Of a DNA stretch of 44,828 nt, positions 1-44,828 are shown piece after piece. Made by a program: the position numbers and the translations under genes. The notes beneath the pieces are model-generated. The model made no database searches and was not told the DNA's origin. It saw only the letters and a program-made list of their open reading frames with translations. The DNA comes from a virus. The DNA lies in IMG/VR virus record IMGVR_UViG_3300049433_000057, positions 1 to 44,828 of that record; one strand, 5' to 3'. Position 1 is the first letter of the stretch. Each line of letters begins with the position of its first letter.

Positions 1-111
1 ACGGTAACGGGCTGGGTGCTGGTCAGCCTCACGGCGTGTGGGGTGCCGGTGAAAGCGGGTCACGGTACGCTACGGGTAGTCCGCACGGGCACTGGAGTAC
101 AGGAGAACCCC

Positions 112-576
112 ATGACTGAGACGGCGCGAGAGGCGAACTGTCGCCGTGCTAGGGAGTGGCGCGAGAAGCCTGAAAACCAGGGACGCGAAGCGGCCACCAA
201 GGCGGCGTACAAGGCGGCCAACCCGGAGCTATGGCAAGCGCAGCGCAGCGCCGCTAGTTTGCGATACAGCGAAAAGAATCGGCAGGCGATCCGTGACCGG
301 GCGAACGCCACGCGGGTGCGTCTCCGGGCGCAGGTGATCGAAGCGTACGGCGGACGGTGCTCATGCCCCGGCTGCCACGTTCATCACGCGGAACTGCTGA
401 CGGTTGATCACGTTAAGGGCGGCGCTCACCACCGCACCACCCGGAAATCGACACGGGAAATCTATCGTGCGATTGTTAAGGCAGGATTCCCGGCTGACTT
501 CCAACTGCTGTGCGGGTCATGCAACCTGGCTAAGTCTGATCGGGACAAATGCCCGCTAGCAGGGGAGGACCACTGA
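112..576 (+). CDS. HNH endonuclease next to terminase
   Basis: 154-residue HNH nuclease. The C-terminal half has a zinc-type HNH layout: CSCPGCH, then a VDHVKGG core with the catalytic His, then LLCGSCN as the second Cys pair. The N-terminal half is basic and helical, probably DNA-binding. I chose ATG 112 over an in-frame GTG at 16 because AGGAG lies at 101-105, six bases upstream. The gene ends in a TGATG overlap with the next one. In HK97-like phages an HNH protein beside the terminase assists genome-end cleavage (family knowledge), so a packaging role is plausible here. A free-standing homing nuclease is the alternative. No small terminase gene was recognised nearby. Confidence 0.85.
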   Translation: MTETAREANCRRAREWREKPENQGREAATKAAYKAANPELWQAQRSAASLRYSEKNRQAIRDRANATRVRLRAQVIEAYGGRCSCPGCHVHHAELLTVDHVKGGAHHRTTRKSTREIYRAIVKAGFPADFQLLCGSCNLAKSDRDKCPLAGEDH

Positions 577-692
577 TGATCGCCATCCCGGTCTGGCTGT
601 TCGCCCTGGGCATAGCGGGCCTGGTCGTGCTCGGCGCGCTGGCCTTCCTGGGCCTGTGGTTCATCCTCAGCTTCGCTCGAAGTCTCAACTGA
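576..692 (+). CDS. Small single-span membrane protein
   Basis: 38-residue protein consisting almost entirely of one hydrophobic segment (residues 2-32, rich in Leu, Ala, Gly, Ile) with a short basic tail. ATG 576 overlaps the TGA of the HNH gene, and an AGGGGAGG ribosome site lies at 561-567. The codons are uninterrupted. The function is unknown; one-span phage proteins of this size are often holin-like or superinfection-related, but nothing here discriminates. Confidence 0.65.
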   Translation: MIAIPVWLFALGIAGLVVLGALAFLGLWFILSFARSLN

Positions 693-704
693 TAGGGGGC
701 CGCA

Positions 705-995
705 ATGCTGATCCTTGCGTCATCGTCGGAGTACATCTCGATCCCGATCACGGGGCCGGTCGATGACCTGACCCCGTTCACGGTGTCCGTCGCCCTGATC
801 CCAGAGGCGGCCGGAGGGGAACCCGTGCTCGGCGACTACAAGCCAGCGACGTGGATCAACGGCGAAGCGGCCCACCTGGTCACCTCCGGCGACTACCCGG
901 CTGGGGAGTACCTGGCGTACGTCCGTATCCAGGCGACCCCCGAAGATGTGCGACTGTACTCCGGCCGGGTCCGCATCGGCGATGCGCGGACCTGA
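705..995 (+). CDS. Hypothetical protein, beta-rich
   Basis: 96-residue protein with alternating hydrophobic and polar residues that suggest a small beta-sandwich (for example around ISIPITGPVD and AYVRIQATPED). There is no signal peptide, membrane span or catalytic motif. A GGGGG tract at 695-699 serves as ribosome site for ATG 705. The TGA overlaps the next ATG (TGATG). It lies in the pre-terminase block and looks like a minor structural or packaging-associated protein, but I do not recognise the family. Confidence 0.65.
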   Translation: MLILASSSEYISIPITGPVDDLTPFTVSVALIPEAAGGEPVLGDYKPATWINGEAAHLVTSGDYPAGEYLAYVRIQATPEDVRLYSGRVRIGDART

Positions 996-1201
996 TGATT
1001 CCGCCGCGTGGTGTGCCGACACGTTGTGAGGTGTGCCAGTCCCGCGTTGTGAAACGGCATTGCGCTGCTACCGGACTGTGCCGATGGGTTATCTGCCAGG
1101 ACTGTAAAGCGGTCACTGGGACTGTTGGGACGTGGGCTGATGGGAAGTTCGTAGGCTGGAAGCGGGCCGCGTTCACGATCCGGCGACGCACGCTGGGGTG
1201 A
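995..1201 (+). CDS. Zinc-ribbon protein
   Basis: 68-residue protein with a CEVC knuckle near residue 11 and a second cysteine group (CAATGLC then CQDC) around residues 23-38, arranged like a small zinc ribbon. The C-terminus is basic (RRRT). ATG 995 overlaps the previous stop (TGATG), which fixes the start and suggests translational coupling. Such proteins bind nucleic acid or act as adaptors; the target is unknown. tRNA-Met begins 20 bases after its stop. Confidence 0.65.
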   Translation: MIPPRGVPTRCEVCQSRVVKRHCAATGLCRWVICQDCKAVTGTVGTWADGKFVGWKRAAFTIRRRTLG

Positions 1202-1221
1202 GTGTCTGCTAGCCTGCGAAA

Positions 1222-1296
1222 TGCCGAGTGGAGCAGGTCGGACAGCTCGCCACCCTCATGCGGTGGAGGTCGTGGGTTCAAATCCCACCTCGGCAA
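1222..1296 (+). tRNA. tRNA-Met (CAU anticodon)
   Basis: Complete cloverleaf. The acceptor TGCCGAG pairs fully with CTCGGCA (1289-1295), the D stem is GAGC/GCTC, the anticodon stem is CCACC/GGTGG around loop CTCATGC (anticodon CAT), and the T stem is GTGGG/CCCAC with loop TTCAAAT. The discriminator is A1296 and no CCA is encoded. Position 1 is T, which is atypical. A CAU anticodon could also be initiator tRNA or a lysidine-modified Ile tRNA; without the three G-C pairs of initiators at the base of the anticodon stem, elongator-type Met is favoured. Confidence 0.93.
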
Positions 1297-1579
1297 CACA
1301 CAATTTCATTCAGGTGTGAGGTGTCGGGTGTGCAGCCTGTAGGCCCCGGAGTTCGGCTGGGACGTTCCGCAGGACATGCCCCGGCATCTCGCAAACGGGG
1401 CTGGCCGTGGTCGTATCATCCGCCGGGGGATGTGCGGGTCATGGTCAGCCCCACACTTGTGTACGGCCTGGAGCTGCACGGAGGCGGGTTGTGGACGCGA
1501 GTGGTGTCCGAGTCCGCCCGGGGGCATACTAGAGACTTACAGCGGGGATTCCGTTTCCCGATCCCGGTAAGGCGAAACA
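1297..1579. other. Gap between tRNA-Met and terminase
   Basis: 283 bases without a convincing gene. Short open frames on the plus strand have no ribosome site and no protein-like composition, and one runs back through the tRNA. This is where a small terminase gene or a cos/pac site might be expected, but I see neither. Confidence 0.5.
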
Positions 1580-3181
1580 ATGCCCGTAAGCGACCTGACA
1601 GCTATAGCGCTACACCAGTGGTTGCAGCTCACACGCCCTAAACAGCGCCGTTACCCCCGTCCCGGGGACCTGGCCCTGGCTCTTGATCCGGCAACTCTGA
1701 GCAGCCCTGTGCTGGAGAAACTGGACGATGAGCTAGTGGCACTGTCCGCACCTGACAGTGACGTGCAAGCTCTAGCTGTGTTCGTCAGCCCGCAGGAAGG
1801 CAAGTCGCAGCGTGTGTCCCGGAGGTACGCCGAATGGCTGCTGGACCACAACCCGGCGTTGCGCATAGCGATCGTCAGCTACGAGCTGGACAGTGCGCTG
1901 CGGTGGGGTCGTGACATCAAGATGGACATTGCGCAGCACCCGTGCCAGGGAGGTCCGGGGTGCGACAATGGTTGCGGTGGGCTTCACATCTCGATCAGGC
2001 ATGACAGTGCGGCGGCGGGCCGGTGGGAAACACCTGAGGGTGGCGGCATCTACTGTGTCGGTGTAGGTGGGCCGCTCACTGGTAAACCAGCCGATTACAT
2101 TCTGATCGATGACCCTGTTAAGGGTCGTGAAGAAGCGGAGTCTTCCCGGTTCCGTGACCGGGCCTGGGACTGGTGGGAGTCCGTAGCGTTGACCCGCCTT
2201 GCGCCCGCTAGCAGGGTGGTGCTTATCCAGACCCGGTGGAACGAGGGGGATCTAGCGGGACGGATCTTGTCTCGGCCGTCGCCGTTGAAGTGGAAAACGC
2301 TCCGCATTCCCGCTATCGCGGACTCCGCCGATGATCCTCTTGGGCGGGCGATCGGTGAGGAGATGCCGTCGGTAAGGAACCGGCCACCAGGACATTTCCA
2401 TCACTTGCGGGCGACGATGAGCCCGTATGTGTTCTCGGGGATTTACCAGCAGGCACCCGCTGCGGCGGAGGGTAACTTCTTCCGGCGTGCTTCGTTCCGG
2501 TACTGGCGGCACATGGAGCCGTGGGCGGACGGGCGTGAGCGGATCTTCTGTGAGGGTCAGGCGGTCACGCTTGTTGACTGTTGGAAGTTCATCACGATGG
2601 ACTTTGCGGCTAGTACGAAGAACAGTGCTGACTACACGGTGGCGGCGTGCTGGGGTGTGACCCCGGCGGGTGACCTGATCTTGCTCGATCGGGAGCGTGA
2701 GCGCATCCCTGACCATGAGCACTTCGAGATGGCGCAGCGGCTCAGGTTGAAGTGGAACGCTGATCAGGTGTACGTCGAGTCGAACTGGTGGAGCAAGACG
2801 TTCGTGTCGGACGCGCGGGATAAGGGCGTGCCGGTCGCTAAGGTGACCGCTGACCTGGACAAGGTGACACGCGCGATCCCCGCTGCTGGGCGTGTGCATT
2901 CCGGGCGGGTGTGGTTCCCCGCCGAAGTGGCTTGGCTCGATGAGTGGTGTGATGAGTTGGCGATCTTCCCGCAAGGCTCGCACGATGATCAGGTTGACAC
3001 GTTGTCCTATGCGGCCCGTATCCAGGTGAACGAGTGGGTGCCCGCACATGACGAACCCCGGCCCGGACGTGACCCGTGGGAACAGTCGGTTTACTCGGCT
3101 AGTGCGGCGGCGACGGGCGGTATTGGCGGGCACGCTGGCGATGGCGGCGGTGACCTGGATATCCTCAACGTCCCGTACTGA
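1580..3181 (+). CDS. terL: Terminase large subunit
   Basis: 533-residue packaging ATPase/nuclease, the motor that pumps DNA through the portal and cuts it. The ATPase part has a variant P-loop (SPQEGKSQ, residues 70-77) and a Walker B strand (DYILIDDP, about 172-179) followed by the acidic pair expected for catalysis. The C-terminal RNase-H-like nuclease has its first Asp in FITMDFAAST (about residue 341) and the late acidic motif SHDDQVD near residue 467. The length is normal for the family. AAGG lies about nine bases before ATG 1580. The stop is followed after ten bases by a convergent tRNA-Phe. Confidence 0.96.
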   Translation: MPVSDLTAIALHQWLQLTRPKQRRYPRPGDLALALDPATLSSPVLEKLDDELVALSAPDSDVQALAVFVSPQEGKSQRVSRRYAEWLLDHNPALRIAIVSYELDSALRWGRDIKMDIAQHPCQGGPGCDNGCGGLHISIRHDSAAAGRWETPEGGGIYCVGVGGPLTGKPADYILIDDPVKGREEAESSRFRDRAWDWWESVALTRLAPASRVVLIQTRWNEGDLAGRILSRPSPLKWKTLRIPAIADSADDPLGRAIGEEMPSVRNRPPGHFHHLRATMSPYVFSGIYQQAPAAAEGNFFRRASFRYWRHMEPWADGRERIFCEGQAVTLVDCWKFITMDFAASTKNSADYTVAACWGVTPAGDLILLDRERERIPDHEHFEMAQRLRLKWNADQVYVESNWWSKTFVSDARDKGVPVAKVTADLDKVTRAIPAAGRVHSGRVWFPAEVAWLDEWCDELAIFPQGSHDDQVDTLSYAARIQVNEWVPAHDEPRPGRDPWEQSVYSASAAATGGIGGHAGDGGGDLDILNVPY

Positions 3182-3191
3182 TCGCGTCGTG

Positions 3192-3264
3192 TGGCTAGAA
3201 GTGGAGTTGAACCACTGACCTCCCGCTTTTCAGACGGGCGCTCTACCAACTGAGCTATCCAGCC
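3192..3264 (-). tRNA. tRNA-Phe (GAA anticodon), antisense
   Basis: Read on the minus strand: acceptor GGCTGGA pairs with TCTAGCC with one G-T, D stem GCTC/GAGC, anticodon stem CCCGT/GCGGG around loop CTGAAAA (anticodon GAA), T stem AGTGG/CCACT with loop TTCAACT, discriminator A. No CCA is encoded. It lies convergent to terL, ten bases beyond its stop, which is an odd place for a phage tRNA. tRNA 3' ends often serve as phage attachment cores, but no integrase is seen in the window. Confidence 0.93.
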
Positions 3265-3660
3265 GCTTGACTGACCGGCGGACCCACCCCGCCGGGTCTC
3301 CGACCTAGTTACCAGCGCCGGTATCTGTGTCCCAGACCCTCAATCGTCCCAGCGGGGGAAGCCCGTCGATGCCCCCTTCGGCGCAGCAACCCCGTACTCC
3401 GGGCCACTGGTCTCTTCAGGAGCGGGGCGTATGTCCCGCTGGGAAGTCTCTGGGGAGGCTTCGCTGGTCGCTTGCCAGTTGCGTCCGGGATTAGTTGCCG
3501 ACCCGTCCCACCGGATCACCGCAGCCACTACAGAGCTGGCAACCCAACTTCCTGGGTCTCTTGCTCGCCTTGCCGTCCCCCCTGATTCAGTTGTCAATTT
3601 CCCGGGCCTTCCGGCCTTCCGGGGCGTTTCCCCCGACACCTCAAACACTAGCACCCAGTC
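3265..3660. other. Noncoding, fold-rich gap with a weak minus ORF
   Basis: Nearly 400 bases without a convincing gene. A minus-strand frame starting GTG at 3663 is open to 3340 (107 codons), but it has no ribosome site, starts inside an operator palindrome and has unremarkable codon use. The DNA can fold: TCCCAGCGGG at 3347-3356 pairs with CCCGCTGGGA at 3435-3444, and inside it CCCCG...CTCC pairs with GGAG-CGGGG. It may hold an RNA, an attachment site or a packaging site. Confidence 0.4.
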
Positions 3661-3668
3661 CACTAGTG
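3661..3668. promoter_or_regulatory. CACTAGTG operator-like site O1
   Basis: Perfect 8-base palindrome and the first of nine in the window. It lies 34 bases upstream of the next copy (O2) and just upstream of the -35 of the 3677-3706 promoter. The pair O1/O2 resembles a two-site operator. Confidence 0.6.
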
Positions 3669-3676
3669 TGCAAGTG

Positions 3677-3711
3677 CTGACAGTTAAAGATTTGGGGGTT
3701 TACACTAGTGT
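3677..3711 (+). promoter_or_regulatory. Promoter overlapped by operator O2
   Basis: -35 CTGACA (3677-3682), 18-base spacer, -10 TACACT (3701-3706). The -10 is embedded in the palindrome ACACTAGTGT (3702-3711), so a protein bound there would block polymerase. It faces the 3851 gene and the methyltransferase. Confidence 0.6.
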
Positions 3712-3850
3712 GCGCATGGGGTAAGTTCAGTAGTGCCAGCCCCTACCAGGCTCACGAGGCTCAGGGGGGAGAAGGCAAGGGGCGGCCCGCCCGGCGCACA
3801 TCGCTCGGGCGGGACGGCCCTCCACACACTTCCAGAGAAGGGGGCTCGAC

Positions 3851-4048
3851 ATGAGGATCGCCAAGGCGACGGTGCGGCTCCGGGCCGGTGTGTACGTCCT
3901 TATCGGACAGCCCGGTTCCCTGATCTGGCAGGAAGGGGAAGGGCCCGACTGGGGTAAGTGGTTCTTCGACCTGGGGCGCGGCAACGGTGTCTCGGAACCG
4001 TACGAGACGCTGGCCGATGCGACCGTGTACGCATTGAAGGCACTGTGA
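3851..4048 (+). CDS. Small hypothetical protein
   Basis: 65-residue soluble protein beginning MRIAKATVRL, with aromatic-rich middle strands (GKWFFDLGRG) and a helical C-terminus. It looks like a compact alpha/beta fold; no family was recognised. AAGGGGG at 3836-3842 precedes ATG 3851. It is the first gene after the operator-controlled promoter at 3677-3711 and lies 17 bases before the methyltransferase, so the two are probably co-transcribed. Confidence 0.65.
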   Translation: MRIAKATVRLRAGVYVLIGQPGSLIWQEGEGPDWGKWFFDLGRGNGVSEPYETLADATVYALKAL

Positions 4049-4065
4049 GAGGAAGGTGATGTTTC

Positions 4066-5397
4066 ATGTCTGAGATGCGGATCGGTTCGCTATGCTCCGG
4101 TTACGGCGGCCTGGACATGGCCGTACAACGCCGCGTGCTAGGTGCTGAACCATCCTGGGTAGCTGACAACAACCCCCATGCATCCAAGGTGCTCGCCGCC
4201 CGGTACCCGGCCGTGCCGAACCTCGGTGACATCACCACCACGGACTGGGCCGCTGTAGAGCCCGTGGACATCCTGACCGCAGGTTTCCCATGTCAGGATG
4301 TTTCCACCGCTGGCCTGCGCAAAGGACTCCGTGACGGCACGCGAACTGGGATATGGTCACATGTGGCGGAATCGATCGACGTGCTCCGCCCGCAACTTGT
4401 CCTACTGGAGAACGTGAGGGGGTTGCTCAGTGCAGGAGCCGATAGCGACGTGGAACCCTGCCCGTGGTGTCTGGGAGACAGCGGCAGTCAACATGCTCTG
4501 CGGGCACTCGGCGCTGTTCTCGGGGACCTTTCCGACATCGGGTACGTGGGACGGTACCGGCTTGTATCCGCTGCCGACGCCGGCGCACCGCACCGCAGGG
4601 AGCGGGTCTTCATCCTCGCGTGGCCTGATGCCAACCCCGGCGGCGAACGACTCCGGGAACTCACCGGAGGATCACTTGCGGAAGAAGCCAGGCCGGTCGC
4701 AGGTGACATCCTTGAAGGTCATCGCGGAGCACGGGCTGATTCCCTCGGGCGGCCTGCTGATGACGCCGACCGCGAACCTTGGCGCGAACGGGGGGGCTCA
4801 GCATCCGGACAAGCGGAAGGCGGGCGGGCACGGGCCGACGCTGGCGGATCAGGTGGAGCACCTGTTGCCGACACCGACAGCGCGGGACGGGAAGGGGCCG
4901 AATCAGCGGGGCGACAGCTCATGCCTGCACGGGGCGATACTTGGGGACGATACGCAGGAGCTATCACCCGATGGGAGACCGTGCTCGGACGGCCTGCCCC
5001 TAGGCCAACTGAGCCTGGGCGATCTGGAGAACGGCTGAGTCCCGGGTTTGTTGAGTTCATGATGGGGTTGCCGGGTGGCTGGGTGACGGGTGTTCCGGGT
5101 TTGAGTAGGACCGCGCAGTTGCTGGTGCTGGGTGGTGGGGTGGTGCCTCAGCAGGGTGAGCTGGCGTTGCGGCTGCTTCTCAGTCCCTTGTCAGGTACAC
5201 TAGTGGATGTAGGCAGGATTGAGGGAGACGAGGGGAACATGATGAGCACCGTAGCGAGCAGCCCGGCTGAGATGCGGGCAGCACTGGCGAAGAAGAACCC
5301 CGCTGTCAGCATGTGGACCCGCGACATGATCAGCGCAGAGTGGGAACAGTACCTGCGCAATCAGGCCGCCGCCTACACCGAATACAACAGCCGCTAG
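4066..5397 (+). CDS. DNA cytosine-C5 methyltransferase
   Basis: 443 residues. Motif I is GSLCSGYGG (7-15, AdoMet site), motif IV is GFPCQDVS with the catalytic Cys76, motif VI is ENV (115-117), and motif VIII is HRRERVFI (176-183). After a low-complexity stretch, which is where target recognition would lie, motif IX-like RLSPGFVEFMMGLP and motif X-like LGGGVVPQQ follow. It methylates cytosine, probably to protect phage DNA from host restriction (family knowledge). AGGAAGG at 4052-4058 sets ATG 4066. The last ~52 residues are not typical of the family and begin at an internal ribosome site. A second ORF overlaps 4430-5038. Confidence 0.9.
   Translation: MSEMRIGSLCSGYGGLDMAVQRRVLGAEPSWVADNNPHASKVLAARYPAVPNLGDITTTDWAAVEPVDILTAGFPCQDVSTAGLRKGLRDGTRTGIWSHVAESIDVLRPQLVLLENVRGLLSAGADSDVEPCPWCLGDSGSQHALRALGAVLGDLSDIGYVGRYRLVSAADAGAPHRRERVFILAWPDANPGGERLRELTGGSLAEEARPVAGDILEGHRGARADSLGRPADDADREPWRERGGSASGQAEGGRARADAGGSGGAPVADTDSAGREGAESAGRQLMPARGDTWGRYAGAITRWETVLGRPAPRPTEPGRSGERLSPGFVEFMMGLPGGWVTGVPGLSRTAQLLVLGGGVVPQQGELALRLLLSPLSGTLVDVGRIEGDEGNMMSTVASSPAEMRAALAKKNPAVSMWTRDMISAEWEQYLRNQAAAYTEYNSR
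4430..5038 (+). CDS. ORF embedded in the methyltransferase gene, other frame
   Basis: 202 codons starting GTG 4430 with GAGGGGG at 4416-4422. The protein has FSGTFPTSG, repeated PTPxA motifs (PTPAANDS, PTPTARDGKGP) and NQRG. I recall similar motifs in uncharacterised proteins encoded with phage cytosine methyltransferases; that is memory, not a search. In the sampled stretch 4622-4800, third codon positions are about 90% G/C in this frame versus about 60% in the methyltransferase frame, so this frame looks coding. Methyltransferase motif VIII and the motif IX region lie in the same DNA in the other frame, so both frames seem to be used. The function is unknown. Confidence 0.6.
   Translation: MQEPIATWNPARGVWETAAVNMLCGHSALFSGTFPTSGTWDGTGLYPLPTPAHRTAGSGSSSSRGLMPTPAANDSGNSPEDHLRKKPGRSQVTSLKVIAEHGLIPSGGLLMTPTANLGANGGAQHPDKRKAGGHGPTLADQVEHLLPTPTARDGKGPNQRGDSSCLHGAILGDDTQELSPDGRPCSDGLPLGQLSLGDLENG
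5196..5205 (+). promoter_or_regulatory. Operator O3 inside the methyltransferase 3' end
   Basis: GTACACTAGTGGATGTAGG context. TACACT (5196-5201) can act as -10 and overlaps the palindrome CACTAGTG (5198-5205), as at 3701. No good -35 is seen. It lies 34 bases upstream of the internal ATG at 5239. Confidence 0.5.
5239..5397 (+). CDS. Possible separate 52-aa protein, in-frame internal start
   Basis: ATG ATG at 5239-5244 is preceded by GAGGGG (5230-5235) and by operator/promoter O3. It is in frame with the methyltransferase and shares its stop. The product (MMSTVASSPAEMR... to NSR) is helical, charged and unlike a methyltransferase C-terminus. Either the upstream stop was lost and two genes fused, or a short isoform is made under operator control. 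It is not recognised. Confidence 0.45.
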   Translation: MMSTVASSPAEMRAALAKKNPAVSMWTRDMISAEWEQYLRNQAAAYTEYNSR

Positions 5398-5418
5398 GGC
5401 TTCCCTCCGGAACCTGAT

Positions 5419-5445
5419 GCCCCGGTAGCTACCTGCTGCCGGGGC
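5419..5445 (+). terminator. Hairpin after the methyltransferase
   Basis: 11-base-pair stem GCCCCGGTAGC / GCTGCCGGGGC (one G-T pair) with a 5-base loop, 21 bases after the stop. No T-run follows, so termination is plausible but not certain. Confidence 0.5.
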
Positions 5446-5491
5446 TCAGTGCTGCATACTGGGAGTGTCCCGGTTTCGCCCCGACGATGGC

Positions 5492-5511
5492 GGAGGTTTT
5501 ACGAATGACGG
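5492..5511 (+). other. Orphan ribosome site and start codon
   Basis: GGAGG (5492-5496) and ATG 5505 begin a plausible reading MTVTLIGASPVLAPVHG, but the frame soon becomes the antisense of the HNH gene whose stop lies at 5512-5514. This may be the stump of a gene displaced by HNH insertion. Confidence 0.3.
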
Positions 5512-5979
5512 TTACCCTGATCGGCGCGAGCCCCGTGCTCGCTCCCGTTCACGGTGGCACGTCAGGCATTCCCGGTGACCGCGAGCGAGCCTCTTGCCGC
5601 CGCGCAAGTTGCCAGGTACGAGTGGATGCCCCTTCGGGCAGTGTGGCCTCCCCCCCCAGTACGCGGAGTGCCATCGTCGCCAGTCTCCACGCTCTAGATT
5701 CTCAATGTTGGTCACTGGCTCTAGATGATCAGGCAGGCAGCAGTCGCGATACAGGCAGCCGCGCGCACGCACGTGATCTAGCTGGGGCTTGTCGCCGGGA
5801 ATCGCGTTGCCGCAGAGCACCCATACGAGGCGATGAGCGCGCCAGTATTTCCCGTCCCACCAGGCCGCCCCGTAGCCTTTGGGGGTTTTGGCTAGCTGCC
5901 AGCGCCAACAGCCCGTCACCGGGTCCACGCGTAGTGCGGCGGCTATACGTTCCGGCAGGTCAGATAGCACATGGGGCAT
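5512..5979 (-). CDS. HNH endonuclease, free-standing, antisense
   Basis: 155 residues. The N-terminal part (DPVTGCWRWQLAKTPKGYG) matches the usual opening of phage HNH nucleases. The core is HRLVWVLCG then LDHVRARGCLYRDCCLPDHLEPVT with Cys and His ligands, and the C-terminus has a second zinc knuckle (CPKGHP...CLTCH). It is the only minus-strand gene in the first 33 kb apart from the tRNA, which suggests a mobile insertion between the methyltransferase and portal genes. No ribosome site is seen; TAAGAT lies six bases before ATG 5979, suggesting a leaderless mRNA. Confidence 0.85.
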   Translation of the reverse strand: MPHVLSDLPERIAAALRVDPVTGCWRWQLAKTPKGYGAAWWDGKYWRAHRLVWVLCGNAIPGDKPQLDHVRARGCLYRDCCLPDHLEPVTNIENLERGDWRRWHSAYWGGRPHCPKGHPLVPGNLRGGKRLARGHRECLTCHRERERARGSRRSG

Positions 5980-5985
5980 GGCCCC

Positions 5986-5991
5986 ATCTTA
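5986..5991 (-). promoter_or_regulatory. Leaderless -10 for the antisense HNH gene
   Basis: TAAGAT on the minus strand, six bases (GGGGCC) before ATG 5979. This spacing puts the transcript start at or next to the start codon. No clear -35. Confidence 0.4.
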
Positions 5992-6013
5992 CAGTAAGGG
6001 AGGTGATGCCATT

Positions 6014-9000
6014 ATGGCCGCTAACAACGCGCCTACCCAAGACATTGGTCGTCCCGACCTGTCTTGGGGTTTACCGGGCACATGGGGTCAGGGCCTGCTC
6101 ACTGAATGGTTCGAGACTGCCGGTGACCTGATCTGGCCACAGTCCGTCGTCACCTACGGCCGGATGCGACACGACCCGCAGATCAAGGCAATCCTCAGCG
6201 CTTACAAGCTGCCGATCCTCCGGGCGACGTGGGCACTTGACCCGGATGGTTGCCGTGACGAAGTCGTGTCGCACGTCTCCGATGACATCGGCGTTGGCAT
6301 CCTCGGTGATGACTCTTCCCCTGGCCCTGCACGGCGGCGCGGTGTCATCTGGCACCGTCACCTCCGTGAGGCGCTGAACTACCTGGTGTTCGGCCACATG
6401 CCGTTTGAACGCCGGTATGAAATCAAGGGAACAGGCCCGGGGTCAGCTCACCTCATTAACCTTGGTGCGCGGATGCCGTGGACCATCGCCCAGATGCATA
6501 TCGATGATCACGGCACACTCGATTACATCGAGCAGACGACGCAGCGTGACCCGATCCCTGGTGACCGGCTGGCCTGGTATGTGAACGAGCAGGAAGGCAG
6601 CAACTGGGCCGGCATGTCTATGCTCCGCCCGGCGTTCGGCGCGTGGCTGCTGAAACACGAAACGTGGCGGGTTCACGCGACTAGCATCCGACGTTTCGGC
6701 ATGGGAGTACCCACGGTCGAAGCGCCGCCCGGGGCGACGCAACAGCAGGTCATTCAGGCTCAGCAGCTAGCTAGCTCGATGCGGTCGGGCGACTCGGCGG
6801 GCATGGGCATGCCGCAGGGCTTCAAGCCGTCCCTCATGGGCATGACGGGCTCGGTGCCCGATGCGCTGGCGTTCATCAAGTACCTAGACGTGGCTATGGC
6901 AAAGATGGTGTTGGCCGGGCTGATTGAGCTTGGGCAGACCGACAGCGGGTCTAGGGCGCTCGGCGAGACGTTCATGGACCTGTTTCAGCTATCTCTCCAG
7001 TCGGTGGCCGATGAGATCGCAACGACTGCTACAAGCGGCTACCCGGGCCTCCCAGGGATCATCACTGATCTGGTGGACCAGAACTGGGGTGAAGATGAAC
7101 CCGCCCCCAGGCTGGTCTGTACAGATGTTGGAGAGAACTACGAACTGTCGGCCGACGCGCTCCAGAAGCTCACACTGTCCGGCGCGATGACCCCCGACCC
7201 GGCTCTCGATGAATACGTGCGGAAGGTGTGGCGGCTGCCGAAGCGCACAGACAAGTGGGTTCCGTCGTCTCGCGGCTTGCCCGCTGGTACGGCTATCTCA
7301 CCGAAGGCGGAGCAAGCACTACCGGGCGCAGAGACGGGGTTTGGTGGTGGTGGTTCCGCTCCGGCGAAACCTGCCGCGCCGAAGTCCGATGCGGCTCCGG
7401 GTGGTGGCGGGAAGATCAGCCTGGCGGCTGGTCCGACTAGGCGTCAGCAGGAGTACGTTGAAGCGTCAACATGGGTACCTGATCAGCATCAGCGCGCGTG
7501 GGAGGAAGCACTGGCGGCGCTGCTGGTGAAGTACCGGGCGATCATGAGCGCTCAGCGTTCCGACCTGGTGGACCGGGTGCTGGCCGCGATGGAGTCAGGT
7601 CAGGCGGCGAACCTGGTCGTGGCCGCCCCGTCTACTGGTGACGGTGCCGGCATGGTTATGGATGCGATGACGGAGGTTGCCCGGCAAGCCGCACAGTCGG
7701 TTGTGGAGGAGGCGGCCCGGCAGGGTGTAACTATCGACCTTACGAATGTTGCGATTGACGCGGAGCAACTGTCGGGGGTTGCTAATGCCCGCACACGGTA
7801 CGCGGCTACGTGGATGGCTCAGCAAGCCACAGCGAAAGCGCTACAGGTTTACGGCCCGTCACCGAAAGGGTTCGTTCAGGCGGCTGATCAGGTCGATACG
7901 TTCCTCGCCAGGCTAGGTGATAACCAGTTGTCGCAGCAGCTTGGGGCGGCGTTGACGGCGGCGCAGAATAGTGCCCGGCTGGCTGTGATGGAGGCGGCCC
8001 CTCAGTCGTCGGGTACAGCTAAGTACGTGGCGGCAGAGTTCCTTGATAAGAACACGTGCCAGAAGTGCCGTGAGGTGGACGGTAAGACGTATGCCAGTCT
8101 GGAAGACGCGTCGTCGGCGTACCCGACTGGCGGGTATGCGGAGTGTGAGGGGCTGATGCGGTGCCGGGGTACTGTCGTGGCGGTGTGGGGACCTGATCCG
8201 CCAACCCCTGATAGCGGCCGGTACCCGTACAAAAAGGATGATCTAACCAAGACGGCGGCGTTCAATCCGGCTGAGCCGCGTGACCCGCACTCGGGGAAGT
8301 GGTGGCACGCAGGCGGGGTCATCAAGCAGACGGCTGAGCAGTTCACCGATAAGAACGGTAACTACACGCCGGAACGGGCGGCGATGCATGAGAAGATCGT
8401 GAACGGCATGCTGGCTGGGCATAAGGCGCAGGATCACCCGGTCGCTACGTTCTTCGGTGGCGGCCCGGCATCGGGTAAGTCGTCGCTGAAGAGTGCGGCC
8501 CCTGATTCGGCGGTGATCGATCCGGATGAGGTGAAGAAGCTGATCCCTGAGTACGGGGAGATGGTGAAGGCGGGTCGGAAGGATGCTGCGCCGACTGTGC
8601 ATCAGGAGTCTTCGCATGTCGCGAAGCTGGCCATGCAGAGGGCTCGGGAGAAGCGCATCAACTACGTGCTGGACGGTACGGGGGACAGTTCGTACGAGAA
8701 GATGGCGTCTAAGGTGAAGGCTGCTAAGGATGCGGGGTATGCGGCGCATGGGCGGTATGCGACGACTGACGTGGATGAAGCTGTTCGGCGGGCGGAGTTG
8801 CGGGCTCAGAGGACTGGGCGTGTTGTGCCGGAGCCTGTGTTGCGCGCTACGCACGCTTCGGTGTCGCGTGTGTTCGAGGAGGCCATGAAGAAGGGCTTGT
8901 TCGACGGGGTTGAGCTGCATGACAACAACGGCCCGAAAGCAAAGGGAAAGAAGATCGCCGAGCTGGTGGACGGGAACTTCAAGGTACTCGATCAAACTGC

Positions 9001-9037
9001 CTGGCAAAAGTTCCTGGCTAAGGGGCTAGCGAAATGA
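6014..9037 (+). CDS. Portal-MuF-zeta kinase fusion protein
   Basis: 1007 residues with three parts. Residues 1 to about 450 form a Mu gp29/DUF935-like portal (LIWPQSVVTYGRMRHDP, GMSMLRPAF). A Gly/Ala/Pro linker leads to a MuF-like minor head domain (about 530-740) with the Cys motif CQKCREVDGK (Cys682) and CEGLMRCRG. A linker with PRDPHSGKWW leads to a P-loop domain like zeta toxins: GGGPASGKSS (815-824, Lys822), VIDPDEVKKLIP, then NYVLDGTGD. Zeta kinases phosphorylate UDP-N-acetyl amino sugars (family knowledge). GGGAGGTGATG at 5998-6008 sets ATG 6014; an upstream frame extension antisense to HNH was discarded. The stop overlaps the next start (ATGA). Confidence 0.88.
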   Translation: MAANNAPTQDIGRPDLSWGLPGTWGQGLLTEWFETAGDLIWPQSVVTYGRMRHDPQIKAILSAYKLPILRATWALDPDGCRDEVVSHVSDDIGVGILGDDSSPGPARRRGVIWHRHLREALNYLVFGHMPFERRYEIKGTGPGSAHLINLGARMPWTIAQMHIDDHGTLDYIEQTTQRDPIPGDRLAWYVNEQEGSNWAGMSMLRPAFGAWLLKHETWRVHATSIRRFGMGVPTVEAPPGATQQQVIQAQQLASSMRSGDSAGMGMPQGFKPSLMGMTGSVPDALAFIKYLDVAMAKMVLAGLIELGQTDSGSRALGETFMDLFQLSLQSVADEIATTATSGYPGLPGIITDLVDQNWGEDEPAPRLVCTDVGENYELSADALQKLTLSGAMTPDPALDEYVRKVWRLPKRTDKWVPSSRGLPAGTAISPKAEQALPGAETGFGGGGSAPAKPAAPKSDAAPGGGGKISLAAGPTRRQQEYVEASTWVPDQHQRAWEEALAALLVKYRAIMSAQRSDLVDRVLAAMESGQAANLVVAAPSTGDGAGMVMDAMTEVARQAAQSVVEEAARQGVTIDLTNVAIDAEQLSGVANARTRYAATWMAQQATAKALQVYGPSPKGFVQAADQVDTFLARLGDNQLSQQLGAALTAAQNSARLAVMEAAPQSSGTAKYVAAEFLDKNTCQKCREVDGKTYASLEDASSAYPTGGYAECEGLMRCRGTVVAVWGPDPPTPDSGRYPYKKDDLTKTAAFNPAEPRDPHSGKWWHAGGVIKQTAEQFTDKNGNYTPERAAMHEKIVNGMLAGHKAQDHPVATFFGGGPASGKSSLKSAAPDSAVIDPDEVKKLIPEYGEMVKAGRKDAAPTVHQESSHVAKLAMQRAREKRINYVLDGTGDSSYEKMASKVKAAKDAGYAAHGRYATTDVDEAVRRAELRAQRTGRVVPEPVLRATHASVSRVFEEAMKKGLFDGVELHDNNGPKAKGKKIAELVDGNFKVLDQTAWQKFLAKGLAK

Positions 9038-9231
9038 TCAGTGGCGAAGATTCCGCGAACATGCTGAAAGCGATCCTGCTGCATAAGGACTTCGCTGACG
9101 CGGGGGTGGGCGATACCCCGGAGGCGCGGGATCACTGGCATGACATCGCCCGATCGGTTGATGCGCTGCCCCCGGGGGTTACGCCTGACATCCCGTTTGA
9201 GTGGCCGGAGGAAGAGCCGCCGCCTAGGTGA
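9034..9231 (+). CDS. Small acidic protein after the zeta fusion
   Basis: 65 residues, acidic, with a helical N-terminus and a Pro/Glu-rich tail (EWPEEEPPPR). ATG 9034 overlaps the fusion gene's TGA by four bases, implying coupled translation. Because the upstream product ends in a zeta-toxin-like kinase, a dedicated inhibitor is an attractive idea, but the sequence shows no recognisable epsilon-antitoxin features. It could equally be an ordinary small head protein. Confidence 0.6.
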   Translation: MISGEDSANMLKAILLHKDFADAGVGDTPEARDHWHDIARSVDALPPGVTPDIPFEWPEEEPPPR

Positions 9232-9273
9232 CGGCGGCAGGCGGAGTTCCTGAGCACGTAGACCCGCGCGGCG

Positions 9274-9286
9274 TAACCTGTTTGGT
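9274..9286 (+). promoter_or_regulatory. Leaderless promoter of the GH12-like gene
   Basis: TAACCT (9274-9279) lies seven bases before ATG 9287, with no ribosome site between. A weak -35 (TGAGCA at 9251-9256) sits 17 bases upstream. The same TANNNT-N7-ATG layout precedes the 32891 and 43956 genes. Confidence 0.4.
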
Positions 9287-10864
9287 ATGACAATCATGAG
9301 GCGATGGCTGGTGGCGCTCGTAGTAGCGCTGCTGGCCGCAGGCGGGGCGCTGGTGGCCGCCCCGTTTGCGCACGCTGCAACCTGCACCACCAGCAATGTC
9401 AACGGCAACTGCGGCCCCTACAATGATGCGGCTGTTTTCCGAACCGCGAACGCTGCTGACCTGGTGACGCAGAACGACTTCAGTGCCATCCCGCAGACGT
9501 TGACAGCTCAGGATTCTACGTCGTGGACTGTGGCGGCCAACACCGACGCGCAGGGCGACAAGACCAGCGTGAAGTCGTACCCGGCGACGCAGGTCACGTA
9601 CACGACCACGGCGAACAAGCCTGAGCCGAGCGCCACGTTCGGGTCTACGCTGACTAGCACGTGGACGAACATCAACCCGGCTGGTGCCGGGCAGGACTAC
9701 GAGTACGCGTTCGATGATTGGTTGGCGAATCCCGCTAACAACTCATGGGGCAACGACCTGGAAGTCATGATCTGGACCGACAACCACGGGCAGCGCCCGG
9801 CCGGTAACCCCAACGGTCAGACGTACACAGCACCGGACGGTTCCAAGTGGGACTTGTGGCTTTCTGGTGGCGCATCGTCGGTGAGTCGGGTGTCCACGGT
9901 GAGTTTCGTTCGTCAGGGCAACGCTGCGTCTGGTTCGCTCGACCGGATCGGTTTCTACAAGTACCTCCAGTCGAACGGGCTGCTATCGGCGACTTACGGT
10001 GTAGACCAGCTCAACTACGGGCTGGAGGTGTGCTCGGCTGGTGTCGGAACGAAAACGTACGGTGTGTCGAACTACTCGACTGTGGTTAACGGTGCTGCGC
10101 CGACACCTACCCCGACAGCGACTACCCCGACTCCGACTCCGACTCCGACTACCCCGACACCTACGCCAACGGTGACGACACCAACCCCGACACCTGCTAA
10201 CACCAGTCCGCCTCCGCCGCATACGGGCACCGTGGCGTACGACTCGGCTGGTAGCGGGAAGAAGGCCGAGACTAACTCGCTCACCTGGTCGCAGACTGTC
10301 GGCACCGGGCCTAACCGGGCTCTGGCGGCCGAAGTGTCGGTGGGCGACGGCAATGACCGGGGGTGCTTCGTCAAGCTGACAGACAACGGGCAGCCGGTGA
10401 CGGAACTGAAAGCGGTACACACTAACAACCAGCACTCCGGAGTTCTGACTGTGTGGGGCCTGGTGAATCCGCCGTCCGGGCTGAATACGTTCAACGTGAC
10501 AGTCAGCGGGTGTACAGAAGACTTGCCTGACGAGATCACAGGCGGGTCTATCGCGTTTACCGGCGTGTCCCCGTCGGCCCCGTGGGGTACCTCGGTGGGT
10601 GCGTTTGGTCAGGGCACCACGGCGGCGGTTACGGCCCCGTCGCACGCGAGCGGGATGCTGGCCGGTTTCACGGCTAACGGGCACGGTGTGCTGAGTGTCG
10701 GGTCTCCGTCCACGTCCAGGTTCATCGTGAACCAGGACTACCAGTCGGGTGCTGGGAACAGTGCCGGGGCTACGGCTCCTAGTTCGGGTGGCAACATCCG
10801 CATGGCGTGGGCTGAGGATAACGACTGGTGGGCGGCTATCGCGGTGGAGGCGCAGGCCGCGTAA
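9287..10864 (+). CDS. Secreted GH12-like glycosidase, two-domain
   Basis: 525 residues. A signal peptide (basic MRRW, hydrophobic core, cut near AHA-ATC at about residue 30) directs export. Residues 32-268 resemble GH12 endoglucanases: WGNDLEVMIW carries the putative nucleophile Glu159 and YGLEVCSAG the acid/base Glu247. A Thr-Pro repeat linker (271-311) leads to a beta-rich domain (315-525) that may bind a surface or glycan. The gene has its own leaderless promoter and a strong terminator and splits the head operon, the hallmark of a moron. It could help degrade cellulose-like surface glycans or benefit a lysogen. GH12 assignment is by eye; an inactive binding module is the alternative. Confidence 0.75.
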   Translation: MTIMRRWLVALVVALLAAGGALVAAPFAHAATCTTSNVNGNCGPYNDAAVFRTANAADLVTQNDFSAIPQTLTAQDSTSWTVAANTDAQGDKTSVKSYPATQVTYTTTANKPEPSATFGSTLTSTWTNINPAGAGQDYEYAFDDWLANPANNSWGNDLEVMIWTDNHGQRPAGNPNGQTYTAPDGSKWDLWLSGGASSVSRVSTVSFVRQGNAASGSLDRIGFYKYLQSNGLLSATYGVDQLNYGLEVCSAGVGTKTYGVSNYSTVVNGAAPTPTPTATTPTPTPTPTTPTPTPTVTTPTPTPANTSPPPPHTGTVAYDSAGSGKKAETNSLTWSQTVGTGPNRALAAEVSVGDGNDRGCFVKLTDNGQPVTELKAVHTNNQHSGVLTVWGLVNPPSGLNTFNVTVSGCTEDLPDEITGGSIAFTGVSPSAPWGTSVGAFGQGTTAAVTAPSHASGMLAGFTANGHGVLSVGSPSTSRFIVNQDYQSGAGNSAGATAPSSGGNIRMAWAEDNDWWAAIAVEAQAA

Positions 10865-10875
10865 GCAGTAACCCC

Positions 10876-10921
10876 AAGTAGCACCAGGCGGTGGATGTTT
10901 CTCGCCTGGTGCTACTTTTTT
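10876..10921 (+). terminator. Strong intrinsic terminator
   Basis: Perfect 15-base-pair stem (10876-10890 with 10903-10917), 12-base loop, followed by a run of T. It ends the transcript of the GH12-like gene in the middle of the head module. Confidence 0.92.
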
Positions 10922-10955
10922 CCCCGCCATCATGCATACTGTCTCTAAGTGGGCG

Positions 10956-10970
10956 GTCTCAAAATGAGAC
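10956..10970. promoter_or_regulatory. Inverted repeat before the protease gene
   Basis: GTCTCA-AAA-TGAGAC, 23 bases before ATG 10993 and just after the strong terminator. It could be an operator or a 5' UTR hairpin for restarting head-gene transcription. No convincing promoter hexamers could be assigned. Confidence 0.35.
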
Positions 10971-10992
10971 ACTGATTTCGGGAGGGCGCGGC

Positions 10993-13455
10993 ATGAGCGG
11001 CACGGCTGCTGATGTGCGCAACCCGGAGAAGCTTCCTTCGGATGACCTGACGCTCATTGAGGCGATGACTCATGAGCCAGTCGGCGACCCGGCTGGTGAT
11101 GGCCTGTGGCACATGAAGGGGATGCAGCTTCCCGCCTACGTTCAGCACATCGCTAACGACTTGCACGCTGGCGGCATGGCGGAATCCCGCGCCATCGCCA
11201 CGGCGGTATCGAGGTGCAAGGCATGGTGCGCTGGTGGCGACAACGTGAAGGCGGATACCCGGGCTAAGGCGTGTGCCGCTGTCGCGGAGTGGGAGGCGCT
11301 GAAAGTTAAGGCGCACCTCACAAGTGGTAATACTCATGCGTCGTTTTTTAACCCGTCTCAACACCCGCGTCAGCCGAAAGGCTCACCGACTGGTGGCGAG
11401 TTCGCCCCCGGTGGGTCGGGTACGGCTCCGACCAGTGCGCACCCTGTATCGCAGGGGAGCAGTAACGGGGCGCAGGTCAAGCACCTACAGGAACGATTGA
11501 ACGCGCTCGGCTATCACGTGAAAGCTGACGGGAAGTTCGGCCCGAAGACTCTCGCTGCGGTCCGTAAGTTTCAGACGGACCACAAGCTAAAGGTGGATGG
11601 GCTGGTGGGGCCGAAGACGACTGCGAAACTGCGGAGCCGGGCAACCCGACACCGCACGCATACCACGACACAGACGCAACAGAAACAGCCCCGACAGAAG
11701 AAGCCCCCGGCTAAGAAGAAGCCACACGGTTTCTTCAAGATCGGTGCGGCGGCGGGTCTGCCGGAGTTGGTGACGTTGCCTGGTGTGGACCTGCTGGCGG
11801 CCGGAACGTGGGAGCTGTCGTCGGGCCGGAACACTTTCACTCGTGCAGATATCGCTAATGCGATCGACGCGGCGAATTGTCCTGCGGTAGGTGCCCCTGT
11901 GATCAAGCTCGGTCATCAGGACCCGCGATTCGACGGTGAGCCGGCGATTGGCCGTGTAACGAACCTGCGTTCAGATGACAGTGGGTCAAAGCTGGTTGGT
12001 GACTTGACTGATATGCCGGGGTGGCTTGGTGCTGTTGCGGCGTCGGCCTACCCGCGCCGTTCGGTGGAGGGTTCCTATGGCTTCAAGTGCCAGATCGGGC
12101 ACACGCACCCGTTTGTGTTGACGGGCTTGGCGCTGCTAGGCGTGACAGCTCCAGGTGTAGGTGTGCTTAGCGGGCTACCTGATATCGCGTCACTGTATGG
12201 TATTCACGCGGCGGCGGTGGCAGAAACCTTCCGCACGGCTCCGCAAGACATGGAAGGGGACGTGGTGGCTGTAACTGAAGAGGATGTGCGCCGCGCGTAT
12301 TACGCGGACGGTGGCGCACCGTCTACCTGGTGGATCACTGAGTTGCAGATGGCACCTACACAGCTTGTGGTGGCCGGTGATGACGGGAAGATATTCCGGG
12401 TTCCGTTCACGATTGACAGTGATGGCATCGTGTTCGGCGAGGCGGAGGCGGTTGATACCTACGCGGATCTGACCGCTAGCCGGGGCACTGGTCATCTGGT
12501 GACGTATGCGAGCGCTGATGAGTCGCGCGATGTTGGTGGCGAGTCGGACGACGAAGGCGAGTCGTTTGAGGCTGCGGACAACGGCGGCTGGGTGCAGCGT
12601 GGCGGCAAGTGGGTTTATGACCCGGACAATGACGGTGACGACGACTCGACCGCTTCCGGCGACACGGACAATTCCCACTGGGATTCTGACGGCAACATGA
12701 AGCCTGGTGTGAAGATTCCGCCGAAACCGACGAAGGCGGGCGCTTCTGATGCGCCGACGCTCGACGGTGATTACAAGACCGGTGATAAGAACAACGAGTC
12801 GATGGCGACTCATGGTGCGTTCACCGGCAAGCACAGCCACCCCCACGACGCCAACGGGGCGCAAGGGGACGACGCGACACACAAACACAGTCACCCGCAT
12901 TCGGGGGACGGTAGCCACGCCCATACACATGCGGCGGTCAACAACAGGAAGGATGCTCAAGTGGAGTTCACGACTGAGCAGGAAGCCACCCTCCGCACCG
13001 CGCTGGGGCTAGGCGAAGACGATGAGCTGACCCCGGATGCGGTTCTTACCGCGTCGGCGGCGCTTAGTGAGAAGGCGGAGGCTAAGGTTTCTGCTGCTGG
13101 GCGGCGCGCGAAGCTTCCCGAAGGTGTTATCGCGGTTGAGCAGGAAGTCTGGGACAACATCAACCGCAAGGTCGAAGCGGGCGAGCGGTTCCGGTCGAAG
13201 GTGCTCCGCGATGAGCGGGATGAAGTGATCGATCAGGCGGTTCGTCACGGCAAGTTCTCGGCGGCGCGTGCCCCCCACTGGAAGCGTCTGTGGGACGCGG
13301 ACCCGGAGGGTACCCGCGAGGTGCTGGGCTCGCTGAAGAAGAACACTGTTCCGACCAGCGACATCGGCGCGGGCGGCGGCAACCTGGACGACGAGGCGTA
13401 CGAGCAGGAGTACGCGGCGCTTTACCCGCCGGGTTCGTACGGGAAGGATGCCTGA
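10993..13455 (+). CDS. Capsid maturation protease/scaffold with inserted PG-binding domain
   Basis: 820 residues. The N-terminal LPAYVQHIANDL...AVSRCKAWCAGG resembles an actinophage head-protein module. A peptidoglycan-binding-1 repeat follows (about 157-216: LQERLNALGYHVKADG, FGPKTLAAVRKFQ, DGLVGPKT), then a basic linker. A Mu I-like prohead protease region starts near residue 300 (KLGHQDPRFDGEPAIGRV, YPRRSVEGSYGF). A His-rich stretch (about 611-646, HSHPH repeats) and a charged helical scaffold-like tail end it. The protease would cut scaffold and capsid precursors. A GGGAGGGC ribosome site sets ATG 10993. The peptidoglycan-binding insertion is unusual for an internal capsid protein. Confidence 0.82.
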   Translation: MSGTAADVRNPEKLPSDDLTLIEAMTHEPVGDPAGDGLWHMKGMQLPAYVQHIANDLHAGGMAESRAIATAVSRCKAWCAGGDNVKADTRAKACAAVAEWEALKVKAHLTSGNTHASFFNPSQHPRQPKGSPTGGEFAPGGSGTAPTSAHPVSQGSSNGAQVKHLQERLNALGYHVKADGKFGPKTLAAVRKFQTDHKLKVDGLVGPKTTAKLRSRATRHRTHTTTQTQQKQPRQKKPPAKKKPHGFFKIGAAAGLPELVTLPGVDLLAAGTWELSSGRNTFTRADIANAIDAANCPAVGAPVIKLGHQDPRFDGEPAIGRVTNLRSDDSGSKLVGDLTDMPGWLGAVAASAYPRRSVEGSYGFKCQIGHTHPFVLTGLALLGVTAPGVGVLSGLPDIASLYGIHAAAVAETFRTAPQDMEGDVVAVTEEDVRRAYYADGGAPSTWWITELQMAPTQLVVAGDDGKIFRVPFTIDSDGIVFGEAEAVDTYADLTASRGTGHLVTYASADESRDVGGESDDEGESFEAADNGGWVQRGGKWVYDPDNDGDDDSTASGDTDNSHWDSDGNMKPGVKIPPKPTKAGASDAPTLDGDYKTGDKNNESMATHGAFTGKHSHPHDANGAQGDDATHKHSHPHSGDGSHAHTHAAVNNRKDAQVEFTTEQEATLRTALGLGEDDELTPDAVLTASAALSEKAEAKVSAAGRRAKLPEGVIAVEQEVWDNINRKVEAGERFRSKVLRDERDEVIDQAVRHGKFSAARAPHWKRLWDADPEGTREVLGSLKKNTVPTSDIGAGGGNLDDEAYEQEYAALYPPGSYGKDA

Positions 13456-13458
13456 CCA

Positions 13459-13881
13459 ATGTCCGATTACACCCCGGTCTATGTGCCGGGCAAGGTGCTT
13501 AGCCTTACCGTCTCTGCGGCGGTGTCGGGTGGCGACTTGGTATCGGTCAGCGGTAGCGGCACTGTCGCCAAGACGGCGGTTCCCGGGGCTTCCACTGCCC
13601 CGTCGCCAGTGGTCGGCGTGGTCGCACTGGATACTCCGATCAACGGCCGGGCCACTGTGTACGCACGCGGCATCGTCCACGAGTCGGTGGCGCAGGGCAC
13701 GGTAACGGCTGGCGATTACGTCACAGCTCCGCTGAACGGTGCGACGGCTGGGGCGCAGGTCCAGAGTGCGGCGGCGGTTACCACGCCCACCCCGCTCGAT
13801 GTGGCCCTGAGCCGTTCCATCGTCGGCATCGCGCTTACCACGGCCAGCAACCCGGCCAAGGTCCGCTGGATGGAAGTTTGA
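13459..13881 (+). CDS. Head decoration protein, copy 1
   Basis: 140-residue beta-rich protein rich in Gly, Ala, Thr and Val, of the DUF2190-like decoration/stabilisation type (MSDYTPVYVPGK..., VYARGIVHESV, SRSIVGIALT). Such proteins trimerise on the capsid surface or fill holes. It starts three bases after the protease stop and is followed by a paralogue with the same MSDYTPV opening, so the pair is a tandem duplication. Confidence 0.75.
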   Translation: MSDYTPVYVPGKVLSLTVSAAVSGGDLVSVSGSGTVAKTAVPGASTAPSPVVGVVALDTPINGRATVYARGIVHESVAQGTVTAGDYVTAPLNGATAGAQVQSAAAVTTPTPLDVALSRSIVGIALTTASNPAKVRWMEV

Positions 13882-13891
13882 GGGAGGAACT

Positions 13892-14290
13892 ATGAGCGAC
13901 TACACACCAGTCACCAGTGACATGTCTGCGTTTTCGGCTACTGCGGGCTCGACCATTACAGGTGGTCAGCTTGTTGAAGGCGGCGCGGCCGATAACGCGG
14001 TTATCCCCGCTGTAGGCGTGAAGCGGCCTGTCGGCATCGCGGCGCATGATGCGCCGTCCGGCGGTCGGGTCACTGTCTACGTTCTGCCGGGCATGATCCA
14101 CGAGGTGCTTGTCAAGAGCGGTTCAACGCTGGTTGTCGGTGCTGCTGTCATACCGGCAACGACCGCCGGACAGGTGGACGCTGGCACGCTCGCGACCGCT
14201 GCGGCGGCGGGCACATTGATCGGCATCTGCATCAAGAGCGGCGGCCTAGGTGACGGAACAACCGTCAAGGGACGATTCATCGGGGTTTAA
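13892..14290 (+). CDS. Head decoration protein, copy 2
   Basis: 132 residues. It shares MSDYTPV and the overall layout with the 13459 gene: VYVLPGMIHEV matches VYARGIVHESV, and IGICIKSGG matches the late IVGIAL strand. The two copies have diverged well beyond the start and may form a mixed lattice or act at different sites. GGGAGG precedes ATG 13892. It lies directly upstream of the capsid gene. Confidence 0.73.
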   Translation: MSDYTPVTSDMSAFSATAGSTITGGQLVEGGAADNAVIPAVGVKRPVGIAAHDAPSGGRVTVYVLPGMIHEVLVKSGSTLVVGAAVIPATTAGQVDAGTLATAAAAGTLIGICIKSGGLGDGTTVKGRFIGV

Positions 14291-14334
14291 CCCCCACTAG
14301 ATACGCCCGGCTAGGGCAAAAGGAGTGAAGACAG

Positions 14335-15258
14335 ATGCCAGGTACGTACCCCGCATCACCGCCCACCCTGTCGGGCGACCTTGAAACCATTTCCCGGTTT
14401 CTCAGTTCCCCGACGCAGATCCGGCGTCGGCTGAGGGACTTCCACGACCTGCGGTTCGTCGCAGACCAGCTTCTCACGCAGCGGTTCCGTACCGCTGGTG
14501 GCGCAGCCCTGTACGAGCTGTCTGAGCCGTTCGTTACTGACCGTTCCGTCGAAGCTGTCGGCCCCGGGTCTGAGTACCCGTTCGCCAACATGCCGACCGG
14601 CACCGCCGGTATCGCCTCGGTCAGCAAGTGGGGCCAGAAGGTCCGTGTGACCGATGAAGAGATTGCCCGCAACGTGTACGCCGGTCAGACAATTGACCGT
14701 GCGCTGCGCAAGACGGTCAACTCGATCATCCAGCAGGTGGACAACACTGCGATGGCGGCGCTGGTGTCGGCTGTGACCGACAGCACTGCCGCTACCGCTG
14801 CGTGGTCGAACGCGGCAACGCGCACGATCCTTCAGGACATCCTGTTGGCGAAGGCGCACGTGTACGCGAAGAACCTGGGCTACAGCCCCGACACGATCGT
14901 CGTGGACGACGCGCACTACGCGTACATGATGAGCGACACCGCAGTAACCAACGCGCTTCAGCGTGAAGTGTCCACCAACCCGATCTACACGGGTCAGATT
15001 GAGCGCATCGGCGGTCTGGCCATCGTTGTGTCTCCGTCGTCTGCGCTGGCGGCTCACCCGTACGTGCTCGACTCCAACCAGCTTGGCGGCATGGCTGACG
15101 AGCTGGACTCCGCACCCGGCTACGCCGTGTCGGACCTGGCTGTGGAAGTCAAGTCGATCCGGCTTGAGTCCAACGACGCCTGGGACCTTCAGGCCCGCCG
15201 TAAGACGGTCCCGATCGTGCAGGAGCCGGGTTCGGCCTGCGAGATCACGACCGCCTGA
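14335..15258 (+). CDS. Major capsid protein, HK97 fold
   Basis: 307 residues, the usual size for an HK97-type shell protein without a delta domain. It has an N-terminal helix (ISRFLSSPTQIRRRLRDF), an E-loop-like segment, a spine-helix region with VTDEEIARNVYAGQTIDRALRKTVN, and a P-domain with LAKAHVYAKNLGYSPDTIVV. The ending VSDLAVEVKSIRLESNDAWDLQARRK is typical of this capsid class. A strong AAAGGAG ribosome site (14319-14325) fits a highly expressed gene. Its position after protease/scaffold and decoration genes supports the call. Confidence 0.92.
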   Translation: MPGTYPASPPTLSGDLETISRFLSSPTQIRRRLRDFHDLRFVADQLLTQRFRTAGGAALYELSEPFVTDRSVEAVGPGSEYPFANMPTGTAGIASVSKWGQKVRVTDEEIARNVYAGQTIDRALRKTVNSIIQQVDNTAMAALVSAVTDSTAATAAWSNAATRTILQDILLAKAHVYAKNLGYSPDTIVVDDAHYAYMMSDTAVTNALQREVSTNPIYTGQIERIGGLAIVVSPSSALAAHPYVLDSNQLGGMADELDSAPGYAVSDLAVEVKSIRLESNDAWDLQARRKTVPIVQEPGSACEITTA

Positions 15259-15276
15259 TAAAGAGAGGCAAGCAGC

Positions 15277-15543
15277 ATGGCGAAGTATGTGGTGACCGCG
15301 CAACTGGCCACCTTCAAGACCATGACGACTGAGGGACCGCGCGTCCTGCATCTGATGCAGGGAGCGCCGGTTCCGGGCGATGTGACTCAGGAGTCTATCG
15401 ACCATCACCTCAGCCACGACATGATCGAGGCGCTGCCTGAGCCTGAGCCTGTTACGGTTCCGGCCAAGGCCGAGGTAAAGGCTGATAGCGCAACCACTCA
15501 CGGTGGCGCTGCGGCCCGCGCAGGGGCCAACGAGAAGAAGTAG
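15277..15543 (+). CDS. Small head-tail region protein
   Basis: 88 residues. The folded first half (MAKYVVTAQLATFKT..., VLHLMQGAPVPGDV) looks like a small beta domain; the second half is low-complexity (EPEPV, Ala-rich) and ends KK. AGAGAGGCAAG precedes ATG 15277. Proteins of this type between capsid and connector genes are common in actinophages and have no assigned function. The 17293 gene has a similar build. Confidence 0.65.
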   Translation: MAKYVVTAQLATFKTMTTEGPRVLHLMQGAPVPGDVTQESIDHHLSHDMIEALPEPEPVTVPAKAEVKADSATTHGGAAARAGANEKK

Positions 15544-15554
15544 AGGAGGATGTT

Positions 15555-16052
15555 ATGCCCGGCGAACCTTGGGCTCCAGGACTGGCCGACGTGGCGAGAC
15601 ACGTGCCGACCAGGACCCGGGACACGAAGTCGCCGGGCAGCGACACCCTTCTGATGACGTTCAACGCGAACACGACGCCTACCGATGCGCAGGTCAATCA
15701 GCTTATCGATGACGCTGTGGGAGTGCTTGAATCGCAGGTCGGGGACTTGCCGGGTGTAACAGCTCAGCACCCCGACCTGTCGATAGCGATGCGAACGTAC
15801 GTTGAATGGCGGGTCGCTGCTGACATCGAGCTGGCTTACCCCAATCGTGACGCAGATATCCGCGTGTATGACCAGCTCAACGCACGTGCGGCACTAGCCC
15901 TCACCGGGGTCACGTCCGCGCTGGCGGCTGGTGACTTGGGGACAACGGCGGTTGATCCGCAGTGGAGTTTCCCGCAACCACCGCCGTACGCTGACACTTC
16001 ACCCGGGTCGGGTGCCGACTTCATTAACGGATCTGGAACGGTGGTGATCTGA
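15555..16052 (+). CDS. Head-tail connector, adaptor type
   Basis: 165 residues. The helical body (DAQVNQLIDDAVGVLESQVGD, AMRTYVEWRVAADIELAYPNRD) is the pattern of gp6/gp15-like adaptors that ring the portal. A Pro-rich disordered tail follows. GAGGAGG at 15543-15549 lies before ATG 15555. Its order between the capsid gene and the 16054 gene supports head completion. Confidence 0.75.
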   Translation: MPGEPWAPGLADVARHVPTRTRDTKSPGSDTLLMTFNANTTPTDAQVNQLIDDAVGVLESQVGDLPGVTAQHPDLSIAMRTYVEWRVAADIELAYPNRDADIRVYDQLNARAALALTGVTSALAAGDLGTTAVDPQWSFPQPPPYADTSPGSGADFINGSGTVVI

Positions 16053-16053
16053 G

Positions 16054-16467
16054 ATGGCAGGCGATGTCACGATTGTGTGGAACGACGCGGCTATTGATGA
16101 CCTGCATGATGTTCTGGTTATCCGGGCTGGTATGGACAGGGTGGCATCGGCGGCTGTGCAGACGATGAAAGCGCTGACTCCGGTGTCACCGGTTGGCCCG
16201 TTTCACCGCAGCGGCACTTTGCGGTCATCGGTGCGGGCGTTCCGTTTCCCAGATGGTGAGTTCCACATCGGCCCCACCGCTGACTATGCCCCGTATGTGA
16301 ACGACGACACTGTCCCGCACATCATCCGGGCGCACGGCCCGTACTCGCTCCACAACAGGGAGGCGGGCCGCTACTTCGGGCCTGTCGTTCACCACCCTGG
16401 GACCCGTGGTCAGCACTTCATCGAGAAGACAGCCGACTCTTTTGAAGGGCGGGTGTATCACTGGTGA
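16054..16467 (+). CDS. Head-tail joining / minor tail protein, HK97 gp10-like
   Basis: 137 residues. It contains a helical segment, then LTPVSPVGPFHRSGTLRSSV and a PTADYAPYVNDDTVPH motif, the pattern of the HK97 gp10-like family involved in tail completion. The start is two bases after the previous stop, and the stop overlaps the next GTG by four bases. Confidence 0.75.
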   Translation: MAGDVTIVWNDAAIDDLHDVLVIRAGMDRVASAAVQTMKALTPVSPVGPFHRSGTLRSSVRAFRFPDGEFHIGPTADYAPYVNDDTVPHIIRAHGPYSLHNREAGRYFGPVVHHPGTRGQHFIEKTADSFEGRVYHW

Positions 16468-16892
16468 GTATCGCAGCGGAAGCAGCCGTCCGGTCGTGGA
16501 TTAATGCGCAGCCGATTGTCGGGGCGGGTAACCCGTTGTCCCGTGGCGCGTACCTGAAGGAGCAGCGGTCTCCTGCCGATGGGGCGTACGCGGTGATAGC
16601 CAGGCAGTCCGAGGGTGTCACGTACCCGGTGGCTGAGGATGGGTCGGTGTGCACGGCTCGCATGCAGTGCGTGGTGTATGCGGGGACAGCTCAGGCGGCG
16701 GAGTTCGCCGCTGCCGCATTGCTCGCTCAGATTGAACGCTTGACGGGTTGCCCGGAACAGTGCGGGGATGCCGGTGTCCGCGTGCTTGTGACCGATAACC
16801 GTATCGGCCCGTTCCAGATCCCGGTAGCGCCGGACAGCGGCGAAACCTATGCCTTCCAGGTGAACGCGGACTTCGTACTCACCTCGGGCTGA
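16464..16892 (+). CDS. Tail terminator-like protein
   Basis: 142 residues starting at GTG 16464 (GTGA overlap with the preceding stop). The pattern of N-terminal helix, strands (AYAVIARQSEGVTYPV), a long helix (AQAAEFAAAALLAQIERLT) and a final strand (FQVNADFVLTSG) fits the tail terminator family that caps the tail tube. The place before tail tube genes agrees. Confidence 0.68.
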   Translation: MSIAAEAAVRSWINAQPIVGAGNPLSRGAYLKEQRSPADGAYAVIARQSEGVTYPVAEDGSVCTARMQCVVYAGTAQAAEFAAAALLAQIERLTGCPEQCGDAGVRVLVTDNRIGPFQIPVAPDSGETYAFQVNADFVLTSG

Positions 16893-16909
16893 CAGAAAGG
16901 ACAAACAAA

Positions 16910-17281
16910 ATGGTTGCATACGTTCCAGTCGCAGTCTCCCGTGGTGCTGGCGTGGACATGACGGCGGGTTTCGTCACCGTGGGTGGTACCACTGGTGACA
17001 CGTTCCCGCCGTCCCCCGACAACTACCTGCGGGTGAAAAACACTAGCGCTTCGGCCGTTACCGTATCGGTGATTAACGCAAGCGCTAACGCCGGGCCTTC
17101 CGGTTCATTCCTGGCTCCGCTCGCGCTGGCACCCGCCGTAGCGATCACTACTGGTGATCGCATGTTCGGCCCGTTCCCGTCGTACCCGTTCGCGGACCCC
17201 TCGGACGGCCAGGTCCACGTGACCTATTCATCGGCCGGTGCGACCGTCTCGGCCATCGTCTACAACACGTCTGCGCAGTAG
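16910..17281 (+). CDS. Hypothetical virion protein, beta-rich
   Basis: 123 residues, rich in Val, Ser, Thr and Ala, with regular beta strands (YLRVKNTSASAVTVSVINAS, VHVTYSSAGATVSAIVYN). It resembles a small immunoglobulin-like or decoration fold. GAAAGGAC precedes ATG 16910. It sits between tail terminator and tail tube genes and may decorate head or tail. No family was recognised. Confidence 0.68.
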   Translation: MVAYVPVAVSRGAGVDMTAGFVTVGGTTGDTFPPSPDNYLRVKNTSASAVTVSVINASANAGPSGSFLAPLALAPAVAITTGDRMFGPFPSYPFADPSDGQVHVTYSSAGATVSAIVYNTSAQ

Positions 17282-17292
17282 GGGGAGGTTCG

Positions 17293-17562
17293 ATGGCCCG
17301 CAAGCAGGGTTCGGCGCAGCCAGCGTTTTACCTGGCTGCGGAGGATCTGTTCGTTCACGAACCGGAGTCCGGCACGATGCCACTAGCGGCGTACCGCAAG
17401 GGTGACCGCGTTTCCCCAGGGGTCGTGGCCACCTACGGGTGGGCCGCCCAAGTGACTAACCCGGACGGTGAGCTGGAAGTAGCAGCGCCGGAACCAGAAA
17501 CGGTGCCGGATAAGCCGGAGCCAATCAAGCCCAACATGCCCGATGCGGCAGGGAAGGAATAA
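17293..17562 (+). CDS. Hypothetical small tail-region protein
   Basis: 89 residues. A folded N-terminal part (AFYLAAEDLFVHEPESGTM, YRKGDRVSPGVV) resembles short head-tail region proteins, followed by a Pro/Glu-rich tail. GGGGGAGG lies upstream of ATG 17293. The arrangement of small beta domain plus charged tail mirrors the 15277 gene, possibly a distant relative. Confidence 0.63.
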   Translation: MARKQGSAQPAFYLAAEDLFVHEPESGTMPLAAYRKGDRVSPGVVATYGWAAQVTNPDGELEVAAPEPETVPDKPEPIKPNMPDAAGKE

Positions 17563-17565
17563 CCA

Positions 17566-18129
17566 ATGCCTCGCGGAAACGCAGCAGCCCTTGCTCTCGG
17601 GCCGGGCTATCTCTACATCAACAACATCGGCGGCACTGAGCCAACCGATCTGGTCACCGCATGGACGGCCCTGGCTGTCCCGTGGACTTCGCTCGGTTAC
17701 ACCGACGCGGGTTCGACCTTCAAGTACGCGATCCAGACCGCTACGGTTGGCGTCGCGGAGGAGCTTGACCCCGTTTCGGTGCAGAGCACTGGCCGTACTG
17801 GTGACCTGTCGTTCGCGCTGGCGGAAGTGACCGGAACGAACTTGATGCGGTCGCTGAACGCGCCCACATCGGCGCTGACCGCCGGGTCTGGCATCGTCAA
17901 CTTCGAGCCGCCGGACCTTGGCACCGAAGTGCGGCGTATGCTCGGCTTCGAGTCGGAGGACCACACTGAGCGGTGGATTTTCCGTCAGTGCTTCCAGACC
18001 GGGGACGTCAGCATTCAGCGTCAGAAGGGCGCGGCCAACGCGACCATCTCCGTTGACTTCTCTCTGGAGAAGCCTGCGACTGGTGCAAAACTGTTCAAGG
18101 CGATTATGCAGTCGCCTCTCCGTGCATAG
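17566..18129 (+). CDS. Major tail (tube) protein
   Basis: 187 residues. The order just before the frameshifted chaperones, plus strands such as YLYINNIGG, WTSLGYTDAGSTFKY and ISVDFSLEKPATGAKLFKAIMQ, fit the tail tube family that polymerises around the tape measure. It starts three bases after the preceding stop with AAGGAA upstream. Confidence 0.85.
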   Translation: MPRGNAAALALGPGYLYINNIGGTEPTDLVTAWTALAVPWTSLGYTDAGSTFKYAIQTATVGVAEELDPVSVQSTGRTGDLSFALAEVTGTNLMRSLNAPTSALTAGSGIVNFEPPDLGTEVRRMLGFESEDHTERWIFRQCFQTGDVSIQRQKGAANATISVDFSLEKPATGAKLFKAIMQSPLRA

Positions 18130-18146
18130 GTTAGGAGTTTGTCCGC

Positions 18147-18665
18147 ATGAAGAAGTTCACGTCCAAGAAGAAGTCTGACGCTGCGCAGAACCCGGAGAAG
18201 TCGTTTCAGTTCGAGTTGGATGACGTGCCGTTCACGGTCGTTGTCCGGGCCGACAGTGACGCTGCTCTAGAATGGTCAGAGATGGCCCTCATCGCGACTA
18301 CGCAGGGCGACTCCGACATGGAGTCAGCAGAGGGCGCGGCGTTCGTCGCACGGTTCTTCAAACTGGTTCTCCCCACGGCCGAGTACCGGAAGTTCCGGGC
18401 TCACCTGAAGATCCACGAAACGCTTCCTGAAGTGCTCGGGGAGATCATGGAAGAGATCCAGGCTCAGATGCAGGACTTCACGGAGGACGTGGCTGAGCGC
18501 CCTACGGAGCCGTCGTCGCCCTCGTCAAGTGGGCGTACGGCGATGGGCGAGCGCACGTTGCAGATCGTCTCTATTCCCGAAGGCGATGTGGCGTTCGTGC
18601 CCCCGGCAGCACCGGACGGTTCGGTGGCTGTGAAGCCGAATACACGGAAGCGGAAGACCGGATAG
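18147..18665 (+). CDS. Tail assembly chaperone, short form
   Basis: 172 residues, acidic and helical (FELDDVPFTVVVRADSDAALEWSEM..., LKIHETLPEVLGEIMEEI), with a Ser/Pro-rich tail. It lies between the tail tube and tape measure genes, where siphoviruses encode a chaperone made in short and frameshifted long forms that coat the tape measure during assembly. A frame at -1 relative to this one stays open through the end of the gene and beyond. A ribosome site TAGGAG precedes ATG 18147. Confidence 0.85.
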   Translation: MKKFTSKKKSDAAQNPEKSFQFELDDVPFTVVVRADSDAALEWSEMALIATTQGDSDMESAEGAAFVARFFKLVLPTAEYRKFRAHLKIHETLPEVLGEIMEEIQAQMQDFTEDVAERPTEPSSPSSSGRTAMGERTLQIVSIPEGDVAFVPPAAPDGSVAVKPNTRKRKTG

Positions 18666-18907
18666 GGCTCCGGGAACTTTGCGATACGGCGGAGGTAGTC
18701 CGGATGGAGCTGGAAGACCGCAGGGATAACCTGCGGCTTCTGGCTCTAGTCGGGCAAGCGCTCGGCATAAAGGAGCTTGAGGAGTACCGGCCTCCGTCTG
18801 AGGAGATAGCGGAGGATCTGGCTAACGCGGGTGTTGACGAGTCGGATGATGATGATGATCGGTCGATGGAAGTCCTGAAGTTCATCGCGGAGACGGGCGG
18901 AGGCTGA
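18605..18907 (+). CDS. Tail assembly chaperone, frameshift extension
   Basis: Minus-one frame continuing the 18147 gene. It is open from about 18497 to the TGA at 18907. From 18605 it reads GSTGRFGGCEAEYTEAEDRIG, then RMELEDRRDNLRLLALVG, then acidic DESDDDDD. An ATG at 18704 exists without a good ribosome site, so a -1 slip is more likely. The best slip candidate is G-CCC-CCG at 18599-18605, where the Pro tRNAs could re-pair one base back; this is imperfect and unproven. The joined product would be about 253 residues. It ends two bases before the tape measure start. Confidence 0.7.
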   Translation, partial: GSTGRFGGCEAEYTEAEDRIGLRELCDTAEVVRMELEDRRDNLRLLALVGQALGIKELEEYRPPSEEIAEDLANAGVDESDDDDDRSMEVLKFIAETGGG

Positions 18908-18908
18908 T

Positions 18909-21900
18909 ATGCCGAGTATCGCTGAGGTTTACATGCGGCTCCGCGTGGATTCGAGCCAGGTCAAGCGGGATGCCGAGAAGGGGCTCGGCCGGGTTGACAC
19001 TCGGGCGGTGGGCAAGTCTGCCGGTACGCAGTACGGCGATGAGTTCGATAAGGCGTCGTCGGCTCGTATGACTAAACGGTCTGGTGCCTCGCTGAGCAAG
19101 GTTGGTGATGGCCGGAAATCTGGTGACCGTTTCGGTAGTGAGTTCGATAAGGCTGCGTCGGCTCGTGTCGGGTTCCACTCTGCGACACAGCTCGGCAAGG
19201 TGGGTGATGGTGGTAAGGCTGGCGCGCGGTTCGGCGGCGATTTTGATAAGGCGTCAGCGGCGCGTGTAGGGGCTGAAGTGTCGCGGCGGCTGGGGAATCT
19301 CGGTGATGGCAAGGCCACTGGTGACAGGTTCGGCAAAGAGTTCACGTCGGCGTTCCTGTCGGATTTCGAGCGGATGAACGAGGCGATCAGTAAGGGACTG
19401 GTTAGCAAGGATCTTCGTATACGGGTGAACTCTGCGGGGCTTCAGGAGCAACTAGCGAAGGTCACGGCCGAAGCAGCTAAGGCGTCCGGGGATCAGACGC
19501 TGAAGGTCAGTGCGGACACCATCGGCGCTCAGGTGCAGCTTCGTAAGCTGGAGCTGACAAAATCTGAGCTGGGGAAGAACGTCAAGATCAAGGTTGACGT
19601 TGACAAGACGGCTTTGTCTCGGCTGAAAGGCGCGTTTGGGGGCGCGGGCGGGGACTCAGGCTCGGTGTTCAACAAGGCCCTGAAGGACGGTCCTGGCGGC
19701 GGCGGTGGTGGCGCGGCCGGCGGGATGATGAATCCGGCTGTTATCGGTACTATAGCTGCCGCCGGCCTGGCTGTACTCCCAGGCGCGATGGCGGCGGTGG
19801 GTGCGCTCGGTGGGGTGGCGCTCGGCGCGGCGTTCGCCATCCGGGGGTCTAAGGCGCTGAAGTCGCAGGGCGGGTTCCTGCTGAAGGCGCTCGACGGCAC
19901 GATGATCCGCGCGTCCCAGGTGCTCATCAAGCCGATCCATGACGCGATGTCCGTACTGGCGGGGCAGCTCCCAACTATCGGCCGCCTGTTCTCGCAGACG
20001 TTCTCCGCCGTGGCACCGCTGGTTGGGCCTATCGTGAGGATGTTCACCGGGCTTGTGGAGACGTTCCTGCCAGGGTTCAACGTTCTGATGCGTGCTGCCG
20101 CTAAGCCGCTGTCCCTGTTCTTCGTCGCCATCGGGAAGATCATCGGCTCCGGGTTCGGGAAGTTCCTGGCTGCGCTGGCCCCTGCCGTCGGTCCGTCTCT
20201 TAGCATCATCACGTCCTTGGTGAATCTCGTTATTGCGTTCCTGCCACCGGTCGCTCGGCTGGCTAACATTCTGGCGATCGCACTAGCACCCGTGATGAGA
20301 GTACTGGCTACCGTCGCGGGCAAGTTCGCGGGTGTGCTGACGAAAGTTTTCATCGCGCTGGTGCCACTCGCGAATACGTTCGCGGCGTTCGTCACTGCCC
20401 TTGCGCCGTTGATCCCGCCGCTCCTTACCATAGGCTTGACGCTCCTCACGGGCCTAGTCATCCCGGCGCTTAACAAGTTGACCCCCATCCTGGTACGCGA
20501 CGTTATACCCGCGTTCAACAAGATGGGTGTCTTCATCAGTACTGTCGTGGTGCCTGCACTTAACCGCGTTGCGGCGTTCTTGAACACACACATGATCCCG
20601 GCGTTCGTCAGTGCGCGGCAGCACATAGTGAATGACTTTGTGCTACCCCTGGTCCATTTCTTCACAGACACGCTTCCACACGCGTGGGGCGTTACGTTCG
20701 CTGCGGTCAAGAGCGTGTTCACTGCTGTAGCGCATTTTTTCACGGCGGTCTGGAACGGCATCAAGAGTGTCATACTGACGGTGGTTGGCGCTATCGGCGG
20801 GTTCCTTAGCCGTACGTGGACGAACATCTCGAACGGGGTGAAGTCGGCGTTTAACGGTATCGCTCACTTTTTCAGCAGTATATGGAACGGCATCAAGGCT
20901 GTCTTCACCACGGTTGTTGGCGCGGTCGCCGGGTTGCTGGGGCGGTCGTGGACGAACATCTCGAACGGCATCAAGTCCGCATGGAACGCCGTCGCGCACT
21001 TCTTTGGTTCCACGTGGACGAACATTAGCAATGGTGTTAAGTCTGCGTGGAACGCGATCGCGCACTTCTTCGCATCGCTGTGGACTAACCTCTCGAATGG
21101 TATCAAGTCTGCATGGAATGCTGTCTCGCACTTCTTCGGTACAACGTGGACTAACATTTCAAATGGTATTAAGTCAGCATGGAATGCGGTGGCGCATTTC
21201 TTTGGTTCCTTGTGGACTAACGTTAGCAACGGAATTAAGTCGGCCTGGAATGCCGTGTCGCATTTCTTCGGCTCTACGTGGACTAATATCTCGAATGGTA
21301 TCAAGTCCGCCTGGAATGCCGTACTCCACTTTTTCGGTTCCCTGTGGACAAATATATTCAACGGAATCAAGTCCGCATGGAACGCCGTCGCGCACTTCTT
21401 CGGCTCGACGTGGACGAACATCTCACGCGCCATCACGACCGCTTGGCACACGGTGCAGAACTTCTTCGGGACGACGTGGACGAACATTTTCAACGGGGTC
21501 AAGTCTGCGTGGAACGCGATCATCCACTTTTTCCAGTCAACGTGGAACACGATCAAGGGCGTGTTCACGACAGTCGTTGGTGCCATAGGCCATGCCCTAG
21601 AAGGCGCGTGGACGAATATCTCCAACGCTGCTAAGTCGGCGTGGAACGGTATCGTCAGGAGCATAACCAGCATCTGGAACGGCATAAAGAGGGTAGTCGG
21701 GGCTCCGATCAACGTCGTCGTCGGTTTCATCAACACGATGATCGGCGGCGTGGACGCCGTGCTCTCGGCGATCGGCGTCAAGGGCGGCAAGGGGAACAAC
21801 AACCCGCACGGCGGGCCGCTCGGCACCATCCCGGGCGTGCACTTCGCCCGGGGCGGCAAGGTGGTCGCCGGGTCGCACGAGGGCGCTGACGACGTGCCCG

Positions 21901-24900
21901 CGTGGATCGGTAAGAACGAGACGGTTGTCTCAGCCGATCACAGCCGGGTGCTTGCCCCTGTGTTCTCCTGGATCGGCGTGCCCGGGTACGCGAAGGGCGG
22001 CGTGCCGAACCTGAGCATGTATCGTAACCCGCTCCCGGGCAACTCTTACGGCGTGTCGCGGATCGACCAGGGCGTTGACTTCACAGGGCCTGGGCCTGTC
22101 GCCGCTATCGGTGCGGGCCAGGTTCAGCATGTTGCTACTGGTAACACCGGGTGGGGACCGCCAGCTGGTCCTGCCCCGGGCTTGTTCATGACGTATCGGC
22201 TAAGTACCGGGCCGCTTGCGGGCTCTAGCGTGTATGTAGCCGAAGGTGCTAACCCTGTTGTGCGGGTGGGGCAGCGCATCGCTGCTGGCCAGCACATCGC
22301 CACGATGAATGGGTCATCGATCGAGACTGGTTTCGCTAACTCGTCGGGTACCGGGGCTTTGTCACAGACGGCGGCTGCGGCGTCCGGTAACTGGCAGAAC
22401 TCGCCTGGCGGTACGGCGGTCGGGCAGCTTTTCGAGGAGCTTCTCCTGGCGGTGGGTGTGAAGCGGGCACCGAACTTCGGGAAGCCTGCGGCGGGGAAGA
22501 TCCCCGGCAACCTGCCTGGTGGCAAGCCCGACTTCCTGTCGCAGTTGACTCAGCTTGCTAAGAACGCGGGCGGCGGGTTGATCGGTGCTGTCGTCAACTC
22601 GATCGAGGACCTGATCGGGCTTGGTATCCCCGGTCCGTTGAAGGCGGCCCTCAACAGTCTGCTTGGCTTGAAGTCGAAAGCGTCGGGGTCCGGGGTAATC
22701 GGCCAGATGACCGGGGGCATCGAGGACTACGCGCTCGGCAAGGTGACGGGGTGGGTTAGAGGCGAGGCGTTCGACAAGCTGAAGACAGTGTTCGCGGCGT
22801 TGATCGGGAGTAGCGGCGGTGGCGGCCCGGTTGGTGCTACCAACGGGTCCAGCACGCAGAACGGCGTGGCGATCTACAAGTACCTGCTGGCGAACCTGTT
22901 CCACGGGAACAAGATCGCGTCGGCTGGTGCGATTGCGTCGATGTGGGGTGAGTCTGCTCCGCCTGGGTGGAACCCGGAGTCGAAGGGCTCCGGTGGGTTC
23001 GGCATCATGGGATGGACCCCGGGTTACGCGGGTGTCCCGCCCGCTGCGACGGGTAACGCAGCCGCAGACATCAAGGTGCAGATTGCGCACATCATCCCGT
23101 GGCTGCGGGCGAGCGGGGACATCCCGGGCCGGGTCGCGCAGGTGGCTGGGGCGAGGTCGGTTGCGGAGGCCGCTCAGCTTTGGGGAACACTAATTGAGCG
23201 CTTCGGCATCTCGGACGTGCACGGCGGCGGCATCGCGGCGGCGACCGACATCATGCAGAAGAATGCCAGGGGTGGGCTGATACCCGGGTATGCGCCGGGA
23301 CACGACACTGTTCGGGCACTTCTTAGCCCGGGTGAGTTCGTGATGAACCCTCGCGCTGTGCGGGCTGTGGGTGTGGATACGTTGCACGCGATGAACAACG
23401 CGACGCCCACGTACGGGAGTGGTCCAGGGTTCGCTTCCGGTGGTTCCGTCGATATCTTCGGGGCGAGCAATGCGAACCGGTTGTCACCGTTCATCCATCA
23501 CGCGCACGTCAACAGTGGCGTAGAGGGGGCTTTGGCGACGCGGGACACAGCACGGTTTGCGCGTGCTGTTAAGGGCACGGGGGCTGTGCTGTTGTGGGAG
23601 GGGTACAACGATATCGCCTCTGGGGTCGGCGCTAGCGCTGTGGCTGGTGCTAATGCGGCGAAGATCAATGCGGCTCACCAGGCTGGCGTGCCTGTTGTGA
23701 TCGGGTCGCTTGAGAGGGGCAGCATAACCAACCGTGGCCGCTTGGCGCAGATCTCGGCGTATAACAAGTGGGCGGCTGGTGCGGCGGATGCGTACGCGGC
23801 GATCGGCAGCTCTATCCCCGCTGGCCAGATTCACGGTGACAGCTTGGCGTACACCACGATCGCACATACGGTTGATGCCCGGTTCGCAACATTGCTGAAA
23901 CGTGCTGCTGCTGCTAAGGCCAAGGTGGCTAAGGTGGTGTCTGGGAAGCTAGCTGCGTCCGCAGCTAGCAGGGCTGCGAGTAGCAAGACGGCTGATCAGG
24001 CGCGCATCCTGAAGCTTGGTAGCACACGGTCTCACCTGTGGCTGACGGCGCAGGCGAAGCATTACCAGGCGAAGATGCAAGCTGATGCGTTGCGTGGGAA
24101 CATCACGGATTATGCGGGGACGGCGGCGGCGCTTGCGGACGTTCAGGCGGCACTGGGGAAGTGGTCAAGCCCGCTTAATGCGCAGCATGATAAGTTCTCT
24201 GCGATTTACAAGACTGCGAACGCTAACGCGCAAGCTGCGCTGAACCGTGGTGATGAGCGTGGGTTCATGCTCTGGAATCAGAAGGCGCTAGCTGATCAGT
24301 CGAAGGTACGGGCTGTTGATGCTGCTATAGCTGGTGCTGTGACGGCGGTGGACACGAAAACCCTGAACCCGGTGCAGAAGCTTGCGTACGCGTTCGGGAC
24401 GTCTGGGGCTTCTAAGTGGAAGGCTGTTGCTAATCAGCTTCTTAACCATTCGTTGAACCCTCAGCCGGTCGGGAACTTGTCGAAGGCGGACATGTCCCGG
24501 TTGGCGTTGAACGCTACGCCGTCGATGCTGGCGGCGCTTTATGCGGGTCCGGGGTCGGGGGCTGGTAACTGGCAGGCGCTCGCGACGGGCATCCAGACGG
24601 ACTTGTTTAACGGTACGGGCATTTACGGTGCCGGGTCCGGGGTGGCTCTGGGTCTTCTCGGTAAGCTGACTGGGAAGCATGGCCAGTATTCTGGTAAGAA
24701 GTTCGCTAAGGGTGGAACGATTAGTGAACCGGTTTACGGTGTGGGTGCGTCTGGTCAGCAGTACACGTTCGGTGAGCAGGGCCGGGAACGTATCGTGCCT
24801 GGTGGGTCTGACCCGATGATGGCAGCGTTGAATAGACTAGCGGCGGCGATGGAGTCAGCTCCGGCGCGGACGGCGGCGGGTGTCGCTAAGGCGATCAAGG

Positions 24901-24950
24901 CACCTGCCGGTCAGGAAGCAACAGCGGCAAGGCTAGGGGCGCGAGGATGA
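18909..24950 (+). CDS. Tape measure protein with wall-hydrolase domains
   Basis: 2013 residues. The N-terminus is helical with Gly/Asp-Lys-Ala repeats; about 275-560 are hydrophobic helices. Residues about 635-917 hold 22-residue repeats (WTNISNGIKSAWNAV-HFFG). Then come an M23-like fold (about 1040-1160, RIDQGVDFTG, metal His apparently missing), a phage tail lysozyme-like domain (about 1314-1450, MWGES with Glu near 1347), and an SGNH-hydrolase-like region (about 1510-1665, GASN, GYND, IHGDS). It sets tail length, and its lytic domains would open the cell wall on DNA entry. It overlaps the next gene by four bases. Confidence 0.93.
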   Translation: MPSIAEVYMRLRVDSSQVKRDAEKGLGRVDTRAVGKSAGTQYGDEFDKASSARMTKRSGASLSKVGDGRKSGDRFGSEFDKAASARVGFHSATQLGKVGDGGKAGARFGGDFDKASAARVGAEVSRRLGNLGDGKATGDRFGKEFTSAFLSDFERMNEAISKGLVSKDLRIRVNSAGLQEQLAKVTAEAAKASGDQTLKVSADTIGAQVQLRKLELTKSELGKNVKIKVDVDKTALSRLKGAFGGAGGDSGSVFNKALKDGPGGGGGGAAGGMMNPAVIGTIAAAGLAVLPGAMAAVGALGGVALGAAFAIRGSKALKSQGGFLLKALDGTMIRASQVLIKPIHDAMSVLAGQLPTIGRLFSQTFSAVAPLVGPIVRMFTGLVETFLPGFNVLMRAAAKPLSLFFVAIGKIIGSGFGKFLAALAPAVGPSLSIITSLVNLVIAFLPPVARLANILAIALAPVMRVLATVAGKFAGVLTKVFIALVPLANTFAAFVTALAPLIPPLLTIGLTLLTGLVIPALNKLTPILVRDVIPAFNKMGVFISTVVVPALNRVAAFLNTHMIPAFVSARQHIVNDFVLPLVHFFTDTLPHAWGVTFAAVKSVFTAVAHFFTAVWNGIKSVILTVVGAIGGFLSRTWTNISNGVKSAFNGIAHFFSSIWNGIKAVFTTVVGAVAGLLGRSWTNISNGIKSAWNAVAHFFGSTWTNISNGVKSAWNAIAHFFASLWTNLSNGIKSAWNAVSHFFGTTWTNISNGIKSAWNAVAHFFGSLWTNVSNGIKSAWNAVSHFFGSTWTNISNGIKSAWNAVLHFFGSLWTNIFNGIKSAWNAVAHFFGSTWTNISRAITTAWHTVQNFFGTTWTNIFNGVKSAWNAIIHFFQSTWNTIKGVFTTVVGAIGHALEGAWTNISNAAKSAWNGIVRSITSIWNGIKRVVGAPINVVVGFINTMIGGVDAVLSAIGVKGGKGNNNPHGGPLGTIPGVHFARGGKVVAGSHEGADDVPAWIGKNETVVSADHSRVLAPVFSWIGVPGYAKGGVPNLSMYRNPLPGNSYGVSRIDQGVDFTGPGPVAAIGAGQVQHVATGNTGWGPPAGPAPGLFMTYRLSTGPLAGSSVYVAEGANPVVRVGQRIAAGQHIATMNGSSIETGFANSSGTGALSQTAAAASGNWQNSPGGTAVGQLFEELLLAVGVKRAPNFGKPAAGKIPGNLPGGKPDFLSQLTQLAKNAGGGLIGAVVNSIEDLIGLGIPGPLKAALNSLLGLKSKASGSGVIGQMTGGIEDYALGKVTGWVRGEAFDKLKTVFAALIGSSGGGGPVGATNGSSTQNGVAIYKYLLANLFHGNKIASAGAIASMWGESAPPGWNPESKGSGGFGIMGWTPGYAGVPPAATGNAAADIKVQIAHIIPWLRASGDIPGRVAQVAGARSVAEAAQLWGTLIERFGISDVHGGGIAAATDIMQKNARGGLIPGYAPGHDTVRALLSPGEFVMNPRAVRAVGVDTLHAMNNATPTYGSGPGFASGGSVDIFGASNANRLSPFIHHAHVNSGVEGALATRDTARFARAVKGTGAVLLWEGYNDIASGVGASAVAGANAAKINAAHQAGVPVVIGSLERGSITNRGRLAQISAYNKWAAGAADAYAAIGSSIPAGQIHGDSLAYTTIAHTVDARFATLLKRAAAAKAKVAKVVSGKLAASAASRAASSKTADQARILKLGSTRSHLWLTAQAKHYQAKMQADALRGNITDYAGTAAALADVQAALGKWSSPLNAQHDKFSAIYKTANANAQAALNRGDERGFMLWNQKALADQSKVRAVDAAIAGAVTAVDTKTLNPVQKLAYAFGTSGASKWKAVANQLLNHSLNPQPVGNLSKADMSRLALNATPSMLAALYAGPGSGAGNWQALATGIQTDLFNGTGIYGAGSGVALGLLGKLTGKHGQYSGKKFAKGGTISEPVYGVGASGQQYTFGEQGRERIVPGGSDPMMAALNRLAAAMESAPARTAAGVAKAIKAPAGQEATAARLGARG
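20946..21540 (+). repeat. Tandem 66-bp repeats in the tape measure gene
   Basis: About nine consecutive 22-codon units with the pattern T/L-W-T-N-I-S-N-G-I-K-S-A-W-N-A-V-x-H-F-F-G-S, flanked on both sides by diverged copies (from about 20814 to 21660). Units differ mostly at synonymous sites. Trp/Phe spacing is typical of tape measure repeats. Confidence 0.85.
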
Positions 24951-25237
24951 TCGACTCGACCGGCTTTACAGTTTGGACGTTCCGCAGCGATGACGGCGCA
25001 ACTGAGCAGGTTTGGAACCCAACTCCGGGTGTCGAGGTTCCGGATTTCATTCAGCTCGGCTTGTTCCCGGATGTGACGGCGGCGATTGATCCGGGCTCCG
25101 GCGTGTTCGAGGGGCCGGGTTACGACCCTGGCACTATGCGGGTGGTGGAGCCGTGGGTTGCTCCTCCGATGGTTTCGGGGCAGACGGCGCAGGTTGCGGT
25201 GGGCTGGCCTGGTCAGGTTCAGGTGTCGGATGTCTGA
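24947..25237 (+). CDS. Small tail protein between tape measure and Dit
   Basis: 96 residues, beta-rich (GFTVWTFRSDDGATEQVW, MRVVEPWVAPPM). ATG 24947 overlaps the tape measure stop (ATGA), and its stop overlaps the next start by eight bases, so all three are translated in relay. The position suggests a distal tail or baseplate component; no family was recognised. Confidence 0.68.
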   Translation: MIDSTGFTVWTFRSDDGATEQVWNPTPGVEVPDFIQLGLFPDVTAAIDPGSGVFEGPGYDPGTMRVVEPWVAPPMVSGQTAQVAVGWPGQVQVSDV

Positions 25238-28200
25238 CTCCCTGACTGTCGCGAGACTGTTTGAACTTCTCGGTGGGGGTGTACCGTCCACTTTGCCGCA
25301 ATGCTCCGGTGTCATGTTCCGGCTAGGTGACCAGTACAGTTTCGGCACCCCTCAGCCGGTCGTTGACTTCGTCATCACCATGATGGGTGACGGTGAACGG
25401 CCAGTCGGGTTCCGTATGGCCAACCGGGCAATGTCGATCCCGGTGACGTTGATAATCCCCGCGTCGGGTGACCCCGTTGGTGACAGGCAGAAGCTAAGCG
25501 CCGCCCGCGAGGCGCTGTTCCAAGCGATCAACGTTGACCAGTTTGAACTGGTGTGGACACCTGACGGTGACATCAACCGCAAGACAGTGTTCGACTGCTG
25601 GCGGGCTAAGGCGTCCACCGTCGATTTCAACTACAAGCACGAGAAGGGGCTTGTGATGGTGGTGACGATCGAGTTTGACGCGTACCCGTGGGGACGGTCA
25701 GACTCGACTTCCACCATTGCGTTTGATTCGCCTATCCTAACCGCCGCGAACACACCGCTATACACGCTCAACGATATGGAGAGCGGTTCTAACGGTGCGA
25801 CGGTCACTACGTCGAACAGTGGCCCTTCGTCGTCCGGGCCTTACAACTCGGTTTTCACGTCGGTGACGATCGGCGGTGGTGCGACGTTCATCTACCTGAA
25901 TGACCAGTCGGCGCATGGAACGTTGTCGCTATGGCCCGCTTACGGTGCTTCGACCAACCCGACGTACCTTACATGGAGCAGCCCGTATACGGGCTCTTCG
26001 CAGCAGTGGTTTCGCTTGTACGCGTACTTCACCGTTGCCCCGTCCAGCTCCTCGCAGGTGATGATCGAGGCGTTGACGGCGGCCAGCACGTCGGCTGGGA
26101 AGCTGAAGATCAACACCAACGGCACGTTGTCGATGGATGCCGGCGCGGCGTCCAACGTGATCACCACGGCTAACGCCGTGCCGATGAACCAGTGGGTGCG
26201 GATAGAGGGGTACATTACCGGCGACCCGGCACTTGGCCAGGTTTCGATGACGGTGTACCAGTCGATGGACTCAGCCGTTGCTTACGAGACTGTCACATCG
26301 GCGGGGAACCTCAATACGATCGATGACCCGGCTACGTGGCGGTTCGGGCTTGTGTCGGGCGGGGCCGCGTTCTACAACTACCACCTGGACGACATAGCGG
26401 TTTCAGCGAGCGGTCCTGTCGGTGCCTATCAGGTATTCGGCGCTGGCGGCAGCTACATACCTGTGGTGGAAATCGACCGGTTCGACTCCGTTAACTCGAC
26501 AACGCAGCCGTTGTGGTTTCAGCGCACCTCCACCACTGCGTACGGGTCATACGCGGCACGGTGGTACCGGGAATTTACGGACATGCAATCACCGTTCCTG
26601 TATGGCAGGAACCTGTATGACGCGGGGCAGTCCACTGGTTTCGAGGTGAACACGGAGGGGTGGACCGCTACCTCGCAGACGGCGGTGGCCCGGACTACCG
26701 CACAGGCGCATACGGGTGTGGGGGCGCTGTCCATTACGGCGTCGGGTACCCCGGCTGCCACCGCCGGGGGAGTGTCGGGGTGGACCATAACCTGTACGCA
26801 GGGTGACAGGCTTACGGTGACGGCGTGGGTGCGGTCGGCGGTGACGGCGCGCACTGTTGAACTGGACATCAACTTCTTCACGCAGGCTAACGTGTTCGTT
26901 TCGAGCACGACAGTCAGTTCGGTAACTGACAGCTCTAGCGCATGGACTCAGATCACCGGCACTGTTCAGGTGCCGTATGGCGGTGCGGTCATCGGGTACG
27001 CGCAGGCTATCGTCTCGGTCATCTCCCCGGCTGCTGGCGAGGTGCATTACACGGATGACGTGAGTTACAGCCGTGGATCATGGGTGGATATCCGGGGCCG
27101 TGACAAGCTGGCGTTCTGGCTGGGACTCGGCGTGGACCCGAACACGTACCGGCTGTGGCATAAGGGCAACGCGCACTTCTCAGTGACCCTGAATGACATC
27201 AACGGCCGGAGCAAGACGTTCGGTTTCCAGGCTACGGTTCGCGCGTCCAACAATCAGTCGTGGCCTTTCTGGCAGCAGCTCTCCTGCGCTATCCCAACAT
27301 CCAGTACGTTCCGGTACGACAGGGTGACCAGCTATTCGGTCAAGATTTGGACGGATAGCCTGTCTGGCGGGAACCTCCACTTGAAGGCGGGCGCGTACCT
27401 AGCCGGGCTCCGCGCTACCCCGACGGCGGGTGCGAAACGGCCCGCCTCGGACCGTGGCGGCGACTACACGCTGTACGGCATCGACGGGACAGCGCCGACA
27501 CCGCTGTCCCTTCACTGCCAGCTTGGTTTCACCACCTACGTTGCGACGACACGGCGTTTCAACCTGGACGGCAGCTCCGGGGCGGCGCTCAACTACACGG
27601 CCCCGGCTGAGAACCCTAACTGGCTGACCGGCGACGCGGTCAACTTCGACACGAACGGCGGCATTGGTTCGTGGACCGGTTCTGACGGCCTGGCTACCAA
27701 CGCGACGCTAACCAACTCCACCACTGTCGCACTGTCCGGCCTGAACTCGATGCGGGTTGCGCCCACGGCTGGCGGGTCAAACGCGGTCCTGGCGTCATGC
27801 ACAGCCGCGTCTATCGCCGCTCAGGGCGTGCCGTGTGTCGCGGGTGACCGGATCACTCTACGGGCCAATGTGCGGGCTGGTACGACTACGCGGAGCATTG
27901 TCGTCGGTGCGCAGTTCTTCACCTCCGGTGGTGCGTCTGTTAGCCGTGTTGACCTAGGTGGCGTGACTGACTCAAACAGTGCGTGGACGCTTATTTCGGG
28001 CCGGGTCACGGCTCCGGCTACAGCAGCGTACGCGCGGATGATCATCACGGTGACGACTCCCGCTGGCGGTGAGTTCCACTACTTCGATGACCTTTACATC
28101 TCCTGGGGGTTGCAGTCGTTGACGCTGGGTGTTGGCGGCGGCGGGTCCGGTGGTGCTATCAAGGCGACTTCCACTGCGGGTGGCGGCGGCGGCGGTGGTG

Positions 28201-29462
28201 AAGTTGCCTGGGAGACGAACCTGGATCTTACGTCTAACGGTCTGCACGCGTACACGATCGGTGCTGGCGGCACGTCACTGCTTACCGGAGCTACAGGCAA
28301 CAACGGTGGCAGCAGCACGTTCGCTGGTACCTCGGTTACTGTGACGGCGCACGGTGGTACAGCGGGCCAGAACAGGGTTACCTCAGACTTCAGTTCCGGT
28401 TCCGGCGGTGCTGGTGGTACAGGGTCAGCTAACACTCACCACTTCAACGGCGGTGCGGGCGCGGCCGGTGTGCAGGCATCCAAGCTTGGCGGCGGCGGTG
28501 GTGGCGCGGCTGGTGACGGCGGGGCTGGTAGTGCCGGCAGTGCGCCTACTGGTGGTGCCGGTGGCACAGCGGGAGCGTTGTCGCAGCCTGGTGGTCGTGG
28601 TGGTGACGGGTGGACAGGAAGTCAGGGTGGCGGCGGAAAGCCGGGATACTCGTCTGGCGGCGGTGGTGGTGGCGCGGCGGCTTACAACCAGACTCAGTAC
28701 GGCGGTGCTGGTGCTGACGGAAAGATCACGGTGATCATGACGACGTACTCGACGCAGGCGGCGTTCCCCACGCTGCTGGTGCACAAGCCAGCGCCGGAGT
28801 CCACGACGCTGACGAGGACTGTTGTTCCGGTTGGTGGCGGAAATGATGCACCTGACGGTCGCGAGTACAGCATCGGGGACGTGGACGGGTTCAATGCCCG
28901 GTACGACGGCACGTACACGGTGTGGGCGGTTAACTACTCTTGGAACGGGTCAACGGCGCGTACGGTTACTGCGACGATCCGGCAGTATGAGGCGTCTGGT
29001 GGCGCGGTGAGTAGCTACGCGTTGTCGCAGTCGATCACCCCGGCTAACGTGCTTAACGGCATGGTGAACCTTGGTGAGATTACTCTTCCGGTTAAGGACA
29101 TGGCACCGGATAACAATGACTCGTATTACACGGTGTCATTGTTGAGCGGTAACACTTCAGACCGGTTCCTGGATCTTCTTCTTGTTGACAGTTCGGGTCA
29201 GACTTTGCTGGTCAATATTCCGGGTGGTGGTTACACGGATTACTGGTTTGACGCTCCGGGGCTCGGGGTGGACCTGGGGAGGGTGCTGGGTTCGTTCAAC
29301 GACCGTGGGCAGGCAGTGTCGTGTATGACGAACACGGATTCGACGGGTGGCCCGTTGATCCTGAACCCTGGTATCAACCAGGTCACTGTTTACAGTCCGC
29401 AGGGACAGCCTGGCCTAGAGGGCCAGTATGTTGCTCATTGGTGGCTGGAAAGGCTGAGCTGA
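25230..29462 (+). CDS. Distal tail/receptor-binding protein, multi-domain
   Basis: 1410 residues from ATG 25230. The first ~200 resemble a distal tail protein core (FRLGDQYSFGTPQPV, VTIEFDAYPWG). A laminin-G/lectin-like sandwich follows, then two carbohydrate-binding-module-like beta domains sharing the pattern of a W-T-x-T opening, RxVxxxxxFxT core, DSxSAWTxIxG and GEVHYxDD ending. A polyglycine-rich domain (about 965-1165, GGGGGG tracts) precedes a C-terminal beta domain. Poly-Gly domains with variable loops occur at tips of some phage adhesins (family knowledge). This is the strongest candidate for host recognition. Confidence 0.8.
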   Translation: MSDSLTVARLFELLGGGVPSTLPQCSGVMFRLGDQYSFGTPQPVVDFVITMMGDGERPVGFRMANRAMSIPVTLIIPASGDPVGDRQKLSAAREALFQAINVDQFELVWTPDGDINRKTVFDCWRAKASTVDFNYKHEKGLVMVVTIEFDAYPWGRSDSTSTIAFDSPILTAANTPLYTLNDMESGSNGATVTTSNSGPSSSGPYNSVFTSVTIGGGATFIYLNDQSAHGTLSLWPAYGASTNPTYLTWSSPYTGSSQQWFRLYAYFTVAPSSSSQVMIEALTAASTSAGKLKINTNGTLSMDAGAASNVITTANAVPMNQWVRIEGYITGDPALGQVSMTVYQSMDSAVAYETVTSAGNLNTIDDPATWRFGLVSGGAAFYNYHLDDIAVSASGPVGAYQVFGAGGSYIPVVEIDRFDSVNSTTQPLWFQRTSTTAYGSYAARWYREFTDMQSPFLYGRNLYDAGQSTGFEVNTEGWTATSQTAVARTTAQAHTGVGALSITASGTPAATAGGVSGWTITCTQGDRLTVTAWVRSAVTARTVELDINFFTQANVFVSSTTVSSVTDSSSAWTQITGTVQVPYGGAVIGYAQAIVSVISPAAGEVHYTDDVSYSRGSWVDIRGRDKLAFWLGLGVDPNTYRLWHKGNAHFSVTLNDINGRSKTFGFQATVRASNNQSWPFWQQLSCAIPTSSTFRYDRVTSYSVKIWTDSLSGGNLHLKAGAYLAGLRATPTAGAKRPASDRGGDYTLYGIDGTAPTPLSLHCQLGFTTYVATTRRFNLDGSSGAALNYTAPAENPNWLTGDAVNFDTNGGIGSWTGSDGLATNATLTNSTTVALSGLNSMRVAPTAGGSNAVLASCTAASIAAQGVPCVAGDRITLRANVRAGTTTRSIVVGAQFFTSGGASVSRVDLGGVTDSNSAWTLISGRVTAPATAAYARMIITVTTPAGGEFHYFDDLYISWGLQSLTLGVGGGGSGGAIKATSTAGGGGGGGEVAWETNLDLTSNGLHAYTIGAGGTSLLTGATGNNGGSSTFAGTSVTVTAHGGTAGQNRVTSDFSSGSGGAGGTGSANTHHFNGGAGAAGVQASKLGGGGGGAAGDGGAGSAGSAPTGGAGGTAGALSQPGGRGGDGWTGSQGGGGKPGYSSGGGGGGAAAYNQTQYGGAGADGKITVIMTTYSTQAAFPTLLVHKPAPESTTLTRTVVPVGGGNDAPDGREYSIGDVDGFNARYDGTYTVWAVNYSWNGSTARTVTATIRQYEASGGAVSSYALSQSITPANVLNGMVNLGEITLPVKDMAPDNNDSYYTVSLLSGNTSDRFLDLLLVDSSGQTLLVNIPGGGYTDYWFDAPGLGVDLGRVLGSFNDRGQAVSCMTNTDSTGGPLILNPGINQVTVYSPQGQPGLEGQYVAHWWLERLS

Positions 29463-30547
29463 TGCCTGGGCAGACTGTGTACACGACCAGGGTGGACGGT
29501 ACTGGGCGCTGGTACCTGGGCCAGCTAGGTCACGTAGCGGGGTTGTCGTACAGTGACAAGTCCGGCCCGGAAACGGCAACGCTCAGCCTTCAGACGGACC
29601 CGACGAAACGGCATGAGGCGTTCGCGCCAGGCCGCCGCCTGGTGATCCTCAAGGGGTCAATTCAGTGGGAGGGGACACTGACTGAGCCGGTGGCGGGTGA
29701 CGGGGCATGGCAGCTCACAGCCGATGGGGCTGGGACGTGGGGTAACCGGTTCCGGGCCATCTACACGCCACCGTGGACTGCGAGCACACCCCATGACGTG
29801 ATCAGCTCAGCTATCGGCCGTGGGCTGAGGTGGATCGAGGGTAGCTTGGCCGGGGCCGATGTTACTCAGCCTGCGGACCCTGCCGCGCAGAGCGTCAGTG
29901 AGTTCCTTGATGGCATCACGTCCGCTAACGCGTGGACATGGCGTGTGCATCGGGTCAACGCCGGTCTACAGCTCGACTTGATTCAACTACCTGATCCGAA
30001 ACCGTCTACGTGTACCCGGTTGCTTGTGACGACATCCCCGGTGGCCCGGACGCTGGCCGGGTACGTGAACGCGTTGTATGCCCGGTATGAGAAGACGGTT
30101 GATACTGGTGGTGCAGCGGCCACGTTCGACCTGGGATCGGCGGTTAACCAGCCGTCGATAGATCAGCATGACCGCATGGAAGAGTTCTGGGACCTGACCA
30201 GTGCCGGGGTGATGACCGGTGCGGCGGCGAACGCGAAGGCGGCGCAGGCTCTGACGAAGTACTCGGCTGCATCCTATTCTTCGGCGATCACCGTTCACCG
30301 TGGCCAGTACCTCACAGCAGGTGGCACACCCGTGGACCTGGCGTGCGAGAAGTCCGGTGAAGTTGTGAAGCTGATCATCGCGGATGGCCCGTACGGCGGG
30401 GAGCTGCGCACCGGCCCGATCTGCTTCACGGTCGGCCGGGTCAACTATGACGCGGATAACGACAGTCTCGAAGTATCTCCGCTACAGTCGTGGCGTAATA
30501 CCTTGTCTGATGTCCTGTCCCTGATTGCACCGAAGGCCCCGGCATGA
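29462..30547 (+). CDS. Minor tail protein, baseplate
   Basis: 361 residues starting at ATG 29462, which overlaps the previous TGA (TGATG). The opening TVYTTRVDGTGRWYLGQLGHVAGLSYSDK and the wound-strand/helix body resemble phage tail-associated hub proteins of siphoviruses. No catalytic motif was seen. The stop overlaps the next ATG by four bases. Confidence 0.72.
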   Translation: MPGQTVYTTRVDGTGRWYLGQLGHVAGLSYSDKSGPETATLSLQTDPTKRHEAFAPGRRLVILKGSIQWEGTLTEPVAGDGAWQLTADGAGTWGNRFRAIYTPPWTASTPHDVISSAIGRGLRWIEGSLAGADVTQPADPAAQSVSEFLDGITSANAWTWRVHRVNAGLQLDLIQLPDPKPSTCTRLLVTTSPVARTLAGYVNALYARYEKTVDTGGAAATFDLGSAVNQPSIDQHDRMEEFWDLTSAGVMTGAAANAKAAQALTKYSAASYSSAITVHRGQYLTAGGTPVDLACEKSGEVVKLIIADGPYGGELRTGPICFTVGRVNYDADNDSLEVSPLQSWRNTLSDVLSLIAPKAPA

Positions 30548-31386
30548 CGAATTTGGCTAGCGTCTCAAGTTCGGTTGCGAATGCTCACGACCGTATCGAC
30601 TTGAAGGCGGACAAGGACGGGGGTGTCATCACCGGCCTGTACGAGTTCGCGGCGGGCCTCCAGTTGGACAACATGTCTGATCCGGCGACACCGTCAGCGG
30701 GTGACGTGAAGCTGTGGTCAAGCAATAGTGGTATTGCCAGGTGGATGAACGACACCGGGCAGGTTGGCAACCTTCCGCAGACACAGTGCAACGTGGCACA
30801 GAACGGGGCGACTGGTACTAGCTTCAACAACTTGTCAGCGGCATGGTCGATCGCAGCGAACGACGCCAACATTGGGACCTGCTACCGTTTGAAGGTCATC
30901 GGGCACGGTAAGCAAGGTTCCACTGCGCAACTTTGCAGTATTCGGGTGAACGCGTTCGGCACAAACGTCGCGTCTGGTTTTGACAGTTCAAAGGTGCCAG
31001 CTAACGCTGTGTTCTGGTGGGACGTGGAAGCCATAGTTACGTGCGTTACCACTGGCGCGACGGGCACCGGGTGGCTGTACGTGAGGGGTGTAGTCTCCCC
31101 GATCACCCGTGCTTTTGACCCGTCTGAGACGTTCAGCCCGTTCCCGTTTGCTGCTATAAGCGTGTCTGGTGGCGGAGGTGGTGGCACGCTGACCATCGAT
31201 ACCACTGGCGCGACGACGATGCTCGTTGATGCGGCGTGGGGCTCGACCACTGGTTCGCCTACGCTGACAGGGGATAGCTCCACTTTTGAAAGGCTGGGAT
31301 CGTTATGGCTAACCACTTCCCGACCCCACCGGCTGGCTGGGCTATCGCCAGCGTCCAGTACATCGCCGTTCCGACCGTCCCGTTGA
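30544..31386 (+). CDS. Minor tail protein, fibre-like
   Basis: 280 residues. An N-terminal helix (SSVANAHDRIDLKAD) is followed by fibre-type beta modules (AAWSIAANDANIG, FWWDVEAIVTC) and a Gly-rich hinge (SGGGGGGT). The last ~27 codons overlap the next gene out of frame and read low-complexity Ser/Pro/Arg, so the native C-terminus may have changed by a frame shift or stop loss. It probably belongs to the tail tip. Confidence 0.7.
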   Translation: MTNLASVSSSVANAHDRIDLKADKDGGVITGLYEFAAGLQLDNMSDPATPSAGDVKLWSSNSGIARWMNDTGQVGNLPQTQCNVAQNGATGTSFNNLSAAWSIAANDANIGTCYRLKVIGHGKQGSTAQLCSIRVNAFGTNVASGFDSSKVPANAVFWWDVEAIVTCVTTGATGTGWLYVRGVVSPITRAFDPSETFSPFPFAAISVSGGGGGGTLTIDTTGATTMLVDAAWGSTTGSPTLTGDSSTFERLGSLWLTTSRPHRLAGLSPASSTSPFRPSR

Positions 31387-31700
31387 CATACGGCGCGTTC
31401 GCGAACCTTACCGGACTGACGGTAAACGCGGGCACGGCCCTGGGCCAGTCGCTAGCTGAGGGCATCATCAACGTCACCTTCTCGTTCACGACTCCCGGCA
31501 ACCCCGGCAACTTCGATCAGGATGGCATCGAGTCAGGTTTGGGTTCGTACCTTAACCTGATGGCACAGGGGCTGGCACTGATCGCAGCCGTGTCTCTGGC
31601 TGTGGTCCAAGCCCATATCAGGGTGACACGCACGTGGACGTTGACAGGGCCGGCTGGCTGGTCGACGGTCAGCTTTACTGAAACCGTCCCTTACCCGTAA
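31305..31700 (+). CDS. Tail-tip hypothetical protein
   Basis: 131 residues, hydrophobic and beta-rich (WAIASVQYIAVPTVPLTYGAF, INVTFSFTTPG) with an Ala/Leu stretch near residue 85-100. It overlaps the preceding gene by 82 bases in another frame, a long overlap for this genome. AAAGG lies 12 bases upstream of ATG 31305. It probably belongs to the tail module, but no family was recognised. Confidence 0.65.
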   Translation: MANHFPTPPAGWAIASVQYIAVPTVPLTYGAFANLTGLTVNAGTALGQSLAEGIINVTFSFTTPGNPGNFDQDGIESGLGSYLNLMAQGLALIAAVSLAVVQAHIRVTRTWTLTGPAGWSTVSFTETVPYP

Positions 31701-31733
31701 CGAAAGGGTGATCGTATCCCGAATCTTGCGCGC

Positions 31734-32114
31734 TTGCGCATCGGCCGCCGTGGCCTGTTCCTACTGTTTCTGGCCTTGCTGGACATTCTGTACGGCTGGT
31801 CGCTCCTAGCATCTCCACCGCTAGCCCTCGGCCTGCCGCTGCACCTGATCCTCCCGCAGATGTCCTGGGCGTGGTTGTGGATCAGCACCGGGCTGTTCCT
31901 GGTCCCAGGCGCGTTCTTGAAAGCAGACCGACTATTCTTTGCACTGGCTGCGTTTCTGAAAGCTGCATGGGCAGGGGCATGGGTGGATGTGTGGTTGTCT
32001 GATGCGTTCTTCCCCAGAGCGTGGGTTTCCGTAGTCATCTGGGGCGCTTTCGCAGGGGTCGTAGTGGTCATCGCTACCTGGCCCGAAGTCAGGACGATAA
32101 AGGGTGGTCACTGA
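31734..32114 (+). CDS. Multi-span membrane protein
   Basis: 126 residues from TTG 31734, with about four transmembrane helices (LFLLFLALLDILYGWSLL; PLALGLPLHLIL; WAWLWISTGLFLVPGAF; VVIWGAFAGVVVVIATW). The true start may be upstream: from ATC at 31716 the frame reads IPNLARLRIGRR, with AAAGG (31703-31707) eight bases before it, as expected for a native ATG that reads ATC here. It lies just before the coiled-coil/holin gene and may take part in lysis or host-membrane modification. Confidence 0.72.
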   Translation: MRIGRRGLFLLFLALLDILYGWSLLASPPLALGLPLHLILPQMSWAWLWISTGLFLVPGAFLKADRLFFALAAFLKAAWAGAWVDVWLSDAFFPRAWVSVVIWGAFAGVVVVIATWPEVRTIKGGH

Positions 32115-32119
32115 AGAGC

Positions 32120-32791
32120 ATGACTGACTCTCTGATAATCGAGGTACTGCTAGGCGTGCTGGCGCTCATGATCGGTGTCGGGTCGTTCGTTGGCGCTAGC
32201 CGTGCTGCGAAGATCCAGGCAGTCGGTTTGAAAGCCAGTGTGGAGGCCAACGCTTACCAGCGTGCGACGGACATTTACGAGGGCGCTATCAAGTCGATGG
32301 AGTCGCAGATCACGCGGCTTCGCCAGGAGATATCCGCGCTGGACGGTGAGATCAACAAGCTTCGGGCGTCGAACGTGAAACTGTCCGGTGAGGTGACGGA
32401 TTTGCAGGAAGCGAACTTGCGGCTGCTTGCTGAGCTGCGCGCCCGTGGGGTGTTACAGTCACATGGTAAAGGGAGGTTAACGTTGAATCTTAACGACACG
32501 CTTGTGTCATATATTCGTACTTACGTTCCGGTGGCGGTGGGCCTGGTGGTCGGCTGGCTGGTCGCCCGTGGCCTGGTCGTTGACCCAAGTCTTCAGGCGG
32601 GGCTTACGACGCTGATCTCCGGTGGGGCCATCGCTGTTTACTACGCCGGTATCAGGTCGCTTGAGGCACGCTACCCGGCGTTCGGCTGGCTGCTCGGTGC
32701 GGCGAAAACCCCGATCTACGGCACGGAGGACAAGGCGGGCAGCGTGCCCCCGCACGCACCGACCGCGCCGATGGACGCGCAGGCCCCCTGA
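32120..32791 (+). CDS. Coiled-coil membrane protein fused in frame to a holin-like domain
   Basis: 223 residues. The N-terminal span (IIEVLLGVLALMIGVGSFVG) is followed by a long charged coiled coil (about 35-112). Then comes a second unit with two spans (VPVAVGLVVGWLVARGLVV; AGLTTLISGGAIAVYYAGI) and a polar tail, like a class II holin. An internal ribosome site GGGAGG (32471-32476) precedes TTG 32483 in frame. The gene therefore may make a full-length protein and a 102-residue holin. The endolysin lies convergent downstream. Confidence 0.72.
   Translation: MTDSLIIEVLLGVLALMIGVGSFVGASRAAKIQAVGLKASVEANAYQRATDIYEGAIKSMESQITRLRQEISALDGEINKLRASNVKLSGEVTDLQEANLRLLAELRARGVLQSHGKGRLTLNLNDTLVSYIRTYVPVAVGLVVGWLVARGLVVDPSLQAGLTTLISGGAIAVYYAGIRSLEARYPAFGWLLGAAKTPIYGTEDKAGSVPPHAPTAPMDAQAP
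32483..32791 (+). CDS. Holin-like product from an internal TTG start
   Basis: 102 residues in frame with the 32120 gene. It is supported by AAAGGGAGG at 32468-32476, six bases before TTG, and by the completeness of the product as a typical two-helix actinophage holin (helices at about 11-30 and 37-56). Holins permeabilise the membrane to time lysis. Confidence 0.5.
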   Translation: MNLNDTLVSYIRTYVPVAVGLVVGWLVARGLVVDPSLQAGLTTLISGGAIAVYYAGIRSLEARYPAFGWLLGAAKTPIYGTEDKAGSVPPHAPTAPMDAQAP

Positions 32792-32826
32792 GCGGTCCGG
32801 AGCGCCACCACAACGCGACAGAACAT

Positions 32827-32855
32827 GCCCTGCCCGGGAGATTACCGGGCAGGGC
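32827..32855 (+). terminator. Terminator hairpin at the end of the late operon
   Basis: Perfect 11-base-pair stem GCCCTGCCCGG / CCGGGCAGGGC with a 7-base loop, 35 bases after the holin stop. The tail GTTCTCGTTG is only moderately T-rich. Confidence 0.75.
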
Positions 32856-32877
32856 GTTCTCGTTGCCTCACGGGGGC

Positions 32878-32890
32878 TAGCATGGTCCGC
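32878..32890 (+). promoter_or_regulatory. Leaderless promoter of the 32891 gene
   Basis: TAGCAT (32878-32883) followed by seven bases and then ATG 32891, with no ribosome site. It lies immediately after a terminator, so this gene and the HNH gene behind it form their own unit. No clear -35. Confidence 0.4.
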
Positions 32891-33163
32891 ATGACACCTA
32901 CCGAACCGCAGGACTCCGTGAACTTCCCCCCGGCCGACCTGGGCAACCACCTTCTCCTGCCCGGCCCGGCTGTGCTCACCACATCCCCCGTGAACCTGCC
33001 TGACGGACCGCGTCTCATGCTGACGATCCGCACTGGTTCAACCACCCTCACGGTCTTTTTGGCGAAGGAAGATCTCCAGATGTGGCGCAAGCAGCTCGAA
33101 CGCGACGAACAGCGGATGGGTGGATCGAAGCTCATTACCGCGACCGGGCCGCTGCCGACGTGA
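32891..33163 (+). CDS. Small hypothetical protein
   Basis: 90 residues. A beta-rich middle (RLMLTIRTGSTTLTVFLAKED) leads to a charged helix (LQMWRKQLERDEQRMG). In-frame ATG 32882 is an alternative start but lies inside the probable -10. The stop overlaps GTG 33160 of the AP2-HNH gene. The function is unknown. Confidence 0.65.
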   Translation: MTPTEPQDSVNFPPADLGNHLLLPGPAVLTTSPVNLPDGPRLMLTIRTGSTTLTVFLAKEDLQMWRKQLERDEQRMGGSKLITATGPLPT

Positions 33164-33630
33164 GAGAGATCCCGCTCGCTAACGGCAAAGGCATCGCGCT
33201 GGTCGATGACGCTGACTTCGAGCTTGTCTCTCAGTACAGGTGGCACGCTCACCCGAACGGACGGAACGTGTATGCGGCGCGGGCCTGGCGGGAAGGTGGC
33301 GCGCAGCGTATCCAGTTCATGCACACTCTCATAGCTGGGTACGTGGAGACCGACCATGTAGACCACAATGGTTGCCACAACTACCGCGCCAACCTCCGGC
33401 CTGCTACGAAGAGGCAGAACGCCGCTAACCAACGTAAGCGCGCGGGCTCATCCCGGTACAAGGGCGTGAGCTGGAACAGGGCGCATAGCGCGTGGATGGC
33501 GTACATCACGGTGGATTACAGGCAGCGCCACCTCGGCTACTTCGCTGATGAGGCAGACGCAGCCAGGAGATACGACGACGAAGCACGCGCGGCCTGGGAT
33601 GACCGCGCGTGCCTCAACTTCCCCCGCTAG
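33160..33630 (+). CDS. AP2-domain HNH homing endonuclease
   Basis: 156 residues from GTG 33160 (GTGA overlap). The start REIPLANGKGIALVDDADFELVSQYRWHA is the usual opening of free-standing phage HNH homing nucleases. The HNH core is FMHTLI...TDHVDHNGCHNYRANLR, and the C-terminal AP2-like DNA-binding domain is SSRYKGVSWNRAHSAWMAYI...HLGYFADEADAARRYDDEA. It ends exactly where the convergent endolysin ends (33630/33631), with no gap. Probably selfish mobile DNA riding with the 32891 gene. Confidence 0.9.
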   Translation: MREIPLANGKGIALVDDADFELVSQYRWHAHPNGRNVYAARAWREGGAQRIQFMHTLIAGYVETDHVDHNGCHNYRANLRPATKRQNAANQRKRAGSSRYKGVSWNRAHSAWMAYITVDYRQRHLGYFADEADAARRYDDEARAAWDDRACLNFPR

Positions 33631-34671
33631 CTAGTCGATGCGGATCTTAGACAGGCCCGCGCGAGTGTCCTTCCCATAGACACCATCTGTAGCCAGTTTC
33701 AGGTAGCCCTGTAGGTTGCGGACTGCCGTCTCGGTCTGCGCACCGTAGACGGCGTCCATGTCGATGCCGCGTACACCCTTCAGGCCGGAGTTCCGCAGGT
33801 ACCATTGCAGGTCGTGAACGCGGGCGCTCGCGTCGCCTGGGCGGAGCACTGGCTGAGGTAGCGGTGGCCGGGGTGTCGGCTTGGGCGGCGGTTTGGCGGC
33901 GGGGTTGTAGATGTCCCTTGTCAGTGCGGCCCACGTGTTTAGGCCGACCACGCCGTCTGGGGTGAGTTTCGCCGCCTTCTGGAATGCTTTGACGGCGGTC
34001 TCGGTGGCGGGGCCGAACTGTCCGTCACAGCTCCGCTTGTCGGTGAAGTACAGCAGGTTGAACAGGCGCTCCTGTACCCGGGCCACGGCGGTTCCGCTGT
34101 CGCCTAGTTTGACGGTTGCGCCTGGCTTGTTTACGGGTGGCGTCACCAGTGGCGTGTTGCCTTTCAGCATGTAGCTCTGCATGACGCTGCGATCGTAGGT
34201 CCCGCCGAACTTGTACTGGGTCATATCGGCCTGGGTCACGCCGAACCCGCATGTGTGCGGACCGCAGAAATGGGCGGTGCCTGTCGCGTGGCTGCTGTTG
34301 ATGTAGTAGCGGCTGCGGGGCATCCCGTGTGCGGTGAGGTAGTGCTCCATCGCCGTCTGCCAGGATGCGAAGAAGTAGACCAGCGGCAGGTTGAACAGGC
34401 CGCTGCCACCCGTCCATGCTTTTACGAACGCGAGCACTGTCGGCGCACACTGGTCGAACGTCTGACCGATGGTGCCGGGCTCCGCGTCGATCGCATCGGA
34501 ACCCTGCATCCCGGCCTGTCGCACGGCGTACCCCATGACCGGCTTACCGGGGAACTTGTGCTTGATCCCGGAGAGGTTGGCGTACGGTCCGTTCCAGTAG
34601 CCGCCGTACCCGTAGTAGCCGGGCTCCAGCCCGGTCGTGTTGGCGCTGTCTTCCCAGTAAATAAGCGACAT
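33631..34671 (-). CDS. Endolysin with two peptidoglycan-binding repeats
   Basis: 346 residues from ATG 34671, which AAAGGAAC precedes. An N-terminal GH25/DUF1906-like catalytic barrel includes AIDAEPGT, where the acidic pair would lie, and YYGYGGYWNG. It is followed by two peptidoglycan-binding-1 modules: VKLGDSGTAVARVQERL...DGQFGPATETAVKAFQ, and RPGDASARVHDLQWYL...DAVYGAQTETAVRNLQ. A Pro-rich linker separates them. It cleaves cell wall at lysis after holin action. It is transcribed opposite to the holin, as the last gene of the minus-strand operon. Confidence 0.88.
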   Translation of the reverse strand: MSLIYWEDSANTTGLEPGYYGYGGYWNGPYANLSGIKHKFPGKPVMGYAVRQAGMQGSDAIDAEPGTIGQTFDQCAPTVLAFVKAWTGGSGLFNLPLVYFFASWQTAMEHYLTAHGMPRSRYYINSSHATGTAHFCGPHTCGFGVTQADMTQYKFGGTYDRSVMQSYMLKGNTPLVTPPVNKPGATVKLGDSGTAVARVQERLFNLLYFTDKRSCDGQFGPATETAVKAFQKAAKLTPDGVVGLNTWAALTRDIYNPAAKPPPKPTPRPPLPQPVLRPGDASARVHDLQWYLRNSGLKGVRGIDMDAVYGAQTETAVRNLQGYLKLATDGVYGKDTRAGLSKIRID

Positions 34672-34688
34672 TTGGTTTGTTCCTTTCA

Positions 34689-35009
34689 CTAGCCTTCGTT
34701 GGGGATTTTATCGACGGTCCCGGCGGTAACGCACCGCTCGTACCCGATTCGGGCTAGTCGAACTTGTGCCCTGTTCAGCCCGGCCGGGAGTACAGGACTC
34801 GCCTTGAGCATCCACATGATCCGGTGGATGGTGTAGTGGCAGTTGTCGCAGAGCGACACGAGGTTGAGTGCGGTGGTTTCCCCGCCTGCCTCTTTGGGCT
34901 GTAGGTGGTGCCAGACGGACCGCACGGGGACGGGCCGGTGGGATCGTGCCGGGGTGACGGTACATCCGACCGCTGTCCCGAATCCGGGCAGACTGGTCTG
35001 AGCTGTCAT
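34689..35009 (-). CDS. Small HNH nuclease-like protein
   Basis: 106 residues with the HNH pattern VWHHLQPKEAGGETTALNLVSLCDNCHYTIHRIMW: paired His, Asn, and CxxC-H. It lacks an obvious first Cys pair, so zinc binding may be partial. ATG 35009 overlaps the previous stop by four bases. It sits directly upstream of the endolysin and is one of five HNH genes in the window. Confidence 0.78.
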   Translation of the reverse strand: MTAQTSLPGFGTAVGCTVTPARSHRPVPVRSVWHHLQPKEAGGETTALNLVSLCDNCHYTIHRIMWMLKASPVLPAGLNRAQVRLARIGYERCVTAGTVDKIPNEG

Positions 35010-35284
35010 TGTGGCCTTCCCCTGATAAGGTACCGCTGGTAGGCGAGGTGGATGTCTCGTAGGAAGTTGTACCGCCCGGCCACTTCAGATAGTTCATCAT
35101 CGCGCTTGTGTTCGATGTGAAGGTGGGCGAGAAGGATTATCAGCAACGTCACTTCACACCCACGGTAGCGACGGCACATTGCTGACACTGTCGGGCGGCC
35201 GGTGATCATCGCGGTTGTTTCGTAGACGCACAGCGCGACTACCCCGATACCAGCAACATGGTCGTATTTTGCGTTCACGTTCAT
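35006..35284 (-). CDS. Hypothetical protein with hydrophobic segments
   Basis: 92 residues. Hydrophobic stretches (GIGVVALCVYETTAMI and VTLLIILLAHLHI) alternate with basic loops, and the tail is soluble (YNFLRDIHLAYQRYLIRG). It may be membrane-associated. The stop overlaps the HNH start by four bases. No family was recognised. Confidence 0.6.
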   Translation of the reverse strand: MNVNAKYDHVAGIGVVALCVYETTAMITGRPTVSAMCRRYRGCEVTLLIILLAHLHIEHKRDDELSEVAGRYNFLRDIHLAYQRYLIRGRPQ

Positions 35285-35295
35285 TATTATCCCCG

Positions 35296-35568
35296 TCAGT
35301 TGTAGCGCTGCATATAAGCTAGGCGGGTTGGCTGGAACATCAGTTCCCCGTCCGGGCGGTATGCCGCTGCGACCAGGCCGCGCTCGATGAGCGACAGCAA
35401 GGCGATGTCCAGGGGTAGCTTGCGCCTGATGTTGGCGGCCTGGTGGTTCCCGGTGGCTAGTGCGTCCATCGCCTGCTCAGGGTTCAGGGCTACCCAGTCG
35501 TCTGGCCACGGCTTCACTGGCGCTTGGAGCTGTTCGCGGGTCATGGGGTCAAGCGCCGTCCGTCGCAT
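35296..35568 (-). CDS. Hypothetical helical protein
   Basis: 90 residues, soluble, with helices (NPEQAMDALATGNHQAANIRRKL, DIALLSLIERGLVAAAYR) that could form a small winged-helix-like fold. The start is uncertain between ATG 35568 and ATG 35544; neither has a strong ribosome site. It overlaps the end of the next upstream gene by 20 bases. Confidence 0.6.
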   Translation of the reverse strand: MRRTALDPMTREQLQAPVKPWPDDWVALNPEQAMDALATGNHQAANIRRKLPLDIALLSLIERGLVAAAYRPDGELMFQPTRLAYMQRYN

Positions 35569-35755
35569 TCGGGCACCCGACGTGTCCTTTGCCTGAGCAT
35601 GGCCGGCACCGGCAGCCGCTGGACCCGAAGCAGCATGAGGCTGTGCACATGCACGCCCCGGTATTTGTGTTCAGGTGCGGCCACCCTGCGATACTGTGAC
35701 GGCCCACGGCAGTCATCGGGGGGTCAATCTTCGTGGGCGTCGTCGTCTTGCTCAT
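35549..35755 (-). CDS. Cysteine-rich small protein
   Basis: 68 residues. Nine cysteines lie close together near the C-terminus (CMCTASCCFGSSGCRCRPC, then GC), suggesting a metal-binding knuckle. A His and Asn/Thr stretch precede it. GGAGCAGG lies upstream of ATG 35755. It could be a zinc-binding adaptor; its place in the small-gene operon and the 20-base overlap downstream support it being real, but the composition is odd. Confidence 0.5.
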   Translation of the reverse strand: MSKTTTPTKIDPPMTAVGRHSIAGWPHLNTNTGACMCTASCCFGSSGCRCRPCSGKGHVGCPNATDGA

Positions 35756-35833
35756 CCTGCTCCGTTCTGACCTGCGCGTTTCCTGTTTCGGGTATACCGA
35801 TTTGCCCTGTGAGCACTTTAGCCCCTCTAGTAG

Positions 35834-36199
35834 TCAAACCACTGGGGGTGTCGCATTAGGTGGCTCTCCGTCCACCTCCGGGCCTCCGGGGAGGGGCGGG
35901 GTATCTTCGATGAGGCGACGGGGCCTACGCCGTGGGGTGGCCCATGCGGTTGGCAGCGGACCACCGCCGTCCAGCTCGGAGATCATCTCGGTCACCAGCT
36001 CGGCCAGCCGTTCACCTTCGAGCGTGGAGAGGGGATGATCGATCCACCTACGGCACAACCGGCGGATCTGTTTGAGCGCGTCGTCAGGGTTGTGCAGATA
36101 GTTCCCGCTCGCGCGACCGGACGCCTTGACGCGACACCAAACACAAGCCCCCGCACGGTCGGAGTCCCCCCCGCACGACGGGCAACCGGGCATCGTCAC
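35834..36199 (-). CDS. Zinc-finger hypothetical protein
   Basis: 121 residues from GTG 36199 (alternative ATG 36193). N-terminal CPSCGGDSDRAGACVWC is a four-Cys zinc ribbon, followed by a helical region (DALKQIRRLCRRWIDHPLS, GERLAELVTEMISEL) and a Pro-rich tail. The start overlaps the preceding gene's TGA (GTGA). GGAAGG lies upstream. The function is unknown. Confidence 0.65.
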   Translation of the reverse strand: MTMPGCPSCGGDSDRAGACVWCRVKASGRASGNYLHNPDDALKQIRRLCRRWIDHPLSTLEGERLAELVTEMISELDGGGPLPTAWATPRRRPRRLIEDTPPLPGGPEVDGEPPNATPPVV

Positions 36200-36354
36200 A
36201 TGTCACCGCCTTCCCGCTCGGCCTGCTCTACAGCCAGGTTGAAGATGTCTTCGACCTTGTGGCTGCTCTCGTAGAAGGTGAACGGCCGGTCCACGATCAT
36301 GCTCAGCTCTTCTCCGTCGTTCGTCCCGCGTAGGACGATAACGCGGTAGTGCAC
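36196..36354 (-). CDS. 52-aa hypothetical protein
   Basis: Reads MHYRVIVLRGTNDGEELSMI..., a short alpha/beta protein ending in an acidic helix (EDIFNLAVEQAEREGGDM). GTG 36354 has AGGTGAG upstream and lies six bases after the previous stop. The end overlaps the next start by four bases. It is flanked on both sides by coupled genes, which is the main support. Confidence 0.6.
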   Translation of the reverse strand: MHYRVIVLRGTNDGEELSMIVDRPFTFYESSHKVEDIFNLAVEQAEREGGDM

Positions 36355-36359
36355 GGCGC

Positions 36360-36482
36360 TCACCTACTCAGCTTCATGTAGTTGGTCATGTAGACAGCTA
36401 GCAACGGGCTGGGATTCTTTAGCATCGCCGTCAGCCGGGCATGGTGGTCCAGTACCTCTTCGGGCCTGGTCGTGATGATCAT
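36360..36482 (-). CDS. 40-aa hypothetical protein
   Basis: Reads MIITTRPEEVLDHHARL..., a helical micro-protein ending YMTNYMKLSR. ATG 36482 overlaps the previous TGA (ATGA), and GGAAG precedes it. It is supported by the continuous relay of overlaps in this operon. The function is unknown. Confidence 0.58.
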   Translation of the reverse strand: MIITTRPEEVLDHHARLTAMLKNPSPLLAVYMTNYMKLSR

Positions 36483-36751
36483 CGGCGTGCTTCCTTACGG
36501 TGCCGGGCTAGGTGGTCGGGCATGACTTGCGTCATGATGGCGTGGTACGCGCCACGGCGGGCGCGGAACCCGTAGGCGGGCGGATCACACATGGTGCACA
36601 TCCAGCGCCACGGGTGCAACCCCCACCGTCCATCGGCATAGGCGCTGTAACCGCCGTAGGAGTTGAACTGGTCCTGCCACACGTAGAACTTCCGCTCAGT
36701 CGGCCGGTGGTATCCGGTCTGCGGTGGGTTGCGGTGGCTGGTCTGTTTCAT
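36479..36751 (-). CDS. Zinc-finger-like small protein
   Basis: 90 residues. The C-terminal WMCTMCDPP...RRGAYHAIMTQVMPDHLARH gives a CxxC...H...H pattern like a classical zinc finger. The N-terminus is Tyr/Gln/Asn-rich (FYVWQDQFNSYGGYSAY). ATGA overlaps occur at both ends. It may bind nucleic acid. Confidence 0.65.
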   Translation of the reverse strand: MKQTSHRNPPQTGYHRPTERKFYVWQDQFNSYGGYSAYADGRWGLHPWRWMCTMCDPPAYGFRARRGAYHAIMTQVMPDHLARHRKEARR

Positions 36752-36921
36752 GGCTTCAGCTTCGCTCCAAGCAGCAGGCTTGCTATGGCATGCGGTTGGG
36801 CGGCGTCCTCCACCTCACGCAGGATGCCATGCGCGGCGCATTTCACCATGACGATCACCCGGTTTTCGGCGGCGGACGCAACACGATCGGGCCGGTCAAC
36901 GCGCGGCCCAAGATTCCTCAT
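36748..36921 (-). CDS. 57-aa hypothetical protein
   Basis: Starts at ATG 36921, which overlaps the TGA of the 36918 gene; an in-frame ATG at 36930 is the longer alternative. A central hydrophobic strand (NRVIVMVKCAAHGIL) is followed by a helix (AAQPHAIASLLLGAKL). No motif was recognised. Coupled at both ends. Confidence 0.58.
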   Translation of the reverse strand: MRNLGPRVDRPDRVASAAENRVIVMVKCAAHGILREVEDAAQPHAIASLLLGAKLKP

Positions 36922-37025
36922 GAAAACCATTTGCGTGCGATGGCCTTGCTGACCGTCGGAGCGTCAGCGGGCGGGGATGGCTTCGGCCGGGGCGTCTGCT
37001 TCTGGATTTGGACTTGGCCGCTCAT
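36918..37025 (-). CDS. 35-aa Pro/Lys-rich micro-protein
   Basis: Reads MSGQVQIQKQTPRPKPSPPA... to RKWFS. ATG 37025 overlaps the previous stop and its TGA overlaps the next ATG. It is basic and disordered. It is included because the coupling is exact on both sides; it could merely be a translational bridge. Confidence 0.5.
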   Translation of the reverse strand: MSGQVQIQKQTPRPKPSPPADAPTVSKAIARKWFS

Positions 37026-37222
37026 GAGATCACCTTCACGGCGTTGGCGGGGAACTCGATGAATGTGCCGTCTATGTCTAGGGCTACCCCGGTGCGGTAG
37101 TCAACACTGCCGTAGTGCGGCCCGTCGTGTTCTGTGAACAGCTCTCCGGCTTTCACGTCCCGCCCGGTGAAGTTGTTCGGCTCATTGGCCGCCACGTCGC
37201 GGGTCACCTTGTAGGTGGTCAT
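37022..37222 (-). CDS. First gene of the small-protein operon
   Basis: 66 residues from ATG 37222. A beta-rich fold (YKVTRDVAANEPNNFTGRDVKAGELF, TGVALDIDGTFIEFPANAVKVIS) resembles small SH3-like barrels common in actinophages. AAAGGGG lies upstream. It is the promoter-proximal gene behind operator O4 (37259-37266), so the whole minus-strand run down to the endolysin may share that control. Confidence 0.68.
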   Translation of the reverse strand: MTTYKVTRDVAANEPNNFTGRDVKAGELFTEHDGPHYGSVDYRTGVALDIDGTFIEFPANAVKVIS

Positions 37223-37249
37223 ATGTGGTCCCCTTTCCCTCACATGGCC

Positions 37250-37267
37250 ATCGTAACACACTAGTGT
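37250..37267 (-). promoter_or_regulatory. Operator O4 with extended -10, minus strand
   Basis: On the minus strand, CACTAGTG (37259-37266) is followed by TGT and TACGAT, an extended -10 with TG-T in front. The same layout occurs at O6 and O7. It faces the 37222 gene and lies in the divergent region with the 37347 gene. Confidence 0.58.
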
Positions 37268-37325
37268 AACCACCACTACCCCTGATTCGCTGTGTATGGT
37301 GGGGTTTGCAGTGCCAACCGGCAAC

Positions 37326-37333
37326 CACTAGTG
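37326..37333 (+). promoter_or_regulatory. Operator O5 in the 5' leader of the LysM gene
   Basis: CACTAGTG directly before the AGAGGAA ribosome site of the 37347 gene. A possible -10 TATGGT lies at 37295-37300, so a protein bound here would act as a roadblock or cover the leader. Confidence 0.5.
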
Positions 37334-37346
37334 AGAGGAACGGCTG

Positions 37347-37910
37347 ATGCACTTCCGCAAAGGGAAGCACGCGGCACCGTCCAAGATGACCCGTCGCAGG
37401 ATGAAGCTGGCCCTGCTCCCCGTCGCCGGGGCAATGGCGATCGGGCCGATCGTGGTCCACCCTGGAGACACGCTCTCCGGCATCGCACAGTCCCTGGGTG
37501 TCTCGCTCAGCTCTGTCGAAGCGGCCAACCCGCAGATCACTAACCCCGACCTGATCTACGCGGGCAACCTGGTGAACGTGCCCGGATCGTCGTCGGGTCC
37601 CGCGCGGCACGCCACCGTCCAGCACGCGGCCAGCAACCCCCCGGCCGCTGCCACGTCGTCCGGTAGCTTCAGTACCTCGGACCTGGCGGACATCCCCGGG
37701 GTACCCCGGCAGTTCGCCGCGTGCGTCGCGTTCCGCGAGAGCACCAACGGCACCAACCAGGCGTACAACGGCGGGGTGTACGGCATCATCCGCGCGTCCG
37801 GCATCAACGTCAACGGTCAGTCCCTCGCCGCTCAGAAGGCGGCGTTCGCCAAGCTCTACGCTCAGTACGGAGACCAGCCGTGGCGGCCATCGGAAGGCTG
37901 TCACAGCTAG
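37347..37910 (+). CDS. LysM plus transglycosylase-like cell-wall protein
   Basis: 187 residues. A basic N-terminus (RKGKHAAPSKMTRRRMK) and a hydrophobic core (LALLPVAGAMAIGPIVV) act as signal or anchor. A LysM domain (about 36-80, VVHPGDTLSGIAQSLGVSLSSVEAANP...) binds peptidoglycan. After a disordered linker, FAACVAFRESTNG carries a likely catalytic Glu of a small Rpf/transglycosylase-like domain ending WRPSEGCHS. It is isolated between two minus-strand operons, with operator O5 upstream and a strong terminator downstream. It may remodel the wall early in infection or in lysogens. Confidence 0.8.
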   Translation: MHFRKGKHAAPSKMTRRRMKLALLPVAGAMAIGPIVVHPGDTLSGIAQSLGVSLSSVEAANPQITNPDLIYAGNLVNVPGSSSGPARHATVQHAASNPPAAATSSGSFSTSDLADIPGVPRQFAACVAFRESTNGTNQAYNGGVYGIIRASGINVNGQSLAAQKAAFAKLYAQYGDQPWRPSEGCHS

Positions 37911-37917
37911 CACGCGC

Positions 37918-37949
37918 GAAAGCCCCGGTCCAGCAGGACCGGGGCTTTC
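37918..37949. terminator. Bidirectional intrinsic terminator
   Basis: Perfect 14-base-pair stem GAAAGCCCCGGTCC / GGACCGGGGCTTTC with AGCA loop, placed between two convergent genes (stops at 37910 and 37951). A/T-rich stem ends serve as tails in both directions. Confidence 0.88.
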
Positions 37950-37950
37950 G

Positions 37951-38211
37951 TCATGCAGCGTGCTTGCCGCCGCGCTGGCGGGCCATCGGGGGGACCGTCC
38001 GGTACTCACGGACCCGGGTGGCGATCTCAGTGCCGGTGGGCAGCTCACGCGACCGGGTCTTGCTCGACGGGAAGAATGCGATGACGACGACCCCGACGTA
38101 GGCGAGCGTCGCTCCGAGCATCAGGCCCGCGAACGGGTGACCCTTCTGGTAGCCGATCTTCGTGGCCCACACTGCGAACCCGACCCAAGCGATGATGACC
38201 AGGATGTTCAT
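37951..38211 (-). CDS. Small two-span membrane protein
   Basis: 86 residues from ATG 38211. Two hydrophobic helices (ILVIIAWVGFAVWATKIGY and FAGLMLGATLAYVGVVVIAFF) are followed by a basic cytoplasmic tail (SSKTRSRELPTG, RQRGGKHAA). AGAAGGGGG precedes the start. It is served by the promoter with operator O6, which lies within the end of the upstream HNH gene. A candidate superinfection or membrane-modifying factor. Confidence 0.7.
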   Translation of the reverse strand: MNILVIIAWVGFAVWATKIGYQKGHPFAGLMLGATLAYVGVVVIAFFPSSKTRSRELPTGTEIATRVREYRTVPPMARQRGGKHAA

Positions 38212-38233
38212 CGTGCTCCCCCTTCTCTCACTG

Positions 38234-38599
38234 TCAGGATAACACACTAGTGAGTGGACCGTCCCACGTTCCGACGTGGATTCCCCCCTCCCGGTCATAG
38301 AACACGGTTCCCAGGATGAAGTGACGGCAGGGCATCTTTGGCAGCCCATCGCGCTCGATGTACTTCGAGATGATCCACCCCGCTTCCCGGGCTTCCTTCG
38401 GGTGCGCGTGGACGTACTGGTGACAGTGAGGTGACGATCCGGACCCGCAGAGCATGATCCGGTTTTCCAGGCTGTCAGGACCGACGGACTTTGACTGACG
38501 GTGGTGGCACGAGTACCCCGCCCACACGTTCGCCAGCAGCACCCCGCACCGGACACAGCGGTGCCCGTCACGCTCCATGCACTCCGCTTCGACCCTCAC
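38234..38599 (-). CDS. HNH endonuclease
   Basis: 121 residues from GTG 38599 (GTGA overlap). CVRCGVLL gives the first Cys pair, YSCHHRQSKSVGPDSLENRIMLCG holds the HH/N core, and HCHQYVHAHPKEAREAGWII supplies the last His group. The length is typical of small phage HNH proteins. Its last codons (GPLTSVLS) encode operator O6. It could assist recombination in the RecT operon or be a homing nuclease. Confidence 0.83.
   Translation of the reverse strand: MRVEAECMERDGHRCVRCGVLLANVWAGYSCHHRQSKSVGPDSLENRIMLCGSGSSPHCHQYVHAHPKEAREAGWIISKYIERDGLPKMPCRHFILGTVFYDREGGIHVGTWDGPLTSVLS
38240..38252 (-). promoter_or_regulatory. Operator O6 with extended -10, inside the HNH gene end
   Basis: On the minus strand, CACTAGTG (38245-38252) is followed by TGT and TATCCT, the same geometry as O4. 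It lies within the last codons of the HNH gene and drives the 38211 gene. Confidence 0.55.
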
Positions 38600-38859
38600 T
38601 CTTGGCCGACCCGCCCGCCCATGTCGATGCCGTCTTTGTGGTTGTCCCGCGCCCGCTCGATCTCGTCATCAATCTGCTGCGGCGACGGGTCGAAGTCCAC
38701 CTTCGACGCTGCCAGGTCGTAGGCCAGGCACCAGATCATCCCGTAAAGCTGCTCGATGCACTCCACCACGTCACCAGGTGAATCGAGCATGTCAAGGATC
38801 ATCTTGCCGCCTAGCAGCGACCCGTCTTCGTCGGTGACGTGCCCGTACCCCCCGGCCAT
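38596..38859 (-). CDS. Hypothetical acidic helical protein
   Basis: 87 residues. Helices (KMILDMLDSPGDVVECIEQLYGMIWCLAYDLA; QQIDDEIERARDNH) and overall acidity suggest a small protein-binding factor. ATG 38859 overlaps the RecT stop (TGATG); its stop overlaps the HNH start. No family was recognised; its coupling to RecT hints at a recombination or nuclease-inhibitor accessory. Confidence 0.65.
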   Translation of the reverse strand: MAGGYGHVTDEDGSLLGGKMILDMLDSPGDVVECIEQLYGMIWCLAYDLAASKVDFDPSPQQIDDEIERARDNHKDGIDMGGRVGQE

Positions 38860-39953
38860 CAGGCGGCCCCTCCGGCTTCCTGCTTCGCGGCGGCGATGAT
38901 GTCGATGACCGCTTCGCCGTACTCACGGAGCTTCATCTTGGCCCCCTTGACCGGCTTTCCGTCGTTGTCGTAGTCGTCGCTCAGGTTGTCGCAGTATTCC
39001 TTGACGGTCCACGCGGCGGCGGCTGCTGCTTCGGGTGTCAGCTTGTCGATGGCCAGGTAGTCCGTGATGCCCGTTCCGGCGGGCGTCATCAGGCCAGTGA
39101 CGATCGCGTGCCGGAGCTTCGCAAAGGTGTTGGCCCCTAGCCCCTGCTCCCGGAACGTGGCCGCGATGAGGGCCAGGGACTCTTTTGCGGGCCGCACGTC
39201 GGACGGGGGTGTCTCCGCCTGCCCCTGGTCTTCCGACTCGTCAGCGTCGCTCTCCGGGCCGCGCGTGAGGTGTTCCAGGGTCATGTCCCCCTGTAGCTCT
39301 TCCTCGGCGTAGATGCCGCCCAAGTCGTTGGCGAACGCGCGGCGCAGCGCGAACGCTTCGGCGCATTTTTCGATCATGTGGTCTGGCATCGTCCCCCACT
39401 GGGACATTAGGTAGCGGGAGCCGTCCTTCTTCGTCCCGTAGCCCGCATAACTGGCGAACTTCGCCATGCCGGGGATGCGCAGGCGGGTGCCGTCCGGCAT
39501 CACTTTCACCACGACTACCTTGGCGGCTGACGGCGGCACGGAGTCAAGCCAGACTTCGTGCTTCCCGCCATCCTTGTCGTACCACGTCGTTTCCTCATAC
39601 TCCAACGTGATGCCCCGCCGGTCGGCGGCGCGCTGCGCGTTGACCCGGAACCCGTCGATCCCCGTGACAATGACCCACGCGGAGACCCATTGGCCGTCCT
39701 TCTTTGAGCGCTTTTCGAGTAGGTAGATTTGCTTTGAGAACGGGTCCAGGCCGGTCTTCTGGCAGAAGTGGAAAAAGACCATCAGGTCGCCGTCGGGGGT
39801 CTTCTCCAGTCCTAGGGACTTGAGTGCGCCTAGTTGACGGGGAGTCCACCATGATTGCGTGGGGTGGAGTGCCAGCGCGCCCGTGTCGGCCGCCGTGGTA
39901 GGGGCGGTTGCGGTGTCGCGCTTCTCGACGGCGTCTCGGATGGTCTCTGGCAT
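38859..39953 (-). CDS. recT: RecT/Bet-family ssDNA annealing protein
   Basis: 364 residues from ATG 39953 with AAAGGAAC upstream. The core is WTPRQLGALKSLGLEKTPDGDLMVFFHFCQKTGLDPFSKQIYLL, then VTGIDGFRVNAQRAADR, then EKCAEAFALRRAFANDLGGIYAEEE, all typical of the family that anneals complementary strands during phage recombination. The C-terminal third is a Glu-rich linker and a helical domain. It pairs with the YqaJ-type exonuclease at 41465. Two copies of the structured repeat lie just upstream. Confidence 0.9.
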   Translation of the reverse strand: MPETIRDAVEKRDTATAPTTAADTGALALHPTQSWWTPRQLGALKSLGLEKTPDGDLMVFFHFCQKTGLDPFSKQIYLLEKRSKKDGQWVSAWVIVTGIDGFRVNAQRAADRRGITLEYEETTWYDKDGGKHEVWLDSVPPSAAKVVVVKVMPDGTRLRIPGMAKFASYAGYGTKKDGSRYLMSQWGTMPDHMIEKCAEAFALRRAFANDLGGIYAEEELQGDMTLEHLTRGPESDADESEDQGQAETPPSDVRPAKESLALIAATFREQGLGANTFAKLRHAIVTGLMTPAGTGITDYLAIDKLTPEAAAAAAWTVKEYCDNLSDDYDNDGKPVKGAKMKLREYGEAVIDIIAAAKQEAGGAA

Positions 39954-39974
39954 GGCGGTTCCTTTCATCTGGGG

Positions 39975-40032
39975 TCCCCCGGCGGCGCGCGCCAGCTATG
40001 GGTCTCAGGGGGGTCCTGGCCGCCGCCGGGGA
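39975..40032. repeat. Structured repeat copy A1
   Basis: 10-base-pair stem CCCCGGCGGC (39977-39986) / GCCGCCGGGG (40022-40031). The loop has inner GCCAG/CTGGC pairs and a diverged core TGGGTCTCA. It lies about 22 bases before the RecT start. Confidence 0.6.
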
Positions 40033-40039
40033 AGTTGGC

Positions 40040-40096
40040 TCCCCATCCCGGCGGCGTTCACGTGGGTATCGATTCGATCTTGTCCGGGATGGGGAA
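40040..40096. repeat. Structured repeat copy A2
   Basis: 12-base-pair stem TCCCCATCCCGG (40040-40051) / CCGGGATGGGGA (40084-40095): a different sequence from the other copies, but paired. The core TGGGTATCGA lies in the loop. CTTTT follows on the plus strand. It lies five bases from the stop of the 40101 gene. Confidence 0.65.
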
Positions 40097-40100
40097 GCTT

Positions 40101-40808
40101 TTAGTGCAGGTCGCGCGCTGCGGCCCACAGGTCTTTGAGGATTTTCTTGGACATGGCCCGCATGGCCCTAGCGTGCTGGTGACCAGCGGATAGCGGGGAG
40201 CCGGGGAGTGCGGGGTGACCGGAGGGTCCGCACCGGGGACAGGGGGTGGTGTGCGTCGCGTCAGCGTACAGCTTCCTGGCGTGATCGTACACTAGTCGAT
40301 ACGGGCTGTGCGCCTGCTTGATGCAGGACTCCGCCACCAGGTAGGCGCGCATCTTGGCCTGCGGCGACCAGTTGCCCCGCACGCCGCGCTTCCGTACCTG
40401 CTTGGACGCGTCGCCGTACCCGCAGAACGACCACAGCTCGGACACTAGTCGGGGGCGGTCGTGGAGACCGTTCCAGTAGGGGTCACCGGTCGCGGCGATA
40501 AGACGGGCGGCTTGCTTCTCTCCGACTCCCACCGTGCGGGTGACCCATGCGTGGAGCGGATGGGCGCGCAGTGCCCGCTTGAGGGACAGTTCCGCGTCGT
40601 GTTCCAGCTTGCCTAGCCCGTCAACCAGGGCTTTAAGCCGCGCCACCTCGGGCACGGTTTCGTCCAGACCGAAGCCGCGCTCTTCCCCGTCACTGTCGGT
40701 GGCTGTGCGGGTGAGCTGGCGTAGGCGGTTCTCGTTAGCGATCCGCACCCGCTCTAGGTCATCGAGCACGTCAGCGCTGAATGCCAGCCAGGCGTACGTC
40801 ACTTCCAT
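40101..40808 (-). CDS. IS110-transposase-like HhH protein
   Basis: 235 residues. A helical N-terminus is followed by VGVGEKQAARLIAATGDP and RPRLVSELWSFCGYG, the helix-hairpin-helix pattern of the C-terminal part of IS110/IS116-type transposases, then GVRGNWSPQAKMRAYLVAESC and a CPRCG knuckle. No RuvC-like N-terminal catalytic domain is visible, so it is not a complete transposase. It lies in the recombination operon next to RecT, suggesting a DNA-binding or junction-related role. Two CACTAGTC near-matches to the operator inside it look incidental. Confidence 0.7.
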   Translation of the reverse strand: MEVTYAWLAFSADVLDDLERVRIANENRLRQLTRTATDSDGEERGFGLDETVPEVARLKALVDGLGKLEHDAELSLKRALRAHPLHAWVTRTVGVGEKQAARLIAATGDPYWNGLHDRPRLVSELWSFCGYGDASKQVRKRGVRGNWSPQAKMRAYLVAESCIKQAHSPYRLVYDHARKLYADATHTTPCPRCGPSGHPALPGSPLSAGHQHARAMRAMSKKILKDLWAAARDLH

Positions 40809-40830
40809 CCTTTTGGTTCCTCTCTTTAGT

Positions 40831-40880
40831 GCCAGCGGGCGACCTGTTCGTGGATATCGACCGTGGAATGGCCTGCTGGC
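40831..40880. repeat. Structured repeat copy B0
   Basis: Stem GCCAGCGGGC (40831-40840) / GCCTGCTGGC (40871-40880), one G-T pair, with a 30-base loop holding TGGATATCGA. The stem sequence differs from other copies. Confidence 0.6.
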
Positions 40881-40883
40881 TGT

Positions 40884-40934
40884 CCCCGGCGGCGGCGTCG
40901 CTCTGGGTATTCGGACGGGGATTGGCCGCCGGGG
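40884..40934. repeat. Structured repeat copy B1
   Basis: Stem CCCCGGCGGC (40884-40893) / GCCGCCGGGG (40925-40934) with a 31-base loop holding TGGGTATTCG. It is followed by AAG as in A1 and A2. Confidence 0.65.
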
Positions 40935-40942
40935 AAGTATGG

Positions 40943-40996
40943 CCCCCCGGTGGCGAAGTCAACATGGGTGTCGATCTACAAATGGCCACCGGAGGG
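40943..40996. repeat. Structured repeat copy B2
   Basis: Stem CCGGTGGC (40947-40954) / GCCACCGG (40985-40992), extended by CCC/GGG after one mismatch. The 30-base loop holds TGGGTGTCGA. TCTTTTT follows on the plus strand. It lies seven bases from the stop of the 41004 gene. Confidence 0.65.
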
Positions 40997-41003
40997 AGTC
41001 TTT

Positions 41004-41468
41004 TTAGCTGAGCTTCATCAGCTCATCATCGGGAACGTCGCGGACGCGGGCGGCACCGTTCCTGAGTACTGCTTCCCGATACCCGTCCAGGCTGGTGGCC
41101 CGTACGGCGAACTGAACGGCCTGGTCGCGTAGTCCCTTGGCGACGTATTCGAGATCGTCGGCGGACATGTCCCCAAGTCGGCGCACGCTCCCGTCCGCGA
41201 CGGTGTAACGGACCGTGTCCAGATACTCGCGCCATGTTGCCCGCAGGGTGGCCACCTTGCCGTTCGGCCGTGGTGCCGCCGGGCGGCCCGGAGCGGCACG
41301 CTCACCGCCGATCACGTCGTGGATGTACGGGTACAGCGCCTGCCGTAGCACGCTCTCCACTTCGTTCTCCGGGATGCGACGGCGCAGTTCGGTGACCATA
41401 TCGTCCTTCGATTCGGTGGCGCACTCGCGGACCACGTCACGCGCTGCTGACCGCAGGTTCCAGCTCAT
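41004..41468 (-). CDS. Hypothetical protein of the recombination operon
   Basis: 154 residues from ATG 41468, which overlaps the exonuclease stop (ATGA). It is mostly helical (RSAARDVVRECATESKDDMVTELRRR, EVESVLRQALYPYIHDVIG, TLRATWREYLDTVRYTVADGSVRRLGDM). No catalytic motif was recognised. It is the immediate partner of the YqaJ-like nuclease and might be an accessory to it. Three structured repeat copies follow it. Confidence 0.7.
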   Translation of the reverse strand: MSWNLRSAARDVVRECATESKDDMVTELRRRIPENEVESVLRQALYPYIHDVIGGERAAPGRPAAPRPNGKVATLRATWREYLDTVRYTVADGSVRRLGDMSADDLEYVAKGLRDQAVQFAVRATSLDGYREAVLRNGAARVRDVPDDELMKLS

Positions 41469-42511
41469 TCGTCCCCCACATCGGAAAGGGTCTTCGTCCA
41501 GCGGCCCGGGTGGAGCGCGGACACGGGGGTCTTGCGCTCGCACGCCTTGGCAGCCTTGGGGAACTTCTTACGGAGCATGTCGTGGTCGTACGAGGTACGG
41601 TTGCTGACGCTGCGCGATGCCACTCGGTCATCATTGAGGCGGTACCGCCCGCGCTGGCCGACGGTGATGTACTTCGCGTTACCAGCCAGGTCAAGGATCT
41701 GATTGGTGGCCAGGCCAACGCGGCGTTTGGCCCGCTTCTCCGCTGCCTTGGCGTCGCGGTACCGCCGGGCGAGCTTCACCGGGATGGCCACGGACCCGTC
41801 CGGCTCATCCTTGTAGAGCGTCTTGAGTGCGGCTGTCGTGGCGGGCGTCCAGTCCACGGGCGGCGGGTCCTCGGTGTGCAGCCTGTTTAGGAATTCCTCA
41901 CCTGCCGCGCGCATCGCTTCGATGTCCGCCTTAGCGTCGGCGTCCCGTTCGATGCGGTACGTGACGAGCTTCCACGTGTCCATGAACAGGCACGGGATCA
42001 GGATCTCTGACGCGTCGGCAACGTCCAGTTCCCACAGGCACTGTGCCCGGTACTGGACGGGGATGTCCGGGCTTCCCGGGTCACCCCACACGAGGTTGCC
42101 GTCGTGGTACTTGTTGACGGCGGTCTTGATCTGTACCGGGAACGCTGTCCACGGTGCGGTCATCCCCTGCTGGTAGGCGAGCCGGTCGAAGGTGGCCATC
42201 TGCCACGGTCGTTCCCGGGCCGCGTACAGCCCCCCGGTGATGACGTTCAGTTCCGGGTAGTCCTCACGGAACCGGGCCGCTACATAAGGTTCCAGGTGCG
42301 TCCCCCGGAGGGTTTCGTCGGTGTCGGCGTCGAAGTGCTCCCCCGTGGTCTTGGCGGCGTACACCTTCCACGCTGAGTTCTGCGTAGCCGGTGCGAGTCC
42401 CAGGATGGCCGCGATCTCCGACGCGGTGACCCCTGAACGACGCAATGCTTTCCATCGCTTCGGGTCGGCGTCGATCTCTTCCTGGAGCATCATAAGGTGT
42501 GGTGCGGTCAC
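41465..42511 (-). CDS. YqaJ-family recombinase exonuclease
   Basis: 348 residues from GTG 42511 (GGGGAGC just upstream; ATG 42493 is an alternative). RRSGVTASEIAAILGLAP...AWKVYAAKTTG, then LRGTHLEPYVAARF (catalytic Glu), MATFDRLAY with an Asp, and FPVQIKTAVNKY with the Gln-x-Lys acid/base motif form the lambda-exonuclease-like YqaJ fold. It degrades one strand of double-stranded DNA ends and hands single strands to RecT. The C-terminal part is an extra helical domain. Confidence 0.9.
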   Translation of the reverse strand: MTAPHLMMLQEEIDADPKRWKALRRSGVTASEIAAILGLAPATQNSAWKVYAAKTTGEHFDADTDETLRGTHLEPYVAARFREDYPELNVITGGLYAARERPWQMATFDRLAYQQGMTAPWTAFPVQIKTAVNKYHDGNLVWGDPGSPDIPVQYRAQCLWELDVADASEILIPCLFMDTWKLVTYRIERDADAKADIEAMRAAGEEFLNRLHTEDPPPVDWTPATTAALKTLYKDEPDGSVAIPVKLARRYRDAKAAEKRAKRRVGLATNQILDLAGNAKYITVGQRGRYRLNDDRVASRSVSNRTSYDHDMLRKKFPKAAKACERKTPVSALHPGRWTKTLSDVGDE

Positions 42512-42544
42512 AGCTCCCCGTTTCTTCTCACTGGTAATACAAGG

Positions 42545-42594
42545 CCCCGGCGGCGACGAAGGCCTGGGTATCGTTGGTTGTTTGGCCGCCGGGG
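42545..42594. repeat. Structured repeat copy C
   Basis: Stem CCCCGGCGGC (42545-42554) / GCCGCCGGGG (42585-42594) with a 30-base loop holding TGGGTATCGT. It lies between the stop at 42599 and the exonuclease start at 42511. Confidence 0.65.
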
Positions 42595-42598
42595 GGGT

Positions 42599-43096
42599 CT
42601 ATTTGTTGGCGTACAAAACAATCAGGCCGATAATGGTCACAGCCACAGCCACGATGGACACGATCATGCCGACGTTCAGCCTGCTTGCTGATCCAACATC
42701 ACGGGCCTCAACTACCTGATTACGGACTCCGACCCCGCGTGCTTGCGCATCGCGGAGGTCACGGATGTCTTTCTGGATTGGTTCGAGTGCGGTGGCGATG
42801 GATGCCCGGAACGCATCGGCTGCGGCCCTGACCTGCTCGGCTAGGGCCTGCTGTTGTGCGGCTAGGACTGCGGCGGCTCGGTCGGCGGCACTTACGTCTA
42901 CCGCTCTGATTGCGTCTATCCGGGCTGTTTCTGCGGCACGCAGCTTGTCGGTGTATGCGATGTGTAGTTCTACCTCGCGCCTCAGGTCGGTGTGAAGGTC
43001 ATCTTGCCGTTTCATCGCCGCGTTGACGAGGCGTTGAACGTTAACTGTCGGGTCTGTCCACCACGCCGGTACATGCTGCTTGTCGTCGTCGGGCAC
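42599..43096 (-). CDS. Coiled-coil protein with C-terminal membrane anchor
   Basis: 165 residues if started at GTG 43096, for which GGAGGTGA is an excellent ribosome site; ATG 43108, which is itself part of that site, is the alternative. WWTDPTVNVQRLVNAAMKRQDDLHTDLRREVELHI leads into a long Ala-rich coiled coil. A single C-terminal membrane helix (VGMIVSIVAVAVTIIGLIVLY) ends it. Tail-anchored coiled-coil proteins of this kind are frequent in Streptomyces phages (recollection) with no settled role. It is controlled by the O7 promoter. Confidence 0.75.
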   Translation of the reverse strand: MPDDDKQHVPAWWTDPTVNVQRLVNAAMKRQDDLHTDLRREVELHIAYTDKLRAAETARIDAIRAVDVSAADRAAAVLAAQQQALAEQVRAAADAFRASIATALEPIQKDIRDLRDAQARGVGVRNQVVEARDVGSASRLNVGMIVSIVAVAVTIIGLIVLYANK

Positions 43097-43121
43097 CTTC
43101 ACCTCCATCCCCACGGAATGA

Positions 43122-43143
43122 ATCCTACCGTACCACACTAGTG
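43122..43143 (-). promoter_or_regulatory. Promoter with operator O7, minus strand
   Basis: On the minus strand, CACTAGTG (43136-43143) is followed by TGG and TACGGT, overlapping TAGGAT (43122-43127), which is another good -10. A weak -35 (ATGACC) lies about 19 bases upstream of TAGGAT. It starts the RecT-side operon after the terminator at 43233-43275. Confidence 0.58.
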
Positions 43144-43232
43144 GGCGGTCATGCGAGGGGGGATGTTTCTCTGGCGAGGTGCATGCGGTATAGTCCCATG
43201 CGAGTGCGGTTCCCCCCGTGTCTCTCTCACTG

Positions 43233-43275
43233 AGAACGGCCCGGTACCTGTCCACACCAGGTATCGGGCCGTTCT
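43233..43275 (-). terminator. Long hairpin terminator after the 43289 gene
   Basis: 18-base-pair stem (43233-43250 with 43258-43275, one G-T) and a 7-base loop. It separates the regulators at 43289-43802 from the O7 promoter. No long T-run is seen in either direction. Confidence 0.75.
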
Positions 43276-43288
43276 GTGTCGCGTCGCT

Positions 43289-43528
43289 TCAGATTGGTGC
43301 CCCGTCCGTGCGCTGGATCAGCCGGTACCGTTCGTCTCGCACAGTGACACCCTCATAGGTGAGCAGCCGCAGCGAGTGCTTCGCGTAGTCGTGACCGCAG
43401 TACAGGAGATCGTGCCCGTTACGGAAGCGCACCCGGACGTACGCCTGGCTGCCGCACCGGTCACAACGGTCGTGGAGTGTCAGCGGCTCTTCCGCGACGG
43501 CGGTCAGGTCCTCCGTTGGCGTGCTCAT
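43289..43528 (-). CDS. Zinc-ribbon protein (DUF7455-like)
   Basis: 79 residues. LHDRCDRCGSQAYVRVRFRNGHDLLYCGHDYAKH gives a CxxC...CxxH zinc site, a pattern I associate with a small protein family widespread in actinobacteria and their phages. The C-terminal strand region (GVTVRDERYRLIQR) completes a compact fold. GAGAGGGG precedes ATG 43528. It probably modulates transcription or binds nucleic acid. Confidence 0.75.
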   Translation of the reverse strand: MSTPTEDLTAVAEEPLTLHDRCDRCGSQAYVRVRFRNGHDLLYCGHDYAKHSLRLLTYEGVTVRDERYRLIQRTDGAPI

Positions 43529-43541
43529 GCCCGTTCCCCTC

Positions 43542-43802
43542 TCACTTGCCGATCTTGTGGCTGTACCGCTTGTGGGCGGTGATGGCGCTGATCCCGATCG
43601 AGAAGCCGATATCAGCCCAAGTGAAGCCCACCTGGCGCAGTCGGGCCACGGTGCGCACCTCGGCGGCGGCCAGTTCGGCCCGCAGGCTGATCATCTCTTC
43701 GACGGTCCATGGATCTTCGTCGGCCGCGCGCTTCTCGAACGACCGGATCTGACGCCGGATGCCGCTGACGACTTCTTCCGTCTCTTTCATCCGCTTGGCC
43801 AT
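43542..43802 (-). CDS. Helix-turn-helix protein, sigma-region-4-like
   Basis: 86 residues from ATG 43802 with GGGGGGAGCGAG upstream; an earlier GTG at 43844 lies inside operator O8 and was rejected. A helical N-terminus (MKETEEVVSGIRRQIRSFEKR) leads to an HTH: ARLRQVGFTWADIGFSIGISAITAHKRYSHK. This resembles DNA-recognition helices of small actinobacterial regulators. With O8 directly upstream it could be autoregulated, and it is one of two candidates in the window to bind CACTAGTG. Confidence 0.72.
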   Translation of the reverse strand: MAKRMKETEEVVSGIRRQIRSFEKRAADEDPWTVEEMISLRAELAAAEVRTVARLRQVGFTWADIGFSIGISAITAHKRYSHKIGK

Positions 43803-43841
43803 CTCGCTCCCCCCTTGCTCCCCGCATCTTTCCCCTACATC

Positions 43842-43851
43842 CACTAGTGTA
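43842..43851 (-). promoter_or_regulatory. Operator O8 overlapping a -10, minus strand
   Basis: Minus strand GATACACTAGTGGATGTAGG: TACACT as -10 overlaps CACTAGTG (43842-43849). The 15-base block ACACTAGTGGATGTAGG-like context is nearly identical to O3 (5196-5214). Confidence 0.55.
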
Positions 43852-43942
43852 TCCCAGATGGGGGGACTTTTACCTTCCGCAGGTAAAAAACTTTGGGACC
43901 GTCACCACGCGGGATGCGATGGGCCGATGTGGCAGGAAGAGG

Positions 43943-43955
43943 TAAGATCACCCGC
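43943..43955 (+). promoter_or_regulatory. Leaderless promoter of the HTH gene
   Basis: TAAGAT (43943-43948), seven bases, then ATG 43956; no ribosome site in the leader. Same geometry as at 9274 and 32878. Confidence 0.42.
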
Positions 43956-44168
43956 ATGAGCAACGATAACAGCGTGTACTACACCGTGGCGGAACTAGCC
44001 GCAAAACTACGCGTGTGTAGAATGACAATCTACAGACTCGTGCAGGACGGCACGCTCAAGTCCAACAACGTGTCCCCACGGGCCATCCGCATCCTGGCCA
44101 GCTCGGTCCACGAGCACTACCCGGAGCTAGCCGGACCCCCCGAAGTGATTCCCTCCTCGGGTAAGTGA
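43956..44168 (+). CDS. Excisionase/MerR-like helix-turn-helix protein
   Basis: 70 residues. YYTVAELAAKLRVCRMTIYRLVQDGTLKSNNVSPRAIRI is the small winged HTH of the excisionase family (HTH_17). The recognition helix is CRMTIYRLV and the wing carries NVSPRAIRI. The tail is Pro/Ser-rich. It is divergent from the 43802 regulator with operator O8 between them, and is leaderless. It may direct excision, early transcription or replication. Confidence 0.8.
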   Translation: MSNDNSVYYTVAELAAKLRVCRMTIYRLVQDGTLKSNNVSPRAIRILASSVHEHYPELAGPPEVIPSSGK

Positions 44169-44410
44169 TCCCGGCCGCTGCGGCCCACTAGTGGGCTACA
44201 GGTCAAACGACTCCACCTAGGTAGTCCAGGCCGTCTCAGGCCGTCTCAGGGCCACGGGGCCGCGACTGGCATGCACGCGCTAAGGTTGCCCCTAGACATG
44301 CGGAAGGGGTCAGGCTCCGCAACCCGACCCCTGCACCGCACCCGATCCGCCCTGTACCGAAAGGCGCTAATGCGTACTCTACCGCACACGTCCGACAGTG
44401 GTTGCGCCTG
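44169..44410. other. Control region before the replication gene
   Basis: No main gene. It holds operator O9, the direct repeat AGGCCGTCTC twice in tandem (about 44229-44248), a possible -10 TAAGGT (44281-44286), a GGGGTC/GACCCC inverted repeat (44306-44311 with 44326-44331), and a 13-codon ORF (ATG 44370 to TGA 44411, with AAAGG upstream) whose stop overlaps the next ATG. Confidence 0.45.
44184..44197. promoter_or_regulatory. Operator O9, extended palindrome
   Basis: GCCCACTAGTGGGC, a perfect 14-base palindrome containing CACTAGTG (44186-44193). It lies 15 bases after the HTH gene stop and upstream of the 44411 gene. Confidence 0.55.
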
Positions 44411-44828
44411 ATGGGCTGGGCGAACGTAGACGACGGGTTCATAACCCACCCGAAGATCACTGATCTGATGCTCGATCACGATGACCCGCTGCGAGCGGTG
44501 GGGTTGTGGACCGTTGCACTAGCTTGGGCACACCGTCACACCGTGGATAAGCCGCATGGGCAACAGGGAGTCATCCCTGAAAGTCAGGTAAGGCTATGGG
44601 AGCGGTCATGGGGTGGGGCCGTGCTGGCTGCTAAGGCGCTGGCTAGCGTCGGCCTGTGGGACATGCTTCCCGATGGCAGTTACCAGATACACGACTTCCG
44701 TTATTGGGGGCGTCTTGATCAGCGGGATGCACGGGTGAAGGGTGGGCGGATGACCGCTCACAGGAGGTTCGGCACCCCCCTCCCTTTCGCTGAAAGTAGC
44801 TCAGCTACTAGCTCAGCTACTAGCTCAG
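44411..44828 (+). CDS. Probable replication protein, N-terminal part
   Basis: At least 139 codons, cut by the window edge. It begins MGWANVDDGFITHPKITDLM, then LRAVGLWTVALAWAHRHTVD and YWGRLDQRDARVKGGRMTAH. This is the opening style of actinophage replication-initiation/DnaD-like proteins (recollection), which carry a winged-helix at the N-terminus. The ATG overlaps the stop of a 13-codon leader ORF that has the only ribosome site, so translation may be coupled. The end of the window enters a 12-base tandem repeat. Confidence 0.65.
   Translation, partial: MGWANVDDGFITHPKITDLMLDHDDPLRAVGLWTVALAWAHRHTVDKPHGQQGVIPESQVRLWERSWGGAVLAAKALASVGLWDMLPDGSYQIHDFRYWGRLDQRDARVKGGRMTAHRRFGTPLPFAESSSATSSATSS
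44798..44828 (+). repeat. 12-bp tandem repeat at the window edge
   Basis: AGCTCAGCTACT repeated at 44798-44809 and 44810-44821 and continuing to the edge. It encodes Ser-Ser-Ala-Thr units in the partial replication gene and probably continues beyond the window. Confidence 0.75.

What the first reader, a model, noticed from the sequence alone, without database searches (positions are those of the whole stretch)
39975..42594. Six-copy structured repeat with covarying stems in the recombination operon
Copies A1, A2 (before RecT), B0, B1, B2 (before the IS110-like gene) and C (before the exonuclease) share one plan: an 8-12 bp stem, about ten bases, a core close to TGGGTATCGA, about ten bases ending near TTG, and the returning stem, often followed by AAG. 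Loops are 30-32 bases in five of six copies. Stem sequences differ but stay paired: CCCCGGCGGC in three copies, TCCCCATCCCGG in A2, GCCAGCGGGC in B0, CCGGTGGC in B2. That points to selection on structure. Every cluster starts within a few bases of the stop codon of the gene upstream on the minus strand. Wobble pairs do not settle the strand. On the plus strand, A2 and B2 are followed by TTTT/TTTTT, as in terminators. Possible roles are mRNA processing or stability, attenuation, protein binding sites, or a replication or recombination site. I do not recognise the element.
Basis: seen in the sequence. Interest (0 to 1): 0.85.

Follow-up and report, generated by a model that had tools for sequence, protein, structure and literature searches.

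The report
Phage hairpin guide-RNA array (TIGR-TasA)
The six hairpins are guide-RNA units of a stem-loop TIGR array, and the gene called IS110-like is their partner protein TasA; this is a new member of an RNA-guided DNA-binding family described in 2025, and related phages carry the same hairpins with different guides, so its unknown natural targets can now be looked for in culturable phages.

Summary
A covariance model trained only on copies from other phages finds exactly the six reported hairpins as its top six hits in the window, all on the minus strand. Each copy reads stem | CCA – 9-nt spacer A – CGAYACCCA – 9-nt spacer B – CG | stem. That is the layout of a stem-loop TIGR array (two spacers, each between box C and box D) described by Faure et al. 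2025. The gene called IS110-like (40101-40808) is the partner: its best PDB matches by sequence and by predicted fold are TasR and TasH, it has no nuclease domain, so it is TasA. Homologous genes with adjacent arrays occur in Mycobacterium, Gordonia and Rhodococcus phages and in actinobacterial genomes. Beyond the published description, aligned units of related phages keep their stems while both spacers differ to chance level, and in several phages units lie in frame inside tas. I found no target in own genomes, 50,697 phage records (exact 18-mers) or sampled actinobacteria. RNA processing and DNA binding are inferred from published relatives, not shown here.

The parts
40101..40808 (-). tas gene (TasA: solo Nop domain, 235 aa), annotated 'transposase' in homologues
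   Evidence: phmmer vs PDB: 9mty_A (TasR) E 1e-14, TasH 1.5e-6; Foldseek of the model: top 11 hits all TasR/TasH, then IS621; PHROG 4285 'transposase' 5e-95
42545..42594 (-). TIGR unit C. Spacer A AACAACCAA (42582-42574), loop repeat CGATACCCA (42573-42565), spacer B GGCCTTCGT (42564-42556). Between the upstream gene (stop at 42599) and the RecE-like exonuclease
   Evidence: CM 51.4 bits, E 1.5e-8
40941..40996 (-). TIGR unit B2. Spacer A TTTGTAGAT, loop repeat CGACACCCA, spacer B TGTTGACTT
   Evidence: CM 41.4 bits; parse
40883..40935 (-). TIGR unit B1. Spacer A ATCCCCGTC, loop repeat CGAATACCCA (10 nt), spacer B GAGCGACGC
   Evidence: CM 40.9 bits
40831..40880 (-). TIGR unit B0, next to the tas start. 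Spacer A TTCCACGGT, loop repeat CGATATCCA, spacer B CGAACAGGT
   Evidence: CM 30.9 bits
40039..40096 (-). TIGR unit A2, just after the tas stop codon. Spacer A AGATCGAAT, loop repeat CGATACCCA, spacer B CGTGAACGC
   Evidence: CM 31.6 bits
39977..40031 (-). TIGR unit A1, the most degenerate copy, upstream of RecT. Spacer boundaries uncertain: about AGGACCCCC, loop repeat (C)TGAGACCCA, spacer B TAGCTGGCG
   Evidence: CM 30.9 bits, E 2.5e-4
41465..42511 (-). neighbouring gene: RecE/YqaJ-like exonuclease (context, probably co-transcribed)
   Evidence: Pfam YqaJ 3.4e-17; PHROG 434 2.6e-59
38859..39968 (-). neighbouring gene: RecT-like annealing protein (context, probably co-transcribed)
   Evidence: Pfam RecT 2.7e-18

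Best explanation
A stem-loop TIGR-TasA system. The minus-strand transcript of the exo-tas-recT operon carries six hairpin guide units in its three intergenic gaps. By analogy with the characterised stem-loop array, each hairpin is cut out at its linkers and bound by a Tas dimer through CCA (box C) and CG (box D) on both sides of the loop. Spacer A then pairs with one DNA strand and spacer B with the other at an ~18-bp site (on one strand 5'-A-rc(B)-3'). TasA has no nuclease, so the complex would bind and bend rather than cut. The most likely use, inferred only, is programmable interference with, or regulation of, DNA not carried by the phage itself. SHOWN here: architecture, strand, covariation, Tas identity, tas-unit linkage, hypervariable spacers, no own-genome target. 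INFERRED: transcription, processing, RNP formation, DNA binding, biological role.
For: Tas by sequence and fold. Unit plan over 306 units in 50 loci: 266 have a 30-nt loop with exactly 9+9-nt spacers; of these box C is CCA in 231 and 245, box D is CG or TG in 259 and 259, matching box C CCA, box D UG and the 9-nt spacers of TasR tigRNAs (PMC12045711). Tandem period mostly 54-63 nt. Units lie beside tas in mycobacteriophages, Gordonia phages, one Rhodococcus phage, viral contigs, Parafrankia soli and two MAGs. In 50-kb stretches of two phage genomes the model finds units only in the tas neighbourhood. An exo/RecT contig without tas has no units: L004. Spacers differ to chance level while stems are kept, as expected of guides. 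No own-genome target with 3 or fewer mismatches for the window units.
Against: No RNA data. No natural target found. The units are spread over three gaps rather than one long array, and A1 is degenerate. Box D is mainly CG where TasR has UG. A 107-kb record (L003/G397) has six units scattered on both strands and no recognised tas, so linkage is not universal.
Confidence: 0.94

Rival explanations
1. Ordinary intercistronic mRNA hairpins: attenuators, RNase processing or stability elements of the recombination operon.
For: They sit between genes of one operon a few bases after stop codons, and processing at the linkers would also shape the operon mRNA.
Against: The same unit occurs upstream of, downstream of and even inside tas in phages with other neighbours. 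The loop holds two 9-nt hypervariable windows between fixed boxes, which attenuators do not need. The exo/RecT contig without tas lacks units.
Confidence: 0.03
2. Bridge RNA of an IS110 element or the remains of one.
For: Tas shares the Nop-type RNA-binding domain with IS110 recombinases; IS621 is the next structural hit.
Against: No DEDD domain: the 235-aa protein aligns with TasR from residue 151 on. Many one-loop units rather than one RNA with two loops. No element ends seen. TasR and TasH score far above IS621 (E about 1e-6 against 1e-2).
Confidence: 0.02
3. Duplex-DNA protein sites (stoperators, start-associated repeats) or structured single-stranded DNA sites used in replication or recombination.
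For: Intergenic, repeated, partly asymmetric core; next to RecT and exonuclease.
Against: Stems covary and differ in sequence, so a duplex-reading protein would not see them as one site; loop segments are hypervariable. A single-stranded DNA site would not explain the tas linkage or the match to tigRNA boxes.
Confidence: 0.01

Closest known systems
TIGR-TasA with stem-loop arrays (Faure et al. 2025, PMC12045711, section on stem-loop arrays; Peromyscus gut locus)
   Same: Tas without nuclease; tandem hairpins with variable palindromic stems; [quoted passage not shown] adjacent to tas
   Different: Conserved 9-nt loop repeat CGAYACCCA with fixed length (the paper mentions such arrays as possible intermediates); units spread across three gaps of a recombination operon; in relatives, units inside the tas reading frame; actinophage hosts
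Dual-repeat TIGR arrays with TasR or TasH (PDB 9mty, 21kl, 9w02-9w04, 9vzx)
   Same: CCA box C, YG box D, 9-nt spacers A and B, homologous Nop-type protein
   Different: Edge repeat replaced by a covarying stem plus linker; no RuvC or HNH domain
IS110-family recombinases and bridge RNA (IS621, 8wt6/8wt9)
   Same: Related RNA-binding domain; split guides in an internal loop
   Different: No DEDD domain, no transposon ends, many single-loop units
Box C/D snoRNP (Nop5/Nop56-58)
   Same: Remote fold similarity and box C/D guide logic
   Different: Weak structural match only (E about 0.6); no fibrillarin or L7Ae partner looked for

Membership tests
TIGR-Tas, stem-loop type | Nop-domain Tas protein encoded next to the array | tested here: met
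   phmmer 9mty_A E 1e-14, TasH 1.5e-6; Foldseek top 11 hits TasR/TasH. The model is moderate (pLDDT 73.9, residues 112-145 below 50).
TIGR-Tas, stem-loop type | TasA: no nuclease domain | tested here: met
   235 aa; alignment starts at residue 151 of TasR; no Pfam nuclease
TIGR-Tas, stem-loop type | Multiple hairpin units with variable but consistently palindromic stems | tested here: met
   Six units; covariation in 70 units
TIGR-Tas, stem-loop type | Two 8-12-nt variable spacers per unit | tested here: met
   9+9 nt in 266 of 306 units; spacers of aligned units at chance identity
TIGR-Tas, stem-loop type | Box C and box D flanking both spacers | tested here: met
   CCA before and YG after each spacer; the edge and loop D boxes co-vary weakly, Fisher p 0.003
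TIGR-Tas, stem-loop type | Array transcribed and processed into unit-sized RNAs bound by Tas | not testable with these tools
   No RNA data; only strand agreement with the operon
TIGR-Tas, stem-loop type | Tandem-spacer DNA targeting, 5'-A-rc(B)-3' | tested here: inconclusive
   No target found; this tests the catalogues searched, not the activity
IS110 transposon with bridge RNA | DEDD catalytic domain plus C-terminal Tnp domain | tested here: not met
   Only the Nop/Tnp-like part is present
CRISPR array | Identical direct repeats with single spacers, cas genes nearby | tested here: not met
   Repeats are covarying stems; no Pfam hit to a cas gene among the ten neighbouring proteins scanned

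The most novel reading that the evidence does not exclude
Actinophage TIGR units have their guides replaced in place: the hairpin, its boxes and its position are kept while both 9-nt spacers are exchanged, even in units that lie in frame inside the tas gene. This would imply an active guide-replacement process, perhaps recombination between units through the shared loop repeat, and would answer how TIGR arrays renew their spacers without an adaptation machinery. The pattern is shown; the process is not.
Probability: 0.35. Interest if true: 0.88.

Novelty: new member of a known kind. Interest (0 to 1): 0.66.

Why it matters
TIGR systems were described in 2025 mainly from metagenomes; their natural targets, the origin and turnover of their spacers and the role of nuclease-free TasA were stated as open (PMC12045711). 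The window leads to the same system in isolated phages of Mycobacterium smegmatis and Gordonia terrae, many sequenced and some near-identical, with a laboratory host. That makes small-RNA sequencing, tas or array deletion and target mapping directly feasible. The comparison of near relatives already shows that spacers turn over far faster than anything around them. It also corrects annotation: these genes are filed as 'transposase', and spurious genes are called across the arrays.

Tried and rejected
Rfam: only two tRNAs plus one sub-threshold hit. First viral pattern had a 31-nt loop by my error; its 23 hits (L005-L027) are mostly coding chance matches and were left out of the final unit statistics; the corrected pattern is. 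A mis-built Parafrankia pattern is void. Viral search with RecT found no relative. Target searches, all negative. (1) A+rc(B) with up to 2 mismatches in held loci: 43 true against 32 with shuffled pairing. (2) Own genomes: none for the window or Chanagan units with 3 or fewer mismatches; BENtherdunthat had five at 3 mismatches against 0.6-0.8 by shuffling, without a consistent site, and a looser test gave 6 against 1.35 in mixed orientations: read as noise, though an excess. (3) Exact 18-mers of 11 units in 50,697 phage records: none; a positive control was found at E 3 with a 44-nt query; for the 84-nt queries I estimate E about 8 for an exact hit, inside the limit of 10 but not controlled. 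(4) viral contigs: 1 and 2 hits; the two hits lie in contigs of lower GC (0.50 and 0.40), the hit at GC 0.60, and all three are compatible with chance. (5) Parafrankia genome, one unit, none. (6) 395 actinobacterial genomes, two units, none. IS110 bridge RNA, attenuators and DNA sites were considered and rejected as given under rivals. Searches were tool errors.

Full report
WHAT IS THERE.

NOT CHANCE, AND STRANDED. I collected homologous copies elsewhere (below), aligned 70 of them, none from the window (A2), and built a covariance model. With filters off over the whole window it returns exactly the six copies first, all on the minus strand, 30.9-51.4 bits, E 1.5e-8 to 2.5e-4; the seventh hit is 18.5 bits, E 0.09. 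Covariation in the 70 copies: 98% of cells paired, all ten pairs with changes on both sides, score 0.987 against 0.210 for shuffles and at most 0.202 for slid partners. Because copies were gathered partly by their stems, I also chose sites by loop alone: 65 of 83 have at least seven of eight flanking pairs, against 1.2 in slid controls. A scan of shuffled window sequence gave no false unit in 538 kb of strand.

WHAT IT IS. The only viral contig with a close relative of gene 40101-40808 (L002, 55% identity) has eight such hairpins around and inside that gene. Known phages with this gene show the same: Mycobacterium phages Chanagan, Barriga, Thor, BPBiebs31, Euphoria and Rich, prophage prophiFSAT01-1, Gordonia phages BENtherdunthat, LonelyBoi and Spooky, and one unit in Rhodococcus phage Peregrin. 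A corrected loop pattern brought 42 stretches in viral contigs, most with tandem arrays. In all, 306 units in 50 loci: 266 with a 30-nt loop and 9+9-nt spacers, box CCA before and YG after each spacer, period mostly 54-63 nt.

This is the anatomy of a TIGR array: spacer A and spacer B, each between box C (CCA) and box D (UG), in a unit bound by a Nop-domain Tas protein (PMC12045711). That paper describes a second array type in which variable palindromes replace the edge repeat, partnered by TasA, sometimes with a loop repeat of fixed length and sequence. The window matches that type.

THE PROTEIN. Gene 40101-40808 is labelled transposase in phage records and PHROG 4285. Against solved structures its best sequence match is 9mty_A, TasR, E 1e-14, then TasH, 1.5e-6. 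An AlphaFold2 model from five aligned homologues (pLDDT 73.9, pTM 0.68) has TasR and TasH as its first eleven Foldseek matches, then IS621, with Nop56/58 far behind. The match to TasR begins at its residue 151, so the nuclease half is absent: TasA.

CONTEXT. Order on the minus strand: gene 43255-42599, unit C, RecE/YqaJ exonuclease, small gene, units B2-B1-B0, tas, units A2-A1, RecT. A related exonuclease/RecT-like contig without tas (L004) has no unit, so units follow tas rather than the recombination genes. An exception is L003: six scattered units on both strands in a 107-kb record in which no tas was detected.

SPACERS TURN OVER IN PLACE. Nine aligned units in three Gordonia phages: stems 79-90% identical, loop repeats 67-75%, spacer A 26-32%, spacer B 26-34%, which is chance level, with tas 83-85% identical in DNA. 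In five A1-type mycobacteriophages tas is 95-98% identical and the stems and linkers hardly vary, yet most spacers differ; one unit is identical in Chanagan and Thor, and in Euphoria the same unit has spacer A with one change and a different spacer B. Some contigs reuse one spacer with different partners (L055, L076). I read this as replacement of guides within fixed hairpins, possibly by recombination through the loop repeat; that mechanism is inference.

UNITS INSIDE TAS. In L002, BENtherdunthat, LonelyBoi, Spooky, Parafrankia soli and two MAGs one or two units lie in frame inside the tas reading frame at one site. The window's tas lacks the insertion.

TARGETS. None found; details and controls are under Tried and rejected. 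The strongest negatives are the absence of sites with three or fewer mismatches in the window's own 44.8 kb and of exact 18-bp sites of 11 units among 50,697 phage records. They argue against own-genome regulation by near-perfect sites and against a common sequenced phage as the target of those units; they leave open mismatched targets, plasmids, unsampled phages and a different geometry for TasA.

HOW IT WORKS, GRADED. Shown: hairpins, strand, covariation, box and spacer layout, Tas identity, linkage, spacer hypervariability. From the published relatives: processing at linkers, Tas dimer binding, pairing of A and B to opposite strands, DNA bending. Inferred only: that this phage uses it against or on DNA other than its own.

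LIMITS. No RNA evidence, a linear fragment of unknown host, a moderate structural model, and no access to the supplement that lists published TIGR loci, so some of these phages may already be in it; the paper cites a review on mycobacteriophages when naming phage hosts of TIGR loci.

Noticed in passing
L031 4400 and 4463; L032 4400 and 4463; L081 4394 and 4456; L002 6355 and 6418; L084 3913; L085 4367 and 4430; L086 2980: TIGR units lie in frame inside the tas coding sequence at one conserved site, so guide and effector share the same DNA.
   Followed up: partly
L003 record (107,724 bp; e.g. L003 2329 and 7303): Six units scattered over the genome on both strands and no recognisable tas: possibly orphan guides or a diverged Tas.
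   Followed up: partly
all units; spacer positions 1 and 6: Both spacers share the same positional bias: A/T-rich at position 1 and about 75% G/C at position 6, near the seed described for TasR.
   Followed up: no
L028 3674-3934 (Chanagan gp65); L031 3554-4000 (BENtherdunthat gp59, 5' part): Annotated genes run across TIGR arrays and are probably spurious or over-extended.
   Followed up: no
window 1222-1296 (+) and 3192-3264 (-): Two tRNA genes near the left end of the window.
   Followed up: no
L055 -2919, -2977, -3096; L076 2517, 2768, 7085: The same spacer recurs in one contig with different partner spacers, suggesting that A and B are shuffled as modules.
   Followed up: partly
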